NCBI GenBank assembly: GCA_024708885.1
Contig: JANJXT010000061.1
Coordinates: 1-64,000 of the forward strand
Length of the DNA: 64,000 bases
Reading direction: 5' to 3'
Origin: Thiobacillus sp.
GTDB taxonomy: Bacteria; Pseudomonadota; Gammaproteobacteria; Burkholderiales; Thiobacillaceae
Made by a program: the position numbers and the translations under genes. Under the pieces are notes generated by a model. That model was not told the origin of the DNA. It did no database searches and saw only the letters and a list, made by a program, of their open reading frames with translations. How positions within the stretch are numbered: the stretch's first letter is position 1; each line of letters begins with the position of its first letter. Below, one piece after another: positions 1 to 64,000 of the stretch.

Positions 1-174
1 AATCTTGGAGTCGTATGTCGTGGCCGTCTTGAGGCCGGTGGCGTCGTCCTTGGCGCTGTTGATGCGCAGGCCGGAGGACAGGCGCTCCTGGGCGGTTTGC
101 AGGCCGCTGGCCGACTTGTTGAGGGCCGCGCCGGCGAAGAGTGAGGCGACGTTGGTATTGACTACCTGTGCCAT
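1..174 (-). CDS. fliC: Flagellin, N-terminal part (gene runs off the left edge)
   Basis: Reverse strand from ATG at 174 reads [57 protein letters not shown], a flagellin D0/D1 N-terminus; RBS-like AAAGGAGA upstream. Missing from the ORF track because it is truncated. Confidence 0.9.
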
Positions 175-311
175 GATGGTTCTCCTTTAGAGGGTCGATG
201 ATTCCGGCTTGCTTGACCCTTCAACACTGGTCTGTGTGAGCTGCCGTTGGGTGAGGAATCGTCGGGGGTCGGAGAAAGTTAAGGCTCGCGCCGCAAAAAA
301 CTGCGTGTTTT

Positions 312-1886
312 TCATTTTTCCGTGTCGTGCATCGTGGCGGCGGCCCGGCAGACTCGGTTCTTGCCGGTCTGCTTGGCCTGGTACATGGCGGCATCGGCGC
401 GGGCGACGAGGGTATCCTGCGCTTCGCCACCGGCGCGCTCGGCGACGCCGGCGCTGAAGGTGATGAGCACGCGTTCGTTGTTGTGCAGGAAATACTGCTT
501 GGTCAGCGTGCGTTGCAGGCGGGCGACGGTGCGCTGCGCCTCGTCGATGCCGGTGTTGGGCATGAGGATGAGGAATTCCTCGCCGCCCAGCCGTGCGATG
601 TGGTCGGTGACGCGCAGCGCCTCTTTCGCCACCTTGACCAGATGGACCAGCGCCTCGTCGCCGGTCTGGTGCCCGCGCAGGTCGTTCAGCGCCTTGAAGT
701 TGTCGATGTCGAGCACGGCAACGGAGAACGCCGTCTGGTAACGGTCGGCGCGCGCAACCTCGCGCACGAATTCCTCGTCCAGGCCGCGCCGGTTGAGGCT
801 GTGGGTGAGGGGATCCTCGCGCACCAGCGCGCTCATCTGCGCGAGTTCGCCTTCCAGATGACGGATGCGCGCCTCGGCCATTTGCGCGGCGTCGCGCTCC
901 AGGATCAACTGGTCGCGCGCGCGCTGGGTGTCGGTCTGCGCGGCGCGGGTGTCGTGCAGCAGGTTTTCCAGGATGCGGTTGAGTTCGAGCACGTCCTCGG
1001 TGCTGCTGATCTGTTCGATGTGTCCGGCGAGCTTGTTCTGGAATTCGTCGCTGGTGACCACCGCATCGCTCAGGCGCGAGACGAAGGTCGTCATGGTCGC
1101 CTTGAGTGTGGCGGTGGCCTCGCGCAGGCTGTGTTTCACCAGGCCCTGCTTGTAGACCACTTCCTTCAGGCGTTTTTCGATGTCCTGCAGGGTCGGCACG
1201 CGCAGGGTGCCGGTGAGCATTTCCTGCACCATGTCGATCTGGCCGCGCAGCCAGGTGTCGTCGTCCAGCAGCTCGCCGATGTTTTCCACCAGCAGCAGCA
1301 GGATGCGTTTGAGCATCTCCTGCTGGTCCATCAACTGCGAGGCGTTGAGGTCGACGTGGAACCACAAGGTTTTCAGTCCCGCGGCGGCCTTGCGCAGGGC
1401 TGCGGCACTGTGCGCCGCGCGCACCTCGGCGGCCAGGCGCTGGGCATCTTCGGCGAGCTTGGGCACATGGCCAAGCAGCGCCGCCAGCGCCAGTTCCAGC
1501 GTTTTGGCCAGCAGCTCGCGCAGCGTCGCCAGGCTTTCGGTCTCGGATCCGGCATCGGCCTGCTTTTTCAATTGCAGCGACACCAGGCCCAGCTGCTTGC
1601 GTGCAAGCTTCCAGTCGGCGTTGCGCACCGCGTCGCCGAGCACGTCGACCACGCTGCCGAGCGCGGGGTGGTGCAGGCTCAGATCGGTGACCAGTCCGGA
1701 CAGCGCCGCCGCCGCGCCGTCGGGCGGGCTGGTGTCGGCGGCGGCGGGCTTGCCGACGATTTCCTCGTACAGGGCCTGGTAGTTGTCCGGCGTCGGCGCG
1801 ATCTTGCGCAGCGCCAGGCGGCGCAGCGTTTCGCGCGCGACTTCCGTCGGCTTGCCAAGGTTGATGTTTGCGGTCGGCTCGGCCAT
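312..1886 (-). CDS. Diguanylate cyclase (GGDEF domain, GGEEF signature)
   Basis: ORF with RLGGEEFLILMP and DPLTHSLNRRGLDEEF; start chosen at MAEPTANINLG. Confidence 0.85.
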   Translation of the reverse strand: MAEPTANINLGKPTEVARETLRRLALRKIAPTPDNYQALYEEIVGKPAAADTSPPDGAAAALSGLVTDLSLHHPALGSVVDVLGDAVRNADWKLARKQLGLVSLQLKKQADAGSETESLATLRELLAKTLELALAALLGHVPKLAEDAQRLAAEVRAAHSAAALRKAAAGLKTLWFHVDLNASQLMDQQEMLKRILLLLVENIGELLDDDTWLRGQIDMVQEMLTGTLRVPTLQDIEKRLKEVVYKQGLVKHSLREATATLKATMTTFVSRLSDAVVTSDEFQNKLAGHIEQISSTEDVLELNRILENLLHDTRAAQTDTQRARDQLILERDAAQMAEARIRHLEGELAQMSALVREDPLTHSLNRRGLDEEFVREVARADRYQTAFSVAVLDIDNFKALNDLRGHQTGDEALVHLVKVAKEALRVTDHIARLGGEEFLILMPNTGIDEAQRTVARLQRTLTKQYFLHNNERVLITFSAGVAERAGGEAQDTLVARADAAMYQAKQTGKNRVCRAAATMHDTEK

Positions 1887-2014
1887 GTCAGCGCTTCCGC
1901 CCCAAGGGGGCATTTGTCATGCCTCGCATGGTAGGGCGGCCGGGTCCAGGGCAAAGACCGGATTAGGACGGGAAAAGGGGGGTTATTTTGAGGCGAGGGG
2001 GCGCGGTCAGCGCA

Positions 2015-2353
2015 TCAGAGCGGCATCGGCTTGTTTTCGTTGAGATTCAGCCAGCCCTTGGCGATGCGGTAGACGAACCAGACGAAGGCGACGCTCCATA
2101 CGAGCCAGCCGATGAGGATGATCCAGGTGATCCCGCCGACGACGACCCACACCAGGCCCCACCAGAAGGTGCGGATCTGCCAGGAGAAATGGCTTTCCAG
2201 CCAGGTGCCGCGGACATCGTCCTGCTTGATGTAGTTGAGCACGATGGCGACGATCGCGGAAACCCCGGCGAACAGCGACAGGGCGTACAGGGCGTAGATG
2301 ACGGTGGTGAGCGTCTTCAGGCTGGCGAGTCGTTCGTCGGTGGCGTCCATCAT
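2015..2353 (-). CDS. Small membrane protein, DUF4870-like
   Basis: MMDATDERLASLKTLTTVIYALYALSLFAGV... with several TM helices; overlaps the stop of the upstream gene. Confidence 0.6.
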   Translation of the reverse strand: MMDATDERLASLKTLTTVIYALYALSLFAGVSAIVAIVLNYIKQDDVRGTWLESHFSWQIRTFWWGLVWVVVGGITWIILIGWLVWSVAFVWFVYRIAKGWLNLNENKPMPL

Positions 2354-3126
2354 CGGGCTTTCTCGTAGATCGGCAGCATCTGCGGCACCAGGGCGTTGAG
2401 CGCCTGCATGCGGTTGGTGGGCGAGGGGTGGGTGCTGAGGAACTGCGGCGGACCGTTGCCGCTGGCGGCGCCCATTTTCTCCCACAGGCGCACCGCGGCG
2501 CGCGGGTCGAAGCCGGCGCGCGCGGCGAGTTCGATGCCGTAGCGGTCGGCTTCGGTCTCGCCTTCGCGGCTGTTGGGCAGGGTCAGCGCGATGTCGGCGA
2601 CCGGCGTCAGACCGCTCAGGTCGCGTCCGGCAACCGCCGAACCGAGCAGAATGCCGCCCTGCATGGCGATGGCGCGCGACATGCGCTCGCGGCCGTGGCC
2701 GAGCAGGGCGTGGGCGATCTCGTGGCCCATGATCTGGCCGATCTCGTCGTCCGTCAGACCGAGCTTGCGGATGATGCCGGTGTAGATCGCCATCTTGCCG
2801 CCGGGCATGCACCAGGCGTTGAGCGTGGGCTCGTCGAGCACCGCGACCGACCACTTCCATTGCCGGCTCGGCGCATACATGTTGCCGGCCTGCACGATGA
2901 GGCGGTCGGTGATGCGCTTGACGCGGGCGTTGAGCGCCGCGTCGGTGCTGAGCTTGCCGGCTTTCTGCGCCTCGTCGAGGGTCTGCGCGTAGGCCTGCGC
3001 CGAGGAGGACTGCGCCTGCTCCTCGGACACCAGCACGAGCTGCTTGCGCCCGGACACGGGGTTGGCCTGGCAGCCGATCAGCACGGCGGCGGCGAGGGCG
3101 GCGGCGAGCAGGGTGGAGATCTTCAT
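2350..3126 (-). CDS. M48-family metallopeptidase lipoprotein
   Basis: Signal peptide with LIGC lipobox; HEIAH zinc motif (GHEIAHALLGH). Confidence 0.88.
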   Translation of the reverse strand: MKISTLLAAALAAAVLIGCQANPVSGRKQLVLVSEEQAQSSSAQAYAQTLDEAQKAGKLSTDAALNARVKRITDRLIVQAGNMYAPSRQWKWSVAVLDEPTLNAWCMPGGKMAIYTGIIRKLGLTDDEIGQIMGHEIAHALLGHGRERMSRAIAMQGGILLGSAVAGRDLSGLTPVADIALTLPNSREGETEADRYGIELAARAGFDPRAAVRLWEKMGAASGNGPPQFLSTHPSPTNRMQALNALVPQMLPIYEKAR

Positions 3127-3158
3127 CGCGTTTTCTTGCACGGGACGGCGGATTGGGC

Positions 3159-3983
3159 TCAGATTCCGCGCAGAAGTTCGTTGATGCCGACCTTGGACAG
3201 GGTCTTTTCGTCGACTTTCTTCACGATGACGGCGCAGTACAGGCTGTAGCTGCCGTCCTTGGACGGCAGGTTGCCGGACACCACCACCGAGCCGGCGGGC
3301 ACGCGGCCGAAATGCACTTCGCCGGTCTCGCGGTCGTAGATCTTGGTGGACTGGCCGATGTACACGCCCATGGAAATGACGCAGTTGTCCTCGACGATGA
3401 CGCCTTCGACCACTTCGGAACGCGCTCCGATGAAGCAGTTGTCGCCGATGATGGTGGGGTTGGCCTGCACCGGCTCGAGCACGCCGCCGATGCCGACACC
3501 GCCCGACAGGTGCACGTTCTTGCCGATCTGCGCGCACGAGCCGACCGTGGCCCAGGTGTCGACCATCGCGCCTTCGTCGACGTAGGCGCCGATGTTGACG
3601 TAGCTGGGCATCAGCACCACGTTCTTTGCAATATAGGAGCCTTTGCGGGCGGCGGCGGGCGGCACGACGCGGAAACCGCCTTCGCGGAAGTCCTTCGAAT
3701 TGAAGTCGGCGAACTTCGACGGCACCTTGTCGTAGTAGTTGGTGTGGCCGCCCTTGATGAACTGGTTGTCTTCCAGACGGAACGACAGCAGCACGGCCTT
3801 CTTCACCCACTGGTGGGTGACCCAGTTCTGCCCGTCACTGCGCTCGGCGACGCGCAGTTGTCCCATGTCGAGCAGGTCGATCACCGCCATGACCGCGTCC
3901 TTGACCTGCGGCGGCGTGTTGCGCGGGGTGAGTTCGGCGCGGCGCTCGAAGGCGTCTTCGATGGTGGCTTGCAGTTCTTGCAT
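3159..3983 (-). CDS. dapD: 2,3,4,5-tetrahydropyridine-2,6-dicarboxylate N-succinyltransferase
   Basis: 274 aa, hexapeptide-repeat acyltransferase; [20 protein letters not shown] start, [38 protein letters not shown]. Confidence 0.95.
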
Positions 3984-4052
3984 GACAGGTTCCTGTGGTG
4001 AAACGTGAAATTATCCCAGATTATCCATGGGCCGACGCGCCCGGCGGCCGGC

Positions 4053-4271
4053 CCTTGCAGGAGGGCCCCCCGGCCCGATTGCCGTGGTGGTTGCAGCGCT
4101 CCAATCGCGGCGAGCACCCGGAGGGCATACATAAAGGCACTGCTCCATGAGGGTCGTTGCCTTCCGCTGATGCGAAGGGAGGCTCCTCCTTCCCTGTGGG
4201 AGGCCCGCCCTCGGGCCGATGCCGTGGTGCTTGTGGCGCTCCAATCGCGGCGGGGGCGCCGCTCCTACAGG
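4053..4271. repeat. Two diverged REP-like intergenic repeat copies
   Basis: Shared core GCCGTGGTGNTTGNNGCGCTCCAATCGCGGCG at about 4053-4113 and 4192-4271; the second ends GGCGCCGCTCCTACAG. Confidence 0.7.
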
Positions 4272-4372
4272 GGGGATTGCGCGCTGCGCCGATGGTGGTG
4301 GAGGCGCACCTTTTGTATGCAGGCGGGGCGCAGCTTCTACCGGGGGGCGGTGGCCGATACCTGGACGCCGGG

Positions 4373-5569
4373 TCAGCCGGCGTCGCCCACGTACGCCGCG
4401 ATCCGGCGTGCGGCCTCGACGCAGGCGGGCAGGCTGTCGACCAGCGCGATGCGGATGAAGCCCTTGCCGGGGTTGCTGCCGGCGGCGTCGCGCGCGAGGT
4501 AGCTCCCCGGCAGCACGGTGACGTGCTGTTTTTCGTAAAGTCCGCGCGCGAAGGCGGTGTCGCCGCCGCCGGGCACCTTCGCCCACAGGTAGAAGGCGGC
4601 CTCGGGCGCGTCGAATTGCAGCACGTCCTTGAGCGCCGGCATGACGGCGGCGAACTTCTCGGCGTACTGGCGGCGATTCTCCGCGACGTGCGCTTCGTCG
4701 TTCCACGCGGCGATGCTGGCGGCCTGCACCGCAGGATTCATGGCGCTGCCGTGGTAGGTGCGGTAGAGCAGGAACTTCTGTATCACCGCGGCATCGCCGG
4801 CGACCATGCCGGAACGCAGGCCGGGCACGTTGGAACGCTTGGACAGGGAATTGAATACGACCAGATTCGCGATGCCGCGGCCAAGCTGCTGCGCCGCGGT
4901 GAGCGCGCCGAGCGGCGGCTCGCCCTCGTGGAAATGGATTTCCGAATAGCATTCGTCGGCAGCGATGACGAAACCATGCCGTTCCGACAGCGCGAACAGG
5001 GTCTGCCATTCGTCCAGCGCCATCACCTTGCCGGTAGGGTTGCCGGGTGAGCAGACGTAGACCAGGCTGATGCTTTCCCACAGGTCTTCCGGCACGCGCG
5101 ACCAATCCATGCGGAAACCGTTTTCCGGCAGGGTGTTGAGGAAGAACGGGCGCGCGCCGGCGAGCAGCGCCGCGCCTTCGTAGATCTGGTAGAAGGGGTT
5201 CGGCGACACCACCGTGCGCCGGCCGTGGCGGGTGGAATCGACGGCGGCCTGGGCGAAAGCGAACAGCGCTTCGCGCGAGCCGTTGACCGGCAGGATTTCC
5301 GTCGCTGGATTGAGCGCCACGCCGTAGCGGCGCTGTGCCCATGCGGCGATGGCCTGCCGCAGCGCCTCCGAGCCCTGGGTGATGGGATAATGCGCCAGGC
5401 CATCGAGGCCGGCGACGAGCGCGTCCTTGATGAATTGCGGTGTTGCGTGCTTCGGCTCGCCGATCGACAGGTTGATCGGGGCGAGTTCGGCGTTGGGCGT
5501 CACCCCGGCAAAGAGTTCACGCAGCTTCTGGAACGGGTAGGGATGGAGTTGATCGAGACGCGGATTCAT
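4373..5569 (-). CDS. dapC: Succinyldiaminopimelate transaminase
   Basis: PLP aminotransferase class I fold (CSPGNPTGKVM, SLSKRSNVPGLRSGMVAGD); next to dapD; start at MNPRLDQLHPYPF. Confidence 0.9.
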   Translation of the reverse strand: MNPRLDQLHPYPFQKLRELFAGVTPNAELAPINLSIGEPKHATPQFIKDALVAGLDGLAHYPITQGSEALRQAIAAWAQRRYGVALNPATEILPVNGSREALFAFAQAAVDSTRHGRRTVVSPNPFYQIYEGAALLAGARPFFLNTLPENGFRMDWSRVPEDLWESISLVYVCSPGNPTGKVMALDEWQTLFALSERHGFVIAADECYSEIHFHEGEPPLGALTAAQQLGRGIANLVVFNSLSKRSNVPGLRSGMVAGDAAVIQKFLLYRTYHGSAMNPAVQAASIAAWNDEAHVAENRRQYAEKFAAVMPALKDVLQFDAPEAAFYLWAKVPGGGDTAFARGLYEKQHVTVLPGSYLARDAAGSNPGKGFIRIALVDSLPACVEAARRIAAYVGDAG

Positions 5570-5612
5570 CGATGGGCGCAATGCATTGCACAACCGAATA
5601 GTATAAGGCCCT

Positions 5613-6515
5613 ATGTCATCATCCCGTGTGCAGCACTCTCTCGCCCTCGGCAGCCTTCTCTATGCGGCCAGCATGTGGGGGCTGATGTGGTATCCCTACC
5701 GCCTGCTCGACGAAGCGGGCGTCGGCGGCATCGCCTCGACCTTCTTCACCTATGCCGTGCCGCTCGCCGCGCTGGGCTGGCTGCATGGGCGCGAGCTTGC
5801 CCGGGTGCGCGGGCAGCGGCTGTGGCTGGCGGCGCTGGCGCTGGCGGCGGGCTGGACCAACCTCGCTTATGTGCTCGCCATGCTGCAGGGCGAGGTGGTG
5901 CGCGTGCTGCTGCTGTTTTTTCTGTCGCCGCTGTGGACGGTGCTGTTTTCGCGCGTGCTGCTGGACGAGCGGCTCAATCGCGCGGGGGTGGTGGTGATGG
6001 CGCTCGCCGCGGGCGGGGCGGTGACGATGCTGTGGCAGCCGGGCGAGTGGCCGCTGCCGGCCAGCCGCGCCGAATGGATCGCGCTGTCCGCGGGCATGAT
6101 GTTCGCGCTGAGCAATGTCATCAGCCGGCATCTCGGCGGGGTGAGCGAAGGTGCGCGCTCGACCGCCGTATGGGTGGGGGTCGTCGTGCTGACCGCCATC
6201 GGACTGGGGCTGACGCGGGGCGAACTCGAATTCGTCGGGCAGGCGGACTGGCGGCCCTGGGCGCTGCTGATCGGCGTGGGGGCGGCGATTGCCAGCGTGA
6301 CCTATGCGGTGCAGTACGGCCTCGCGCGCGTACCCGCCAACCAGGCCATCGTCATCTTTCTGGTCGAACTGGTGGTGGCCGCGGTGGCGGCTTATTTCCT
6401 GTCGCACGAACGCATGGGCCTGCAGGAATGGCTGGGCGCGGCGATGATCGTGACCGCCAGCCTGTTTTCCGGCCACATGCAGGAGGCCGCTTCGAAGGAA
6501 CCCGCGCATGCCTGA
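5613..6515 (+). CDS. EamA/DMT-family transporter
   Basis: About 10 TM segments, duplicated EamA-like halves. Confidence 0.8.
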   Translation: MSSSRVQHSLALGSLLYAASMWGLMWYPYRLLDEAGVGGIASTFFTYAVPLAALGWLHGRELARVRGQRLWLAALALAAGWTNLAYVLAMLQGEVVRVLLLFFLSPLWTVLFSRVLLDERLNRAGVVVMALAAGGAVTMLWQPGEWPLPASRAEWIALSAGMMFALSNVISRHLGGVSEGARSTAVWVGVVVLTAIGLGLTRGELEFVGQADWRPWALLIGVGAAIASVTYAVQYGLARVPANQAIVIFLVELVVAAVAAYFLSHERMGLQEWLGAAMIVTASLFSGHMQEAASKEPAHA

Positions 6516-6882
6516 CATCACCGCCTTGCTGCACGCCGGCCTCTTGGTGTCGGACCTCGCGCCCGCGCAAGCGTTCTACGAAACGGTGCTCGGCCTGGTG
6601 CCGTGCGCGCGCCCGCAGCTTCCCTATCCGGGCATCTGGTACGAGCTTGGCGATGGCCGGCAGCTGCACCTGATGCAGCTGCCCGACCCTGACGCGGGCA
6701 GCATGCGGCCGGAACACGGCGGACGCGACCGCCATGTCGCCTTCGGGGTGCTCGACCTCGATGCGCTGAAGGCCCGTCTGGACGCGGCGGGCGTCGCCTG
6801 CACCGCCAGCCGTTCGGGGCGGGCCGCGCTGTTCTGCCGCGATCCCGACGGCAATGCGCTCGAATTCGTCGCGCTGGCGTGA
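6508..6882 (+). CDS. VOC/glyoxalase-family protein
   Basis: HAGLLVSDLAPAQAFYETVLGL ... CRDPDGNALEFV; overlaps the upstream ORF by 8 bp. Confidence 0.85.
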   Translation: MPDITALLHAGLLVSDLAPAQAFYETVLGLVPCARPQLPYPGIWYELGDGRQLHLMQLPDPDAGSMRPEHGGRDRHVAFGVLDLDALKARLDAAGVACTASRSGRAALFCRDPDGNALEFVALA

Positions 6883-6960
6883 TCCGGTGTGCCAGCGGGC
6901 GTGTCCAACTGCAGTGGTTGAAACGTCCGGCTTGATCGCACTGCCGGGACGTTCCGTCGC

Positions 6961-7710
6961 ATGCTGGAACAACTGATCCTGTTCGTCGCCTCGCTGGCGG
7001 CGAACTTTTTTTCCGCACTGTCCGGCGGCGGTGCGGGCCTGATCCAGTTTCCGATGCTGATCTTTCTCGGGCTGCCGTTCGGTGTGGCGCTCGCCACGCA
7101 CAAGGTCGCCAGCGTCGCGCTCGGCCTCGGCGCGACTTTGCGGCATGTACGGGAATCGCATCTCGAACGCCGCTTCTCGCTCGTCATCCTGGGTGCCGGC
7201 CTGCCGGGCGTGGTGCTTGGTGCGGTGACCATCCTGCACATTCCCGAGCGCGCCGCGACGCTTGCGCTCGGTGTGCTGACGCTCGGCCTGGGCCTGTATT
7301 CCGTGTTCAAGCCCAGGCTTGGCATGGAGTACGCGCCGCGCAACCGATCCGGCGCGGCCCTGGCCGCCGGCATGGGCGGATTGTTCGTGGTGGGCTTCCT
7401 GAACGGTTCGATCACCAGCGGCACCGGACTGTTTCTGACCTTGTGGCTGATCCGCTGGTTCGGCCTCGACTACACCCGTGCCGTGGTGTACACGCTGATC
7501 CTGTGCGGGCTGGTGTGGAACGGCACCGGCGCGCTGGTGCTGGGACTGATCGGCACCGTGGCGTGGGACTGGATGCCGGCGCTTCTCGCGGGTTCCATCC
7601 TGGGCGGCTACCTGGGCAGCCATCTGGCGATCAGGAAAGGTAACCTGTGGATCAAGCGCGCATTCGAGAGCGTGACCATCCTCATCGGGCTGAAATTGAT
7701 TATAGGGTGA
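6961..7710 (+). CDS. TauE/SafE-family sulfite/anion exporter
   Basis: FSALSGGGAGLIQFPMLIFLGLPFGVALATHKVASVALG, polytopic membrane protein. Confidence 0.85.
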   Translation: MLEQLILFVASLAANFFSALSGGGAGLIQFPMLIFLGLPFGVALATHKVASVALGLGATLRHVRESHLERRFSLVILGAGLPGVVLGAVTILHIPERAATLALGVLTLGLGLYSVFKPRLGMEYAPRNRSGAALAAGMGGLFVVGFLNGSITSGTGLFLTLWLIRWFGLDYTRAVVYTLILCGLVWNGTGALVLGLIGTVAWDWMPALLAGSILGGYLGSHLAIRKGNLWIKRAFESVTILIGLKLIIG

Positions 7711-7882
7711 GCTTCTTCGTGCCACAGGCAGTCCGGCAGGCTCCTGGCGGGCTGGCGGGACCGGGCCGCTTGGCCTATATGGAGAGTATCCATTTCAATA
7801 CAGGGAGGCGCGGACGCGAGTTGGGATTTCCGTTCCGCTGAAACGTGGCCGTCGATTACCCCTGTCTCCTGCCGTTCCAGTC

Positions 7883-9811
7883 GTGCGTGCGCCGGGCGGC
7901 GGCACCACTTTGAAAATCCGGACACGCCTGTTTTTCATGGGCTTGCTGCCGACCCTGCTGGTGGCGGCCGTCCTGACGGCGTTCCACATCCACAGCCGCC
8001 TCGTGGATCTGGACAAGGCGATGACCCAGCGGGGCGTGGCCATGGCGCGCCATCTCGCCATGGCCGCCGAATACGGGGTGTTCAGCGGCAACCGCGCGGC
8101 GCTGGAAAGCCTGCTGGCGCAGACCATGAAGGAGGAACCATGGGTGAGCGGCACGATGCTGGTGTGGCCCGATCACAGCCTGCTGTTCCGCGGCCAGCCC
8201 AGCCGGCATTTGCCGGCACTGGCCAACGGCGCCACGTGGCACGACGACACGCGCGTCTGGTTCGCCAGCCCGGTGAGCTTGGAAACGCTCGGAGAGGCCG
8301 ACCCCTTCCTGGATGAGGTTGTGACGAAGTCGCCCGTGCCGCTTGCATGGGTGGTGATCGGCATCGACCTGCGGCAGAAGGAGGTGCTGGCGGAAGAACT
8401 GCTGTTGGCGAGCCTGGCGCTTACGCTGGTCGGCCTGCTGCTCGCGGTCGTGCTGATCGACCGCCTGGCCCTGTCAGGCGTGAAACCGCTGCTCGATATC
8501 GTGGCCAGCGTGCAGCGCATCAGTTCGGGCGCGTTCGGCACCCACATGGCGGTGACCGCAGGTTCGCCCGAGCTGCGCGAACTGCAGATCATGGTCAACC
8601 GCATGAGCGAATCGCTGCGTGCCTACCAGGAGGACATGGAGGCGCGGGTGCATGCCATGACCGCCGAACTCGCCTACAAGAAACGCGAGGCGGAGCAGGC
8701 CAATTTCGCCAAATCCCGTTTTCTTGCCACGGCGAGCCACGATCTGCGCCAGCCCATGCATGCGATCAGTCTGTACGTCGAAAGCCTGAAACCGGAGCTG
8801 CGCGGTCGGGCCGGCGAGCAGACGCTGGAAAAGATCGAGCGCTCGATCCTCTCGATGGTGGAACTGTTCAACGCCATTCTCGACGTCACCCGGCTGGACG
8901 CCGGGGTCATCCAGCCCGTGCGGGTGCCGCTGCGCATCCGCGCACTGCTGCGCGCGCTCGCGGAATCCTTCGTGCCGGAAGCCGAGCGCAAGGGCCTTTC
9001 GCTGCGGGTGCGGGCGGCCGACGTCTGGGCCGAGAGCGACCCCGTCCTGCTCGAACGCATCCTGCGCAATCTGCTGACGAATGCCATTCGGCACACGACA
9101 CGGGGTGGCGTGCTGCTTTCGGCGCGCGCATCCCGCGGGCGGCTGCGCGTGCAGGTGTGGGACACCGGCTGCGGCATCCCGGTCGAGCAGCAGGCGCGCG
9201 TCTTCGACGAGTTCTACCGCGGGGATCTCCGGGGCGAGGGTGCGTCCGGACACGGTCTTGGGCTGGGGCTTGCGATCGTGCGGCGCCTGGCGGATCTGCT
9301 GCAGCACCCCCTGCGGCTCGATTCCCGGCCGGGACGGGGTACGGTGTGCTCGCTCGACCTTCCCCTGGCGGTGGCCGAGGCGCGCGCGCCGGTGGCGGCC
9401 GACGCGGCCGGGCCGCCGACGCTCCACGGACGCGCGGTGGTCGTGGACGACGACCCGGAGGTGCGTGACGCGGTTTCGCGCCTGCTGGCACAATGGGGCA
9501 TCGAAGTGCAGGCGTTCGGCGGTTCCAAAGACGTGCGCCGGATGCTGCAACAGGCGCCGGACCTGGTGCTTGCCGACTACCAGTTGCTCGATGGCGCCAC
9601 CGGGCTGGAAGTCATCGCCGCCATTCGGAAACGCTGGGGGCAGGCGATCCCGGCAGTCGTCATCACCGGCGACACGCGCGCCGACACGGTCCAGCGGCTG
9701 GCCGCACAGGCGGTGCACGCGCTCTACAAGCCCGTGCATCCGGCCCGCCTGGCCGAACTTCTGTCCCGCCTCCTGTCCGTCAGGTCTAGGCTGGACGGCG
9801 AGCCCGGATAG
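7883..9811 (+). CDS. Hybrid sensor histidine kinase with C-terminal receiver
   Basis: H-box FLATASHDLRQPMHAISLY; N box LLTNAIRHT; receiver VVVDDDPEVRDAV...LVLADYQL. Confidence 0.92.
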   Translation: MRAPGGGTTLKIRTRLFFMGLLPTLLVAAVLTAFHIHSRLVDLDKAMTQRGVAMARHLAMAAEYGVFSGNRAALESLLAQTMKEEPWVSGTMLVWPDHSLLFRGQPSRHLPALANGATWHDDTRVWFASPVSLETLGEADPFLDEVVTKSPVPLAWVVIGIDLRQKEVLAEELLLASLALTLVGLLLAVVLIDRLALSGVKPLLDIVASVQRISSGAFGTHMAVTAGSPELRELQIMVNRMSESLRAYQEDMEARVHAMTAELAYKKREAEQANFAKSRFLATASHDLRQPMHAISLYVESLKPELRGRAGEQTLEKIERSILSMVELFNAILDVTRLDAGVIQPVRVPLRIRALLRALAESFVPEAERKGLSLRVRAADVWAESDPVLLERILRNLLTNAIRHTTRGGVLLSARASRGRLRVQVWDTGCGIPVEQQARVFDEFYRGDLRGEGASGHGLGLGLAIVRRLADLLQHPLRLDSRPGRGTVCSLDLPLAVAEARAPVAADAAGPPTLHGRAVVVDDDPEVRDAVSRLLAQWGIEVQAFGGSKDVRRMLQQAPDLVLADYQLLDGATGLEVIAAIRKRWGQAIPAVVITGDTRADTVQRLAAQAVHALYKPVHPARLAELLSRLLSVRSRLDGEPG

Positions 9812-9915
9812 GCTGCATGGACGATGTGGCGCGTGGCGTGAGGTCCAACAATGCAATCGGAGCGCGAGAGCGTTCGCGCGCCACCGATCCCTGACCCACG
9901 CCGAGATCCGACGCC

Positions 9916-10362
9916 ATGAATATCCAGCCCATGCACAGCGAACCCCGCGACGCCTTTCACGCGCATACTGAAATTCCGGCAGACTTCGTCCAGCCGATGT
10001 TCACGATTCTGCTGATGAGCGGCAAGGAAGACGGCGGCAAGCGTGCGACCCTGGCCTTCGTCGCTGCGGTCAGCGCCGCGGCGATGGGGCGGCCGGTGCA
10101 GGTCTTCATGGCGGGAGACGGTGCCGTGTGGGGCGACCCGCAGCAGGCCGAGAACGTCGAGATGGCCGGGTTTCCGTCGCTCGCGGCGCTGATTCGGGAA
10201 TACCTCGATCTCGACGGCGCCCTGCTGGTGTGCTCCACCTGCGAGCGATTCTGCATGAGGCCGGGCACGCTCGCCTCGGGAAACCGCTGGCCGTCGCTCG
10301 AGGCCCGCGGCATGGCCGCCCTGCTCGAATCGCAGGGCGATGGGCACAGCCTGAGCTTTTAG
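9916..10362 (+). CDS. DsrE-family protein
   Basis: FTILLMSGKEDGGKRATLAFVAAVSAAAMGRPVQVFMAGDGA with CSTCERFC motif. Confidence 0.75.
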   Translation: MNIQPMHSEPRDAFHAHTEIPADFVQPMFTILLMSGKEDGGKRATLAFVAAVSAAAMGRPVQVFMAGDGAVWGDPQQAENVEMAGFPSLAALIREYLDLDGALLVCSTCERFCMRPGTLASGNRWPSLEARGMAALLESQGDGHSLSF

Positions 10363-10464
10363 CGTGAAACACCGCGAAGCGATTCCGTGTCCCCCGCTCC
10401 CGCAAGCGGGAAACGGGCAGGGACCGGATTCATGGTCCGGGGTGGCGACAAGCCATGCCCGTTA
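10363..10464 (-). repeat. Intergenic repeat family 2, copy 1
   Basis: Shares CGTGAAACNCCGCGAAGCGA...GTCCCCC...CCCGCAAGCGGG...AAACG...TTCATGNTCNGGGGNGGCGAN...GCCATG..CGNTAG with 16035-16212; reaches into the stop codon of the minus-strand gene. Confidence 0.65.
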
Positions 10465-11133
10465 GTCGTCCGGCCGGGTCAGGCGCTTGATCACCCCCGC
10501 CGCCCACTCGCGGCCACCGAGGCCGAAGGCCAGCGCAAACGCCAGGCCAATGGCGCCGAAGCCGATCTGGAACGCGGCGGTGAGCAACTGGGTGCCGATC
10601 GCCAGCTGCTCCAGCGCAACGAAGACGACGAACACGATCACCGCATATTCGGCAAGGGTGCTGATCGTCAGCGCGCCCTGCACGCCGATGTTGTTGAGAT
10701 AGGCGAACACCAGGCGGTTGATGAAGCGCGCGATGAGCACACCGAACACCAGCACCAGAATGGCCACGATGATGTTGGGAATGTAGAGCACGACCTTGTT
10801 GAACAGCTCGGCCACCATGTGCAGGCCGAGGCTGTTGGCAACGGTGACGATGACGACAAGGATGACGATCCAGTAGGCCAGCCGGGCGAGCAGGCGCGAC
10901 AGGCTGAGGTCGAGATTGCCTTGCTTGAGGAAGGCCTCGATGCCGGTGCGTTCTGCCAACTGGTCGAAACGCAGCAGATCGAGCAGTTTGGTCACCCCGG
11001 TGCGCACCAGGTTGGCGAAGAGCCAGCCGAGGAACAGCAGCACCAGGGCCAGCAGCAACTGGGGTACGAATCCTGCGAGCTGGGTCCAGAACGATGTCAG
11101 TGAAGCCACGAATACGTCGAGTTGCTGCTGCAT
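10462..11133 (-). CDS. Mechanosensitive-channel-like membrane protein (conserved TM-helix repeats)
   Basis: 223 aa; repeated IPNIIVAILVLVFGVLIARFINRLV and FALAFGLGGREWAAGVI segments. Confidence 0.75.
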   Translation of the reverse strand: MQQQLDVFVASLTSFWTQLAGFVPQLLLALVLLFLGWLFANLVRTGVTKLLDLLRFDQLAERTGIEAFLKQGNLDLSLSRLLARLAYWIVILVVIVTVANSLGLHMVAELFNKVVLYIPNIIVAILVLVFGVLIARFINRLVFAYLNNIGVQGALTISTLAEYAVIVFVVFVALEQLAIGTQLLTAAFQIGFGAIGLAFALAFGLGGREWAAGVIKRLTRPDD

Positions 11134-11209
11134 GGCGCACGCCTCCTTCGTTGCGGTGGTTTTTCATTATGCCAAAAAGTCCATTGAACCTCCGTATGTG
11201 ACAAATCAA

Positions 11210-11373
11210 CCTGGAAAAAGCAGTTGAACCACAGAGACACAGAGAACAGAGAGAAAAACATGTGCTTGTATTCTTTCCTTGGTTCACCCGGCGGGTGAGT
11301 GGGGAAAAGCACGGAGAATCCCTGTTTCTCCGGTTTCTCCGTGCCTCTGTGTCTCTGTGGTGCGGAATATGGG
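11210..11373 (+). mobile_element. MITE-like non-autonomous element, copy A (164 bp)
   Basis: CCTGGAAAAAGCAGTTGAACCACAGAGACACAGAG...CTCTGTGTCTCTGTGGTGCGGAATATGGG; flanked by direct repeat ATCAA (11205-11209 and 11374-11378); homologous to the reverse complement of 41023-41202. Confidence 0.85.
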
Positions 11374-11504
11374 ATCAACCGGATGCAGTTGGGGATTTGA
11401 CCGGACAGGTCCAAAAGCCCGCGACACCGCCGCCGGGATGGCAGTGGCTGTCGCTGGGCTGGTTTTGGGCATACACTGAACGCAGTCGAGTGAGCCGCGC
11501 GCGT

Positions 11505-12632
11505 ATGTTCAACGAAACCGAGCACACCGTTTTCCTTCCGCACGACCGCCTGGCTGGGCTGCTCGCGGCGATCCGCGCTGGCGGCTGGCAGTGCGTGGGG
11601 CCGCGCGTGGAGCAGGGCGCCATCGTCATGGCGCCGCTCGCCGAGAGCGAGGGCCTGCCGCGCGGTCTGCAGGCCGACCAGGCGCCGGGCCAATACCGGC
11701 TCGGTGCGGATGCGAAGCAGCGCTACTTCGCCTGGGCCAACGGTCCGCAGGCGCTCAAGCCGCTGGTTTTCGCGCCACAGGAAACGCTGTGGCGGGTGGC
11801 GCGCGGCACCGACGGCGCGCTGACCTTCGAGGCGGCCGTGCCGGATGCGCCGAAGCGCGCTGTGATCGGCGTGCGCGCCTGCGATCTGGCAGCGCTCGCG
11901 TTGCAGGATGCGCATTTCCTGCGCAAGGGGTGGGACGACGTCCATTATGCCGCGCGTCGCGCGCAGCTCTTTCTGGTCGCGGTGCAATGCGCCGTGCCGG
12001 CTGCCACGTGTTTTTGCGCCTCAACCGGTGACGGACCGACGCCGGGCATGGGCTACGACCTGGCGCTCGCCGAGCTCGACGCGGGCTTCGTCGTGGTGGC
12101 GGGCAGCGCGGCGGGGCGCGCGGTGCTGCAGCAGCTCGATCTTGCCGCCGCCACGCCCGCGCAGATCGGGGCGGCGCGAGAACAGGGTGACGCTGCGGCG
12201 GCGGCGCAGACGCGGCGTCTGCCCGGCCGCGATCTGCGCGATACGCTGATGGCGCGGCTGAAACATCCGCAGTGGGACGCCGTTGCGGCGCGCTGCCTCG
12301 CCTGCGGCAGCTGCACGGCGGTGTGCCCCACCTGTTTCTGCCACGCGGAACACGAGGCCCCTGCACTCGACGGCGCATCGAGCCATCACGCGCGCGAGTG
12401 GGATTCGTGTTTCGGCGAGACGCACGGCCATTTGCACGGTTTCAACGTGCGCCCCGACATCCGCACGCGCTACCGCCAATGGCTGACGCACAAGCTTGCC
12501 GGCTGGCACGATCAGTTCGGCCGCAGCGGTTGCGTCGGCTGCGGACGCTGCATCGCGTGGTGCCCGGCCGGCATCGACTTCACCGCGGAAGTCGCGGCGC
12601 TGACCGGCGCGCCTGACGTGAAGGAGGCCTGA
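11505..12632 (+). CDS. Hydrogenase-associated 4Fe-4S dicluster protein (beta subunit of group 3b-type hydrogenase)
   Basis: Two Cys clusters [16 protein letters not shown] and [16 protein letters not shown]; first gene of the hydrogenase operon; start at [12 protein letters not shown]. Confidence 0.88.
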
Positions 12633-12633
12633 G

Positions 12634-13482
12634 ATGACACGTCACGCGGCAATCGATGCAGGCCCCCCGCATGCCGCGACGGTGGTGTCGCGCGTGCAGG
12701 AATCGCCGACCATCTTCACCCTGCGGCTGCGTCTTGACGACCCCGCCGCACAGGCTGCGTTCCGCTTCGCGCCGGGACAGTTCAACATGCTGTATCTGTA
12801 CGGCGTCGGCGAGGTGCCGGTGTCGATCATGTCGGATCCGGAAGAGCACGGCATCATCGGCCACACCATTCGTGCCATCGGGCGGGTCACGCGTGGGCTG
12901 TCGGCCCTGCAGCCGGGCGATCGCGTCGGGCTGCGCGGGCCTTTCGGACGCGGCTGGCCGCTGCAGGACCTGGGCGGCAACGACGTCGTGCTGGTCACCG
13001 GCGGACTCGGCTGCGCGCCCGCGGTGTCGGTGATCCACTATGTGCTGCGCCGCCGCGCACGGTTCGGCAGGCTGGTGATCATCCAGGGCGTGAAGCACGC
13101 CGACGACCTCATCTGGCACATGCAGTACGAGCAATGGGCGAAGCTGCCCGACACGCAGGTGCTGGTCGCGGCGAGCCAGGGTGCCGCGTTCTGGCCCTGG
13201 CACGTCGGCCGCGTCACGGAACTGTTCGGCCTTGCGCGCTTCAACCCGGCGCGCGCGGTGGCCATGCTGTGCGGCCCCGAGGGCATGATGCGCGCCGCGG
13301 CGGAAAGCCTGCTCGGCCGCGGCCTGCCGGAGGCGCACCTGTATCTCAGCATGGAGCGCAACATGCAGTGCGGGGTGGGACGTTGCGGCCACTGCCAGTT
13401 CGGCGGTGCCTTCGTTTGCCAGAACGGTCCCGTGTTCAACTGGGCCGAGGTCAGGGACCTGCTCGGCCACCGGGGATTCTGA
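12634..13482 (+). CDS. Hydrogenase FAD/NAD(P)-binding gamma subunit
   Basis: [33 protein letters not shown]-terminal 2Fe-2S cysteines [16 protein letters not shown]. Confidence 0.9.
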
Positions 13483-14271
13483 TGAGTGCGAACGCTTCTG
13501 TGCGCCCGCGCGTCGCGGTGCACAAATTCAGCTCCTGCGACGGCTGCCAGCTCGCCTTCCTCAACCTGGGCGAGGACCTGCTCACGCTTGCCTCGCGCGT
13601 CGACCTTGTCCACTTCGCCGAGGCCGGGCCGCTGGACGCCGACGCCGAGGTCGATGTCGCCTTCGTCGAAGGCAGCGTGTCGACGCCGGAGGACCTCGAA
13701 CGCATCCAGCGCATCCGCGCGCGCAGCCGCGTGCTGGTGGCGATCGGCGCATGCGCCGTGTCCGGCGGCATCCAGGGCTTGCGCAACGGCGCCGACAGCG
13801 CGTCGTGGGTGGCGCGGATCTATGACCACCCCGAGGCGATCGCCAGCCTGGAGCATTCGACGCCGATTGCCACGCACGTTGCGGTCGATTTCGAGCTGTG
13901 GGGCTGTCCGGTCACCGGCACCCAGGTGCTCGGTGTGGTCAACGCCCTGCTGCTCGGCGTGAGCCCGCGCGACAACGCCGACAAGGTGTGCACCGAGTGC
14001 AAGCGTCAGGGCTATCCCTGCGTGCTGGTGGCGCGCGGCATCCCGTGCATGGGGCCGGTGACGCGCGCCGGCTGCGGTGCGCTGTGTCCGGGTCTCGGGC
14101 GCGACTGCTACGGCTGCTTCGGTCCCGCGGAAAGCGCCAACACCGACGCACTGTCTGCGCAGTTCGCGCGGCTGGGGCTCGATACGCAGGCGATCGCGCG
14201 GCGCTTTCAGTCGATCAACAGCCAGGCGCCGATGTTCCGCCAGGCGGCGGACAAGGCAAGGGCGGCTGGCA

Positions 14272-14279
<8 letters not shown>
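13482..14279 (+). CDS. NiFe-hydrogenase small (delta) subunit
   Basis: FSSCDGCQLAFLNL; ELWGCPVTGTQV; CMGPVTRAGCGALCPGLGRDCYGCFGP. Confidence 0.9.
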
Positions 14280-15563
<1,284 letters not shown>

Positions 15564-15567
<4 letters not shown>

Positions 15568-16010
15568 GGGTGCGCATCATCGGCATTGGCTCGCCTTCGG
15601 GCGACGACCAGGCTGGCTGGCTGGTCGTCGATGCCCTGGCGGCGCGCGCGGACCTCGCGCAGCGCCCGGATCTTCGCATCGAGAAGCTCGACCGCCCCGG
15701 CGCGGCGCTGGTCGAGCGCCTGGGCGATGCCGACCACGCGATCCTCATCGACGCCGTGCAAAGCGGTGCCGCACCGGGAACGCTTCACCGCCTGCGTGAA
15801 GGCGAGTGGGCCGGCTGGCGTGGCGGCCTGTCGAGCCACGGTTTCGGCGTGTTCGATGCGCTCGCGCTGGCGCAGGCGCTGCAGGCGCTGCCGCCGCGAC
15901 TGGATGTGTATGGCATCGAGATCGCGTCCGCCGAGCCGGGCACGCTGCCTGGTGCGGCCGTATGGACGGCGGTGGCGAGGCTTGCCGAGGTGTTGCAACG
16001 CGGGATCTGA
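15564..16010 (+). CDS. Hydrogenase maturation protease
   Basis: MRVRIIGIGSPSGDDQAGWLVVDAL ... SSHGFGVFDALALA; overlaps the large-subunit gene. Confidence 0.85.
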
Positions 16011-16034
16011 GATTGCGCTCGTGGCGCCCTGTTT

Positions 16035-16212
16035 GACGTAAAGCTCGCGAAGCGAGACTTTGTCCCCCTCTGATGAAGCGACTAAGCGATCGACCAAGCC
16101 CGCAAGCGGGCAAGTCGCCGCTTATCCCGCTTGTGGGGGAGGGCGGGGAGAGGGAAACGTTCATGGCGAGCGTCGTTTCATGCTCTGGGGCGGCGAATCG
16201 CCATGAACGCTA
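16035..16212 (-). repeat. Intergenic repeat family 2, copy 2 (longer variant)
   Basis: Homologous blocks to 10363-10464, with about 75 bp extra internal sequence carrying CCCGCAAGCGGG and CCCGCTTGTGGGG; ends at the TAG stop of prmB. Confidence 0.65.
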
Positions 16213-17109
16213 GTCGGGAAGTTCCTCGCGCCGCAGCATGAACACGAACGAGTCGCCGCCCGCCGTGTCGAGCCAGGTGAAGGGCAGGGCGGGATAGGCC
16301 GCTTCCAGCGCGTCGCGGTTGTGGCCGATCTCGACCACCAGCAGGCCGCCTGGATTGAGGTGCGCCTTCGCCTGTGCCAGGATCTGGCGCGTGGCATCCA
16401 GGCCGTCTTCGCCCGAACCCAGTGCCAGTGCGGGCTCGGCGCGGTATTCCGGCGGCAGGGTGGCGACCGATGCGGCGTTCACATAGGGCGGATTGCTGAG
16501 GATGAGATCGTAGGTGCGGCCTTCGAGCGCGGCGAACAGGTCCGACTCGATCGGCGCGATGCGCGCACCCAGACCATAATCGGCGATGTTCTGTTCCGCG
16601 ACGGCGAGCGCGTCGGCCGACAGGTCGACGGCGTCGACGTCGGCGCCCGGAAAGGCCAGTGCGGCAAGAATGGCGAGACAGCCCGAGCCGGTGCACAGGT
16701 CGAGTACGCGCGTCACCGCGTCCGCGTCGTCGAGCCAGGGCGCGAGCTGGTCCTGCAGCAGTTCGGCGATGAAGGAACGCGGCACGATCACCCGTTCGTC
16801 GACATGGAAGCGGTGCCCGGCGAGCCAGGCCTCGCGCGTCAGATAGGCGGCCGGCAGCCGCTCGCGTATGCGGCGCTCGAGCATTGCCTGCACCGTCTCG
16901 GCCTCGCCGTGGGTGAGGCTGGCGTCGAGAAAGGGCTCGAGGCGGTCGAGCGGCAGGTGCAGGGTGTGCAGGATGAGATAGACCGCCTCGTCGAAGGCGT
17001 TGTCCGAGCCGTGGCCGAAGCACAGTTCCGCCTCGTTGAAGCGCGACACCGCGAAGCGCAGCCAGTCGCGCACGGTGATGAGGGATTCGGTGTCGTCGAA
17101 GTGTTTCAT
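16210..17109 (-). CDS. prmB: 50S ribosomal protein L3 N(5)-glutamine methyltransferase
   Basis: SAM motif VLDLCTGSGCLAILAA, NPPY motif DLILSNPPYVNA; adjacent to dapE. Confidence 0.92.
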   Translation of the reverse strand: MKHFDDTESLITVRDWLRFAVSRFNEAELCFGHGSDNAFDEAVYLILHTLHLPLDRLEPFLDASLTHGEAETVQAMLERRIRERLPAAYLTREAWLAGHRFHVDERVIVPRSFIAELLQDQLAPWLDDADAVTRVLDLCTGSGCLAILAALAFPGADVDAVDLSADALAVAEQNIADYGLGARIAPIESDLFAALEGRTYDLILSNPPYVNAASVATLPPEYRAEPALALGSGEDGLDATRQILAQAKAHLNPGGLLVVEIGHNRDALEAAYPALPFTWLDTAGGDSFVFMLRREELPD

Positions 17110-17126
17110 TTCAATCTCAAAAGCCT

Positions 17127-17259
17127 CATCCGTAAAGGACGCGAAGGCGCGCGAAGAAAAGCCAAGCTTCGTTTGGTTGGCGTGCGCCATGTAGCCGCGA
17201 CGCCGCGGTCGCGTACTGTCGTGTTCCTGCTTCGCGTTTCTTCGCGTCCTTCGCGGATG
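17127..17259. repeat. Intergenic inverted-repeat element (MITE/REP-like)
   Basis: Left arm CATCCGTAAAGGACGCGAAGGCGCGCGAAG (17127-17156) pairs with right arm CTTCGCGTTTCTTCGCGTCCTTCGCGGATG (17230-17259), about 25/30 matches. Confidence 0.75.
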
Positions 17260-17269
17260 AAAAAATCAT

Positions 17270-18400
17270 TCAGCCCAGCAGCTTTTCCAGGGTCTTCTCG
17301 TAGATCGCCGCCAGGCGCTCGATGTCCTCCACCGCGACATGCTCGTTCAGCTTGTGGATGCTGGCGTTCAAGGGGCCGAATTCGACCACTTCGCGGCAGA
17401 TTTCCGCGATGAAGCGGCCGTCCGAGGTGCCGCCGGAGGTGGACAGCCCGGGCGAGACGCCGGTTACTTCGCGGATTGCTTCGGCGAGCCTGTCGCACAA
17501 GGCGCCGCGCGGCGTGACGAAGGGCTTGGCGGACAGGTTCCAGTCGATTTCGTATTCGAGACCATGGCTGTCGAGGATCTCGTGCATCGCGTCCTTCAGG
17601 CCGTCGGCGCTGCTGGCGGTGGCGTAGCGGAAGTTGAACAGGATTTCGACTTCACCCGGAATCACGTTGGTCGCGCCGGTGCCGCCGTGAATGTTGGAAA
17701 TCTGCCAGGTGGTCGGCGGGAACCAGGCGTTGCCTTCGTCCCACATGGTATCGGCGATTTCGGCGATGGCCGGCGCCACCAGATGAACGGGATTCTTCGC
17801 CAGATGAGGGTAGGCGATATGGCCTTGCACACCCTTGACGCGCAGCGTGCCGGACAGGGAGCCGCGCCGGCCGTTCTTGATGGTGTCGCCGAATTCCGCG
17901 GCGCTGGTCGGCTCCCCGACAATGCAGTAGTCGAGCGTTTCGCCGCGCGCGCGCAGGGCGTCGACCACCTTGGCCGTGCCGTCGGTGGCGGGGCCCTCCT
18001 CGTCCGAAGTGAGCAGGAAAGCGATCGAACCGGCGTGAGCGGGGTGCGTGGCAAGGAAGCGTTCGGCCGCCGTGACGAAGGCGGCGAGCGAGGTCTTCAT
18101 GTCGGCGGCGCCGCGCGCGTAGAGCATGCCGTCACGCACCACGGGTTCGAATGGGCCGGACACCCACTGGTCGAGCGGGCCGGCTGGAACGACATCGGTG
18201 TGGCCGGCGAGACAGACCACGGGCGAGGCCGCCCCCTTGCGCGCCCACAGGTTGTCGACGCCATTGTGGCGGTGGCGTTCGACATGAAAGCCGAGCCGTT
18301 CCAGCCGCGCGGCGATCACGTCCTGGCAGCCCGCGTCGTCCGGCGTCAGCGATTGGCGCCGCAACAGTTCCAGCGCGAGATCGAGCGTGTCCTGTTTCAT
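17270..18400 (-). CDS. dapE: Succinyl-diaminopimelate desuccinylase
   Basis: M20 metallopeptidase motifs [26 protein letters not shown]; start at [17 protein letters not shown]. Confidence 0.94.
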
Positions 18401-18407
18401 TGCTGCG

Positions 18408-18755
18408 TCAGCCTCCGAAAATGGCATGGTACTGGTCTTCGGAAAAACCGACATGATAGCGCCCCGCGTGCTCCAGCACCGGGCGCTTGATCACGCTCGG
18501 CTGCGCGAGCATCAGCGCGATGGCGCCGGCCTCGTTGTCCGCGGCGGCCTTGTCGGCATCGGCGAGCGTGCGCCAGGTGGTGCCGCGGGTGTTCAGCAGC
18601 GCCTGCCAGCCGGTCTCGCGGATGAGTTCGCGCAGCCAGGCCGCATCGACGCCATCCTTTTTGAAATCGTGAAACGCGACGTCGTGTCCGTGTGCGGCAA
18701 GCCAGGCGCGCGCTTTCCTGACCGTCGTGCAGTTGGGAATCCCGTAAAGCTTCAT
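18408..18755 (-). CDS. ArsC/Spx-family protein (YffB-like)
   Basis: [23 protein letters not shown], ...[23 protein letters not shown]; adjacent to dapE. Confidence 0.85.
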
Positions 18756-18837
18756 GTGCGGTGTCGTCCACGCCGCCTTGGCGGCAACAAGGACGTAGAA
18801 TCGTTCCAATACGAATGCAAGGATTCTAACCGACGCG

Positions 18838-20637
18838 ATGCATCCCGCCTCCCATTTCGTGCTCGACGAACCGCCGACGGTGAACCCCGGCCTGCGCTCG
18901 ATCAGCCGCCTGTTTCCCTACATGTGGGAGTTCCGTGGGCGCGTGCTGCTGGCGCTGGCGCTGCTGATCGGTGCAAAACTCGCCTCGGTGGCGGTGCCGC
19001 TGGTGCTGAAAGACATCGTCGACGCCCTCGACCAGCCGCGTTCGGAACTCGTGCTGCCGCTCGCCCTCATTCTCGCCTACGGCGTGCTGCGCTTCGCCAG
19101 CACGACGTTTGCCGACCTGCGCGACGTGGTGTTCGCCAAGGTCACGCAACGTGCGATGCGCCGCATCAGCATGGCGGTGTTCGATCATCTGCATGGCCTG
19201 TCGCTGCGCTTCCATCTGGAACGCCACACCGGCGGCATCACGCGCGACATCGAACGCGGCGCCAAGGCGGTATCGAGCCTGGTTGGCTACCTGCTGTTCC
19301 GCATCACGCCGACGGTGCTGGAGATCGTCATGGTGGCCGGCATCCTCTTCGTCAAGCTCGACTGGGTGTTCGGCTTGATCACCCTGGGGACGCTCGCCGC
19401 CTACATCGGCTTCACCGTCACCATCACCGAATGGCGCACGCAGTTCGTGCGGCGCGCCAACACCCTCGATTCGCAGGCGTACGGCCGCGCCATCGACAGC
19501 CTGCTGAATTACGAGACGGTGAAGTATTTCGGCAACGAACGCTACGAAGCGCGCCGCTACGATGGCAGTCTGATCGAGTGGGAAAACATGGCCATGAAGT
19601 CGCAGCGCACGCTTGGCCTGCTCAACATCGCGCAGGCCGGCGTCATCGCCATCGGTGTTACGCTGCTGGTGCTGCGTGCTGCCGCGGGGGTGGTGAACGG
19701 CACGCTGACTCTGGGCGATCTGGTGATGGTCAACGCCTTCCTGCTGCAGATGTTCCAGCCGCTCGGCTTTCTCGGCGTGATGTACCGCCAGGTCAAGGAG
19801 TCGCTTGCCGATGTCGAGCGCATGTGCAGCCTGCTGCAACGCCCGCGCGAGGTCGAGGACGCGCCCGGTGCGCGCGCGCTCGACGTCACTGCCGGGGAGG
19901 TGGTGTTCGAACACGTGAGCTTCGCCTACAACCCGGACCGTCCGATTCTGCACGACGTCGGTTTCACCATCCCGGCCGGCCGCAGCGTCGCCGCGGTGGG
20001 CGCGAGCGGCGCCGGCAAGTCGACGCTCGCCAGGTTGCTGTTCCGCTTCTACGACGTCGGTGCTGGCGCCATCCGCATCGACGGCCAGGACATCCGGCAC
20101 GTCACGCAGGATTCGCTGCGCGCCGCCATCGGCGTGGTGCCGCAGGATACGGTGCTGTTCAATGACAGCATCTACTACAACATCGCCTACGGCCGCCCGG
20201 ACGCTCCGCGCGGCGCGGTGATCGCGGCGGCGCGGGCCGCACACATCCTCGACTTCATCGAGTCGCTGCCGCAGGGCTGGGACACCGTCGTCGGCGAACG
20301 CGGCCTGAAGCTCTCCGGCGGCGAGAAGCAGCGCGTGGCGATCGCGCGCACGCTGCTGAAGAATCCGGCCATCCTGGTGCTGGACGAGGCCACCTCGGCA
20401 CTCGACACCCGGACCGAAAAGGCGATCCAGGCCGAACTGCTGGAGATCGCGAAGAGCCGCACCAGTCTCATCATCGCGCACCGCCTGTCCACCGTGGTGG
20501 AGGCCGATGAGATCCTGGTGATGGAAGGCGGGCGCATCGTCGAGCGCGGACGCCATGCCGACCTGCTGGCACGCGACGGCGTGTATGCCCATATGTGGGC
20601 ACTCCAGCAGCAGGCCGAGGAGGGCGGCGGTCAATGA
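18838..20637 (+). CDS. ABC transporter, fused permease/ATPase (ATM1/HMT type)
   Basis: Walker A GASGAGKSTLARLLFRFYD, signature LSGGEKQRVAIARTLL, Walker B ILVLDEATSALD. Confidence 0.93.
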   Translation: MHPASHFVLDEPPTVNPGLRSISRLFPYMWEFRGRVLLALALLIGAKLASVAVPLVLKDIVDALDQPRSELVLPLALILAYGVLRFASTTFADLRDVVFAKVTQRAMRRISMAVFDHLHGLSLRFHLERHTGGITRDIERGAKAVSSLVGYLLFRITPTVLEIVMVAGILFVKLDWVFGLITLGTLAAYIGFTVTITEWRTQFVRRANTLDSQAYGRAIDSLLNYETVKYFGNERYEARRYDGSLIEWENMAMKSQRTLGLLNIAQAGVIAIGVTLLVLRAAAGVVNGTLTLGDLVMVNAFLLQMFQPLGFLGVMYRQVKESLADVERMCSLLQRPREVEDAPGARALDVTAGEVVFEHVSFAYNPDRPILHDVGFTIPAGRSVAAVGASGAGKSTLARLLFRFYDVGAGAIRIDGQDIRHVTQDSLRAAIGVVPQDTVLFNDSIYYNIAYGRPDAPRGAVIAAARAAHILDFIESLPQGWDTVVGERGLKLSGGEKQRVAIARTLLKNPAILVLDEATSALDTRTEKAIQAELLEIAKSRTSLIIAHRLSTVVEADEILVMEGGRIVERGRHADLLARDGVYAHMWALQQQAEEGGGQ

Positions 20638-20677
20638 GGCGGGATTGTTCAACACCAGACCCATCGCCATTCCTCAC

Positions 20678-21973
20678 ATGAACGTCCTGCTGCAACCCGG
20701 CGTGCGCAAACGCGAAGTATGGGCCTGGGCGATGTACGACTTCGCCAACTCAGGCTACACCACTGTGGTCATCACCGCCGTGTTCGGCGCGTATTTCGTC
20801 GCCGGTGTCGCCGGCGACGCACCCTGGGCGACCTTTGCCTGGACGCTCGCGCTGTCCGTGTCGTATGCCCTCGTCATGTTCACCGCGCCGCTGGTCGGCG
20901 CCTGGGCCGACGCCCACGCCAGCAAGAAGAAGCTGCTCTGGCTCACCACCCTTGGCTGCGTGAGCTTTACCGCGTTGTTGTATTGTGTCGGGCCGGGGGC
21001 GCTGGCGCTGGCGATCGTCGCCCTGGTGCTGTCGAATTATTTTTTCGGTACCGGCGAAAATCTCATCGCCGCGTTCCTGCCGGAACTTGCCCGCCCGCGT
21101 GCGCTCGGACGCGTGTCCGGCTGGGGCTGGTCGCTCGGTTACGTCGGCGGACTCGTTTCGCTGGGGGCCAGCCTCGCGTGGATCGGCTGGGCGCAGGAGC
21201 ACGGACAGGGCGCTGACCAGTTCGTGCCGGTGAGCATGCTCATCACCGCCGCGCTGTTTCTCGTTGCCAGCCTGCCGACGCTGGTGTTTCTTCGCGAACG
21301 CGCCGTGCCGCGGCCGGAACAGCGCGCGCGCAACGCATGGGCGCAGGTGCGCCACACGCTCGGCCATCTGCGGCAACTGCCCGACCTGCGACGCTTCCTC
21401 GTCTGCACCGTGCTGTACCAGGCCGGCATCCAGGCGGTCATCGCGCTGGCGGCGATCTACGCCAGCCAGGTGTTCCATTTCGACACCGCGCGCACCATCC
21501 GCCTGGTGCTGGTGGTGAACGTCACCGCCGCACTCGGTGCGTTCGTCTTCGGCCACGTGCAGGATCGCATCGGCCACGTGCGCGCGATCGCGCTGACGCT
21601 CGCTGGCTGGATCGGCATGGTGCTCTTGGCGTGGGCGGCGCCCGACGAAGGCATGTTCTGGATCGCCGCCAACCTCGCCGGTCTGTGCATGGGCGCATCC
21701 CAGTCGGCCGGGCGGGCAATGGTAGGCCTGCTCGCACCTTCGGCGCAGCAGGCGGAATTCTTCGGTCTGTGGGGGCTGGCGGTGAAACTCGCCTCGATCC
21801 TCGGGCCCGTGACCTACGGTGCGGCAAGCTGGATCACCGCGGGCGACCACCGGCAGGCGCTGCTCGTCACCGGCAGCTTCTTCGTCGCCGGATTGTTCGC
21901 ACTGCGCGGGGTCGAAGCGGGGCGTGGCTGGCGTGCCGCGCAGCGATTCGCACGGCATAACGGCGCGCAATGA
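20678..21973 (+). CDS. MFS transporter, UMF1/Atg22-like
   Basis: [28 protein letters not shown]; 12 TM pattern; [13 protein letters not shown]. Confidence 0.88.
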
Positions 21974-22016
21974 GCGCGCTGTATTGACAGACTTTCGATG
22001 CGGGCATAATCACCCC

Positions 22017-22958
22017 ATGTCCGCACCCGTCCTGCCGCCCGCCGTCTTTCTCATGGGGCCGACCGCCAGCGGCAAGACCGCGCTGGCGGTGGCGCTCGCC
22101 GAACGCTTTGCGCTGGAGATCGTCAGCGTCGATTCCGCGCTGGTGTACCGCGGCATGGACATCGGCAGTGCCAAGCCCGACGCCGCCACGCTGGCGCGTG
22201 CGCCGCACCACCTCATCGACATCCGCGACCCGACGGAGAGCTACTCGGCCGCCGCCTTTCGCGACGACGCGCTGCGGCTGATGGCCGACATCACCGCGCG
22301 CGGCCGTGTGCCGTTCCTGGTCGGCGGCACCATGCTGTATTTTCGCGCCCTGCTGAAGGGGCTGGACGATTTGCCGGGCGCCGACGCCGCGCTGCGTCGC
22401 AGCATCGAAGCCGATGCGGCCGCGCGTGGCTGGCCGGCGCTGCACGCCGACCTCGCCGCAGTCGATCCGGTGACGGCCGCGCGCCTGGCGCCGAACGACG
22501 CGCAGCGCATCGGCCGCGCGCTGGAAATCTTTCGCCTGAGCGGGCAGCCGATGTCGGCCCTGCTCGCGCGTACCGAGCGCGCGCTGCCTTATCGCGTACT
22601 CCAGCTCGCGCTCGTTCCGTCCGACCGCGCCGAACTGCACCGGCGCATCGCCACGCGTTTCGACGCCATGCTGGCCGAAGGCCTGCTCGACGAAGTGCGG
22701 CGTCTGCGCGCCGATCCGCGCCTGGCGCCGGATCGGCCGGCCATGCGCGCGGTCGGCTATCGCCAAGCCTGGGCTTTTCTCGACGGCGGCATCAGCATCG
22801 AGGTCTTGCGCGAGCAAGGCATCGCCGCCACCCGGCAGCTCGCCAAGCGGCAGCTCACCTGGCTGCGGTCGTGGCCGGACGCGGTCGTGCTGGATTGCCT
22901 CGCCGCCGATCTGGACGCGCAGGCGGTTGCGGTCGTGGCCGCGCATCTGGGCACATAG
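22017..22958 (+). CDS. miaA: tRNA dimethylallyltransferase
   Basis: [42 protein letters not shown]-type motif [12 protein letters not shown]. Confidence 0.96.
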
Positions 22959-22963
22959 CGCGC

Positions 22964-24316
22964 TCAGGAATCGGTCGATTCCACCTTCACCTGCGCGCGT
23001 CCGTGCCGGAAACGCAGGTCGAGCGCGTCGCCCGCGGCGAGTGTCGCGGCGTCCTGCACCACGCGCCCGTCCGCGCGCTGCACGATACTGTAGCCGCGTG
23101 CGAGCACATTCTCGGGATTGAGGTGGGCAAGACTGCTGGCGAAGCGCGCGAGGCCGAGCTGCCTGTGCGCGAGGGCGCCTGCCATGGCGCGCCGCTGGCG
23201 CATCGCCAGCGCATCGATCTGGATGCCGTGACGCTGCAGCAGGTGAGCGGGACTCACCAGCCGCCGGCCGAGCGCTTCCAGGCGGGCCGTTTCACGCGCC
23301 AGCCGCAGCTGCCGGGCACCGGCCAGGCGGCGTGCGTACTGGGCCAGAGCGTCCTGCCGGCGGCGCAACTGTTCGGCCGGGTGCGCCAGGCGCCGCGCCA
23401 GATAATCGAGCTGCTGCATGCCGGCGTGCAGGCGGCGTTCGAAATGCTGGCGCAGGCGTTGCGCGTGGCGGTCGAGTGCGCGCAGCAGATCCTCGCGCAG
23501 CGGGCTTGCCAGCTCGGCGGCGGCGGTGGGCGTCGGGGCGCGCAGGTCGGCGGCAAAATCGGCCAGCGTGAAGTCGGTCTCATGGCCGACCCCGCTCACC
23601 ACCGGAATCGGGCTGGCGGCGATCGCGCGCGCCACGGCTTCGTCGTTGAACGCCCACAGGTCTTCCAGCGAACCGCCGCCGCGGCACACCAGCAGCACGT
23701 CGCACTCGGCGCGCGCGCCCGCGGCGCGAATCGCGGCGGCAATCTGGGCGCCCGCGCCGGCGCCTTGCACCGGCGTGGGATAAATGAACACCGGCAGCCC
23801 CGGCATGCGCCGCGCCAGCGCGGTCAGCACGTCGTGCAGCGCGGCGGCCTGCGGCGAGGTGACGATGCCGAGCCGGCGCGGCAAGCGGGGCAGCGGACGC
23901 TTCTTTGCCGCGTCGAACAGGCCTTCCGCTTCCAGCTTTGCCTTGAGTCTGAGATAGGCCTCGTACAGGCGGCCGGCGCCGGCGCGCCGTATCTGCTCGA
24001 CGCCGAGCTGGAACTCGCCACGCGCTTCGTACAGCGAAGGCAGGGCGCGCACCTCGACGCGGTCGCCGTTGGCGGGCGTGAAGCCGGCGAACTGGTTTCG
24101 GCCGCGGAACATCACGCAGCGCACCTGTGCGCTCGCATCCTTGATGGCGAAATACCAGTGCCCCGACGCGGCGCGGGTGAAATTGGACACCTCGCCTTCG
24201 ACCCACAGCAACGGCAGTTGCGATTCCAGCGCACGGCGCGCCATGCGGTTGAGTTCGCTCACGCTGAGCACGGGGGGCGCGGATTCGGTTGCGGCGCTGT
24301 CGTCGAAAAGATCCAT
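22964..24316 (-). CDS. xseA: Exodeoxyribonuclease VII large subunit
   Basis: VSELNRMARRALESQLPLLWVEGEVSNFTRAASGHWYF; VCRGGGSLEDLWAFNDE; SGVGHETDFTLADFAADLRAPTPTAAAEL. Confidence 0.96.
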   Translation of the reverse strand: MDLFDDSAATESAPPVLSVSELNRMARRALESQLPLLWVEGEVSNFTRAASGHWYFAIKDASAQVRCVMFRGRNQFAGFTPANGDRVEVRALPSLYEARGEFQLGVEQIRRAGAGRLYEAYLRLKAKLEAEGLFDAAKKRPLPRLPRRLGIVTSPQAAALHDVLTALARRMPGLPVFIYPTPVQGAGAGAQIAAAIRAAGARAECDVLLVCRGGGSLEDLWAFNDEAVARAIAASPIPVVSGVGHETDFTLADFAADLRAPTPTAAAELASPLREDLLRALDRHAQRLRQHFERRLHAGMQQLDYLARRLAHPAEQLRRRQDALAQYARRLAGARQLRLARETARLEALGRRLVSPAHLLQRHGIQIDALAMRQRRAMAGALAHRQLGLARFASSLAHLNPENVLARGYSIVQRADGRVVQDAATLAAGDALDLRFRHGRAQVKVESTDS

Positions 24317-24407
24317 GCCACGGAGCATAACGGGTTTGCCTGCGCCGTGACTCATGCACACGCGGACACGCGCGGCACAAGGAATCGGGCCACACACCTT
24401 GACAGTG

Positions 24408-24451
24408 CAATTGTTTTATAAGTCATTGATCATAAATATGAAAAACAATTG
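24408..24451. promoter_or_regulatory. AT-rich inverted repeat CAATTGTTTT-N24-AAAACAATTG
   Basis: Perfect 10-bp arms at 24408-24417 and 24442-24451 in a GC-rich background; TTGACA at 24399-24404. Confidence 0.6.
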
Positions 24452-24653
24452 TCTACTTTTTGGGCCCGAGGTGGAATTCCTTTGGGGGCGGGCGCTTAGG
24501 CGGCAAGCGCGCCAGTTCCGCACAGAGTTATCCACATGAACTGTGGAGAACTCGCTCGCGTCGCGCACGCCCGGCGATTCGCTGCGCACACTTGCTCAAA
24601 CCCGCGCGCGGGCGCTACATTTCGTTTGTTGTGTTCATCGGGAGTGGAATCCA

Positions 24654-25259
24654 GTGCTTGCCATCATCGAGGCTGCCGGTTGGCCGATCTGGCCGTTGAT
24701 CCTGGCGTCGGTCATCGCCGTGGCCATCATCATCGAGCGCCTGTACAGCCTGCGCAACAGCGAGGTTGCGCCGGAGGGGCTGCTCGCAGAAACGGTCAAG
24801 GCCTATCAGGAGCGTGGGGTGACGACGGAGCTGCTGAGCCGACTCAACGAGAGCTCGCCGCTGGGACGGATTTTTGCGACGGCCCTGAAGAACGCGCACA
24901 ACTCGCGCGAAGTGATGCGCGAGTCGATCGAGGAGTCGGGGCGCGCCGTCACGCACGAACTCGACCGCTTTCTCACCTCGCTCGGCACGGTGGCCAGCAT
25001 GGCGCCGCTGCTCGGCCTGTTTGGCACGGTGGTCGGCATGATCGAGATCTTCGGCGCGCAGACCGCCACCGGCACCAATCCCGGGCAGCTCGCGCACGGC
25101 ATTTCGATTGCGCTGTACAACACCGCGTTCGGCCTCATCATCGCGATTCCCGCGATGATCTTCTATCGCTACTTCCGCGCCAAGGTGGAGCGCCTGGTGG
25201 TCGACATGGAACAGCAGGCGGTCAAGCTCGTCGAGATCGTCCAGGGCGACCGGAAATAG
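24654..25259 (+). CDS. exbB: MotA/TolQ/ExbB proton channel family protein
   Basis: TSLGTVASMAPLLGLFGTVVGMIEIF, LAHGISIALYNTAFGLIIAIPAM; likely GTG start at 24654 (ORF extends to 24543). Confidence 0.9.
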   Translation: MLAIIEAAGWPIWPLILASVIAVAIIIERLYSLRNSEVAPEGLLAETVKAYQERGVTTELLSRLNESSPLGRIFATALKNAHNSREVMRESIEESGRAVTHELDRFLTSLGTVASMAPLLGLFGTVVGMIEIFGAQTATGTNPGQLAHGISIALYNTAFGLIIAIPAMIFYRYFRAKVERLVVDMEQQAVKLVEIVQGDRK

Positions 25260-25262
25260 ACC

Positions 25263-25679
25263 ATGAACTTCAGAAAAGGCCGCCGCGAGGATTACCCGGA
25301 AATCAACCTGATTCCGTTCATCGACATCCTGCTCGTCATCGTCATTTTTCTCGCCGTGACGACGACCTACGCGCGCTTCGCCGAACTCAAGATCAACCTG
25401 CCCACCAGCACCGCCGAGCAGACGCCGACGCAGCCGAAGCAGATCGAGGTCGCGGTGGCGGAGGATGGCCGCTACCAGATTGACGAACGCGCCCTGGGCG
25501 ACGCCAGCATCGACACGCTGGCCGCGGCGCTGCAAGCGGCGGCAGCCAGCCAGACCGATCCCGTGGTGGTGATCAACGCCGATGCGCGGGCCACCCACCA
25601 GGCGGTGGTGAATGTGATGGAAGCCGCGCGCCGGGTCGGGCTTGCGCGCATCACCTTCGCCACGCAGACGCCGCCCTGA
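25263..25679 (+). CDS. exbD: ExbD/TolR biopolymer transport protein
   Basis: INLIPFIDILLVIVIFLAVTTTY; adjacent to exbB. Confidence 0.92.
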   Translation: MNFRKGRREDYPEINLIPFIDILLVIVIFLAVTTTYARFAELKINLPTSTAEQTPTQPKQIEVAVAEDGRYQIDERALGDASIDTLAAALQAAAASQTDPVVVINADARATHQAVVNVMEAARRVGLARITFATQTPP

Positions 25680-25690
25680 CGGGGCCGCCG

Positions 25691-26671
25691 ATGCTGTTTT
25701 CCTGGCGGTTGTGGGCGCGCACCGGTGCGCTCACGCTGCTGCTGCTTCCGTTTTCCGCGCTGTTCGCCGCCGCCGTCGCGCTGCGCCGGCTGGCCTACCG
25801 CCGCGGCTGGCTGGCGGCGGTTCGCGTCGGTGTGCCGGTGATCGTCGTCGGCAACATCACGGCTGGCGGCAGCGGCAAGACCCCCATGGCAATCTGGCTC
25901 GTGGACCATCTGCGCGCGCGCGGGTTCCGGCCGGGCGTGGTCAGCCGCGGCTACGGCGGCCGCGCGCGCGGCTGCGTCGAGGTGGGCGCGGCCCATTCGC
26001 CTGCCGAGGTCGGGGATGAGCCCTTGCTGATCCGCCTCAAGACCGGCGCGCCGGTGGTCGTGGGGCGCGACCGCGTCGCCGCGGCACGCACCCTGCTGGC
26101 GCGGCATCCGGGTGTCGACCTCATCGTGGCGGACGACGGCCTGCAGCACTACCGCCTCGCGCGCGATCTCGAACTCGTGGTCGTCGATGCCGCGGCCGGC
26201 TTCGGCAACGGCTGGCTCCTGCCGGCGGGGCCCTTGCGCGAGCCGCGCAGCCGCCTGCACACGGCCGATGCGCTGATCCAGGCGGTGCGTCCTGGTGCGC
26301 AGCCGCGCGATCTCGCCGGATGGTGCGCCGATTTCGTCGCAGGCCGCGCCTGGCGCCTGCGCACGCCCGAGATGCGGCGGCCGCTCGAGGAACTGCCGCG
26401 AGGCGAGTGGCTCGCCGCCACGGGCATCGGCCGCCCCGAAGGTTTCTTCGATCTGCTCGCCCTCCATGGCGTGCGCTTCACGCCGCGCGCCTTCCCCGAT
26501 CACCACGCCTTCACGGCCGACGAACTGCCCGCCGACGGGCGAGTGCTGATGACCGAGAAAGACGCGGTAAAATGCCGGGATTTTGCGGGCGCCGATTGGT
26601 GGGCGGTGGAACTCGAAGCCGCACCGGAGCCGGCATGGGTCGATTGGCTGAATGCGCGCATCCCACGATGA
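25691..26671 (+). CDS. lpxK: Tetraacyldisaccharide 4'-kinase
   Basis: VGNITAGGSGKTPMAIWLVDHLRARGFRPGVVSRGYGG; VADDGLQHYRLARDLELVVVDA. Confidence 0.95.
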   Translation: MLFSWRLWARTGALTLLLLPFSALFAAAVALRRLAYRRGWLAAVRVGVPVIVVGNITAGGSGKTPMAIWLVDHLRARGFRPGVVSRGYGGRARGCVEVGAAHSPAEVGDEPLLIRLKTGAPVVVGRDRVAAARTLLARHPGVDLIVADDGLQHYRLARDLELVVVDAAAGFGNGWLLPAGPLREPRSRLHTADALIQAVRPGAQPRDLAGWCADFVAGRAWRLRTPEMRRPLEELPRGEWLAATGIGRPEGFFDLLALHGVRFTPRAFPDHHAFTADELPADGRVLMTEKDAVKCRDFAGADWWAVELEAAPEPAWVDWLNARIPR

Positions 26672-27813
26672 CGACAAAGACAAGGGATGCGCCGGTGAGG
26701 GGACATCGAATGCAGACTTCGGAGTGGACGGATCGGCGCCATCCCTGCCGCTGGGTGACGGAAGGCGAGGACGGCTTCTGGGTGCCGCGGCGTTCCGAAA
26801 TTCTCACCCAGTTCTTCACCCGTTACCTGTTCGTCTCGCTGGCGGTGATTTATTTCTCCACCCTGGGCGCGGTGCCGCCGGTGTTCCTCACCGTCGAGCA
26901 GTTGCTGATTGCGCTCGGCGTCTATTTCGTCGTCAACAGCGGGTTCCTGCGCCTCGCCCTGCGGGGCGTGACGCTGCTGAAGATCCGCAGCGCGATGGCG
27001 GCCGATCTGCTCATCGTGACCCTGTGCGTGATCCACGATCCCAACCCGATTCCGCCGTCCGCGCTGGCGTTTCTCATGGTGCTGCTCGGCAATGGCATGC
27101 GCTACGGCATGCGCCTGTTCGCCGAAGTGCTTGGCGGCGCCTTCCTCGGCATGGCGGCCGCCTTCGCTTTCCGTTATCGCCTGGGCGGTTTCTCGATCGG
27201 TGCGGGAGACGTGTTTTTCGGCGTGTTCTGGGTCACGCTCGCGGTGTATGCCTACATCCTCATGGGGCACATTGAAGGGCAGCGGCGCCAGCTCGACTAC
27301 CGCAGCCGCTTCGACACCCTGACCGGTCTGCTCAATCGCCACGGCCTGCTGGCCGCATCCGAGCAGGTCTTCGACCGTGCGGATCGCGGCGTGCCCGCCA
27401 CCGTGCTGTTCGCCGATCTCAACCAGTTCAAGGCAATCAACGATCGCTTTGGACACGGCGCGGGCGATCGTGTGCTGGCCGAATTCGCGCAGATCTTCAG
27501 CGAGTCGGCCGAAATGGGCGTATATGGACGCTGGGGGGGCGATGAATTCGTCGCCCTGCTGCCGGCGCGGGGCGACGCCGCCGTACGGCAGATTTTCGCG
27601 CGCATCGAGGCACGCATGGCGGCGTGGAACCAGAGCAACGGGCTGCCGATGGATGCGAGCCTGGGTGTGGCCCATGCGCCGCGCGACGGCCACGATCTCA
27701 TGACGCTGCTGTCGATCGCCGACATTCGCCTTTATCAGAGCAAGTCACAGCGGCCGGACGCGGCCGAAGCATCTTTTTACAGGACACCCGCCCATGAACC
27801 CGAAGCTTCTTGA
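26668..27813 (+). CDS. Membrane-anchored diguanylate cyclase (GGDEF)
   Basis: N-terminal TM segments; [28 protein letters not shown] overlap with lpxK and overlap with the Trm112 gene. Confidence 0.92.
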
Positions 27814-27979
27814 AATCCTCGTCTGTCCGGTGTGCAAAAGCCCGCTGGAATGGAAAAAATCCGCCCAGGAGCTGATCTGCCATGCATGCCGCCTGGCTTA
27901 TCCGATTCGCGACGACATTCCGGTGATGCTGCCGGAAGAGGCGCGCACCCTGAGCGTCGAAGAAATCCACGGACAATAG
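27794..27979 (+). CDS. Trm112-family zinc-ribbon protein
   Basis: [20 protein letters not shown]...[20 protein letters not shown]. Confidence 0.92.
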
Positions 27980-27984
27980 GGCAC

Positions 27985-28782
27985 GTGCACTTCCGCGTCG
28001 TCATTCCCGCGCGTTACGCGTCCAGCCGGCTGCCGGGCAAGCCGCTGGCGGACATCGGCGGCCGTCCGATGGTGCTGCGCGTACTCGATCAGGCGCTGCG
28101 TGCCGGTGCCGAAGCGGTCATCGTCGCCACCGACGACGCCCGCGTGGAGCAGGCGGTGGCCGCGGCGGGCCATGCGGCGCTGCTGACCTCGCCCGCGCAC
28201 CAGTCGGGAACCGAGCGGCTCGTCGAGGTCGTCGAGACGCTCGGCTGGCCGGACGATACCCTCGTGGTCAACGTGCAGGGTGACGAGCCGCTGCTTGATC
28301 CGGCGCTGATCCGCGAGGCGGCGCGGCAGCTCGTATTGCACGAAGATGCCGTGATGGCGACGCTGGCCCACGCGATCCACGATCCCGCCGACTTCGTCAA
28401 CCCGAACGTGGTCAAAGTGGTGGCCGATGAGTCCGGCTATGCCCTGTACTTCAGCCGCGCCCCCATTCCCTGGCCGCGTGACGCCTTCGCCGGCGGCGAG
28501 ACCATGCCGCACGACCTTGGCGCCTTGCGTCACATCGGCCTGTATGCCTATCGTGCGGGATTTCTGCGCACGTACGCGAGCCTCGCATCCTCGCCGCTGG
28601 AGCGCCACGAGATGCTGGAGCAGTTGCGTGTGCTGTGGCATGGCTACCGCATCAGCCTCGGCCTGGCGGCGCGTGCGCCCGCGCCGGGGGTGGACACTGT
28701 GGAGGATCTCGAGCGGGTGCGCGCGCTGGTCGCCGCGGGCGGGGGGTTTGAGCCGGATGAATCGGCGAATAAAATTTTTTAA
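27985..28782 (+). CDS. kdsB: 3-deoxy-manno-octulosonate cytidylyltransferase
   Basis: [44 protein letters not shown] start at 27985. Confidence 0.95.
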
Positions 28783-28809
28783 GTGTTGCTTGAGGCACGC
28801 ATCGCTTAG

Positions 28810-29508
<699 letters not shown>

Positions 29509-29515
29509 AGACACG

Positions 29516-29881
29516 ATGCCGGCGCAGATCGCCCCGATGAGCGACACCGAACGCTGGGTCGTCCAGCAGGCGGTGAACGAGCGCTATACTCGCGAGATCG
29601 CGCTGCAGGACGTGGAGACCGAAATCCGCCTGCATGCCGAGGACCGCGAACTGGCGCTTTGCCCGGGTCTCTACTGGAACGAGCATGGCTGTCATTTCGT
29701 GCTCTCCAAGACGGGCGACTCGCGCTACCGCAGCATGTTCTTCTGGCGCATCCGCGACCGTTTCGCGACCGGGCGCGAGGAATACGACGACATCGGCGAC
29801 TGCGTGACGACCCTGCTGAAAATGCAGGCGGACGAGGAATCCCGACGCGTCGCCGAGTCCGGTCCTGCCGGCGGGAATTGA
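29516..29881 (+). CDS. Hypothetical protein
   Basis: 121 aa ORF directly downstream of adk; no recognised family. Confidence 0.6.
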   Translation: MPAQIAPMSDTERWVVQQAVNERYTREIALQDVETEIRLHAEDRELALCPGLYWNEHGCHFVLSKTGDSRYRSMFFWRIRDRFATGREEYDDIGDCVTTLLKMQADEESRRVAESGPAGGN

Positions 29882-29887
29882 TGATCG

Positions 29888-29916
29888 AGAGCCAGCCTGC
29901 GCTGGCTCTTTGTTTG
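29888..29916 (+). terminator. Hairpin plus T-rich tail
   Basis: AGAGCCAG-CCTGCG-CTGGCTCT followed by TTGTTT. Confidence 0.55.
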
Positions 29917-29960
29917 ACGAACGAAAACAGTTGGACCACGTTGTCCGAGGAGATCACTAC

Positions 29961-31217
29961 ATGGCGAAGAAAATGAACGCCTTCTATGCACAGTCCGGCG
30001 GCGTCACCGCCGTCATCAACGCCTCCGCCTGCGGCGTGATCGAGACCGCGCGCAAGCACAAGGACAAGATCGGCAAGGTCTATGCCGGCCGCAACGGCAT
30101 CATCGGCGCGCTCACCGAAGACTTGATCGACACCACCAAGGAATCCGCCGCCGCCATCGCTGCGCTGCGTTCCACGCCGTCGGGCGCGTTCGGCTCCTGC
30201 CGCTTCAAGCTGAAATCGCTGGAAGCCAACAAGCGCGAATACGAGCGCCTGATCGAAGTGTTCAAGGCGCACAACATCGGCTACTTCTTCTACAACGGCG
30301 GTGGCGACTCGGCCGACACCTGTTTCAAGGTCAGCCAGCTGTCCGAGCAGATGGGCTATCCGATCCAGGCGATCCACGTGCCGAAGACGGTCGACAACGA
30401 CCTGCCGATCACCGACTGCTGCCCGGGTTTCGGCTCGGTCGCCAAGTACATCGCGGTATCCGCGCTGGAAGCCAGCTTCGACGTGCGCTCGATGGCCAAG
30501 ACCTCGACCAAGGTGTTCGTGCTGGAAGTGATGGGCCGCCACGCCGGCTGGATCGCCGCCGCCGGCGGCCTGATCGAGGACCAGGGCATTCCGGTGGTGA
30601 TCCTGTTCCCCGAGATCGAATTCGATCAAAAGAAATTCCTCGCCCGCGTCGACAAGCTGGTGAAGGAACATGGCTACTGCACGGTGGTCGTCTCCGAAGG
30701 CTGCCACTATCCGGACGGCCGCTTCCTCGCCGAGCAGGGCACGCGCGACGCCTTCGGCCATGCCCAGCTTGGTGGCGCCGCCCCGGTGGTCGCCAACATG
30801 ATCAAGGACGCGCTCGGCCACAAGTTCCACTGGGCTGTCGCCGACTACCTGCAGCGCGCCGCGCGCCACATCGCGTCGAAGACGGATGTGAAGCAGGCGT
30901 ACGAGCTGGGCAAGAAGGCGGTCGATCTGGCGCTCAAGGGCCACAACTCGGTGATGCCGACGGTCGACCGCCTGTCCGACAAACCCTATCGCTACAAGAT
31001 CGGCATGGCACCCTTGTCCAAGGTCGCCAACGTCGAGAAGTTCATGCCGCGCGATTTCATCACCAAGGACGGCTTCGGCATCACGGAGAAGTGCAAGCGT
31101 TACCTGACGCCGCTGATCCAGGGCGAGGACTATCCGAAGTACAAGGACGGCCTGCCGGTGTATGTGACGCTGAAGAACGTCGCGGTCGAGAAGAAGCTGC
31201 CGGCGTTCAAGCTTTGA
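29961..31217 (+). CDS. pfp: Pyrophosphate-dependent 6-phosphofructokinase
   Basis: GGGDSADT (Asp at the nucleotide-discriminating position) and PKTVDNDL (Lys in place of Gly), both PPi-PFK signatures. Confidence 0.92.
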   Translation: MAKKMNAFYAQSGGVTAVINASACGVIETARKHKDKIGKVYAGRNGIIGALTEDLIDTTKESAAAIAALRSTPSGAFGSCRFKLKSLEANKREYERLIEVFKAHNIGYFFYNGGGDSADTCFKVSQLSEQMGYPIQAIHVPKTVDNDLPITDCCPGFGSVAKYIAVSALEASFDVRSMAKTSTKVFVLEVMGRHAGWIAAAGGLIEDQGIPVVILFPEIEFDQKKFLARVDKLVKEHGYCTVVVSEGCHYPDGRFLAEQGTRDAFGHAQLGGAAPVVANMIKDALGHKFHWAVADYLQRAARHIASKTDVKQAYELGKKAVDLALKGHNSVMPTVDRLSDKPYRYKIGMAPLSKVANVEKFMPRDFITKDGFGITEKCKRYLTPLIQGEDYPKYKDGLPVYVTLKNVAVEKKLPAFKL

Positions 31218-31326
31218 GGAGCTGGGAGCTAGGGGCTAGGAGCCAGGGGATGAGCGGCTACGCCGCGTATTCAATAGGCGCGGGCTCCGTCTGCAGCAAC
31301 GCTGGATCCTAGATCCTGGCCCCTGA
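31215..31326. repeat. Intergenic inverted-repeat element
   Basis: Left GCTAGGGGCTAGGAGCC (31228-31244) versus right GGATCCTAGATCCTGGC (31304-31320), imperfect inverted arms (13/17). Confidence 0.5.
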
Positions 31327-31330
31327 AAAA

Positions 31331-31546
31331 ATGACGCTCGACCGCGCACGCCAGATGCTCAAAGTCCAGGCGGATTTTGGCGGCTTCTACAACGGCAATT
31401 CCGCCAAGCTGATCCTCTCCGAGGTGCAGCGGGAACATGGCCAGGCCGCGGTCGATGCATTGATTGTCGAGCTTCAGCTCGATCGGGTGTTCGGGTTCGA
31501 GCCGGGCACGCGGTTCGAAGGTGGGCTTGCGATCGGAAAAGAGTGA
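31331..31546 (+). CDS. Small hypothetical protein
   Basis: 71 aa ORF MTLDRARQMLKVQADFGGFYNGNSAKLILSEVQREHG between pfp and hppA. Confidence 0.55.
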   Translation: MTLDRARQMLKVQADFGGFYNGNSAKLILSEVQREHGQAAVDALIVELQLDRVFGFEPGTRFEGGLAIGKE

Positions 31547-31626
31547 TTCCGATCTGAATATTTGTTGAGTTGGGTGGCGACGCCAGTTGCTGTCCGTGTC
31601 GTTAAGAACCGAAAAGGAGACGTTAC

Positions 31627-33666
31627 ATGTCGACGGAGATGTTGTGGATTCTGGCCAGTGCCATCCTGGCCTTGTTGTACGGGGTATTCTCGATCGGCTG
31701 GATTCTGAAGAAACCGGCCGGCAATGCCCGCATGCAGGAAATCGCGCTGGCCGTACAACAGGGTGCGCAGGCCTACCTCAACCGGCAGTACACCACCATC
31801 GGCCTCGTCGGCGCGGTGCTGTTCGTCGCCCTGTGGCTCGCCCTGGGCAGCTACACCGCGATCGGCTTCCTGATCGGCGCGGTGCTCTCCGGCGCCGCCG
31901 GCTACATCGGCATGAACGTCTCGGTGCGCGCCAACGTGCGTACCGCGGAAGCGGCCTCGCACGGCCTTAACGCCGCGCTCAACATCGCCTTCAAGGGCGG
32001 CGCCATCACCGGCATGCTGGTGGTCGGTCTCGGCCTCCTGGGCGTGGCCGGCTACTATGCCGCGCTGACCTCGATGGGCGTGGACCACATGGACGCGATC
32101 CACGCGCTGGTCGGCCTGGGCTTCGGCGGCTCGCTGATTTCCATCTTCGCGCGTCTGGGCGGCGGCATCTTCACCAAGGGCGCCGACGTCGGCGCCGACC
32201 TGGTGGGCAAGGTCGAAGCCGGCATTCCCGAGGACGATCCGCGCAACCCCGCGGTGATCGCCGACAACGTGGGCGACAACGTGGGCGACTGCGCCGGCAT
32301 GGCCGCCGACCTCTTCGAAACCTACGCGGTGACCCTGATCGCCACCATGCTGCTCGGCGCGCTGATGTTCAGCGCCAGCCCCAACGCGGTGATCTACCCG
32401 CTGGCGCTCGGCGCGGTGTCGATCGTTGCCTCCATCGTCGGCTCCTTCTTCGTCAAGGCGCGCGAGGGCGGCAAGATCATGAACGCGCTGTATCGCGGCC
32501 TCGCCATTTCCGGCGTGATCGCGCTGGTCGCGTTCTATCCCGTGACCACCATGATGTTCGGTGACGGCCTGACGGCGAACGACGGTACGCTCATTCCCGC
32601 GATGAATCTGTATTACGCCGCGATCATCGGCCTGGTGCTGACCGCCGCGATGGTGGTCATCACCGAGTACTACACCGCCACCGAATACACCCCGGTGCGT
32701 CACATCGCCCAGGCGTCCACGACCGGCCACGGCACCAACATCATCGCCGGTCTCGGTGTGTCGATGAAGGCCACCGCCGCGCCGGTGCTCGCCGTGTGTC
32801 TGGCGATCTGGAGCGCGTACGAACTGGGCGGCCTGTACGGCATCGCCATCGCCGCCACCGCCATGCTCTCCATGACCGGCATCATCGTCGCGCTCGACGC
32901 CTACGGCCCGATCACCGACAACGCCGGCGGCATCGCCGAGATGGCCGAACTGCCCAGCGCGATCCGCGACATCACCGACCCGCTCGACGCCGTGGGCAAC
33001 ACCACCAAGGCCGTCACCAAGGGCTACGCCATCGGCTCGGCGGGTCTCGCCGCGCTGGTGCTGTTCGCCGACTACACGCACGCCCTGGAAAGCAAGACCG
33101 GCGGCGTGACGCTGTTCGACCTGTCCGACCACATGGTCATCATCGGTCTGTTCATCGGCGGCATGGTGCCCTATCTGTTCGGCGCCATGGGCATGGAGGC
33201 GGTCGGTCGCGCCGCGGGTTCCGTGGTGGTCGAAGTGCGCCGCCAGTTCAAGGAAATCCCCGGCATCATGGAAGGCAAGGCCAAGCCGGATTATTCCAAG
33301 GCGGTCGACATGCTGACCAAGGCGGCGATCAAGGAAATGATCGTTCCCTCGCTGCTGCCCGTGCTGGTTCCGGTGCTGGTCGGCGTCATCCTCGGCCCCA
33401 AGGCCCTGGGCGGCGTGCTGCTCGGCACCATCATCACCGGCATCTTCGTGGCGATTTCCATGACCACCGGCGGCGGCGCGTGGGATAACGCGAAGAAGTA
33501 CATCGAGGAAGGCAACTTCGGCGGCAAGGGCTCGGAGGCACACAAGGCCGCCGTCACCGGCGACACCGTGGGCGACCCCTACAAGGACACCGCGGGTCCG
33601 GCCGTCAACCCCTTGATCAAGATCATCAACATCGTCGCACTGCTGATCGTGCCGCTGATCGCCTGA
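31627..33666 (+). CDS. hppA: Membrane-bound H+-translocating pyrophosphatase (K+-independent type)
   Basis: [56 protein letters not shown] (Lys/Thr signature of K+-independent enzymes). Confidence 0.95.
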
Positions 33667-33683
33667 TCGGGCGCGCGTGTGGT

Positions 33684-33719
33684 AAAACCGCCTTGCACCT
33701 TCGGGTGCGGGCGGTTTTG
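33684..33719 (+). terminator. Rho-independent terminator after hppA
   Basis: AAAACCGCC(TT)GCACC-TTCG-GGTGCGGGCGGTTTTGT. Confidence 0.8.
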
Positions 33720-33834
33720 TGTTCCGGATTGCCGTCGCGCGACGTTCTGCGACGGGAAATGCGGTAAGCTTGCAAAGGGTACCGTTCCCGAAAACCAAAC
33801 CGGGAAACACCTTCACAGAGAGAGAGGAGACGCA

Positions 33835-34041
33835 ATGAAAAAGAACATGGGTGGTATGGATCGTGGCATTCGTGCCGTTGTCGGGCTGGGTCTGATGGGC
33901 TATGCAATGTCCAATCTGCCGGGCGCCGAGAGCCTCATGGTGCCGGCCGGCATCGTCGGCTTTGTTTTTGTGCTGACTGCGGCCATCGGCTGGTGCCCGG
34001 CCTATCTGCCGTTCGGCATCAAGACCTGCAAGACGAAATAA
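33835..34041 (+). CDS. DUF2892/YgaP-like small membrane protein
   Basis: MKKNMGGMDRGIRAVVGLGLMGYAMSN...GWCPAYLPFGIKTCKTK. Confidence 0.8.
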   Translation: MKKNMGGMDRGIRAVVGLGLMGYAMSNLPGAESLMVPAGIVGFVFVLTAAIGWCPAYLPFGIKTCKTK

Positions 34042-34066
34042 ACTTTCACACCGTTTTGCGGTCTGC

Positions 34067-34095
34067 AAAGTGCGCCCACGGGGCGCACTTTTTTT
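34067..34095 (+). terminator. Rho-independent terminator
   Basis: AAAGTGCGCCC-ACG-GGGCGCACTTTTTTT, 11-bp stem. Confidence 0.85.
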
Positions 34096-34134
34096 CGTAC
34101 GTGCGCCCGGCAGGGCGCACTCCTGGAGCTCCTC

Positions 34135-34743
34135 ATGCGACTTGTCATCCTGCTGATCGCCCTGGCCGTTTCCACCGCCGCGCACGCCGGCGGCGTCGAA
34201 CGCCTGAAAGCCTTCATCGCCGGTGTGCGCACGGCCGAAGCCGACTTTACCCAGAGCGTGCAGGACCGCAGCGGGCGGGTCACGCAGAAAGCGAGCGGCA
34301 AGATGGCTTTTGCACGCCCCGGCAAGTTCCGCTGGGATTACACGGCGCCTTACGAGCAGGTGATCGTCGGCGACGGCGCCCGCTTGTGGCTGTACGATGC
34401 CGACCTCGAGCAGGTCACGGTCAAGCCCCTCGCCGAAATCATCTCCGGCACGCCGGCGGCCTTGCTGGCCGGCGACGATGCCATCGAGAAATACTTCGTG
34501 CTCAAGGATGCCGGCCACAGCGCGGGGCTGGAATGGCTGGACGCCGTGCCGAAAGACAAGGACACCACCTTCGAGCGCATCCGCATGGGCTTCCGCGGTG
34601 AAACCCTTGCGGAAATGCGGCTCTTCGATCATTTCGGCCAGCGCACCACGCTGGTGCTGTCGCGCCTGGTGCGCAATCCATCCATCGCAGCATCGCGCTT
34701 CAGCTTCACGCCGCCCAGGGGGGTGGATGTGATTGGAGAGTGA
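34135..34743 (+). CDS. lolA: Outer-membrane lipoprotein carrier protein
   Basis: Signal peptide; [65 protein letters not shown]. Confidence 0.92.
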
Positions 34744-34749
34744 CCCCGC

Positions 34750-34818
34750 AGGAGGGGCGCCCTCGCCCCGATTGTCGGCACATCACCGTCACAGCATCGG
34801 GGCGAGGGCGCCCCTCCT
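34750..34818. repeat. REP-like perfect 23-bp inverted repeat
   Basis: AGGAGGGGCGCCCTCGCCCCGAT (34750-34772) and exact reverse complement at 34796-34818. Confidence 0.85.
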
Positions 34819-34857
34819 ACAACGGGCCCCGGGGGTTCTGACGGATAATGGGCAGCA

Positions 34858-36186
34858 ATGTCCACACCAGACCTCTTCCAGACCGATACGCCGGACGCGG
34901 CGCCTGACTCGAATGCGCCGCTGGCGGAACGCCTGCGCCCGCATACGCTCGCCGATGTCGTCGGGCAGGCGCATCTGCTCGGCTCCGGCAAGCCGCTCAA
35001 GCTCGCCTTCGATTCGGGCAAGCTGCATTCGATGGTTCTGTGGGGGCCGCCGGGTGTCGGCAAGACCACGCTCGCGCGGCTGACGGCGCAGGCCTTCGGC
35101 GCGGATTTCATTGCCATTTCGGCGGTGCTCTCCGGGGTGAAGGACATTCGCGAAGCGGTCGAGCGGGCGCGGGCGAACCGCGCCATGGGGCGCGCCACCA
35201 TCGTCTTCGTCGACGAGGTGCACCGCTTCAACAAGGCACAGCAGGATGCCTTCCTGCCGCACGTCGAGGCGGGGCTGTTCACCTTCATCGGCGCCACCAC
35301 CGAAAATCCCTCGTTCGAAGTCGTCGGCGCGCTGCTGTCGCGTGCCCAGGTCTACGTACTGAAACCGCTCACGCCCGACGAGCTTGGCGAGCTGATGCAG
35401 CGCGCGCTGAAAGAACTGCCCGGCCTGAAGCTGGGTGAGGGCGTCGACACGCTGCTGGCCGCCTACGCCGACGGCGATGCGAGAAAACTGCTCAACCTGC
35501 TCGAACAGCTCGACATCGCGGCACGCACCGCGAAGGTCGAAGACGTCGACGCCGCCTTCGTCGAGAACGCGCTGGCGCAGTCGTTGCGACGCTTCGACAA
35601 GGGCGGCGAAGTCTTCTACGACCAGATTTCCGCGCTGCACAAAAGCGTGCGCGGCAGCGATCCCGATGCCTCGCTCTACTGGCTGGTGCGCATGCTCGAC
35701 GGCGGAGCCGACCCGCGCTACCTCGGGCGGCGGCTGATCCGCATGGCGAGCGAGGACATCGGGCTCGCCGATCCGCGCGCCCTGCGCCTCGCGCTCGATG
35801 CCGTCGAAACCTACGAGCGCCTCGGCTCACCCGAAGGCGAGCTCGCGCTCGCCGAAGCCTGCCTCTATCTGGCCTGCGCAGCGAAGAGCAATGCGGTCTA
35901 CGTCGCGTACAACGCCGCGCGCGCGTTCGTGCAGGCGCATCCCTCGAACGAAGTTCCCATCCATCTGCGCAATGCGCCGACCCGGCTGATGAAGGAACTC
36001 GGTTATGGGCGCGCCTACCGCTACGCGCACGACGAGCCGGACGCCTACGTGGCCGGCGAACGCTACTTTCCCGAGAATGTTCCGGAACAGGCGTTCTACC
36101 AGCCGACGCCGCGCGGGCTGGAGGGCCGGATCGCCGAGAAGCTGGCGCATCTGAAAAAACTCGACGAAGAAGCGGGGGAAACGTGA
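34858..36186 (+). CDS. rarA: Replication-associated recombination protein A (AAA+ ATPase)
   Basis: PLAERLRPHTLADVVGQAHLLG; WGPPGVGKTTLARL; FIGATTENPSFEV. Confidence 0.95.
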   Translation: MSTPDLFQTDTPDAAPDSNAPLAERLRPHTLADVVGQAHLLGSGKPLKLAFDSGKLHSMVLWGPPGVGKTTLARLTAQAFGADFIAISAVLSGVKDIREAVERARANRAMGRATIVFVDEVHRFNKAQQDAFLPHVEAGLFTFIGATTENPSFEVVGALLSRAQVYVLKPLTPDELGELMQRALKELPGLKLGEGVDTLLAAYADGDARKLLNLLEQLDIAARTAKVEDVDAAFVENALAQSLRRFDKGGEVFYDQISALHKSVRGSDPDASLYWLVRMLDGGADPRYLGRRLIRMASEDIGLADPRALRLALDAVETYERLGSPEGELALAEACLYLACAAKSNAVYVAYNAARAFVQAHPSNEVPIHLRNAPTRLMKELGYGRAYRYAHDEPDAYVAGERYFPENVPEQAFYQPTPRGLEGRIAEKLAHLKKLDEEAGET

Positions 36187-36279
36187 GGGCGCAAAAGCCC
36201 CGTATTCATGCGATGTTGAAAGCGCGATGGCGCTGTCGACTGAAGTTTTCAGGATAATCGGCCATTCAGCCTGAAACCG

Positions 36280-37182
36280 ATGCCGTCCATGCACCGTCTT
36301 GCCGTCTTTCTGTCCGCCGTCCTGCTTGCTGCCTGCGCGACGCCGCCCCCTGCGCCAACGCCCATGCCCGCGCCGCCACCGGTCGTCGTGCCTGCTCCCA
36401 AGCCGCCGCCCAAGGTGGCGCTGGTGCTGGGCGGCGGCGCGGCGCGAGGTTTTGCGCACATCGGTGTGATCAAGGCGCTGGAGGCCCAGGGTATCGTGCC
36501 CGACATCGTCGTCGGCACCAGCGCCGGATCCGTGGTGGGCGTGTTGTATGCATCGGGCCTGGACGGCTTCGCGCTGCAAAAGCTGGCGCTTGGCATGCAG
36601 GAGGACATGGTGGCCGACTGGACGCTGCCGAATCGCGGCGTCTTGAAGGGCGAGGCCCTGCAGGCGTTCATCAACCGGAACCTGGGGAACCAGCCCTTGC
36701 AGAAGCTGCGCCGGCCGATGGGCGTGGTCGCCACCGATCTTCTGAGCGGTGAAATGATGTTGTTCCGTCGCGGCGACGCGGGCGTCGCGGTGCGCGCATC
36801 CAGCGCCGTGCCGGGCGTGTTCCAGCCGGTCGAGATCAGCGGGCGCGAGTATGTCGACGGTGGCCTGACCTCGCCGGTACCCGCGCAATCGGCACGCGCG
36901 ATGGGGGCGGACTTCGTCATCGCGGTCGACATTTCCAGCGCCGGCCGCCGCGAGAAACTCTCCGGTACGCTGGATGTGCTGTTGCAGACCTTCGCCGTGA
37001 TGGGGCAGGCGCTCAGCCGCCACGAACTGGAAGACGCAGATGTGGTGATCCGGCCGAAAACGGCGGCGGTGAGCAGCACGAATTTCGAGGACCGCCATCT
37101 CGCCATACTCGAAGGCGAGAAGGCCGCGGCGGCGGTGATGGCCGAGTTGAAGGCCCGGCTCGCCAAGGCGCAGGCGCGTTGA
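36280..37182 (+). CDS. Patatin-like phospholipase family lipoprotein
   Basis: Lipobox LLAAC; LVLGGGAARGFAHIGVIKAL; GTSAGSVVG; DGGLTSPVP. Confidence 0.92.
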   Translation: MPSMHRLAVFLSAVLLAACATPPPAPTPMPAPPPVVVPAPKPPPKVALVLGGGAARGFAHIGVIKALEAQGIVPDIVVGTSAGSVVGVLYASGLDGFALQKLALGMQEDMVADWTLPNRGVLKGEALQAFINRNLGNQPLQKLRRPMGVVATDLLSGEMMLFRRGDAGVAVRASSAVPGVFQPVEISGREYVDGGLTSPVPAQSARAMGADFVIAVDISSAGRREKLSGTLDVLLQTFAVMGQALSRHELEDADVVIRPKTAAVSSTNFEDRHLAILEGEKAAAAVMAELKARLAKAQAR

Positions 37183-37214
37183 CGTGAAATTCGCGCAGCG
37201 AGGCGCGCGTCTCA

Positions 37215-37445
37215 TTGGGAGCTGACGTGGACATTCCGGAATTCAGGTTGCGCGGCGAGCATGTCGCGCTGTGCGATCTTCTCAAGCTTGTCGGCATGGC
37301 TGACAGCGGCGGACAGGGCAAGGCGCTGATCGCCCGTGGCGCGGTCAGCGTCGACGGACGGCCGGAATTGCGCAAGACGGCAAAAATCCGCGCCGGCCAG
37401 ACCGTGACATGTCACGGGCGGCACGTGCGGGTGGCGGCGTCCTGA
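37215..37445 (+). CDS. S4-domain RNA-binding protein (YbcJ-like)
   Basis: FRLRGEHVALCDLLKLVGMADSGGQGKALIARGAVSVDGRPELRKTAKIRAGQTV; start TTG 37215 or GTG 37227. Confidence 0.82.
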   Translation: MGADVDIPEFRLRGEHVALCDLLKLVGMADSGGQGKALIARGAVSVDGRPELRKTAKIRAGQTVTCHGRHVRVAAS

Positions 37446-37446
37446 A

Positions 37447-37716
37447 TCAGAGAAAACAGAAATAGAAACGCCCGGCGTCGAAGCTGACCGCCAGGCGTGC
37501 GCCGCGGTTGAGTGCGTAGTCCCACGAACCCCTGGTCGCGCAACCCTCGTGGCATTCGCTCACTCCCGCCGGCGATTCGACGTCGCGTTCGCGGTCGTAC
37601 CAGCTCAGCAGCATGGTGGTGTCACCAAGCCGATGTTCGGCGATGGCGGTGGCGAGTTTCAATGCGGCGTTGAAGTCGAGGCCGAGTTCGCTTGCGTCGA
37701 GGTGCAGGCTTTTCAT
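37447..37716 (-). CDS. Conserved hypothetical, AF1514/DUF5619-like
   Basis: 89 aa, [45 protein letters not shown] overlap with the mutS stop. Confidence 0.6.
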
Positions 37717-40301
37717 GGTGCGGTGCCGGTGAGCGCCTTCAAGGCATAGAGCATGTCGAGCGCGGCTTTGGGCGTGAAGCTGTCGGGGTCGAGCTCGCGC
37801 AGTTGCTCGAGTGCGGGATGTTCCGCCACGGCGCTTGCCTGCGCCACGGCAAACAGATCGCCCTGCGGCCCTGCCTGCACTTGCGCGTCTTCCAGTTCGC
37901 GCAGGCGTCGGCGCGCGGCCGCGATCACCGGACTCGGCACCCCGGCCAGCCGCGCGACCTGAATGCCGTAGCTCTGCGAGGCCGGGCCGTCCTCGACCGC
38001 GTGCAGGAACACCAGATCGGCGCCGTGCTCCTTGGCATCCAGGTGCACGTTGGCGAGCTGCTTGAACTCGTGGACCAGTTGGGTCAGCTCGAAATAATGG
38101 GTGGCGAACAGGGTGAACGCGCGCGTCGCGCCGACCAGGTGCCGCGCCACCGCCCACGCCAGCGCGAGGCCGTCGAAGGTGGACGTGCCGCGCCCGATCT
38201 CGTCGAGCAGGATGAGACTGCTGGCGCTGGCGTTGTGCAGGATGTGGGCGGTCTCGGTCATCTCCACCATGAAGGTCGAGCGTCCGCCGGCCAGATCATC
38301 CGACGCGCCGATGCGGGTGAAGATCTGGTCGATGTCGCCAAGCTTCGCCGAAGCCGCCGGCACCCAGAGGCCACAGCAGGCCAGGAGCGTGATGAGCGCG
38401 ACCTGGCGCATGTAGGTCGACTTGCCACCCATGTTGGGGCCGGTGATCAAGAGCATCTGGCGGGTGCGGCTCAACTGCGTGCCGTTGGCGATGAAGTGCT
38501 CGACCTGCGCCTCGACCACGGGATGACGCCCGCCGCGGATGAGGACGCCCGGTTCGCTGACGTATTCGGGCGGGCACAGCCTGAGGGTGGCGGCGCGCTC
38601 GGCCTGGCTTGCCAGCACGTCGGTTTCGGCGAGCGCGCCGGCGACGGCGAGCAGTTGCGGGACGTGCGGTGTGAGCGCGTCGAGCAGCGTCTCGAACAGC
38701 GCCTTCTCGCGCGCCAGCGCGCGTTCCTGCGCGGACAGCGCCTTGTCCTCGAACGCCTTGAGCTCGGGTGTGATGTAGCGTTCGGCGTTCTTCAGCGTCT
38801 GGCGCCGGCGGTAGTCATCGGGCACCTTGTCGGCCTGGGCGCGGCTCACCTCGATGTAGAAACCGTGCACCTTGTTGTATTCGACCTTGAGGGTGCCGAT
38901 GCCGGAGCGTTCGCGCTCGCGTTTTTCCAGTTCCAGCAGGAAGGCGCCGGCATCGCGCGTCAGCGCGCGCAGTTCATCGAGTCCGGCGTCGTAGCCGTCG
39001 GCGATCACGCCGCCTTCGCGCAGCACACTGGCCGGCTCCGGCAGGATGGCGCGGGCAAGCAGCGCATGCAGGTCGGGGCGCGCGACGAGGGACGCCTTGA
39101 GCGCGGCCAGCCGCGCGCCGTCGTCGTCCGGCAGGAGCGCGGCAAGCTCGGGCAACAGCGCGAGGGTATCGCGCAGGCCGGAAAGATCGCGCGGGCGTGC
39201 GTTCCTGAGCGCGATGCGCCCGCCGATGCGCTCGACGTCGGCGCAGCCCCGGAGCATGCGGGTGAGCGCGGCGGCGGTGTCGGGGCGCTCCAGCAGCGCG
39301 CCGATCGCGTCGCGCCGGCGCGTGAGGGTTTCGCGGTCGCGCAGGGGATGATGCAGCCAGTGCCGCAACAGGCGTGTGCCCATGCCGGTCGCGGTGGTGT
39401 CGAGCACGCTCAGGAGCGTCGGTGCGGGCTCGCCGCGCAGCGTTTCGGTGAGTTCCAGATTGCGTCGCGTGGCGGCGTCGAGCTGGACGAACTCGCCGTC
39501 GCGCTCGGCGTGGACCGCCTGGATGTGAGGGAGGGCGGTGCGCTGGGTGGCCTGGATGTAGTCGAGCAGCGCCCCTGCCGCGGCAATGCCCTGGCGCAGG
39601 TCGGCCACGCCGAAGCCGGCGAGGTCACGGCTGCCGAACTGCTGCGCCAGGCGCTTCTCTGCGCCGGCAGGGTCGAACTGCCACGGCGCGAGACGGCGCA
39701 CCGCGCACGGCGCCGCGAGGTCGAACCCGTCCGGAGCAAGGACTTCCGCCGGCCGCACGCGCGCCAGCAGCGCGGGCAGCCTGGACGGCGCGATTTCGCT
39801 GACCTGGAAACGGCCCGCGGCAAGGTTGAGCCAGGCCACGCCGAGCGTGTCGTGCGCGACGGCAATCGCCATGATCAGCGTGTCGCGCGTCTCGTCCAGC
39901 AGGCCCGAATCGGTCAGCGTCCCGGGCGTGACGATGCGCGTGACCTGACGCTCGACGGGGCCTTTCGATGTGGCCGGGTCGCCGACTTGCTCGGCAATCA
40001 CCACCGACTCGCCCAGCTTCAGCAGGCGCGCGAGGTACTGCTCGGCACTGTGATGGGGCACCCCGGCCATGCGGATCGGTGCGCCGGCCGAGGTGCCGCG
40101 TGTGGTGAGCGTGATGTTCAGAAGCCGCGCCGCCTTCTCCGCGTCATCGAAGAACAGTTCGTAGAAGTCGCCCATGCGGTAGAACAGCAGCATGTCGGGA
40201 TGCTGCGCCTTGATGCCGAGGTATTGCTGCATCATGGGCGTATGCGGGGTGCCTGCACCCATCCTGTCTTCCTGGTTTTGTGAAAGATTGTTGTGTAACA
40301 C
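37713..40301 (-). CDS. mutS: DNA mismatch repair protein MutS
   Basis: [74 protein letters not shown]. Confidence 0.98.
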
Positions 40302-40313
40302 ACTGATGTTGCG

Positions 40314-40600
40314 ATGAATTATCCTGTCGGACGGCTGTGCGCGCGGTCAACGACAACCTATCGGCCTGGGGATCATCTTACCAGCACGGCATATTCCGGC
40401 CTTCGAATAGAGGCATTTGCGAATCGGCGGATCTGGACGTACCGCTACCGCAGCCCTTTGGACGGAAAGCTGCGGCAAATCAAGATCGGGTCATGGCCGG
40501 CGATGTCGATCCATGCAGCAATAGCCGCATGAGAGCGGCTGCGCGATGAGCGCAATACGGGAAGGATCCTCGAGTCAACGCCCAACTGGTGTTCCCACCA
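40314..40600 (+). pseudogene. Fragment of a tyrosine-integrase arm-type (DUF4102-like) N-terminus with in-frame TGA
   Basis: GLRIEAFANRRIWTYRYRSPLDGKLRQIKIGSWPAMSIHAAIAA-stop(40530-40532)-ERLRDERNTGRIL; no catalytic domain downstream. Confidence 0.75.
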
Positions 40601-40702
40601 AAGACGGATCGCGCGCGACATGCGCACTTTGACTTCCGCTTGACCGATTCAAATTCAGTCACCATGATTTGAAAATAATCAAATTCCGCCAGGAGGCGCA
40701 AC

Positions 40703-40969
40703 ATGACCGCAGCAACCAAAGTGCTGACCGCACATGTGCCGCTTCCGCTGGCCGACAAGGTAGATCAGATGGCTTCACGGCTTGAGCGCTCGCGCGGCTG
40801 GATCATGAAGCAGGCGCTTTCCGCCTGGATCGCCCAGGAAGAGGAGCGCGACAGACTGACCCAAGAAGCGCTGGCTGACGTAGACGCCGGCCGTGTCATC
40901 GATCACCAGGCCGTGCAAGCGTGGGCTGAGAGCCTTGGCACTGACCAGCCGCTGCCGGTGCCGCGTTGA
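40703..40969 (+). CDS. CopG/ribbon-helix-helix antitoxin (ParD-like)
   Basis: TKVLTAHVPLPLADKVDQMASRLERSRGWIMKQALSAWIAQEEE; overlaps the toxin ORF by TTGA. Confidence 0.85.
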   Translation: MTAATKVLTAHVPLPLADKVDQMASRLERSRGWIMKQALSAWIAQEEERDRLTQEALADVDAGRVIDHQAVQAWAESLGTDQPLPVPR

Positions 40970-41429
40970 TAGCGCTGAAGTGGAGCAGCAAGGCGCTTTC
41001 CGATCTGGCGCGCTTGTATGAACCTAAATTCCGCACCACAGAGGCACAGAGGCACAGAGAAACCCGAAAAACAGGGCTTCTCCGCGTTTTTTCCCACTCA
41101 TCCATCGGGTGGGCCGCGGCAGGAATGCAAGCGTATGTTTTTGCTCGCTGCTCGCTGTTCTCTGTGTCTCTGTGTCTCTGTGGTTCAACTGCTTTTTCCA
41201 AGATGAATTCCTGGCTCCGTTGAACAAATCCGCCGCCACGCGGGCGGTGCAGGTGCTGGCCAAGGCCCCGACCATCCTGCTGACCAACCCACGCATCGGC
41301 GAGCAACTTTTCCAGTTCGAGCCGCGTGAGGTACGGCGAATTCTGGTCGGGGAGTACGAGGTTCGCTACGAACTTCAGGATTCGATCATCTACGTGCTGC
41401 GGCTGTGGCATACCCGAGAGAGCCGCTGA
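40966..41429 (+). pseudogene. ParE/RelE-type toxin gene interrupted by MITE-like copy B
   Basis: 5' part MIALKWSSKALSDLARLYE, 3' part FLAPLNKSAATRAVQVLAKAP...FEPREVRRILVGEYEVRYELQDSIIYVLRLWHTRESR; removing 41018-41202 joins them in frame as 92 aa. Confidence 0.9.
41023..41202 (-). mobile_element. MITE-like non-autonomous element, copy B (180 bp)
   Basis: Reverse complement CTTGGAAAAAGCAGTTGAACCACAGAGACACAGAG...TGCCTCTGTGGTGCGGAATTTAGG; flanked by ATGAA (41018-41022 and 41203-41207). Confidence 0.88.
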
Positions 41430-41675
41430 ACTGAAAAAGCCTGGCTCGAACGAATACAAGAACGACACGTCGGCACGGTGTACGGCGATGTCGCAGGTTA
41501 CTGGTAATATCCGGTGCGGCTCGCCGGTGGCGCGACCGCCGAATTCCAGTGTGACGAGCGGTTGCGCGACAAGCCAGGGGCGACGGCTACCGGGAGATTC
41601 TCTCGCTCTGGCGACCAAGTTGACACAGGCGACAAACGATACTAGTGTGAGCCCTGTCTCAAGCCTGCTGGGGAG

Positions 41676-42308
41676 ATGGCCATGTCCAATGCCATTGAAG
41701 TCATCGCCGGCCGCCTGCCACGCGTCACGGCGGAGGATCTGCGCCGCTTCGCGGATGCCGTCGAAATCCGAGACGCCAAGGCGTTCGCGGCGGAGCTGCA
41801 GGCGTTCGTCCGCGAGCGTGTGGCGGCGGTGAAACTGCCCGCCAACATGGAAGCGGAGACGGTGGAGAAGATCCTGGCACGCAAGACAGCCGCGCTGCGC
41901 GCCGACACGCGCGGGGCGCCGAATGAAACCGACGTCCAGCGTGGCCGTGCCGTGTTGCTGGAAACCTTCAACCAGCCGCAGAACCTGGCTCCCCCCGAGT
42001 TCGCCAAGCTGGCGCACAAGTCGCGTCAGCAGATCTACAAGGACATCCGCGCGCGTCGGCTGCTGGCGCTGAACGTGGGGCCGCGCGGCCAGAAGCTGCC
42101 CGACTGGCAACTCGATCCGGTGAAGCAGCAGTTGACCCAAACCGTGCTTCAGGACGTCGGGGGCATCGACAACTGGACGATCTACCGCGCGCTGTCCGAA
42201 CCGCTCGAAGGCTTGGGCCGGCGCTCACCCGTGGATGCAGTGATGCCCGGTATGATCGATGACGTGGCCAAAGCCGTGTTCAACGTGCTGGGCGTCCAGG
42301 TGCATTGA
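41676..42308 (+). CDS. Putative antitoxin with Xre/MbcA/ParS (DUF2384)-like C-terminus
   Basis: KLAHKSRQQIYKDIRARRLLALN ... WTIYRALSEPLEGLGRRSPVDAVMPGMIDDVAKAVFNVLG. Confidence 0.5.
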   Translation: MAMSNAIEVIAGRLPRVTAEDLRRFADAVEIRDAKAFAAELQAFVRERVAAVKLPANMEAETVEKILARKTAALRADTRGAPNETDVQRGRAVLLETFNQPQNLAPPEFAKLAHKSRQQIYKDIRARRLLALNVGPRGQKLPDWQLDPVKQQLTQTVLQDVGGIDNWTIYRALSEPLEGLGRRSPVDAVMPGMIDDVAKAVFNVLGVQVH

Positions 42309-42393
42309 GGCGAGATAGCCATGAATCGCGAGCCGTCTTCCTTCCTGATCGAGGCGGGCGAACTGCTTCAGCATCTGAGTCGCGGCGTCTATT

Positions 42394-45300
42394 GTGACTG
42401 ACACCAAGCCCGAACCGGGCGAACTCGCCCGCCGTCGCGCCTGCGTCATGGTCCGCAAGGCTGCGGGCATCCCGCTCGTCATGGCGGCGGCGCTGTTTTG
42501 CGCCGCGGTCTGGATGGCGCCGGACACGGTGCGCACCCAACTGCCGATGGCGCTCCAGATTGGCTTCAATACGTCCGTGGCGCTGCTGCTGGCAGGTCTG
42601 GCCTTGCTGTTGCCGCGTTCCCGCGCGTGGCTGGGCGGACTTGTCGCAGCGCTCGGCGCGGCGGTCATCGCGCAATATCTTCTTGCCTGGATGCCGCCTG
42701 ACGGACCCTGGCGTCTTGCCCTCAACGTCGACAGGGACGCCGCGCTGGGCGCGGTACGCATGGCGCCGCTCACTGCGTTTGCCCTGTTGTGCGCCGGCCT
42801 GGCGCTGGCCCGCCTCGATCGCGCACGCGGCATTGCCGAACAGATTTTGCTGCAGGTGGCGCCGGGGCTGGTCCTGGCCGCGGCGCTCGGTGGTCTTCTC
42901 AATTACGCTCTCGATGGGCTGCTGTTCGTGTCGACCCTGGGCCGCTATGCGGTGATGCGGCCGCCGGCCACGGCCGCGCTGGGTGTGCTGGTCGTCGGTT
43001 ATCTTGCGGCGCTGGTCGAAACCTCTTGGTTTCGCCGCTTCTACGCCGCGCGTGCCGAGCGGCAGGTGCTCGCAATCTGCTTGAGCGGCTTCGTCGCCGC
43101 ATTGCTGCTGGCAGGTGCCGGATCCATCGCCATGCTCGCCAGACAGATGCAGGCGGCCGTGGAGAAGGAACTCGCGCGCTCGGTGCAGAACCAGGCGGCC
43201 ATGCTGCCGCTGGCGGTGTCGACCACCCTGCACGGGGTGCACGCACGCGCGGCCGGGCTGCTGTCCTATGCGGACCAGGTGAGCATGCTGCGGGGCCTGG
43301 CCGGTTCGGCGGGGGCGGCCTGGCTGGAGGCGGCCGACGGATCCGTGCGCGGGCATACCGGCCGGCCTGCCGACGATTCGCGGCTGCGTCTGCCTCTGGG
43401 CGACAGCAATCCTGCCTGGCTGACCTGGAACCGCGGATGGATGCTGGAGATGCATTTTCCGGCGACGCAGGAGCGGGACGCCGTGGTCGTGCAGGCGCCT
43501 TTGATGCGATTCAATAGCGTTGGGAACGAAGGCGCCGACGCCGAGGGGGTGGAAACCTATCTGTGCGGCCGCGAAGGCGCCGAACACGTCATGTGCCTGC
43601 CCTCGGGTTTCGTGCCGCATTCGTTTCGCGCACGCATCGATCACGAGAACACGCGATTCTCGATGCACTACGCCGTGGAGGGGCGGTGCGGTGTCACGGT
43701 CGCCCCCGATCATCGAGGCGTGATGGTGCTCGCTGCCTATGTGCCGGTGGCGGAACTCGGTTTCGGCATGGTGCGTGAAATCGAAGCCGACAAAATCTAC
43801 CAGCCCCTGCGCACTGCGATCTGGCAGGCAATCCTGATCATTGCCCTTGTTGGCGTGGTCGTGGCCACACTGATCTATCGGCGTGTTCGCTCGGTCGTGC
43901 GTCTTGCGGCTGAAACGGGCCGCCGCCTGCATGGCGTGCTGGACGCGCTGCCCATCGGTGTGTGGATTGCGGACGCCGCCGGACGCGTCGTCCTGAATAA
44001 CCCGGCAAGCTGCCGCATCTGGGGCGGAGCACACTGGCAGAGCATCGGCCAGGGCAACAAATGCAAAGGCTGGCGGCACGGCACCGGAGAACGCATCGAA
44101 GCACGCGACTGGGCGCTTGCCCGTGCCCTTGCGCACGGCAAAACTTCGCTGGACGAGATCGTCGACATCGAGTGCGCCGATGGCAGCCGCAAGACGATCA
44201 GCAATTCCGCGTCGCCGCTCTACGACGAGAATCGTGTCCTCGCCGGCGCCGTGGCGGTCTGCGCGGATATCACGCGGCAGGTGCAGGGCGAAGCGGAAAT
44301 ACGGCGCCTGGAGCGCGAGTTTCATTCTCTGGCCGAGCATTTGCCCGACGTCGTTTCCCGCTTCGACCGGGAATTGCGCCGCACCTATGCCAACCCCGCG
44401 ATCGAAAAAGCCACCGGCATGTCGCGTGAATTCCTGCTGGGCAAGACGCATGCCGAACTCGGTGTTCCGCACGAGGTGTCTGAAATATGGACCAACACGC
44501 TGCGACGGGTCCTGTCCACCGGTGAGCCCCAGGTGTTCGAGTTCGCATCCACCACGAAGAACGGGATCGTCAAGCACTTCCACACGCGAGCCGTTCCGGA
44601 ATACGATGCGAGCGGTGCGATCGAATCGATCCTCACCATTGCGCGCGACATCACCGCTTTGAAAGGTGCCGAAGCGGTGTTGCGCGAAAGCGAGGAACGG
44701 CTGAATGGAATCACCGCCAACGTGCCGGGCATGGTTTTCCAGTGTTACCGGCATGCCGGCAATGACTCGCTGCATTTCACCTACATCAGCACCGGCGCCA
44801 AGTGGCTGCTGGACCTGGACACCGAGGACATTCTGCGCGACGGCAATGAGTTCATTGCCTATATCGCGCCCGATGACGTGCCCGTGTTTCGCGACAGCAT
44901 GCGGCACTCGCAGGAAACGCTTTCATTCTGGAACTGGGAGGGGCGCGTCGTCACCGAGGGTGGCGTGCCGAAGTGGATCAACCTGCGCGCCACGCCGCGC
45001 GCCCATGGCGAAGACGTCTGCATGTGGGACGGCGTCGTGATCAACATCACGGAGAGCAAGGCGAGCGAGGAAAAGCTTGTCAAATCGCAACACATGCTGC
45101 GCGAACTTTCCGCGCACCTGGAAAACGTGCGTGAGGAAGAGCGCAAGCGCATCGCGCGCGAAATTCACGACGAGCTGGGGCAAACGCTCACGGCGTTGCG
45201 CATGGATGTCTCGCTGGCGCGTCTCGACTTCGGCGGATCCAATCCAAAAATGAAGGGGCGTTTGCAGTCCATGACCGAGCTGGTCGATCGCACCATCAAG

Positions 45301-45735
45301 ACCGCGCGGCACGTCACGGCGAGTCTGCGGCCGGGTGCGCTGGACCTTGGCATCGTTGCCGCGCTGGAATGGCTGGTGGAGGAATTCATCGGCCATGCGG
45401 ACATTCCCTGCGAACTGGTGCTGGGAGATGGCGAGATCGACCTGGACGAATCGACGGCGACCGCGATTTTCCGCATCGTCCAGGAGTCGCTGACCAACGT
45501 TGCACGCCACGCCCAGGCAAGCCAGGTCGAAATCATCGTGACGCGAGCCAATGGGGAACTGTGCTTCGAAGTGCGCGACAACGGCACGGGATTCGATGAG
45601 AATGCCGTGGCCGATGGTAAGTCGTTCGGACTGGTGGGAATGCGCGAGCGGGTTGCGATGATGAACGGCACGTTCGAGCTCTACAGCGAGCCCGGGCGCG
45701 GCACACGGATTCGCGTATGCGTTCCGGCGGCGTGA
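42394..45735 (+). CDS. Multi-PAS sensor histidine kinase, NarX/HisKA_3 type
   Basis: N-terminal TM region, PAS repeats, EERKRIAREIHDELGQTLTALRMDVS, HATPase FEVRDNGTGFDE. Confidence 0.92.
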   Translation: MTDTKPEPGELARRRACVMVRKAAGIPLVMAAALFCAAVWMAPDTVRTQLPMALQIGFNTSVALLLAGLALLLPRSRAWLGGLVAALGAAVIAQYLLAWMPPDGPWRLALNVDRDAALGAVRMAPLTAFALLCAGLALARLDRARGIAEQILLQVAPGLVLAAALGGLLNYALDGLLFVSTLGRYAVMRPPATAALGVLVVGYLAALVETSWFRRFYAARAERQVLAICLSGFVAALLLAGAGSIAMLARQMQAAVEKELARSVQNQAAMLPLAVSTTLHGVHARAAGLLSYADQVSMLRGLAGSAGAAWLEAADGSVRGHTGRPADDSRLRLPLGDSNPAWLTWNRGWMLEMHFPATQERDAVVVQAPLMRFNSVGNEGADAEGVETYLCGREGAEHVMCLPSGFVPHSFRARIDHENTRFSMHYAVEGRCGVTVAPDHRGVMVLAAYVPVAELGFGMVREIEADKIYQPLRTAIWQAILIIALVGVVVATLIYRRVRSVVRLAAETGRRLHGVLDALPIGVWIADAAGRVVLNNPASCRIWGGAHWQSIGQGNKCKGWRHGTGERIEARDWALARALAHGKTSLDEIVDIECADGSRKTISNSASPLYDENRVLAGAVAVCADITRQVQGEAEIRRLEREFHSLAEHLPDVVSRFDRELRRTYANPAIEKATGMSREFLLGKTHAELGVPHEVSEIWTNTLRRVLSTGEPQVFEFASTTKNGIVKHFHTRAVPEYDASGAIESILTIARDITALKGAEAVLRESEERLNGITANVPGMVFQCYRHAGNDSLHFTYISTGAKWLLDLDTEDILRDGNEFIAYIAPDDVPVFRDSMRHSQETLSFWNWEGRVVTEGGVPKWINLRATPRAHGEDVCMWDGVVINITESKASEEKLVKSQHMLRELSAHLENVREEERKRIAREIHDELGQTLTALRMDVSLARLDFGGSNPKMKGRLQSMTELVDRTIKTARHVTASLRPGALDLGIVAALEWLVEEFIGHADIPCELVLGDGEIDLDESTATAIFRIVQESLTNVARHAQASQVEIIVTRANGELCFEVRDNGTGFDENAVADGKSFGLVGMRERVAMMNGTFELYSEPGRGTRIRVCVPAA

Positions 45736-45751
45736 GCGGATAATCGCGCCC

Positions 45752-46384
45752 ATGATCAGACTCATCATCGTCGACGACCATGCCATCGTGCGCCACGGTC
45801 TCAAGCAGCTTCTCGCATTTGCCCCCGACATCGGCGTCGTCGGCGAAGCGGGCGGCGGCGAGGAGCTTCAGCAGGTGCTCGGGCGGACCGATTGCGACGT
45901 GGTGCAGCTCGACATGAACATGCCGGGCCTCGCGGGCGTCGAGTTGATCAAGTGGATCTGCGACACGCATCCGCATGTCGCGATCCTGGTATTGAGCATG
46001 CACGTCGAAGGGCAGATCGCCAGCCGTGCGCTCAAGGCGGGCGCGAGCGGCTACCTGACCAAGGACAGCGAGCCGGAAATCCTGATCGGTGCCATCCGCA
46101 AGGTCGCGCAGGGCGGGCGGTTCATCGACGCCGCCCTGGTCGAAACCCTCGTGTTCGATCACGATCCGGCCGGCAGTGCGCCGCACGAAGGGCTGTCGGA
46201 ACGTGAACTCCAGGTCTTTCTCATGCTGGCCGCGGGCAAGACGATCAGCGAGATCGCGAGCGCGCTCTTTCTCAGCATCAAGACCGTCAGCACGCACAAG
46301 TTCCGGCTCATGCGGAAAATGAATTTCCAGACGTCGACCGACCTCGTTCGCTACGCCATCCGTCATCGTTTGATCGACGGCTGA
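45752..46384 (+). CDS. LuxR/NarL-family response regulator
   Basis: REC IRLIIVDDHAIVRHGLKQLL; HTH LSERELQVFLMLAAGKTISEIASALFLSIKTVSTHKFRLMRKM. Confidence 0.94.
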   Translation: MIRLIIVDDHAIVRHGLKQLLAFAPDIGVVGEAGGGEELQQVLGRTDCDVVQLDMNMPGLAGVELIKWICDTHPHVAILVLSMHVEGQIASRALKAGASGYLTKDSEPEILIGAIRKVAQGGRFIDAALVETLVFDHDPAGSAPHEGLSERELQVFLMLAAGKTISEIASALFLSIKTVSTHKFRLMRKMNFQTSTDLVRYAIRHRLIDG

Positions 46385-46465
46385 GAGCGTCTCCTTCGCG
46401 GCATCCCGGTATTGCCGCCAACGGCCGCGCACGGCCGATCATCAACCTGCCCCCCGCGGCTGCGG

Positions 46466-46481
46466 GTAGGAATATTCCTAC
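46466..46481. promoter_or_regulatory. 16-bp perfect palindrome GTAGGAATATTCCTAC (candidate LuxR-type regulator site)
   Basis: Perfect palindrome between the LuxR-type regulator and the chemosensory genes; resembles the RcsAB-box type TAAGAATATTCCTA; TTCCTAC half-site nearby. Confidence 0.5.
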
Positions 46482-46600
46482 GCCATTGTGCGTCTGCGCT
46501 CACGCAGAAGCAGAGTTCACCGACTTCAGTTCCTACCCGCGTTTTCGATAATCAGTGTAGTGGCCCTGTGTCTGCCGGGCCTTGCGCGGAACAGGTGGGA

Positions 46601-46993
46601 ATGAAGCTGCTGTTGGTTGAACCGTCGATCCTTCTGCGCGAACGCCTGGCGGCCATGCTTGCCAGTCTGGGCTGTGTCGAGCTCACGCAGGCCGCCGCGG
46701 TCGAGGAGGTGGCGCACATGATTTTGGCGATCCAACCCGAGGTCGTGATCGTGGATGCGTGCCTACCCGATGAAGGCGGCCTGGGTGTCCTGTTGCGGGC
46801 ACGACTCGACTGCCGTTCCGCATGCCTGGTCGTGGTGAGCGCGCATTTCGCGGAGCCCTACAGGAAACGCTGGCTGCAGGCGGGGGCGGACCATGTGTTC
46901 GATCTTTCCACACAGGTCGATCTGCTGCTGAAAATGGTACGGCACCAGTGCCGGACGCATTCGTGTTCGATGCCGCGGCACGAACATCAATGA
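46601..46993 (+). CDS. Degenerate receiver-domain protein
   Basis: MKLLLVEPSILLRERLAAML...VVIVDACLPDEGG...LVVVSAHF...ADHVFDLSTQ; lacks the canonical DD pair and the Lys-Pro. Confidence 0.8.
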   Translation: MKLLLVEPSILLRERLAAMLASLGCVELTQAAAVEEVAHMILAIQPEVVIVDACLPDEGGLGVLLRARLDCRSACLVVVSAHFAEPYRKRWLQAGADHVFDLSTQVDLLLKMVRHQCRTHSCSMPRHEHQ

Positions 46994-47038
46994 CCGGGCG
47001 GTGATGAATTCAATCCGGGTGGAGATTGGGCGACAGCT

Positions 47039-48148
47039 ATGACGATCGGTTTTGGCGCATTGGGACTTACGCTGTTGGGGATGCTGATTTTTGCCGGCGG
47101 CATGGCGGCTGGCTGGGGTGCGCATCGAATCCGGGTGGCGCGCCAGCCCGCGAGCGGCGCTTCGCCGCAAGCCGCGGCCGGCCAACCCGCGGCCAGGCAC
47201 ATCCCCAATCTCGACAGCGTGTGCGCCAGTGTTCTGCCGATCTGGACGAAACAGATCGAGGCGGGACGCGCGCAGACCGAGGATGCGGTGACTGCGCTCG
47301 CGGTCCGCTTTTCCGGGCTGGTGGAAAAACTTGGGGACGCGTTGGCGGCCTCGCAATCGGCATCGAATGGACGCGATGCGGCACAGGGGCAGGACGGTGT
47401 GGTCGAACTGCTTGAAACGAGTCAGCGGGATCTTGGATGCATCATCGAATCGCTGCGCGAGTCCACCCTGGCCAGGCAGGCCCTGATGCACGAGATCGAC
47501 CGGCTGGCCCTGTTCACGGGTGAACTGAAGAAGATGGCCGCGGAGGTGGGCAGCATCGCCATGCAGACCAATCTGCTCGCGCTCAATGCCGCCATCGAGG
47601 CGGCGCGCGCGGGCGAGGCCGGGCGCGGATTCGCGGTGGTCGCCGACGAGGTGCGCAGGCTCTCGTCCATGTCGGCGGAGACGGGCAAGCGAATCAGCCT
47701 TGGTGCGGAAGAGATCGGTGCCGCGATTGCGTCCACCGTGGTGGCGTCCGAGCAGTCGGCCACGCGCGACGCGCAGTCGGTCACACATTCCGAAGCGGTC
47801 ATCAATGAGGTGATCGAGCGCTTTCACGGTGCTGCGGGCCGGCTGGTGGATTCCTCGCGCATCCTGAACGAAGCCGGCACGGGGATACGGGACGAGATTT
47901 CCGACGTGCTGGTGTCTCTGCAGTTCCAGGATCGCGTGGGTCAGATCCTCGCGCACATCCGCGATGACATCCGGAAATTCGACACACAGGTCAATGAATG
48001 CCTGTCGGGCGGCCAGTGCGCGGCGATCGATACGACCGCATGGCTGGACGAAATGGAAAAGACCTACACGACCATGGAACAGCGGGAGACGCACAGGGGT
48101 GCGGGCGTCGCGCAACTGGCCGCACCATCGGAAATCACCTTCTTCTAG
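47039..48148 (+). CDS. Short methyl-accepting chemotaxis-like protein (single N-terminal TM, no periplasmic domain)
   Basis: [35 protein letters not shown] hairpin tip. Confidence 0.9.
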
Positions 48149-48157
48149 GAGCAAGCT

Positions 48158-48526
48158 ATGGCAAAAACCATCATGGTCGTCGACGACTCGGCTTCACTGC
48201 GCCAGGTCGTCGGCATCGCGCTCAAGGGCGCCGGATTCGAGGTTCTCGAAGCGTGCGACGGCAAGGATGCGCTGTCCAAGATCACTGGACAGAAGATTCA
48301 CCTCATCATCAGCGACGTCAACATGCCGAACATGGACGGCATCAGCTTCGTGAAGGAGGTGAAGAAAATGGCGAACTACAAGTTCACGCCCGTCATCATG
48401 CTCACCACCGAATCGCAGGAAGCGAAGAAGCAGGAAGGGCAGGCGGCAGGCGCCAAGGCCTGGGTGGTCAAGCCTTTCCAGCCGGCCCAGATGCTGGCCG
48501 CGGTGTCCAAACTGATCATGCCCTGA
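48158..48526 (+). CDS. cheY: CheY-like response regulator
   Basis: IMVVDDSASLRQ; ISDVNMPNMDG; KAWVVKPF. Confidence 0.93.
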   Translation: MAKTIMVVDDSASLRQVVGIALKGAGFEVLEACDGKDALSKITGQKIHLIISDVNMPNMDGISFVKEVKKMANYKFTPVIMLTTESQEAKKQEGQAAGAKAWVVKPFQPAQMLAAVSKLIMP

Positions 48527-48536
48527 TCGGCACGCC

Positions 48537-48869
48537 ATGGAAACCACCATGCACATCGGCGCGCGGCACGAAGACGGTACGTGCCGGCTGCGCATCGACG
48601 GCGAGTTCACCATCTACACCGCCTTGCAGATCAGGGACGGGCTGCTGGAGCGCCTGGCTGCCACGGGCGGAGTCGAAGTCGATCTGGGCGGTGTCACCGA
48701 GATGGACACCGCAGGCGTCCAGCTTCTGCTGGCGACGAAGCGGGAAGGCGCCCGCCTGGGCAAGAGCGTACGGTATGTGTCCCACAGCCAGGCTGTGCTG
48801 GAAGTCATCGACCTCTACAACATGGCGGCGCAATTCGGGGATCCGCTGCTGATCTCCGCACGTCCATAG
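48537..48869 (+). CDS. STAS-domain protein
   Basis: GEFTIYTALQIRDGLLERL...VEVDLGGVTEMDTAGVQLLLATKREG. Confidence 0.88.
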   Translation: METTMHIGARHEDGTCRLRIDGEFTIYTALQIRDGLLERLAATGGVEVDLGGVTEMDTAGVQLLLATKREGARLGKSVRYVSHSQAVLEVIDLYNMAAQFGDPLLISARP

Positions 48870-48896
48870 CCACCGCCGCATATCGAGGAGACGAAC

Positions 48897-51077
48897 GTGA
48901 GCATGGATCAGGCCTTGCAGACCTACATCGAGGAAAGCCACGGGCTGCTCGAGGAAATGGAGCGCATCCTGCTGCGGCTCGAGAGCGAGCCGCAGGACGA
49001 TGAAACCGTCAATGCCATGTTCCGGGCCGCGCACACGATCAAGGGATCCGCGGGCCTGTTCGGGCTCGATGCGATCGTGGCGTTCACCCATGTCGTGGAA
49101 AACGTACTCGAGGCGGTGCGTGACGGCACGCTGGCCGTCAGCGGCGAGCTGGTCGAGCTGCTGCTCCAGTGCCGTGACCACATCGGGCTGCTGATCACGG
49201 TGGTGGCGGAATCCGCGGCGGCGCTCGACGCGGAGCAGTCCGCCACGGGCGAGGCGCTTGCCGCGCGGCTGCGCGCCTTCATGGGTGGTGCGCCGATGGG
49301 CGACGCCGGCATGCCGGCCGTGCAGGAAAGCCCGTTGGCCGCGAGCGGCGGCGGCCCGCTCGAGGGCGACTACTGGCACCTGTCGATCGCCTTCGGCCAC
49401 GATGTCCTGCGAAACGGCATGGACCCCATCTCGTTCATCCGCTATCTGTCCACCATCGGTGACATCGTCTCGCTCAACGTCGACGACAGTGCGCTGCCGG
49501 AGCTGGACGCGATGGATCCGGAGGCCTGCTACCTGACGTATTCACTCGACTTCAAGAGCGAGGCGGACAAGCAGACCATCGAGGACGTCTTCGAATTCGT
49601 GCGTGACGACTGCACGCTGCGCATCTTCCCGCCGCCGAGCCATCTCGCCACCTTCGTCGACCGGCTCGAGCACGCGAGCGGCAATACCGACATGTTGGGC
49701 CAGTTGCTGATGGAAGCCGGCGTTCTCACCGAGCACGAGCTGGAAAGTGCGCTGCGTGCGCAGGACAGCATGAAAGCGGCAGGCGGCGACGCACAGCCGC
49801 CCATCGGCGAGGTGCTGGTCAAGGAAGGCATGGTGCAGAAGGAGGTGGTCGACGTGGCGCTGGAGAAACAGCGCCAGATTCGCGACCACAAGGCGCAGGA
49901 GGCGCGATTCGTGCGCGTGAGCGCGGAAAAGCTCGACGAGCTCATCAATCTCGTCGGTGAGCTCGTCATTGCGGGTGCCGGCGCCTCGCTGCTCGCCCGG
50001 CGCTCCGGCGACACGGCCCTGCACGAGGCGAACTCCGCCGTGTCGAACCTGGTCGAGGAAATCCGCGACGGCGCGCTGAAGCTGCGCATGGTCGAGATCG
50101 GCGAGACCTTCAACCGCTTCCAGCGTGTGGTGCGCGACGTGAGCAAGGAGATCGGCAAGGACATCGGCCTGGAAATCGGCGGCGCGGAGACCGAGCTCGA
50201 CAAGACCGTCGTCGAGAAGATCGGCGATCCCCTCATGCACCTCGTGCGCAATGCCATGGACCACGGCATCGAGCCGGCGGCGGTGCGGATGGCCGCCGGC
50301 AAACCGGCACGGGGCAGCGTGCGGCTGAATGCGTACCACGACTCCGGCAGCATCGTGATCGAGGTGGCGGACGACGGCGGCGGACTGAAGAAGGACCGCA
50401 TCCTGCGCAAGGCGATCGAGCGCGGCATCGTCGGTGCCGGCCAGAACCTGTCGGACGGCGAAATCTTCAATCTCGTTTTCGAGGCCGGCTTCTCCACTGC
50501 GGAACAGGTCAGCAATCTTTCTGGCCGCGGCGTCGGCATGGACGTGGTCAAGCGCAACATCCAGGCGCTGCGTGGAACGGTGGACATCGACAGCACGGAG
50601 GGGCAGGGCACGACGGTGCGCATCCGGCTGCCGCTCACGCTCGCCATCATCGACGGTTTCCTCGTCGGAGTCGGCAAGTCGTCCTTCGTGGTGCCGCTCG
50701 ACATGGTGCTGGAATGCGTCGAACTGTCGGAAGCCGACAGGCGGCTTGCGGCCACGCGCAACTACGTCAACCTGCGCGGCGAGGTGTTGCCTTTCGTGCG
50801 TCTGCGCGACGAGTTCGAGATCAAGGCGCCGCCGGGCAAGCGCGAAAACATCGTGGTGGTGCAATACGGCGGGCAGAAGGCGGGGTTCGTGGTGGATGAA
50901 CTGCTGGGGGAGTTCCAGACCGTCATCAAGCCCCTGGGCAGCGTGTTCCGGCATTTGAAGAGCATTTCCGGCTCCACGATTCTGGGGACGGGCGAGGTGG
51001 CATTGATACTGGATGTGCCGGCGCTGCTTCAGCTCGGCGTTGCGCGTGACGGGCAGCGGCTTGCCCACGAGACCTGA
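48897..51077 (+). CDS. cheA: Chemotaxis histidine kinase CheA with MshEN-like linker repeats
   Basis: Hpt FRAAHTIKGSAGLFG; HATPase HLVRNAMDHGIEP; C-terminal CheW-like domain; linker repeats at 49692-49763 and 49800-49871. Confidence 0.95.
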   Translation: MSMDQALQTYIEESHGLLEEMERILLRLESEPQDDETVNAMFRAAHTIKGSAGLFGLDAIVAFTHVVENVLEAVRDGTLAVSGELVELLLQCRDHIGLLITVVAESAAALDAEQSATGEALAARLRAFMGGAPMGDAGMPAVQESPLAASGGGPLEGDYWHLSIAFGHDVLRNGMDPISFIRYLSTIGDIVSLNVDDSALPELDAMDPEACYLTYSLDFKSEADKQTIEDVFEFVRDDCTLRIFPPPSHLATFVDRLEHASGNTDMLGQLLMEAGVLTEHELESALRAQDSMKAAGGDAQPPIGEVLVKEGMVQKEVVDVALEKQRQIRDHKAQEARFVRVSAEKLDELINLVGELVIAGAGASLLARRSGDTALHEANSAVSNLVEEIRDGALKLRMVEIGETFNRFQRVVRDVSKEIGKDIGLEIGGAETELDKTVVEKIGDPLMHLVRNAMDHGIEPAAVRMAAGKPARGSVRLNAYHDSGSIVIEVADDGGGLKKDRILRKAIERGIVGAGQNLSDGEIFNLVFEAGFSTAEQVSNLSGRGVGMDVVKRNIQALRGTVDIDSTEGQGTTVRIRLPLTLAIIDGFLVGVGKSSFVVPLDMVLECVELSEADRRLAATRNYVNLRGEVLPFVRLRDEFEIKAPPGKRENIVVVQYGGQKAGFVVDELLGEFQTVIKPLGSVFRHLKSISGSTILGTGEVALILDVPALLQLGVARDGQRLAHET

Positions 51078-51130
51078 TCGGATCGCTTTCGGCGTGTCTG
51101 GTTTTTCTGATGATTTGACTGGAGAGTGCA

Positions 51131-52774
51131 ATGTTCAAGAACATGAAAATCGGGGTGCGATTGGGGATCGGATTCGGTCTGGTCGTGGTGCTGATGGTGG
51201 CGATCGCCATGATCGGGATCACGCGGATGAGTTCGCTCAACGAATCCATGGAAAACGTCAACCATGACAAATGGCCGAAGGTGCTGCTGCTGCAGGAGGG
51301 GCTGGCGGGCGTCAACGCGATCGGCCTCGCCGCGCGCGATCTCCTGATGGCCGGCGACAAGACCGGGATGGAAACCGCGAAGGGACGAATGCTCGAAGCA
51401 CGCGGCAACATCGGCAAAGCCTGGGACAAGCTCAAGCCAACGCTGGCAAACCCCAGGGGAATCGAAATTTTCCAGCAGATCATGGACTCGCGCGAGCGCT
51501 ACATCGCCGCACAGAACCAGCTCATCAAATTCGCCGAGGAGGGCAAGGTCGAGGACGGCCGGGCGTTCATGGAATCGGAATTCCGTCCGGCGGCCAACCA
51601 GTACCGCGGGCGTGTCGACGAGCTCGTTCAATTCCAGGGCGAACTCATGAGCGAACTGGGCACCACGGCAAGCGCACAATACAACCAGGCGCGAACCCTG
51701 ATGCTGGGCATGAGCGTGGCGGCCTTCCTGTTTGCGGCGGTGATCGCATTCTGGGTCACGCGTTCCATCACGCGACCGCTCGGCGAAGCCGTCGGTGTGG
51801 CCAACAGCCTCTCCGAGGGCGATTTCAGCGTGAAGATCGAGGTGCGGTCGAAAGACGAGACCGGCATGCTGCTCAACGCGATGAAGAACATGGTCGAGAA
51901 GCTGTCGCAGATCATCACCGAAGTACGCAGCGCCGCGGACAACCTTTCCAGCGCCTCGGAGGAGGTGTCCGCCACGGCGCAGTCCCTGAGCCAGGCGTCC
52001 AGCGAACAGGCCGCGAGCGTGGAGGAAACCTCCGCATCGATCGAGCAGATGTCGGCGTCGATCGGCCAGAACACCGAGAACGCCAAGGTGACGGACGGCA
52101 TGGCGTCCAAGGCGGCGAAGGAAGCCACCGAAGGCGGCGAGGCGGTGAAGGAAACCGTTGTCGCCATGAAGAGCATCGCCGGCAAGATCGGCATCATCGA
52201 CGACATTGCCTACCAGACCAACCTGCTGGCGCTGAACGCGGCCATCGAGGCGGCCCGGGCCGGCGAGCACGGCAAGGGCTTCGCGGTGGTGGCGGCGGAA
52301 GTGCGCAAGCTGGCGGAACGCAGCCAGGTCGCAGCCCAGGAGATCGGCGAGCTGGCGGGTGGATCGGTGGATATGGCGGAGCGGGCCGGCAAGCTCTTGG
52401 ACGAGATGGTCCCGTCCATCAACAAGACGTCCGATCTGGTGCAGGAGATTACCGCTGCGTCCGAAGAGCAGTCCGCCGGCGTCGGGCAGATCAACACGGC
52501 CATGTCGCAACTCAACCAGATCACCCAGCAGAACGCGTCCAGTTCCGAAGAACTCGCAGCCACTGCCGAGGAAATGAGCAGTCAGGCCGAGCAGCTGCAA
52601 CAGGCCATGAGCTTCTTTCATCTCGAAGGCAACCCGGCCGCGGCGATTGCGAAGGTCGGGAAATCGGCCGCCCAGAAGCTCGCCCAGGTTGCGCATGCCA
52701 AGGGTGCCGGCAGCAAGGCCGCAGCGAAGGCTGCCCCCGCCCTGAGTGACGAGCTCGAATTCGTCAAATTCTGA
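51131..52774 (+). CDS. Methyl-accepting chemotaxis protein
   Basis: Four-helix-bundle-like sensor, [48 protein letters not shown]. Confidence 0.95.
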
Positions 52775-52783
52775 GGAGGCGGC

Positions 52784-53335
52784 ATGAGTGCACTTGTAAA
52801 CGTGGCGCAACAGCCCGCGCCGAATGCACTGCTGGACCAGCAGCAGTACCTGACCTTCATGCTGGGGGGCGAGACGTTCGCGATCGGCATTCTCGCGATC
52901 AAGGAAATCATCGAGTACGGCAACCTTACCGAAGTCCCCATGATGCCTGGCTATATCCGCGGGGTGATCAACCTGCGCGGCAGCGTGGTGCCGGTGGTGG
53001 ACCTGTCGGCGCGTTTCGGCCGCAAGAGCACCGAGCTCACCCGCCGCACGTGCATCGTCATCATCGAGGTGGCAGCCGATGAGGAAAAACAGGTGATCGG
53101 CGTGGTGGTGGATGCGGTGAACGAGGTGCTGGAAATTCCCACGGAGGAGATCGAGGCGCCGCCGGCCTTCGGCGCGAAGATTCGCACCGATTTCATTCGC
53201 GGCATGGGCAAGGTGAACGGCCGCTTTGTGATCATCCTCAATGTGGGTAACGTCCTGTCGCTCGACGATCTGGCCTTGCTGGAACAGGCGCAGGGGCACG
53301 ACATGAGCGCCGTGAGCGGGGAGGCGGCGGGATGA
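52784..53335 (+). CDS. cheW: Chemotaxis adaptor CheW
   Basis: YLTFMLGGETFAIGILAIKEIIEYGNLTEVPMMPGYIRGVINLRGSVVPVVDL. Confidence 0.95.
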   Translation: MSALVNVAQQPAPNALLDQQQYLTFMLGGETFAIGILAIKEIIEYGNLTEVPMMPGYIRGVINLRGSVVPVVDLSARFGRKSTELTRRTCIVIIEVAADEEKQVIGVVVDAVNEVLEIPTEEIEAPPAFGAKIRTDFIRGMGKVNGRFVIILNVGNVLSLDDLALLEQAQGHDMSAVSGEAAG

Positions 53336-53398
53336 GCGGCGCTACACGGCATCCAGGGCCAACGCGTCGCGAGCGCGCTGCATAGGGGCGGGCGGAGC

Positions 53399-54211
53399 AT
53401 GCAGGCGGCCACGCTTTCCGACCAGGATTTCGGCGAATTCCAGCGCTTGCTGTACCGGATCGCGGGAATCAGCATTTCGCCCGCCAAGAAGGCGCTGGTC
53501 TGCGGGCGTCTGGCGAAGCGGCTGAAACATCATTCGCTCGATTCCTACCGCGATTACCTGCGCCTGCTGACGAGCGGTCGGGAGCCGGAGGAATTGCAGA
53601 CCGCGCTGGACCTGCTCACCACCAACGAAACGTATTTCTTTCGCGAGCCCAAGCACTTCGATCTGCTGCAGCAGGACTTGCTCGCCAGGCGGACACCCGG
53701 CGCGCCCTTCAGGGTGTGGAGCGCGGCCTGTTCGAGCGGCGAGGAGCCCTTCTCCCTGGCGATGGTGCTGGCCGATCGGCTCGGCGAGGCGCCATGGGAA
53801 ATCCTCGCGTCCGACATCAGCACGCGCGTGCTGGAACGCGCGCGCAGCGGGCTGTATGCGATGGAGCGCGCACGCCATATCCCGGAGCGCTATCTGAAGG
53901 AATACTGCCTGAAGGGCGTCGGCTCGCAGGAGGGCCGCTTTCTCGTCGACCGGCGGCTGCGCACGCGCGTCCGCTTCCAACAGATCAACCTCAACGAAAC
54001 CCTGCCGCAGCTGGGCGAGTTCGACGTGGTGTTCCTGCGCAACGTGATGATCTATTTCAACACCGAAACCAAGGCGAAAGTGGTCGAGCGCATCGCAGCG
54101 ACGCTCAAGCCCGGCGGCCATCTCCTCATCGGCCACTCGGAAAGCCTCAACGGGGTCACCGATGTACTGGCCGCCGTGCGTCCGTCGGTATACCGGAACC
54201 AGGGCGGGTGA
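53399..54211 (+). CDS. cheR: Chemotaxis protein methyltransferase CheR
   Basis: TTNETYFFREPKHFDLL; VWSAACSSGEEPFSLAM; VVFLRNVMIYFN. Confidence 0.95.
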   Translation: MQAATLSDQDFGEFQRLLYRIAGISISPAKKALVCGRLAKRLKHHSLDSYRDYLRLLTSGREPEELQTALDLLTTNETYFFREPKHFDLLQQDLLARRTPGAPFRVWSAACSSGEEPFSLAMVLADRLGEAPWEILASDISTRVLERARSGLYAMERARHIPERYLKEYCLKGVGSQEGRFLVDRRLRTRVRFQQINLNETLPQLGEFDVVFLRNVMIYFNTETKAKVVERIAATLKPGGHLLIGHSESLNGVTDVLAAVRPSVYRNQGG

Positions 54212-54217
54212 ACGGCC

Positions 54218-54742
54218 ATGCGCAAACCGCCTCACGTCATCGAAATCTTTCTCAATCCCGGCGAATTCTATTTCGGGGACCGCGATACGCGCATCCGGAC
54301 CATTCTCGGTTCCTGTGTGTCCATCACGCTCTGGCACCCGAAATTGCTGATCGGCGGCATGTGTCATTACATGCTGCCGAACCGGTGGGGGCGAGGCATG
54401 CAAACAGCCGACGGCAAATACGCCGACGAGGCGCTCGGGCTGCTGCTCGAGGAGATACGGAGGAGCGGGACGGCGCTCGAGGACTACCAGGTCAAGCTGT
54501 TCGGTGGCGGCAACATGTTTCACCGGCAGGTGTGCACGACCCAAACCCACATCGGTGCGAGAAACGCGGAGGTGGGCCGGAATCTGGTGAAATTCCACGG
54601 ATTGCACCTCGCCGCCGCCGATCTCGGCGGTGTCGGCCATCGCACGGTGATGTTCGACATCTGGTCCGGGCATGTGTGGGTGCGCCAGTCGCCGCCGCGG
54701 CCCGCGGTTCTGCGCAATGTCCCTGAGGCGGCGGCATCATGA
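54218..54742 (+). CDS. cheD: Chemoreceptor glutamine deamidase CheD
   Basis: [38 protein letters not shown]. Confidence 0.93.
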
Positions 54743-55812
54743 CAGCGCGCATCAAGGTCATGGTGGTGGACGACTCGGCCGTCGTGCGGCAGGTCCTGTC
54801 GGAGGCCCTGGCGGGGGACGCCGGCATCGAGGTGATCGCGGTGGCCGCCGACCCCATCTTCGCGCAGGAGAAGATGAAGAAGCAGTGGCCGGACGTGCTG
54901 GTGCTGGACATTGAAATGCCCCGCATGGATGGCATCACCTTCCTGCGCAGGATCATGGCGGAGCGTCCGACGCCGGTGGTGATCTGCTCCTCGATTTCGC
55001 AGAAGGGCTCGGAAACCGCCATGCAGGCCCTGGCGGCCGGCGCGGTCGGCGTCGTGCCCAAGCCGGGCATCGGCAACCGGCGCGCAGCCATGGAAGATGC
55101 GGCATCCGATCTGATTCGCGCGGTGAGATCGGCGGCCCACGCCAATGTGCGCAACCTGAAGACCGCTGGCGCGGCACCCGTCGTCGCGGCGGCCAAGCTC
55201 GGTGCGGATGCCATCCTTCCTGCGGTGAGCCAGGCCATGGCGCAGACGACCGAGCGCATCGTCGCCATCGGCACCTCGACCGGCGGGACCCAGGCGCTGG
55301 AAATGGTGCTGACCGCCCTGCCGCGGGTGTCGCCCGGCATCGTCATCGTGCAGCACATGCCGGAAAAATTCACCGCCTCCTTCGCGGCACGCCTCGATTC
55401 CCTGTGCCAGATCGAGGTGCGCGAAGCCCGCAACGGCGACCGCGTGATGCCCGGGCGCGCCTTGATCGCGCCGGGCGGGCAGCACATGCTGCTCAAGCGC
55501 AACGGATCACAGTATCACGTCGAAGTGGTGGACGGTCCGGTGGTCAACCGCCACCGGCCGTCGGTCGACGTGCTGTTCCGCTCGGTGGCGAAATTCGCGG
55601 GCAGGAATGCCCTGGGCGTCATCATGACCGGCATGGGCGACGACGGTGCGCGCGGCCTCAAGGAAATGCACGATGCGGGTGCGAGCACGGTCGCGCAGGA
55701 CGAGGCCACGTGCGTGGTCTATGGCATGCCCAAGGAGGCGGTCAGGCTGGGCGGCGTCGATCGCAGTGCGCCGTTGCAGGCCATCCCGGCGGAGATCATG
55801 AAGTATGTGTGA
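54739..55812 (+). CDS. cheB: Protein-glutamate methylesterase CheB
   Basis: [63 protein letters not shown]. Confidence 0.95.
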
Positions 55813-55835
55813 GCATCGAGCGAGGACGCATACCC

Positions 55836-58832
55836 ATGATTGAGCCGCAGACCACAGCAGCAGCGGTTCGGTTCTCGCCTTCCGGCGGCGGTCCGCGGCG
55901 TATCGCCTTTTTCGTCGCCGCGCTGGCGATTACCTCCGGCGTGCTGCCCGTGTTGATACCGGGGACGGTTGGCGACGCTCCGCATCACGGCGTATTCCAT
56001 CGACCGATGGATATCCTGGCCGTCGTGCTGGCCGGCATGATATGCGGGATCGCCTGGCAGGCGGCAAAGGCGCACGGCGCGGCCCTGTTCACCGCAATGT
56101 CGGCAGGGCTGCTCGCCGCAGCACTGCTGGACGCGGGGCATCTGCTGTCCTATCCGGGCATGCCCCCTTTCATTGCGCCGCCCGGGGAAGAGAGCGCCGC
56201 GTATTTCCGGCTTGCGGGACGGGTAACCGTGGCTGTCACGTTGCTCGCAGCCGTGCTCATGGGGTTCGTAGTCATCCGGCCGCGCGTGCGTCATGCGACG
56301 CTGGCGGCTGCGCTCATCTGGGTCGTGGCGGTCTACTGGGTGGCCGCGCATTCGCCGGAATGGTTTTCTGAGGGTTCCGCGTCATGGCAGGGCCGGATTG
56401 CGACCGGTGTGGGGGCTTTGGTCATCGCGCTGTACGTCGGGGCGGCTTTTTCCGTATATCCACGGTTGCGCACGGCGCGCGACGAAGCAGTACCGTTCCT
56501 GTTTGCCGCCATCGTCCTCCTGGCAGCGGGCGAACTGGATTTCACGCTTCATGGCTCCACGAACGAGGTCGCCGACCTTTTGGGACACGTCTGCAAGATC
56601 GTGGCGTACGGCTTTCTCTATCGTGTCGTCTTCCTCGTGGCCGTGCAGCGGCCGTATCGCGAACTGGCGGCGTCTCAGGGAACATTGCAGAAAAGCGAGA
56701 AGCGCTTCCGCATGCTTTTCGAGTCGGCCCCCGATGCGCTGTTCCTGCTCGATGCCAGCGGATGTATCGTGACGGCGAACGCGAGCGCCGTCACGATGCT
56801 GGGTTACCGTCACGCGGAACTGTTCGGCCAGCCGATGGACGGAATGTTCCGGGAACGTATCGACGGCAGCACCATGACACCGCATGGATGTCATGTCACA
56901 CGTCCCGCTCCCGATCTCGCCGTGATCAAAACGGAGTCGTTGGCCCGATGCAAGGACGGCGAGGAACTGCCGGTCTCGGTCAGCCTGTCGCGAATCGAAC
57001 TGGGGCAAACGTACGGAACCCTCGTCGCCATGCGCGACATCAGCGCCACCCGTGAGATGGAGAACTTGCTGCGGCGGCATTCGCAGGAATTTCAAGCGCT
57101 CGTTGACCATGCGCCGGATATCATCGTGCGCGTCGATCGGGCGCAACGCTTTCTTTATGCCAATCCCGCGCTGATGACAGCGCTCGGGGCAGAGTCGGAC
57201 GATTACTGGGGCAAGACCTGGGTCGAACTGGGGCTGTCGTCCGATGCGGCCGCACCCTGGATCCATGGCGTGGACGCGGTGTTTGCGTCGGGCGAGCCGG
57301 TCACCCTGGAGTGCGGCGTCGAATTGCCGCAAACGGGGCTGCATCACTTCCACGTGCGCATGGCCCCGGAAAGGGATTTGGAAAACCGTGTGGTCTCGGC
57401 GCTGGTGATCGCACGCGACATCTCGGAACGCAAGCGGCATGAAGAAACCTTGCTGCATCAGGCGCGCCACGACGGGCTCACCGGCCTGCCCAACCGCACG
57501 CTCATCCTTGACCGGCTCCAGCAGGCGATCGCACACGCCCGGCGCAGCGGGCGCGTGCTCGCCGTCGCCTATCTCGATCTGGACCATTTCAAGGACGTCA
57601 ACGATACCCTGGGGCATGGCACGGGCGACGCGCTGCTGTGCGAAGCGGCAGCGCGAATCGGCGTCGTGCTGCGCGAGGGCGACACCGTGGGACGGCAGGG
57701 GGGCGACGAATTCATCCTGCTTTTGCCGGACCTCATGCAGCTGGGAGACGCGGCGATCGTCGCCGAAAAGATCCTCGCCGCCCTGGCGCAGCCGTTCGTG
57801 ATGAATGGCCACGAAGTGTATGTCACGGCCAGCCTCGGCCTGTCGATCTGTCCCCTCGATGCCAGCGACGCGGAGGCCTTGCTGCGCAATGCCGATGTTG
57901 CCATGTATCGCGCCAAGGAAGAGGGGCGCAACACCTTCCGCTTCTATGTCCAGGAGATGGATGCGCAGATGCACGCGCGGATCGAGATCGAGCACGACCT
58001 GCGCCTGGCCCTCAAACGCGACGAACTGCTGCTGCACTATCAGCCGCGCGTCAGCCTGACGTCCGGGGCGGTGCTGGCGTTCGAGGCGCTGGTGCGCTGG
58101 AATCATCCGCGCCACGGCTTGATCGGGCCCGATCGCTTCATCGGTGTGGCCGAGGCCACCGGTCTCATCGCACAACTCGGTGACTGGGTGCTGGAAGAGG
58201 CGTGCCGGCGCACTCGGCAGTGGCAGACGCAGGGGCTGCCGGAGATCTGTGTCGCGGTGAACCTCTCCGCGCGACAGTTTCGCGACCCCGGTTTGGTGGA
58301 ACGGGTGCAACAGGTGCTCGCCGACACCGGACTCGACCCGCGGCATCTCGAACTGGAAATCACCGAAAGCACCGTGATGCAGGACAGCGAGGCCGCCGCC
58401 GATACGCTGCGCGCGCTCAAGGCACTGGGCATCACGCTGTCCGTGGACGATTTCGGCACGGGCTACTCCTCGCTGTCCTATCTCAAGCTGTTTCCGATCG
58501 ATGCGCTCAAGATCGACCGCTCCTTCGTGCGCGACATCATGACCGACCCGAGCGATGCCGCCATCGTCCGCGCCATCGTCAACCTGTCCCACAGCCTGGG
58601 CCTGGTCGTGGTTGCGGAGGGAGTCGAAGATGCCGCGCAGGCCGCCTTCCTGCGTGATGCAGGCTGCGACGAATTGCAGGGCTACTGGTTCAGTCGTCCG
58701 CTCTGCGAAACATCTGCCGAAGACATGCTGCGCAGCGCATGCCGTCTCGATACGGATGCGCTCGGAGGCGAACGGCCAGCGCAGCCCGTAAGCGCCGGCG
58801 ACGGCACGGCCGATGGTGGAGCGCATTCTTGA
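55836..58832 (+). CDS. MASE3-like/PAS/GGDEF-EAL protein
   Basis: N-terminal multi-TM sensor region; VGRQGGDEFILLLP; FEALVRWNHPRHGLIGPDRFI; VDDFGTGYSSLSYLKLFPIDALKIDRSFV. Confidence 0.93.
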   Translation: MIEPQTTAAAVRFSPSGGGPRRIAFFVAALAITSGVLPVLIPGTVGDAPHHGVFHRPMDILAVVLAGMICGIAWQAAKAHGAALFTAMSAGLLAAALLDAGHLLSYPGMPPFIAPPGEESAAYFRLAGRVTVAVTLLAAVLMGFVVIRPRVRHATLAAALIWVVAVYWVAAHSPEWFSEGSASWQGRIATGVGALVIALYVGAAFSVYPRLRTARDEAVPFLFAAIVLLAAGELDFTLHGSTNEVADLLGHVCKIVAYGFLYRVVFLVAVQRPYRELAASQGTLQKSEKRFRMLFESAPDALFLLDASGCIVTANASAVTMLGYRHAELFGQPMDGMFRERIDGSTMTPHGCHVTRPAPDLAVIKTESLARCKDGEELPVSVSLSRIELGQTYGTLVAMRDISATREMENLLRRHSQEFQALVDHAPDIIVRVDRAQRFLYANPALMTALGAESDDYWGKTWVELGLSSDAAAPWIHGVDAVFASGEPVTLECGVELPQTGLHHFHVRMAPERDLENRVVSALVIARDISERKRHEETLLHQARHDGLTGLPNRTLILDRLQQAIAHARRSGRVLAVAYLDLDHFKDVNDTLGHGTGDALLCEAAARIGVVLREGDTVGRQGGDEFILLLPDLMQLGDAAIVAEKILAALAQPFVMNGHEVYVTASLGLSICPLDASDAEALLRNADVAMYRAKEEGRNTFRFYVQEMDAQMHARIEIEHDLRLALKRDELLLHYQPRVSLTSGAVLAFEALVRWNHPRHGLIGPDRFIGVAEATGLIAQLGDWVLEEACRRTRQWQTQGLPEICVAVNLSARQFRDPGLVERVQQVLADTGLDPRHLELEITESTVMQDSEAAADTLRALKALGITLSVDDFGTGYSSLSYLKLFPIDALKIDRSFVRDIMTDPSDAAIVRAIVNLSHSLGLVVVAEGVEDAAQAAFLRDAGCDELQGYWFSRPLCETSAEDMLRSACRLDTDALGGERPAQPVSAGDGTADGGAHS

Positions 58833-61810
58833 AGCGCGTATTCAAAAGCCTGCGCGCACGCATGGTCGCGCTGATCGTGGCGGCCATGCTGCCGATACTG
58901 GTGATCACGTGGTACGGCGGCCTGAAGATTTATCGCCATGCCATCGGAGACGTCTACTGGGAAGCGAAATCGCTGGTTCAGGAAATTTCACTCGAGCAGG
59001 ACAAGCACATCAATGCCGCGCAGTACGCGTTGATGGCTTTGGCGGCCAACCCGATGGTCGTCGAGCGCAGGCCCGGATTCTGTTCGATATTCGATGACGT
59101 ACTCGTGCAGCAGGAAATGTTCGCCAATGTGGGCATGACCGATCTCGACGGGAACAGCCTCTGCCGCAGCATCCGCATGACGCGCGACAACAGCTTCAAG
59201 GATCAGCTCTGGTTCCAGCGGATCCGTGATGGACATGAAGAGATCGTGGTGGGTGATTACCATTCCGGTGTGCTGGTCGATGAACCCGTGGTGATCGTGG
59301 CCAAGCCGATCAAGGGGCGCCAGGGCGAGCATCTCGCCTATCTTTTCGTGTCGGTCGATCTGTCCTGGTTCAACCGCAGCAACCTTGGGTCCAGGCTGCC
59401 GGAGGGCACCGAGCTGTTTTTTCATGACCATGACGGCGTCATTCTTCACAGTGATCCGCAGCCCGAAGTCTGGCGCGACCGGCCCATTGCCGCGGCAATC
59501 CAGCGCGTCGGCGAGGCGGATCGGGAGACCGGCGTGGTGGAGGCCTACGGGGGAGATGGCACATTGCGCCTGTTTTCCTTCGCCAGGCTGCGAAGCAGTC
59601 TGGCCAGTGAAAATGCCTTCGTCGCGGTTGGCATTCCGGCCAGCAACGCCTTGGTGCCGGTGCGCCGCGCCGGTGGGCTGATGCTCCTCGCCATCGTCGG
59701 TGTGTTCGGCGGCATGCTCGTGTTTGCCTGGCTGGGGGCCCGGCGCCTGGTCATCGCGCCGGTGCGCCGCATGGTTCGCCATGCGAACGCGTACGCGGCG
59801 GGGGACCTGACGCAACGCAGCGGCGTTGCGGAAGGCACCGAATTGAGCGAGCTTGCGCACGCGCTGGACGAGATGGCGGCGAAGATGGCGGAACGCGACC
59901 GCGTCCTGGCGCAGCACCTGCAGGCGTTCAACGAACACGCCATCGTCAGTGCCGCGGACACCGCCGGCCGCATCGTCTATGCCAACGACAAGTTCTGCGA
60001 GATCAGCCAGTACAGCCGCGAAGAAATCATCGGCAAAACGCATGCGCTGATCAATTCGGGCTTTCATCCGCCCGAATTCTTTGTCGACTTGTGGAACACG
60101 ATTTCACGCGGCGGCATCTGGCACGGCAACATCCGCAATCGCCGCAAGGACGGCAGCCATTACTGGGTCGCATCGACCATCGTGCCCTTCTTCGACCGCG
60201 ATGGCCGGCTGGAACGGTATTTCTCGATCCGCACCGACATCACGCGCGCCCTGGAAATCGACGCAGCCCTGCAGAAAAGCGAGGCGCATTTCCGCCTGCT
60301 TGCGAAAAACGCCCTTGACGTGATCTCGCTGCACGATCCGGACGGTCGCTTCGTCTATGTCAGCCCCTCGCTGGAGCGCGTGCTGGGCCATGAACCTTCC
60401 GCCATGATCGGGCTCGAATGGGATGCCATGGTGCATCCGGACGACATGGGGCGGGTGCGCGAAACGCTGCGCGCGCCGGTTTCGCGAGGAGAGCCGGGCG
60501 AGTGCGCGTACGTCCGGCTGCGCCACCGGAACGGCGACTATATCTGGGCGGACATATCGGCGGCGCCGACCCGGGACGAAGCCGGGCACATCCTCAACAT
60601 CCAGGCGTCGGCACGTGACGTCACGACGCGCAAGCGGATGGAGGATGAATTGCGCCTGCACGACCGGGCGCTTGCCGACAGCGGCACCGGCATCGTGATC
60701 TTCCGCTGCGGCGACCTCGCTATCGAGTACGCGAACACCGCGTTTCTGGAAATCGCCGAACTTGCGGAGGCCGGCATCACAGGCCAGGTCTGGCCGGTGC
60801 TGGCGCAAGCCGTGAAAAGCGCCGGTGGATGGCGTTTCCTGCATGACGCCATAACGCTGGGTGCCGAGCGGCATGCCGTGGTCGAGGGCAGGTCGCAGCG
60901 GGGCCGCACGGTGTGGTGCGACATTTTCATTTCACCGGTGCACAGCGAGGTGGGCGAAGTCACGCACTTTGTGGCTGCGATCAACGATGTGACCGACCAG
61001 ATCAGCATGGAGGATGAACTGGTGCGGGCCAAGGAAACCGCCGAACAGGCCAGCCAGGCAAAATCGAAGTTTCTGTCCCATGTCAGCCACGAACTGCGCA
61101 CGCCGCTCAATACCATCGTCGGTTTCGCCCAACTGCTGGAATCCGATCCGCAGGCGCCGCTCAACGACGAGCAGCAGGACAACATCAAGCGCATCCTGGC
61201 TGCCGGCTGGCTGCTGCGCGAACTGATCGATGACGTGCTGGATCTTTCCCGCATCGAAACCGGTCGACTCGAGCTGAAACCGGAGCAGGCCGACGTATCC
61301 GACCTGATTCGCGAGTGCCTGGAACAGATCGCTCCGCATGCCGCCGCCCAGGGGCTGGAACTGGTCAATCTGAGCGCCGAATGTGTGCGGCAAACCGTGG
61401 CGGTCGACGTGAATCGCTTCCGGCAGGTGTTGCTCAACCTGCTGAGCAATGCGGTGAAGTACAACCGGGAAGGCGGCCGCGTGACGGTGTCCTGCCACCT
61501 GCTGGAAAACGGTCGGCTGCGCATCGCGGTCACCGATAGTGGAATCGGTATATCTCAGGCGCGGCGCAATGAACTGTTTCAGTACTTCAGCCGGCTCGGG
61601 GCGGAAGAGTCCAGCATTCCCGGCATTGGCGTAGGGCTGGCGCTGTGCAGGCATCTGGTCGACCTGATGGGCGGCGTCATCACTGTCGACAGTGTGGAAG
61701 GCGAGGGCAGCAGTTTCACGATCGAACTGCCGGCGGCGCGCCGCGAGGCCGAAACGACCCGTTTGCGCGATGTGTCGGACGCGGGTGTGCCAGGCGGCAT
61801 GAACCAGTGA
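58829..61810 (+). CDS. Membrane sensor histidine kinase (dCache/HAMP/PAS)
   Basis: Likely TTG start at 58829 overlapping the upstream stop; PAS repeats; HVSHELRTPLNTIVGFAQLLE; HATPase VTDSGIGIS. Confidence 0.9.
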   Translation: MKRVFKSLRARMVALIVAAMLPILVITWYGGLKIYRHAIGDVYWEAKSLVQEISLEQDKHINAAQYALMALAANPMVVERRPGFCSIFDDVLVQQEMFANVGMTDLDGNSLCRSIRMTRDNSFKDQLWFQRIRDGHEEIVVGDYHSGVLVDEPVVIVAKPIKGRQGEHLAYLFVSVDLSWFNRSNLGSRLPEGTELFFHDHDGVILHSDPQPEVWRDRPIAAAIQRVGEADRETGVVEAYGGDGTLRLFSFARLRSSLASENAFVAVGIPASNALVPVRRAGGLMLLAIVGVFGGMLVFAWLGARRLVIAPVRRMVRHANAYAAGDLTQRSGVAEGTELSELAHALDEMAAKMAERDRVLAQHLQAFNEHAIVSAADTAGRIVYANDKFCEISQYSREEIIGKTHALINSGFHPPEFFVDLWNTISRGGIWHGNIRNRRKDGSHYWVASTIVPFFDRDGRLERYFSIRTDITRALEIDAALQKSEAHFRLLAKNALDVISLHDPDGRFVYVSPSLERVLGHEPSAMIGLEWDAMVHPDDMGRVRETLRAPVSRGEPGECAYVRLRHRNGDYIWADISAAPTRDEAGHILNIQASARDVTTRKRMEDELRLHDRALADSGTGIVIFRCGDLAIEYANTAFLEIAELAEAGITGQVWPVLAQAVKSAGGWRFLHDAITLGAERHAVVEGRSQRGRTVWCDIFISPVHSEVGEVTHFVAAINDVTDQISMEDELVRAKETAEQASQAKSKFLSHVSHELRTPLNTIVGFAQLLESDPQAPLNDEQQDNIKRILAAGWLLRELIDDVLDLSRIETGRLELKPEQADVSDLIRECLEQIAPHAAAQGLELVNLSAECVRQTVAVDVNRFRQVLLNLLSNAVKYNREGGRVTVSCHLLENGRLRIAVTDSGIGISQARRNELFQYFSRLGAEESSIPGIGVGLALCRHLVDLMGGVITVDSVEGEGSSFTIELPAARREAETTRLRDVSDAGVPGGMNQ

Positions 61811-61888
61811 ACCGCAGATCGGGACTCGGTCCGGCATGTCGGCTCAGCGCGTTCAGGCTTTTTGCAGTGTATTGAGAATGGAGAGAAG

Positions 61889-62194
61889 ATGAACATAGAT
61901 ACCCACAAGGACGGCAGCACGGCACGTCTCGTACTCAACGGGCGTTTCGATTTCAACAGCCATGCCGTATTCAACGAAACGACCGACGCGCTGCTGAGGC
62001 AGCCGGGTGTCAGTGAACTCGAGCTGGATTTCGACCAGGTGAAATATGTCGACAGCTCGGCCATGGGCATGCTGCTGCTGCTCAAGGAGCGCGCGAAAAG
62101 CGCGGCAAAGTCCATCACCCTGCTCAATTGCAAGGGCGCCGTGGCACAGGTGTTCGAGCTTTCGAATTTCAGCCGCCTGTTTACCATCAAGTGA
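61889..62194 (+). CDS. STAS-domain anti-sigma factor antagonist (HsbA/SpoIIAA-like)
   Basis: MNIDTHKDGSTARLVLNGRFDFNSHAVFNETT...VKYVDSSAMGMLLLLKERAK, with Ser at the usual phospho-site. Confidence 0.9.
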   Translation: MNIDTHKDGSTARLVLNGRFDFNSHAVFNETTDALLRQPGVSELELDFDQVKYVDSSAMGMLLLLKERAKSAAKSITLLNCKGAVAQVFELSNFSRLFTIK

Positions 62195-64000
62195 TGCGAG
62201 ACGTCGATCCCATGAGCGCATCGGGCATGACGGTTTTGGTGGTGGACGACACCGCCAACAACGTTGCGATCGCAAGCCAGGTGGTGAAGAGACTGGGGCA
62301 TCGTCCGATCGTGGCGCGCTCGGGCGAGGAAGCGCTCGAGGTTTTTCTTGCCGAAGCGCCGGACATGATCCTGATGGACGTGATGATGCCGGGCATCGGC
62401 GGTCTGGAGGCAACACGGCGCATTCGGGAGGCGGCGGGCGCGCGCTGGCTGCCGATCCTGATGGTCACCGCGCTGACGCGCGAGGACGAAGTGCTCGAAG
62501 GGCTGCGCGCGGGGGCGGACGACTATCTGACCAAACCCCTGTCCCTGCCCGTGTTTCAGGCCAAGATCCAGGTGTTCCAGCGGATCGTCGCCTTGCAGCA
62601 GACGCTTGCGCGGCAGGCGAGCGAGCTTTCCACCTACTACCGGCAGGCGGAAGAGGAGCGGCGTCTGGGCGCGCAGTTGATGGAGTACATGGTCAACCGC
62701 GACGGGCTCGGCGATCCCGCCCTGCGCCATCGCATCGTGCCCGCGTGGCATTTCAGCGGCGACCTGATCGCGGCGGCGCGCACCCCCGGCAAATGCCACC
62801 ATCTCATGCTGAGCGACGGCATGGGACATGGTTTGCCGGCGGCGATGGCCACGCTGCCGCAGTTCGATACCTTCTATGCCATGACCGAACTGGGCTACGG
62901 CATCGGGCGCATCGCCGAGGTCATGAACAGCCGCATGCACGCCATGATGCCTCGGGGGCGCTTTGCCGCGCTGACCCTGGTGTCCATCAATCCGGTCATG
63001 GGCACGATCGATGTCTGGAACGGCGGAAATCCGGCGCCTTGCCTGGTCGACGCCAGCGGGAAAATCGTCAAGAGCTGGAAATCCCGGCATGTACCGCTTG
63101 GGCTGCTGCCACCGGAGGAATTTTCCCGGGAACTCGAGACGTGTGCCTACGAAAAGGATTGCCAGTTGTTTCTGTGGTCGGATGGTCTGACCGAGGCGGA
63201 GAACGCCGAAGGCGAGCAGTTCGGGATCGAGCGCGCGCAGGCCAGGCTGGCAGCGGCCGACCCCTTGCAGCGTTTCGACGCGCTGCTGGATGCGCTGGAC
63301 AGCCACTGCGCGAGCAAGAAACCTGTCGACGATATCGCCGTGCTCATGGTGACGCTCGGGGCACCGGGGGCGTCGGTGCCGGGCCTTGCACAGGCGCTTG
63401 ACCCGGAATCCGGCAGCCAGGGCCTGCGCATGTCCTACCATTTCGAAGCGCCCGAGCTGAAGACCCTGGATGTGGTGCCGACCCTGTTCGGCGTGATCGA
63501 ACACATCGCAGCCATCCGGGAACAGGCTGGCCAGGTTTTTCTCATTCTGTCCGAGCTGGTTACCAATGCGCTGGACCACGGCCTGCTGGGGCTGGATTCC
63601 TCGCTCAAGACCAGCAGCGACGGATTCGCAACCTATGCCGCGCGCCGCCAGAACGCCCTCCGGGAGCTCCGCGCTGGCTTCATCGACATCGATCTCGAAA
63701 TCGTGCGGCGCGACGCGCGCAGGATGCTGAAAATTTCCGTATGCGACAGCGGCCCGGGATTCGCCCCGGCGATCTTGTCCCGCGCGCCAGAGGCCGGCCT
63801 GCATGGACGGGGCCTCGACCTGGTGCGGCGCCTGAGTCGGGACGTCGAATTCCTCGGCGCCGGCAACGCGGTTGTCGCGTATTGCGAACTCGGGGTTCCG
63901 GCCCATGCGCCCGGCAGCAGCAAGGCAATTCACTTGCAGGATAGGCCGGAGGACCCGGTCACGAGCCATGGCGGCGATTCGGGAATCCGGCGGTCAGGCA
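62194..64000 (+). CDS. REC-PP2C(SpoIIE)-HATPase fused regulator, incomplete at the right edge (HsbR-like)
   Basis: Open frame from ATG 62194 to window end: VLVVDDTANNVAIA...LMDVMMPG...DYLTKPL; FSGDLIAAARTPGKCHHLMLSDGMGHGLPAAMATLP; SELVTNALDHGLLG...VCDSGPGF. Not in the ORF track. Confidence 0.9.
   Translation, partial: MRDVDPMSASGMTVLVVDDTANNVAIASQVVKRLGHRPIVARSGEEALEVFLAEAPDMILMDVMMPGIGGLEATRRIREAAGARWLPILMVTALTREDEVLEGLRAGADDYLTKPLSLPVFQAKIQVFQRIVALQQTLARQASELSTYYRQAEEERRLGAQLMEYMVNRDGLGDPALRHRIVPAWHFSGDLIAAARTPGKCHHLMLSDGMGHGLPAAMATLPQFDTFYAMTELGYGIGRIAEVMNSRMHAMMPRGRFAALTLVSINPVMGTIDVWNGGNPAPCLVDASGKIVKSWKSRHVPLGLLPPEEFSRELETCAYEKDCQLFLWSDGLTEAENAEGEQFGIERAQARLAAADPLQRFDALLDALDSHCASKKPVDDIAVLMVTLGAPGASVPGLAQALDPESGSQGLRMSYHFEAPELKTLDVVPTLFGVIEHIAAIREQAGQVFLILSELVTNALDHGLLGLDSSLKTSSDGFATYAARRQNALRELRAGFIDIDLEIVRRDARRMLKISVCDSGPGFAPAILSRAPEAGLHGRGLDLVRRLSRDVEFLGAGNAVVAYCELGVPAHAPGSSKAIHLQDRPEDPVTSHGGDSGIRRSG

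What the first reader, a model, noticed from the sequence alone, without database searches (positions are those of the whole stretch)
40966..41429. Toxin gene split by the MITE-like element; in-silico excision restores the ORF exactly
Removing 41018-41202 (one ATGAA copy plus the element) joins ...LSDLARLYE to FLAPLNKSAATRAVQVLAKAPTILLTNPRIGEQLFQFEPREVRRILVGEYEVRYELQDSIIYVLRLWHTRESR in frame, giving a 92-aa ParE/RelE-like toxin whose start overlaps the antitoxin stop (TTGA). The intact ribbon-helix-helix antitoxin is therefore left beside a dead toxin. The disruption looks recent because both halves are otherwise uninterrupted.
Basis: partly seen in the sequence, partly recalled or inferred. 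Interest (0 to 1): 0.75.

Follow-up and report, generated by a model that had tools for sequence, protein, structure and literature searches.

The report
Mobile repeat splits a ParE toxin
In a Thiobacillus genome a 180-base mobile repeat, one of about 40 copies, has jumped into a bacterial toxin gene and broken it while leaving its antitoxin intact; the repeat's ends match those found across many phyla around an uncharacterised nuclease gene (GxxExxY), which may point to what moves it.

Summary
At 41018-41207 a 180-bp element (41023-41202) sits inside a ParE-family toxin gene, flanked by a 5-bp duplication (ATGAA). Six natural relatives, five in the same genus, carry the same antitoxin-toxin overlap with the gene uninterrupted at this point; the best one has a single ATGAA there. 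So this is a real transposition into a toxin gene, leaving an intact RHH antitoxin beside a split toxin.

Correction: the window also has ATA where all six relatives have the toxin's ATG start, so the insertion is not the only lesion.

The element is one of about 41 near-full-length copies in this Thiobacillus genome, with a 5-bp target duplication of consensus WTNAW. Its tips are inverted arrays of CACAGAGR. Similar tips flank genes for GxxExxY (PDDEXK_3) nucleases: inverted short-repeat arrays in all ten found in relatives, and in 64 of 78 from many phyla against 3 of 416 control positions. The genome's only detected GxxExxY copy lies between such tips and is itself broken. That GxxExxY moves the element is plausible but unproven: coding copies show no target duplication. 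No stand-alone insertion sequence with these ends was found. I searched the two toxin halves separately and did not join them.

The parts
40703..40969 (+). RHH (CopG-like) antitoxin, 88 aa, intact
   Evidence: RHH_1 PF01402 E 2.5e-9; 83-87% identical over 84 aa to antitoxins next to toxins in L037, L038 and L043
40966..41022 (+). first part of the split ParE-family toxin (19 codons including the first ATGAA); TTG start overlaps the antitoxin stop; second codon ATA where relatives have ATG
41018..41022 (+). target-site duplication, left copy ATGAA
41023..41202 (.). 180-bp MITE-like element, CCTAAATTCC...GCTTTTTCCAAG
   Evidence: 41 near-full-length copies in the genome; boundaries from 46 copies; RNA fold z -8.0
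41035..41061 (+). left tip: array of CACAGAGR units
   Evidence: inverted-repeat pair I1
41158..41184 (-). right tip: inverted array (CTCTGTGT units on the + strand)
   Evidence: inverted-repeat pair I1
41203..41207 (+). target-site duplication, right copy ATGAA
41205..41429 (+). second part of the split ParE-family toxin (74 codons and stop)
   Evidence: ParE_toxin PF05016 E 1.1e-8, profile 17-87 of 89 only
11212..11376 (-). second copy of the same element in the window (match coordinates), intergenic, flanked by ATCAA

Best explanation
A 180-bp non-autonomous mobile element (a MITE) inserted into the 5' part of a ParE-family toxin gene of a type II toxin-antitoxin pair. Insertion used a 5-nt staggered cut at a WTNAW site (ATGAA), which gap repair duplicated. 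This shifted the reading frame and cut the first 19 codons off from the other 74; the antitoxin upstream is untouched. Shown: element, copies, duplication, natural uninterrupted homologues. Inferred: loss of toxin function; the staggered cut (from the duplication). Weakly inferred: the element is the non-coding member of a class whose coding members carry a GxxExxY PD-(D/E)XK nuclease, and that nuclease or its partners recognise the CACAGAG tips. The confidence given is for the insertion into the toxin gene; for the nuclease step it is about 0.3.
For: Antitoxin RHH_1 and toxin second part ParE_toxin. Toxin uninterrupted at this point in six relatives with the same gene overlap, three with full-length ParE_toxin matches. 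L037 has a single ATGAA at the junction. 41 copies. Duplication in one register in 18 of 46 copies against at most 8 by re-pairing, with T at position 2 and A at position 4 in all 18. Young subfamily, 91-97.5% identical to this copy. GxxExxY link: same tips around the genome's own GxxExxY remnant; all ten relatives' and own copies between inverted short repeats; 64/78 against 3/416 in a multi-phylum survey; genomes with the tip pattern carry PF13366 in 8 of 13 against 26 of 236.
Against: Toxin loss is not tested, and ParE activity of the family was not shown here. The relatives' TA pairs lie in other genomic contexts, so they are empty alleles of the gene, not of the orthologous locus. Against the GxxExxY step: coding copies show no WTNAW duplication (0 of 58); several genomes with many tips have no detected GxxExxY; the own copy is broken.
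Confidence: 0.92

Rival explanations
1. The element is an ordinary MITE of a DDE-transposase insertion sequence not yet seen in this genus (5-bp duplication, ends CCT...AGG); the CACAGAG arrays are its own structure and the tie to GxxExxY is convergence or shared use of a hairpin. The insertion into the toxin stands; only the mover differs.
For: Clean 5-bp duplication and fixed outer ends; coding GxxExxY copies lack both the duplication and these outer ends.
Against: All 18 exact copies of the right end motif in 37 genomes sit beside CACAGAG tips, none at a stand-alone insertion sequence; GxxExxY genes across phyla have tips of the same motif type.
Confidence: 0.4
2. Assembly artefact: two unrelated loci were joined at a dispersed repeat.
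For: Some contigs of this assembly end inside copies of the element (L008-L011); it is a draft genome of 67 contigs, 84% complete.
Against: Both flanks belong to one gene, match the same relatives at similar identity, and carry a matching 5-bp duplication equal to the single site in L037.
Confidence: 0.03
3. The split is functional: the second part is expressed from a start inside the element (106-aa ORF 41109-41429), or the hairpin is processed from the RNA.
For: ORF 41109-41429 is open from a GTG inside the element; strong hairpin, z -8.
Against: The ORF lacks the first 16 positions of the ParE profile; no Rfam intron or ribozyme match; the close relatives' toxin frames have no element at this point.
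Confidence: 0.04

Closest known systems
ParE_toxin (PF05016) with RHH_1 (PF01402) antitoxin, type II TA
   Same: gene order, stop-start overlap, domain matches
   Different: toxin split by an element and its start codon apparently degraded
Bacterial MITEs such as Chunjie of Geobacter uraniireducens (reviewed in PMC10969869)
   Same: small, non-coding, inverted ends, direct repeats, tens of copies of variable size
   Different: tips are tandem arrays of an 8-nt unit; 5-bp WTNAW duplication; no parent insertion sequence found; Chunjie's own sequence could not be read here
GxxExxY protein (TIGR04256 / PF13366 PDDEXK_3)
   Same: coding genes lie between inverted arrays of CACAGAG-type units
   Different: the element here codes for nothing of that family and has a target duplication, which coding copies lack
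23S rRNA intervening sequences with S23p ORF (Coxiella, PMC4990558)
   Same: small selfish element with inverted ends and tandem heptamers beside a small ORF
   Different: sits in 23S rRNA and codes for the S23p (IVP) protein, not a nuclease

Membership tests
ParE toxin (PF05016), type II TA | Full ParE domain in one frame | tested here: not met
   Only profile positions 17-87 in the second part; relatives match 1-88
ParE toxin (PF05016), type II TA | Adjacent antitoxin overlapping the toxin | tested here: met
   RHH_1 match; same overlap in six relatives
ParE toxin (PF05016), type II TA | Toxicity neutralised by the antitoxin | not testable with these tools
   needs expression in a laboratory strain
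MITE | Short, non-coding, terminal inverted repeats | tested here: met
   180 bp, 27-nt arms 93% complementary
MITE | Target-site duplication of fixed length | tested here: met
   5 bp WTNAW in one register, 18 of 46 exact
MITE | Many dispersed copies | tested here: met
   41 near-full-length copies
MITE | Parent element with a transposase sharing its ends | tested here: inconclusive
   none found among 37 genomes for the exact right-end motif; the own genome is 84% complete, and ends with mismatches or in other genomes were not searched
GxxExxY-associated element class (proposed here) | Inverted arrays of CRCRRAG-type units at both tips | tested here: met
GxxExxY-associated element class (proposed here) | Carries a GxxExxY gene | tested here: not met
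   no ORF of that family in the element; a broken copy lies elsewhere in the genome

The most novel reading that the evidence does not exclude
GxxExxY nucleases (Cas4-like PD-(D/E)XK fold, no DDE or HUH transposase) are the mobilising enzymes of a cross-phylum class of small elements bounded by inverted arrays of CACAGAG-type repeats, and the toxin-splitting MITE is a non-autonomous member cut into WTNAW sites by that nuclease.
Probability: 0.2. Interest if true: 0.85.

Novelty: new variant of a known kind. Interest (0 to 1): 0.5.

Why it matters
A MITE breaking a TA toxin while the antitoxin survives is an ordinary but clean example of TA decay. The wider point is that an abundant, uncharacterised nuclease family is consistently embedded in inverted short-repeat arrays of one motif type across phyla; this gives a testable handle on what GxxExxY proteins do and on how MITEs without a visible parent insertion sequence move.

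Tried and rejected
REP/RAYT origin: four Y1_Tnp genes exist; in their locus windows three had no paired CACAGAG tips and one (L033) had a CACAGAG/CACGGAG pair about 0.9 kb away, and Y1 elements make no target duplication (own knowledge), so not favoured. Self-splicing or riboswitch RNA: only two chance-level Rfam matches, far below their gathering scores. Parent IS with the same ends: not found. Target duplication at coding GxxExxY copies: none above chance. Empty site of the GxxExxY copy at the pilB-pilC junction: many other genus members carry other repeats there, so no clean boundary. Conserved synteny of the TA pair: none. Literature for the tip motif or for GxxExxY function: nothing relevant in the held library.

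Full report
Observation. The second part alone matches ParE_toxin at E 1.1e-8, but only from profile position 17.

Natural uninterrupted alleles. Searching 60 related genomes with the second part alone gave close homologues in G033, G009, G006, G027 and G056 and a truncated one in G026. In L037-L041 and L043 the separately searched first and second parts lie back to back, directly behind the same antitoxin with the same stop-start overlap. Three of these natural 92-aa proteins were scanned and match ParE_toxin over 1-88 of 89. L037 reads TTGT-ATGAA-TTCCT at the junction, one ATGAA where the window has two. The relatives' pairs are not in the window's genomic context, so they are empty alleles of the gene and not of the locus.

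State of the toxin. dN/dS of the second part against relatives is 0.11-0.24, similar to the relatives among themselves (0.06-0.21), and the antitoxin against relatives is 0.05-0.12; most of that divergence predates the insertion. In all six relatives the second codon is ATG, overlapping the antitoxin stop; in the window it is ATA. The TTG before it follows from the antitoxin's last codons, so the usual start is probably lost as well. Toxin decay with antitoxin retention recurs: G026 has two intact antitoxins beside truncated toxins; G032 and G018 carry toxin remnants with stops.

The element. 41 near-full-length copies lie in the own genome and related ones in G013, G010 and G004, with shorter tip matches in more genus members. 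Aligning 46 copies fixes the boundaries: CCTRNATTCCGC then CACAGAG units, a core, CTCTGTG units, then GTTCAACTGCTTTTTCCARG. In 18 of 46 an exact 5-bp repeat sits at one register, mean 2.6 and maximum 8 on re-pairing; T at position 2 and A at position 4 in 18 of 18, A or T at both ends. Copies in other genus members share ends and tips with unrelated cores. The window copy is 91-97.5% identical to a subfamily whose other members compared are 96-100% alike, so the subfamily probably moved recently. As RNA the element folds with z -8.

What might move it. The own genome's single PF13366 hit is a GxxExxY gene with an internal deletion, lying between CACAGAG arrays. All ten PF13366 genes in the 60-genome search sit between inverted arrays of short repeats, of several unit types (judged by eye). 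In a survey of GxxExxY genes from many phyla, inverted matching arms within 160 nt score at least 13 in 64 of 78 loci against 3 of 416 displaced control positions, mostly CRCRRAG-type units. In 249 genomes of the phylum, 8 of 13 with the tip pattern also have PF13366, against 26 of 236 without (Fisher p 4e-5, 2e-4 without the own genome; not corrected for kinship). The protein model (pLDDT 95.9) resembles SSO0001 best, at moderate TM-score (0.53) and E 5.8e-3; SSO0001 is a Cas4-type nuclease (own knowledge). Against a direct role: coding copies show no WTNAW duplication (0 of 58), and several tip-rich genomes have no detected GxxExxY. No stand-alone insertion sequence with the exact right-end motif was found in 37 genomes. 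I hold the tips to be related to those of GxxExxY elements, and the nuclease to be a candidate, not a demonstrated, mobiliser.

Host. The closest GxxExxY loci with names are from Thiobacillus, and G002 contig C9 has the same length as a Thiobacillus denitrificans RG contig, so the window's genus is most likely Thiobacillus.

Verdict. The split toxin is a real, well-supported MITE insertion, ordinary in kind. The tip-GxxExxY association is the part worth pursuing.

Noticed in passing
L090-L115 (e.g. L092:1501-1818, L109, L107): Most 23S_rRNA_IVP (PF05635) four-helix-bundle genes in the genus also lie between inverted arrays of short repeats, with other units (GGGGTCAGGATTCA, GAGAGTC, GTGAGTG, GTGAGGC); judged by eye.
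   Followed up: partly
L116-L136, pilB-pilC junction: The same intergenic spot holds a GxxExxY element in some genus members and different non-coding repeats in others: a hotspot.
   Followed up: partly
window 40314-40529: Fragment with an integrase Arm-DNA-bind_3 match (E 4.3e-6) just upstream of the TA pair; perhaps a remnant of the element that brought it.
   Followed up: no
window 11212-11376: Second copy of the element, intergenic, with ATCAA duplication.
   Followed up: yes
L043 4-288 and 1196-1605: Two antitoxin copies each with a truncated toxin in G026.
   Followed up: partly
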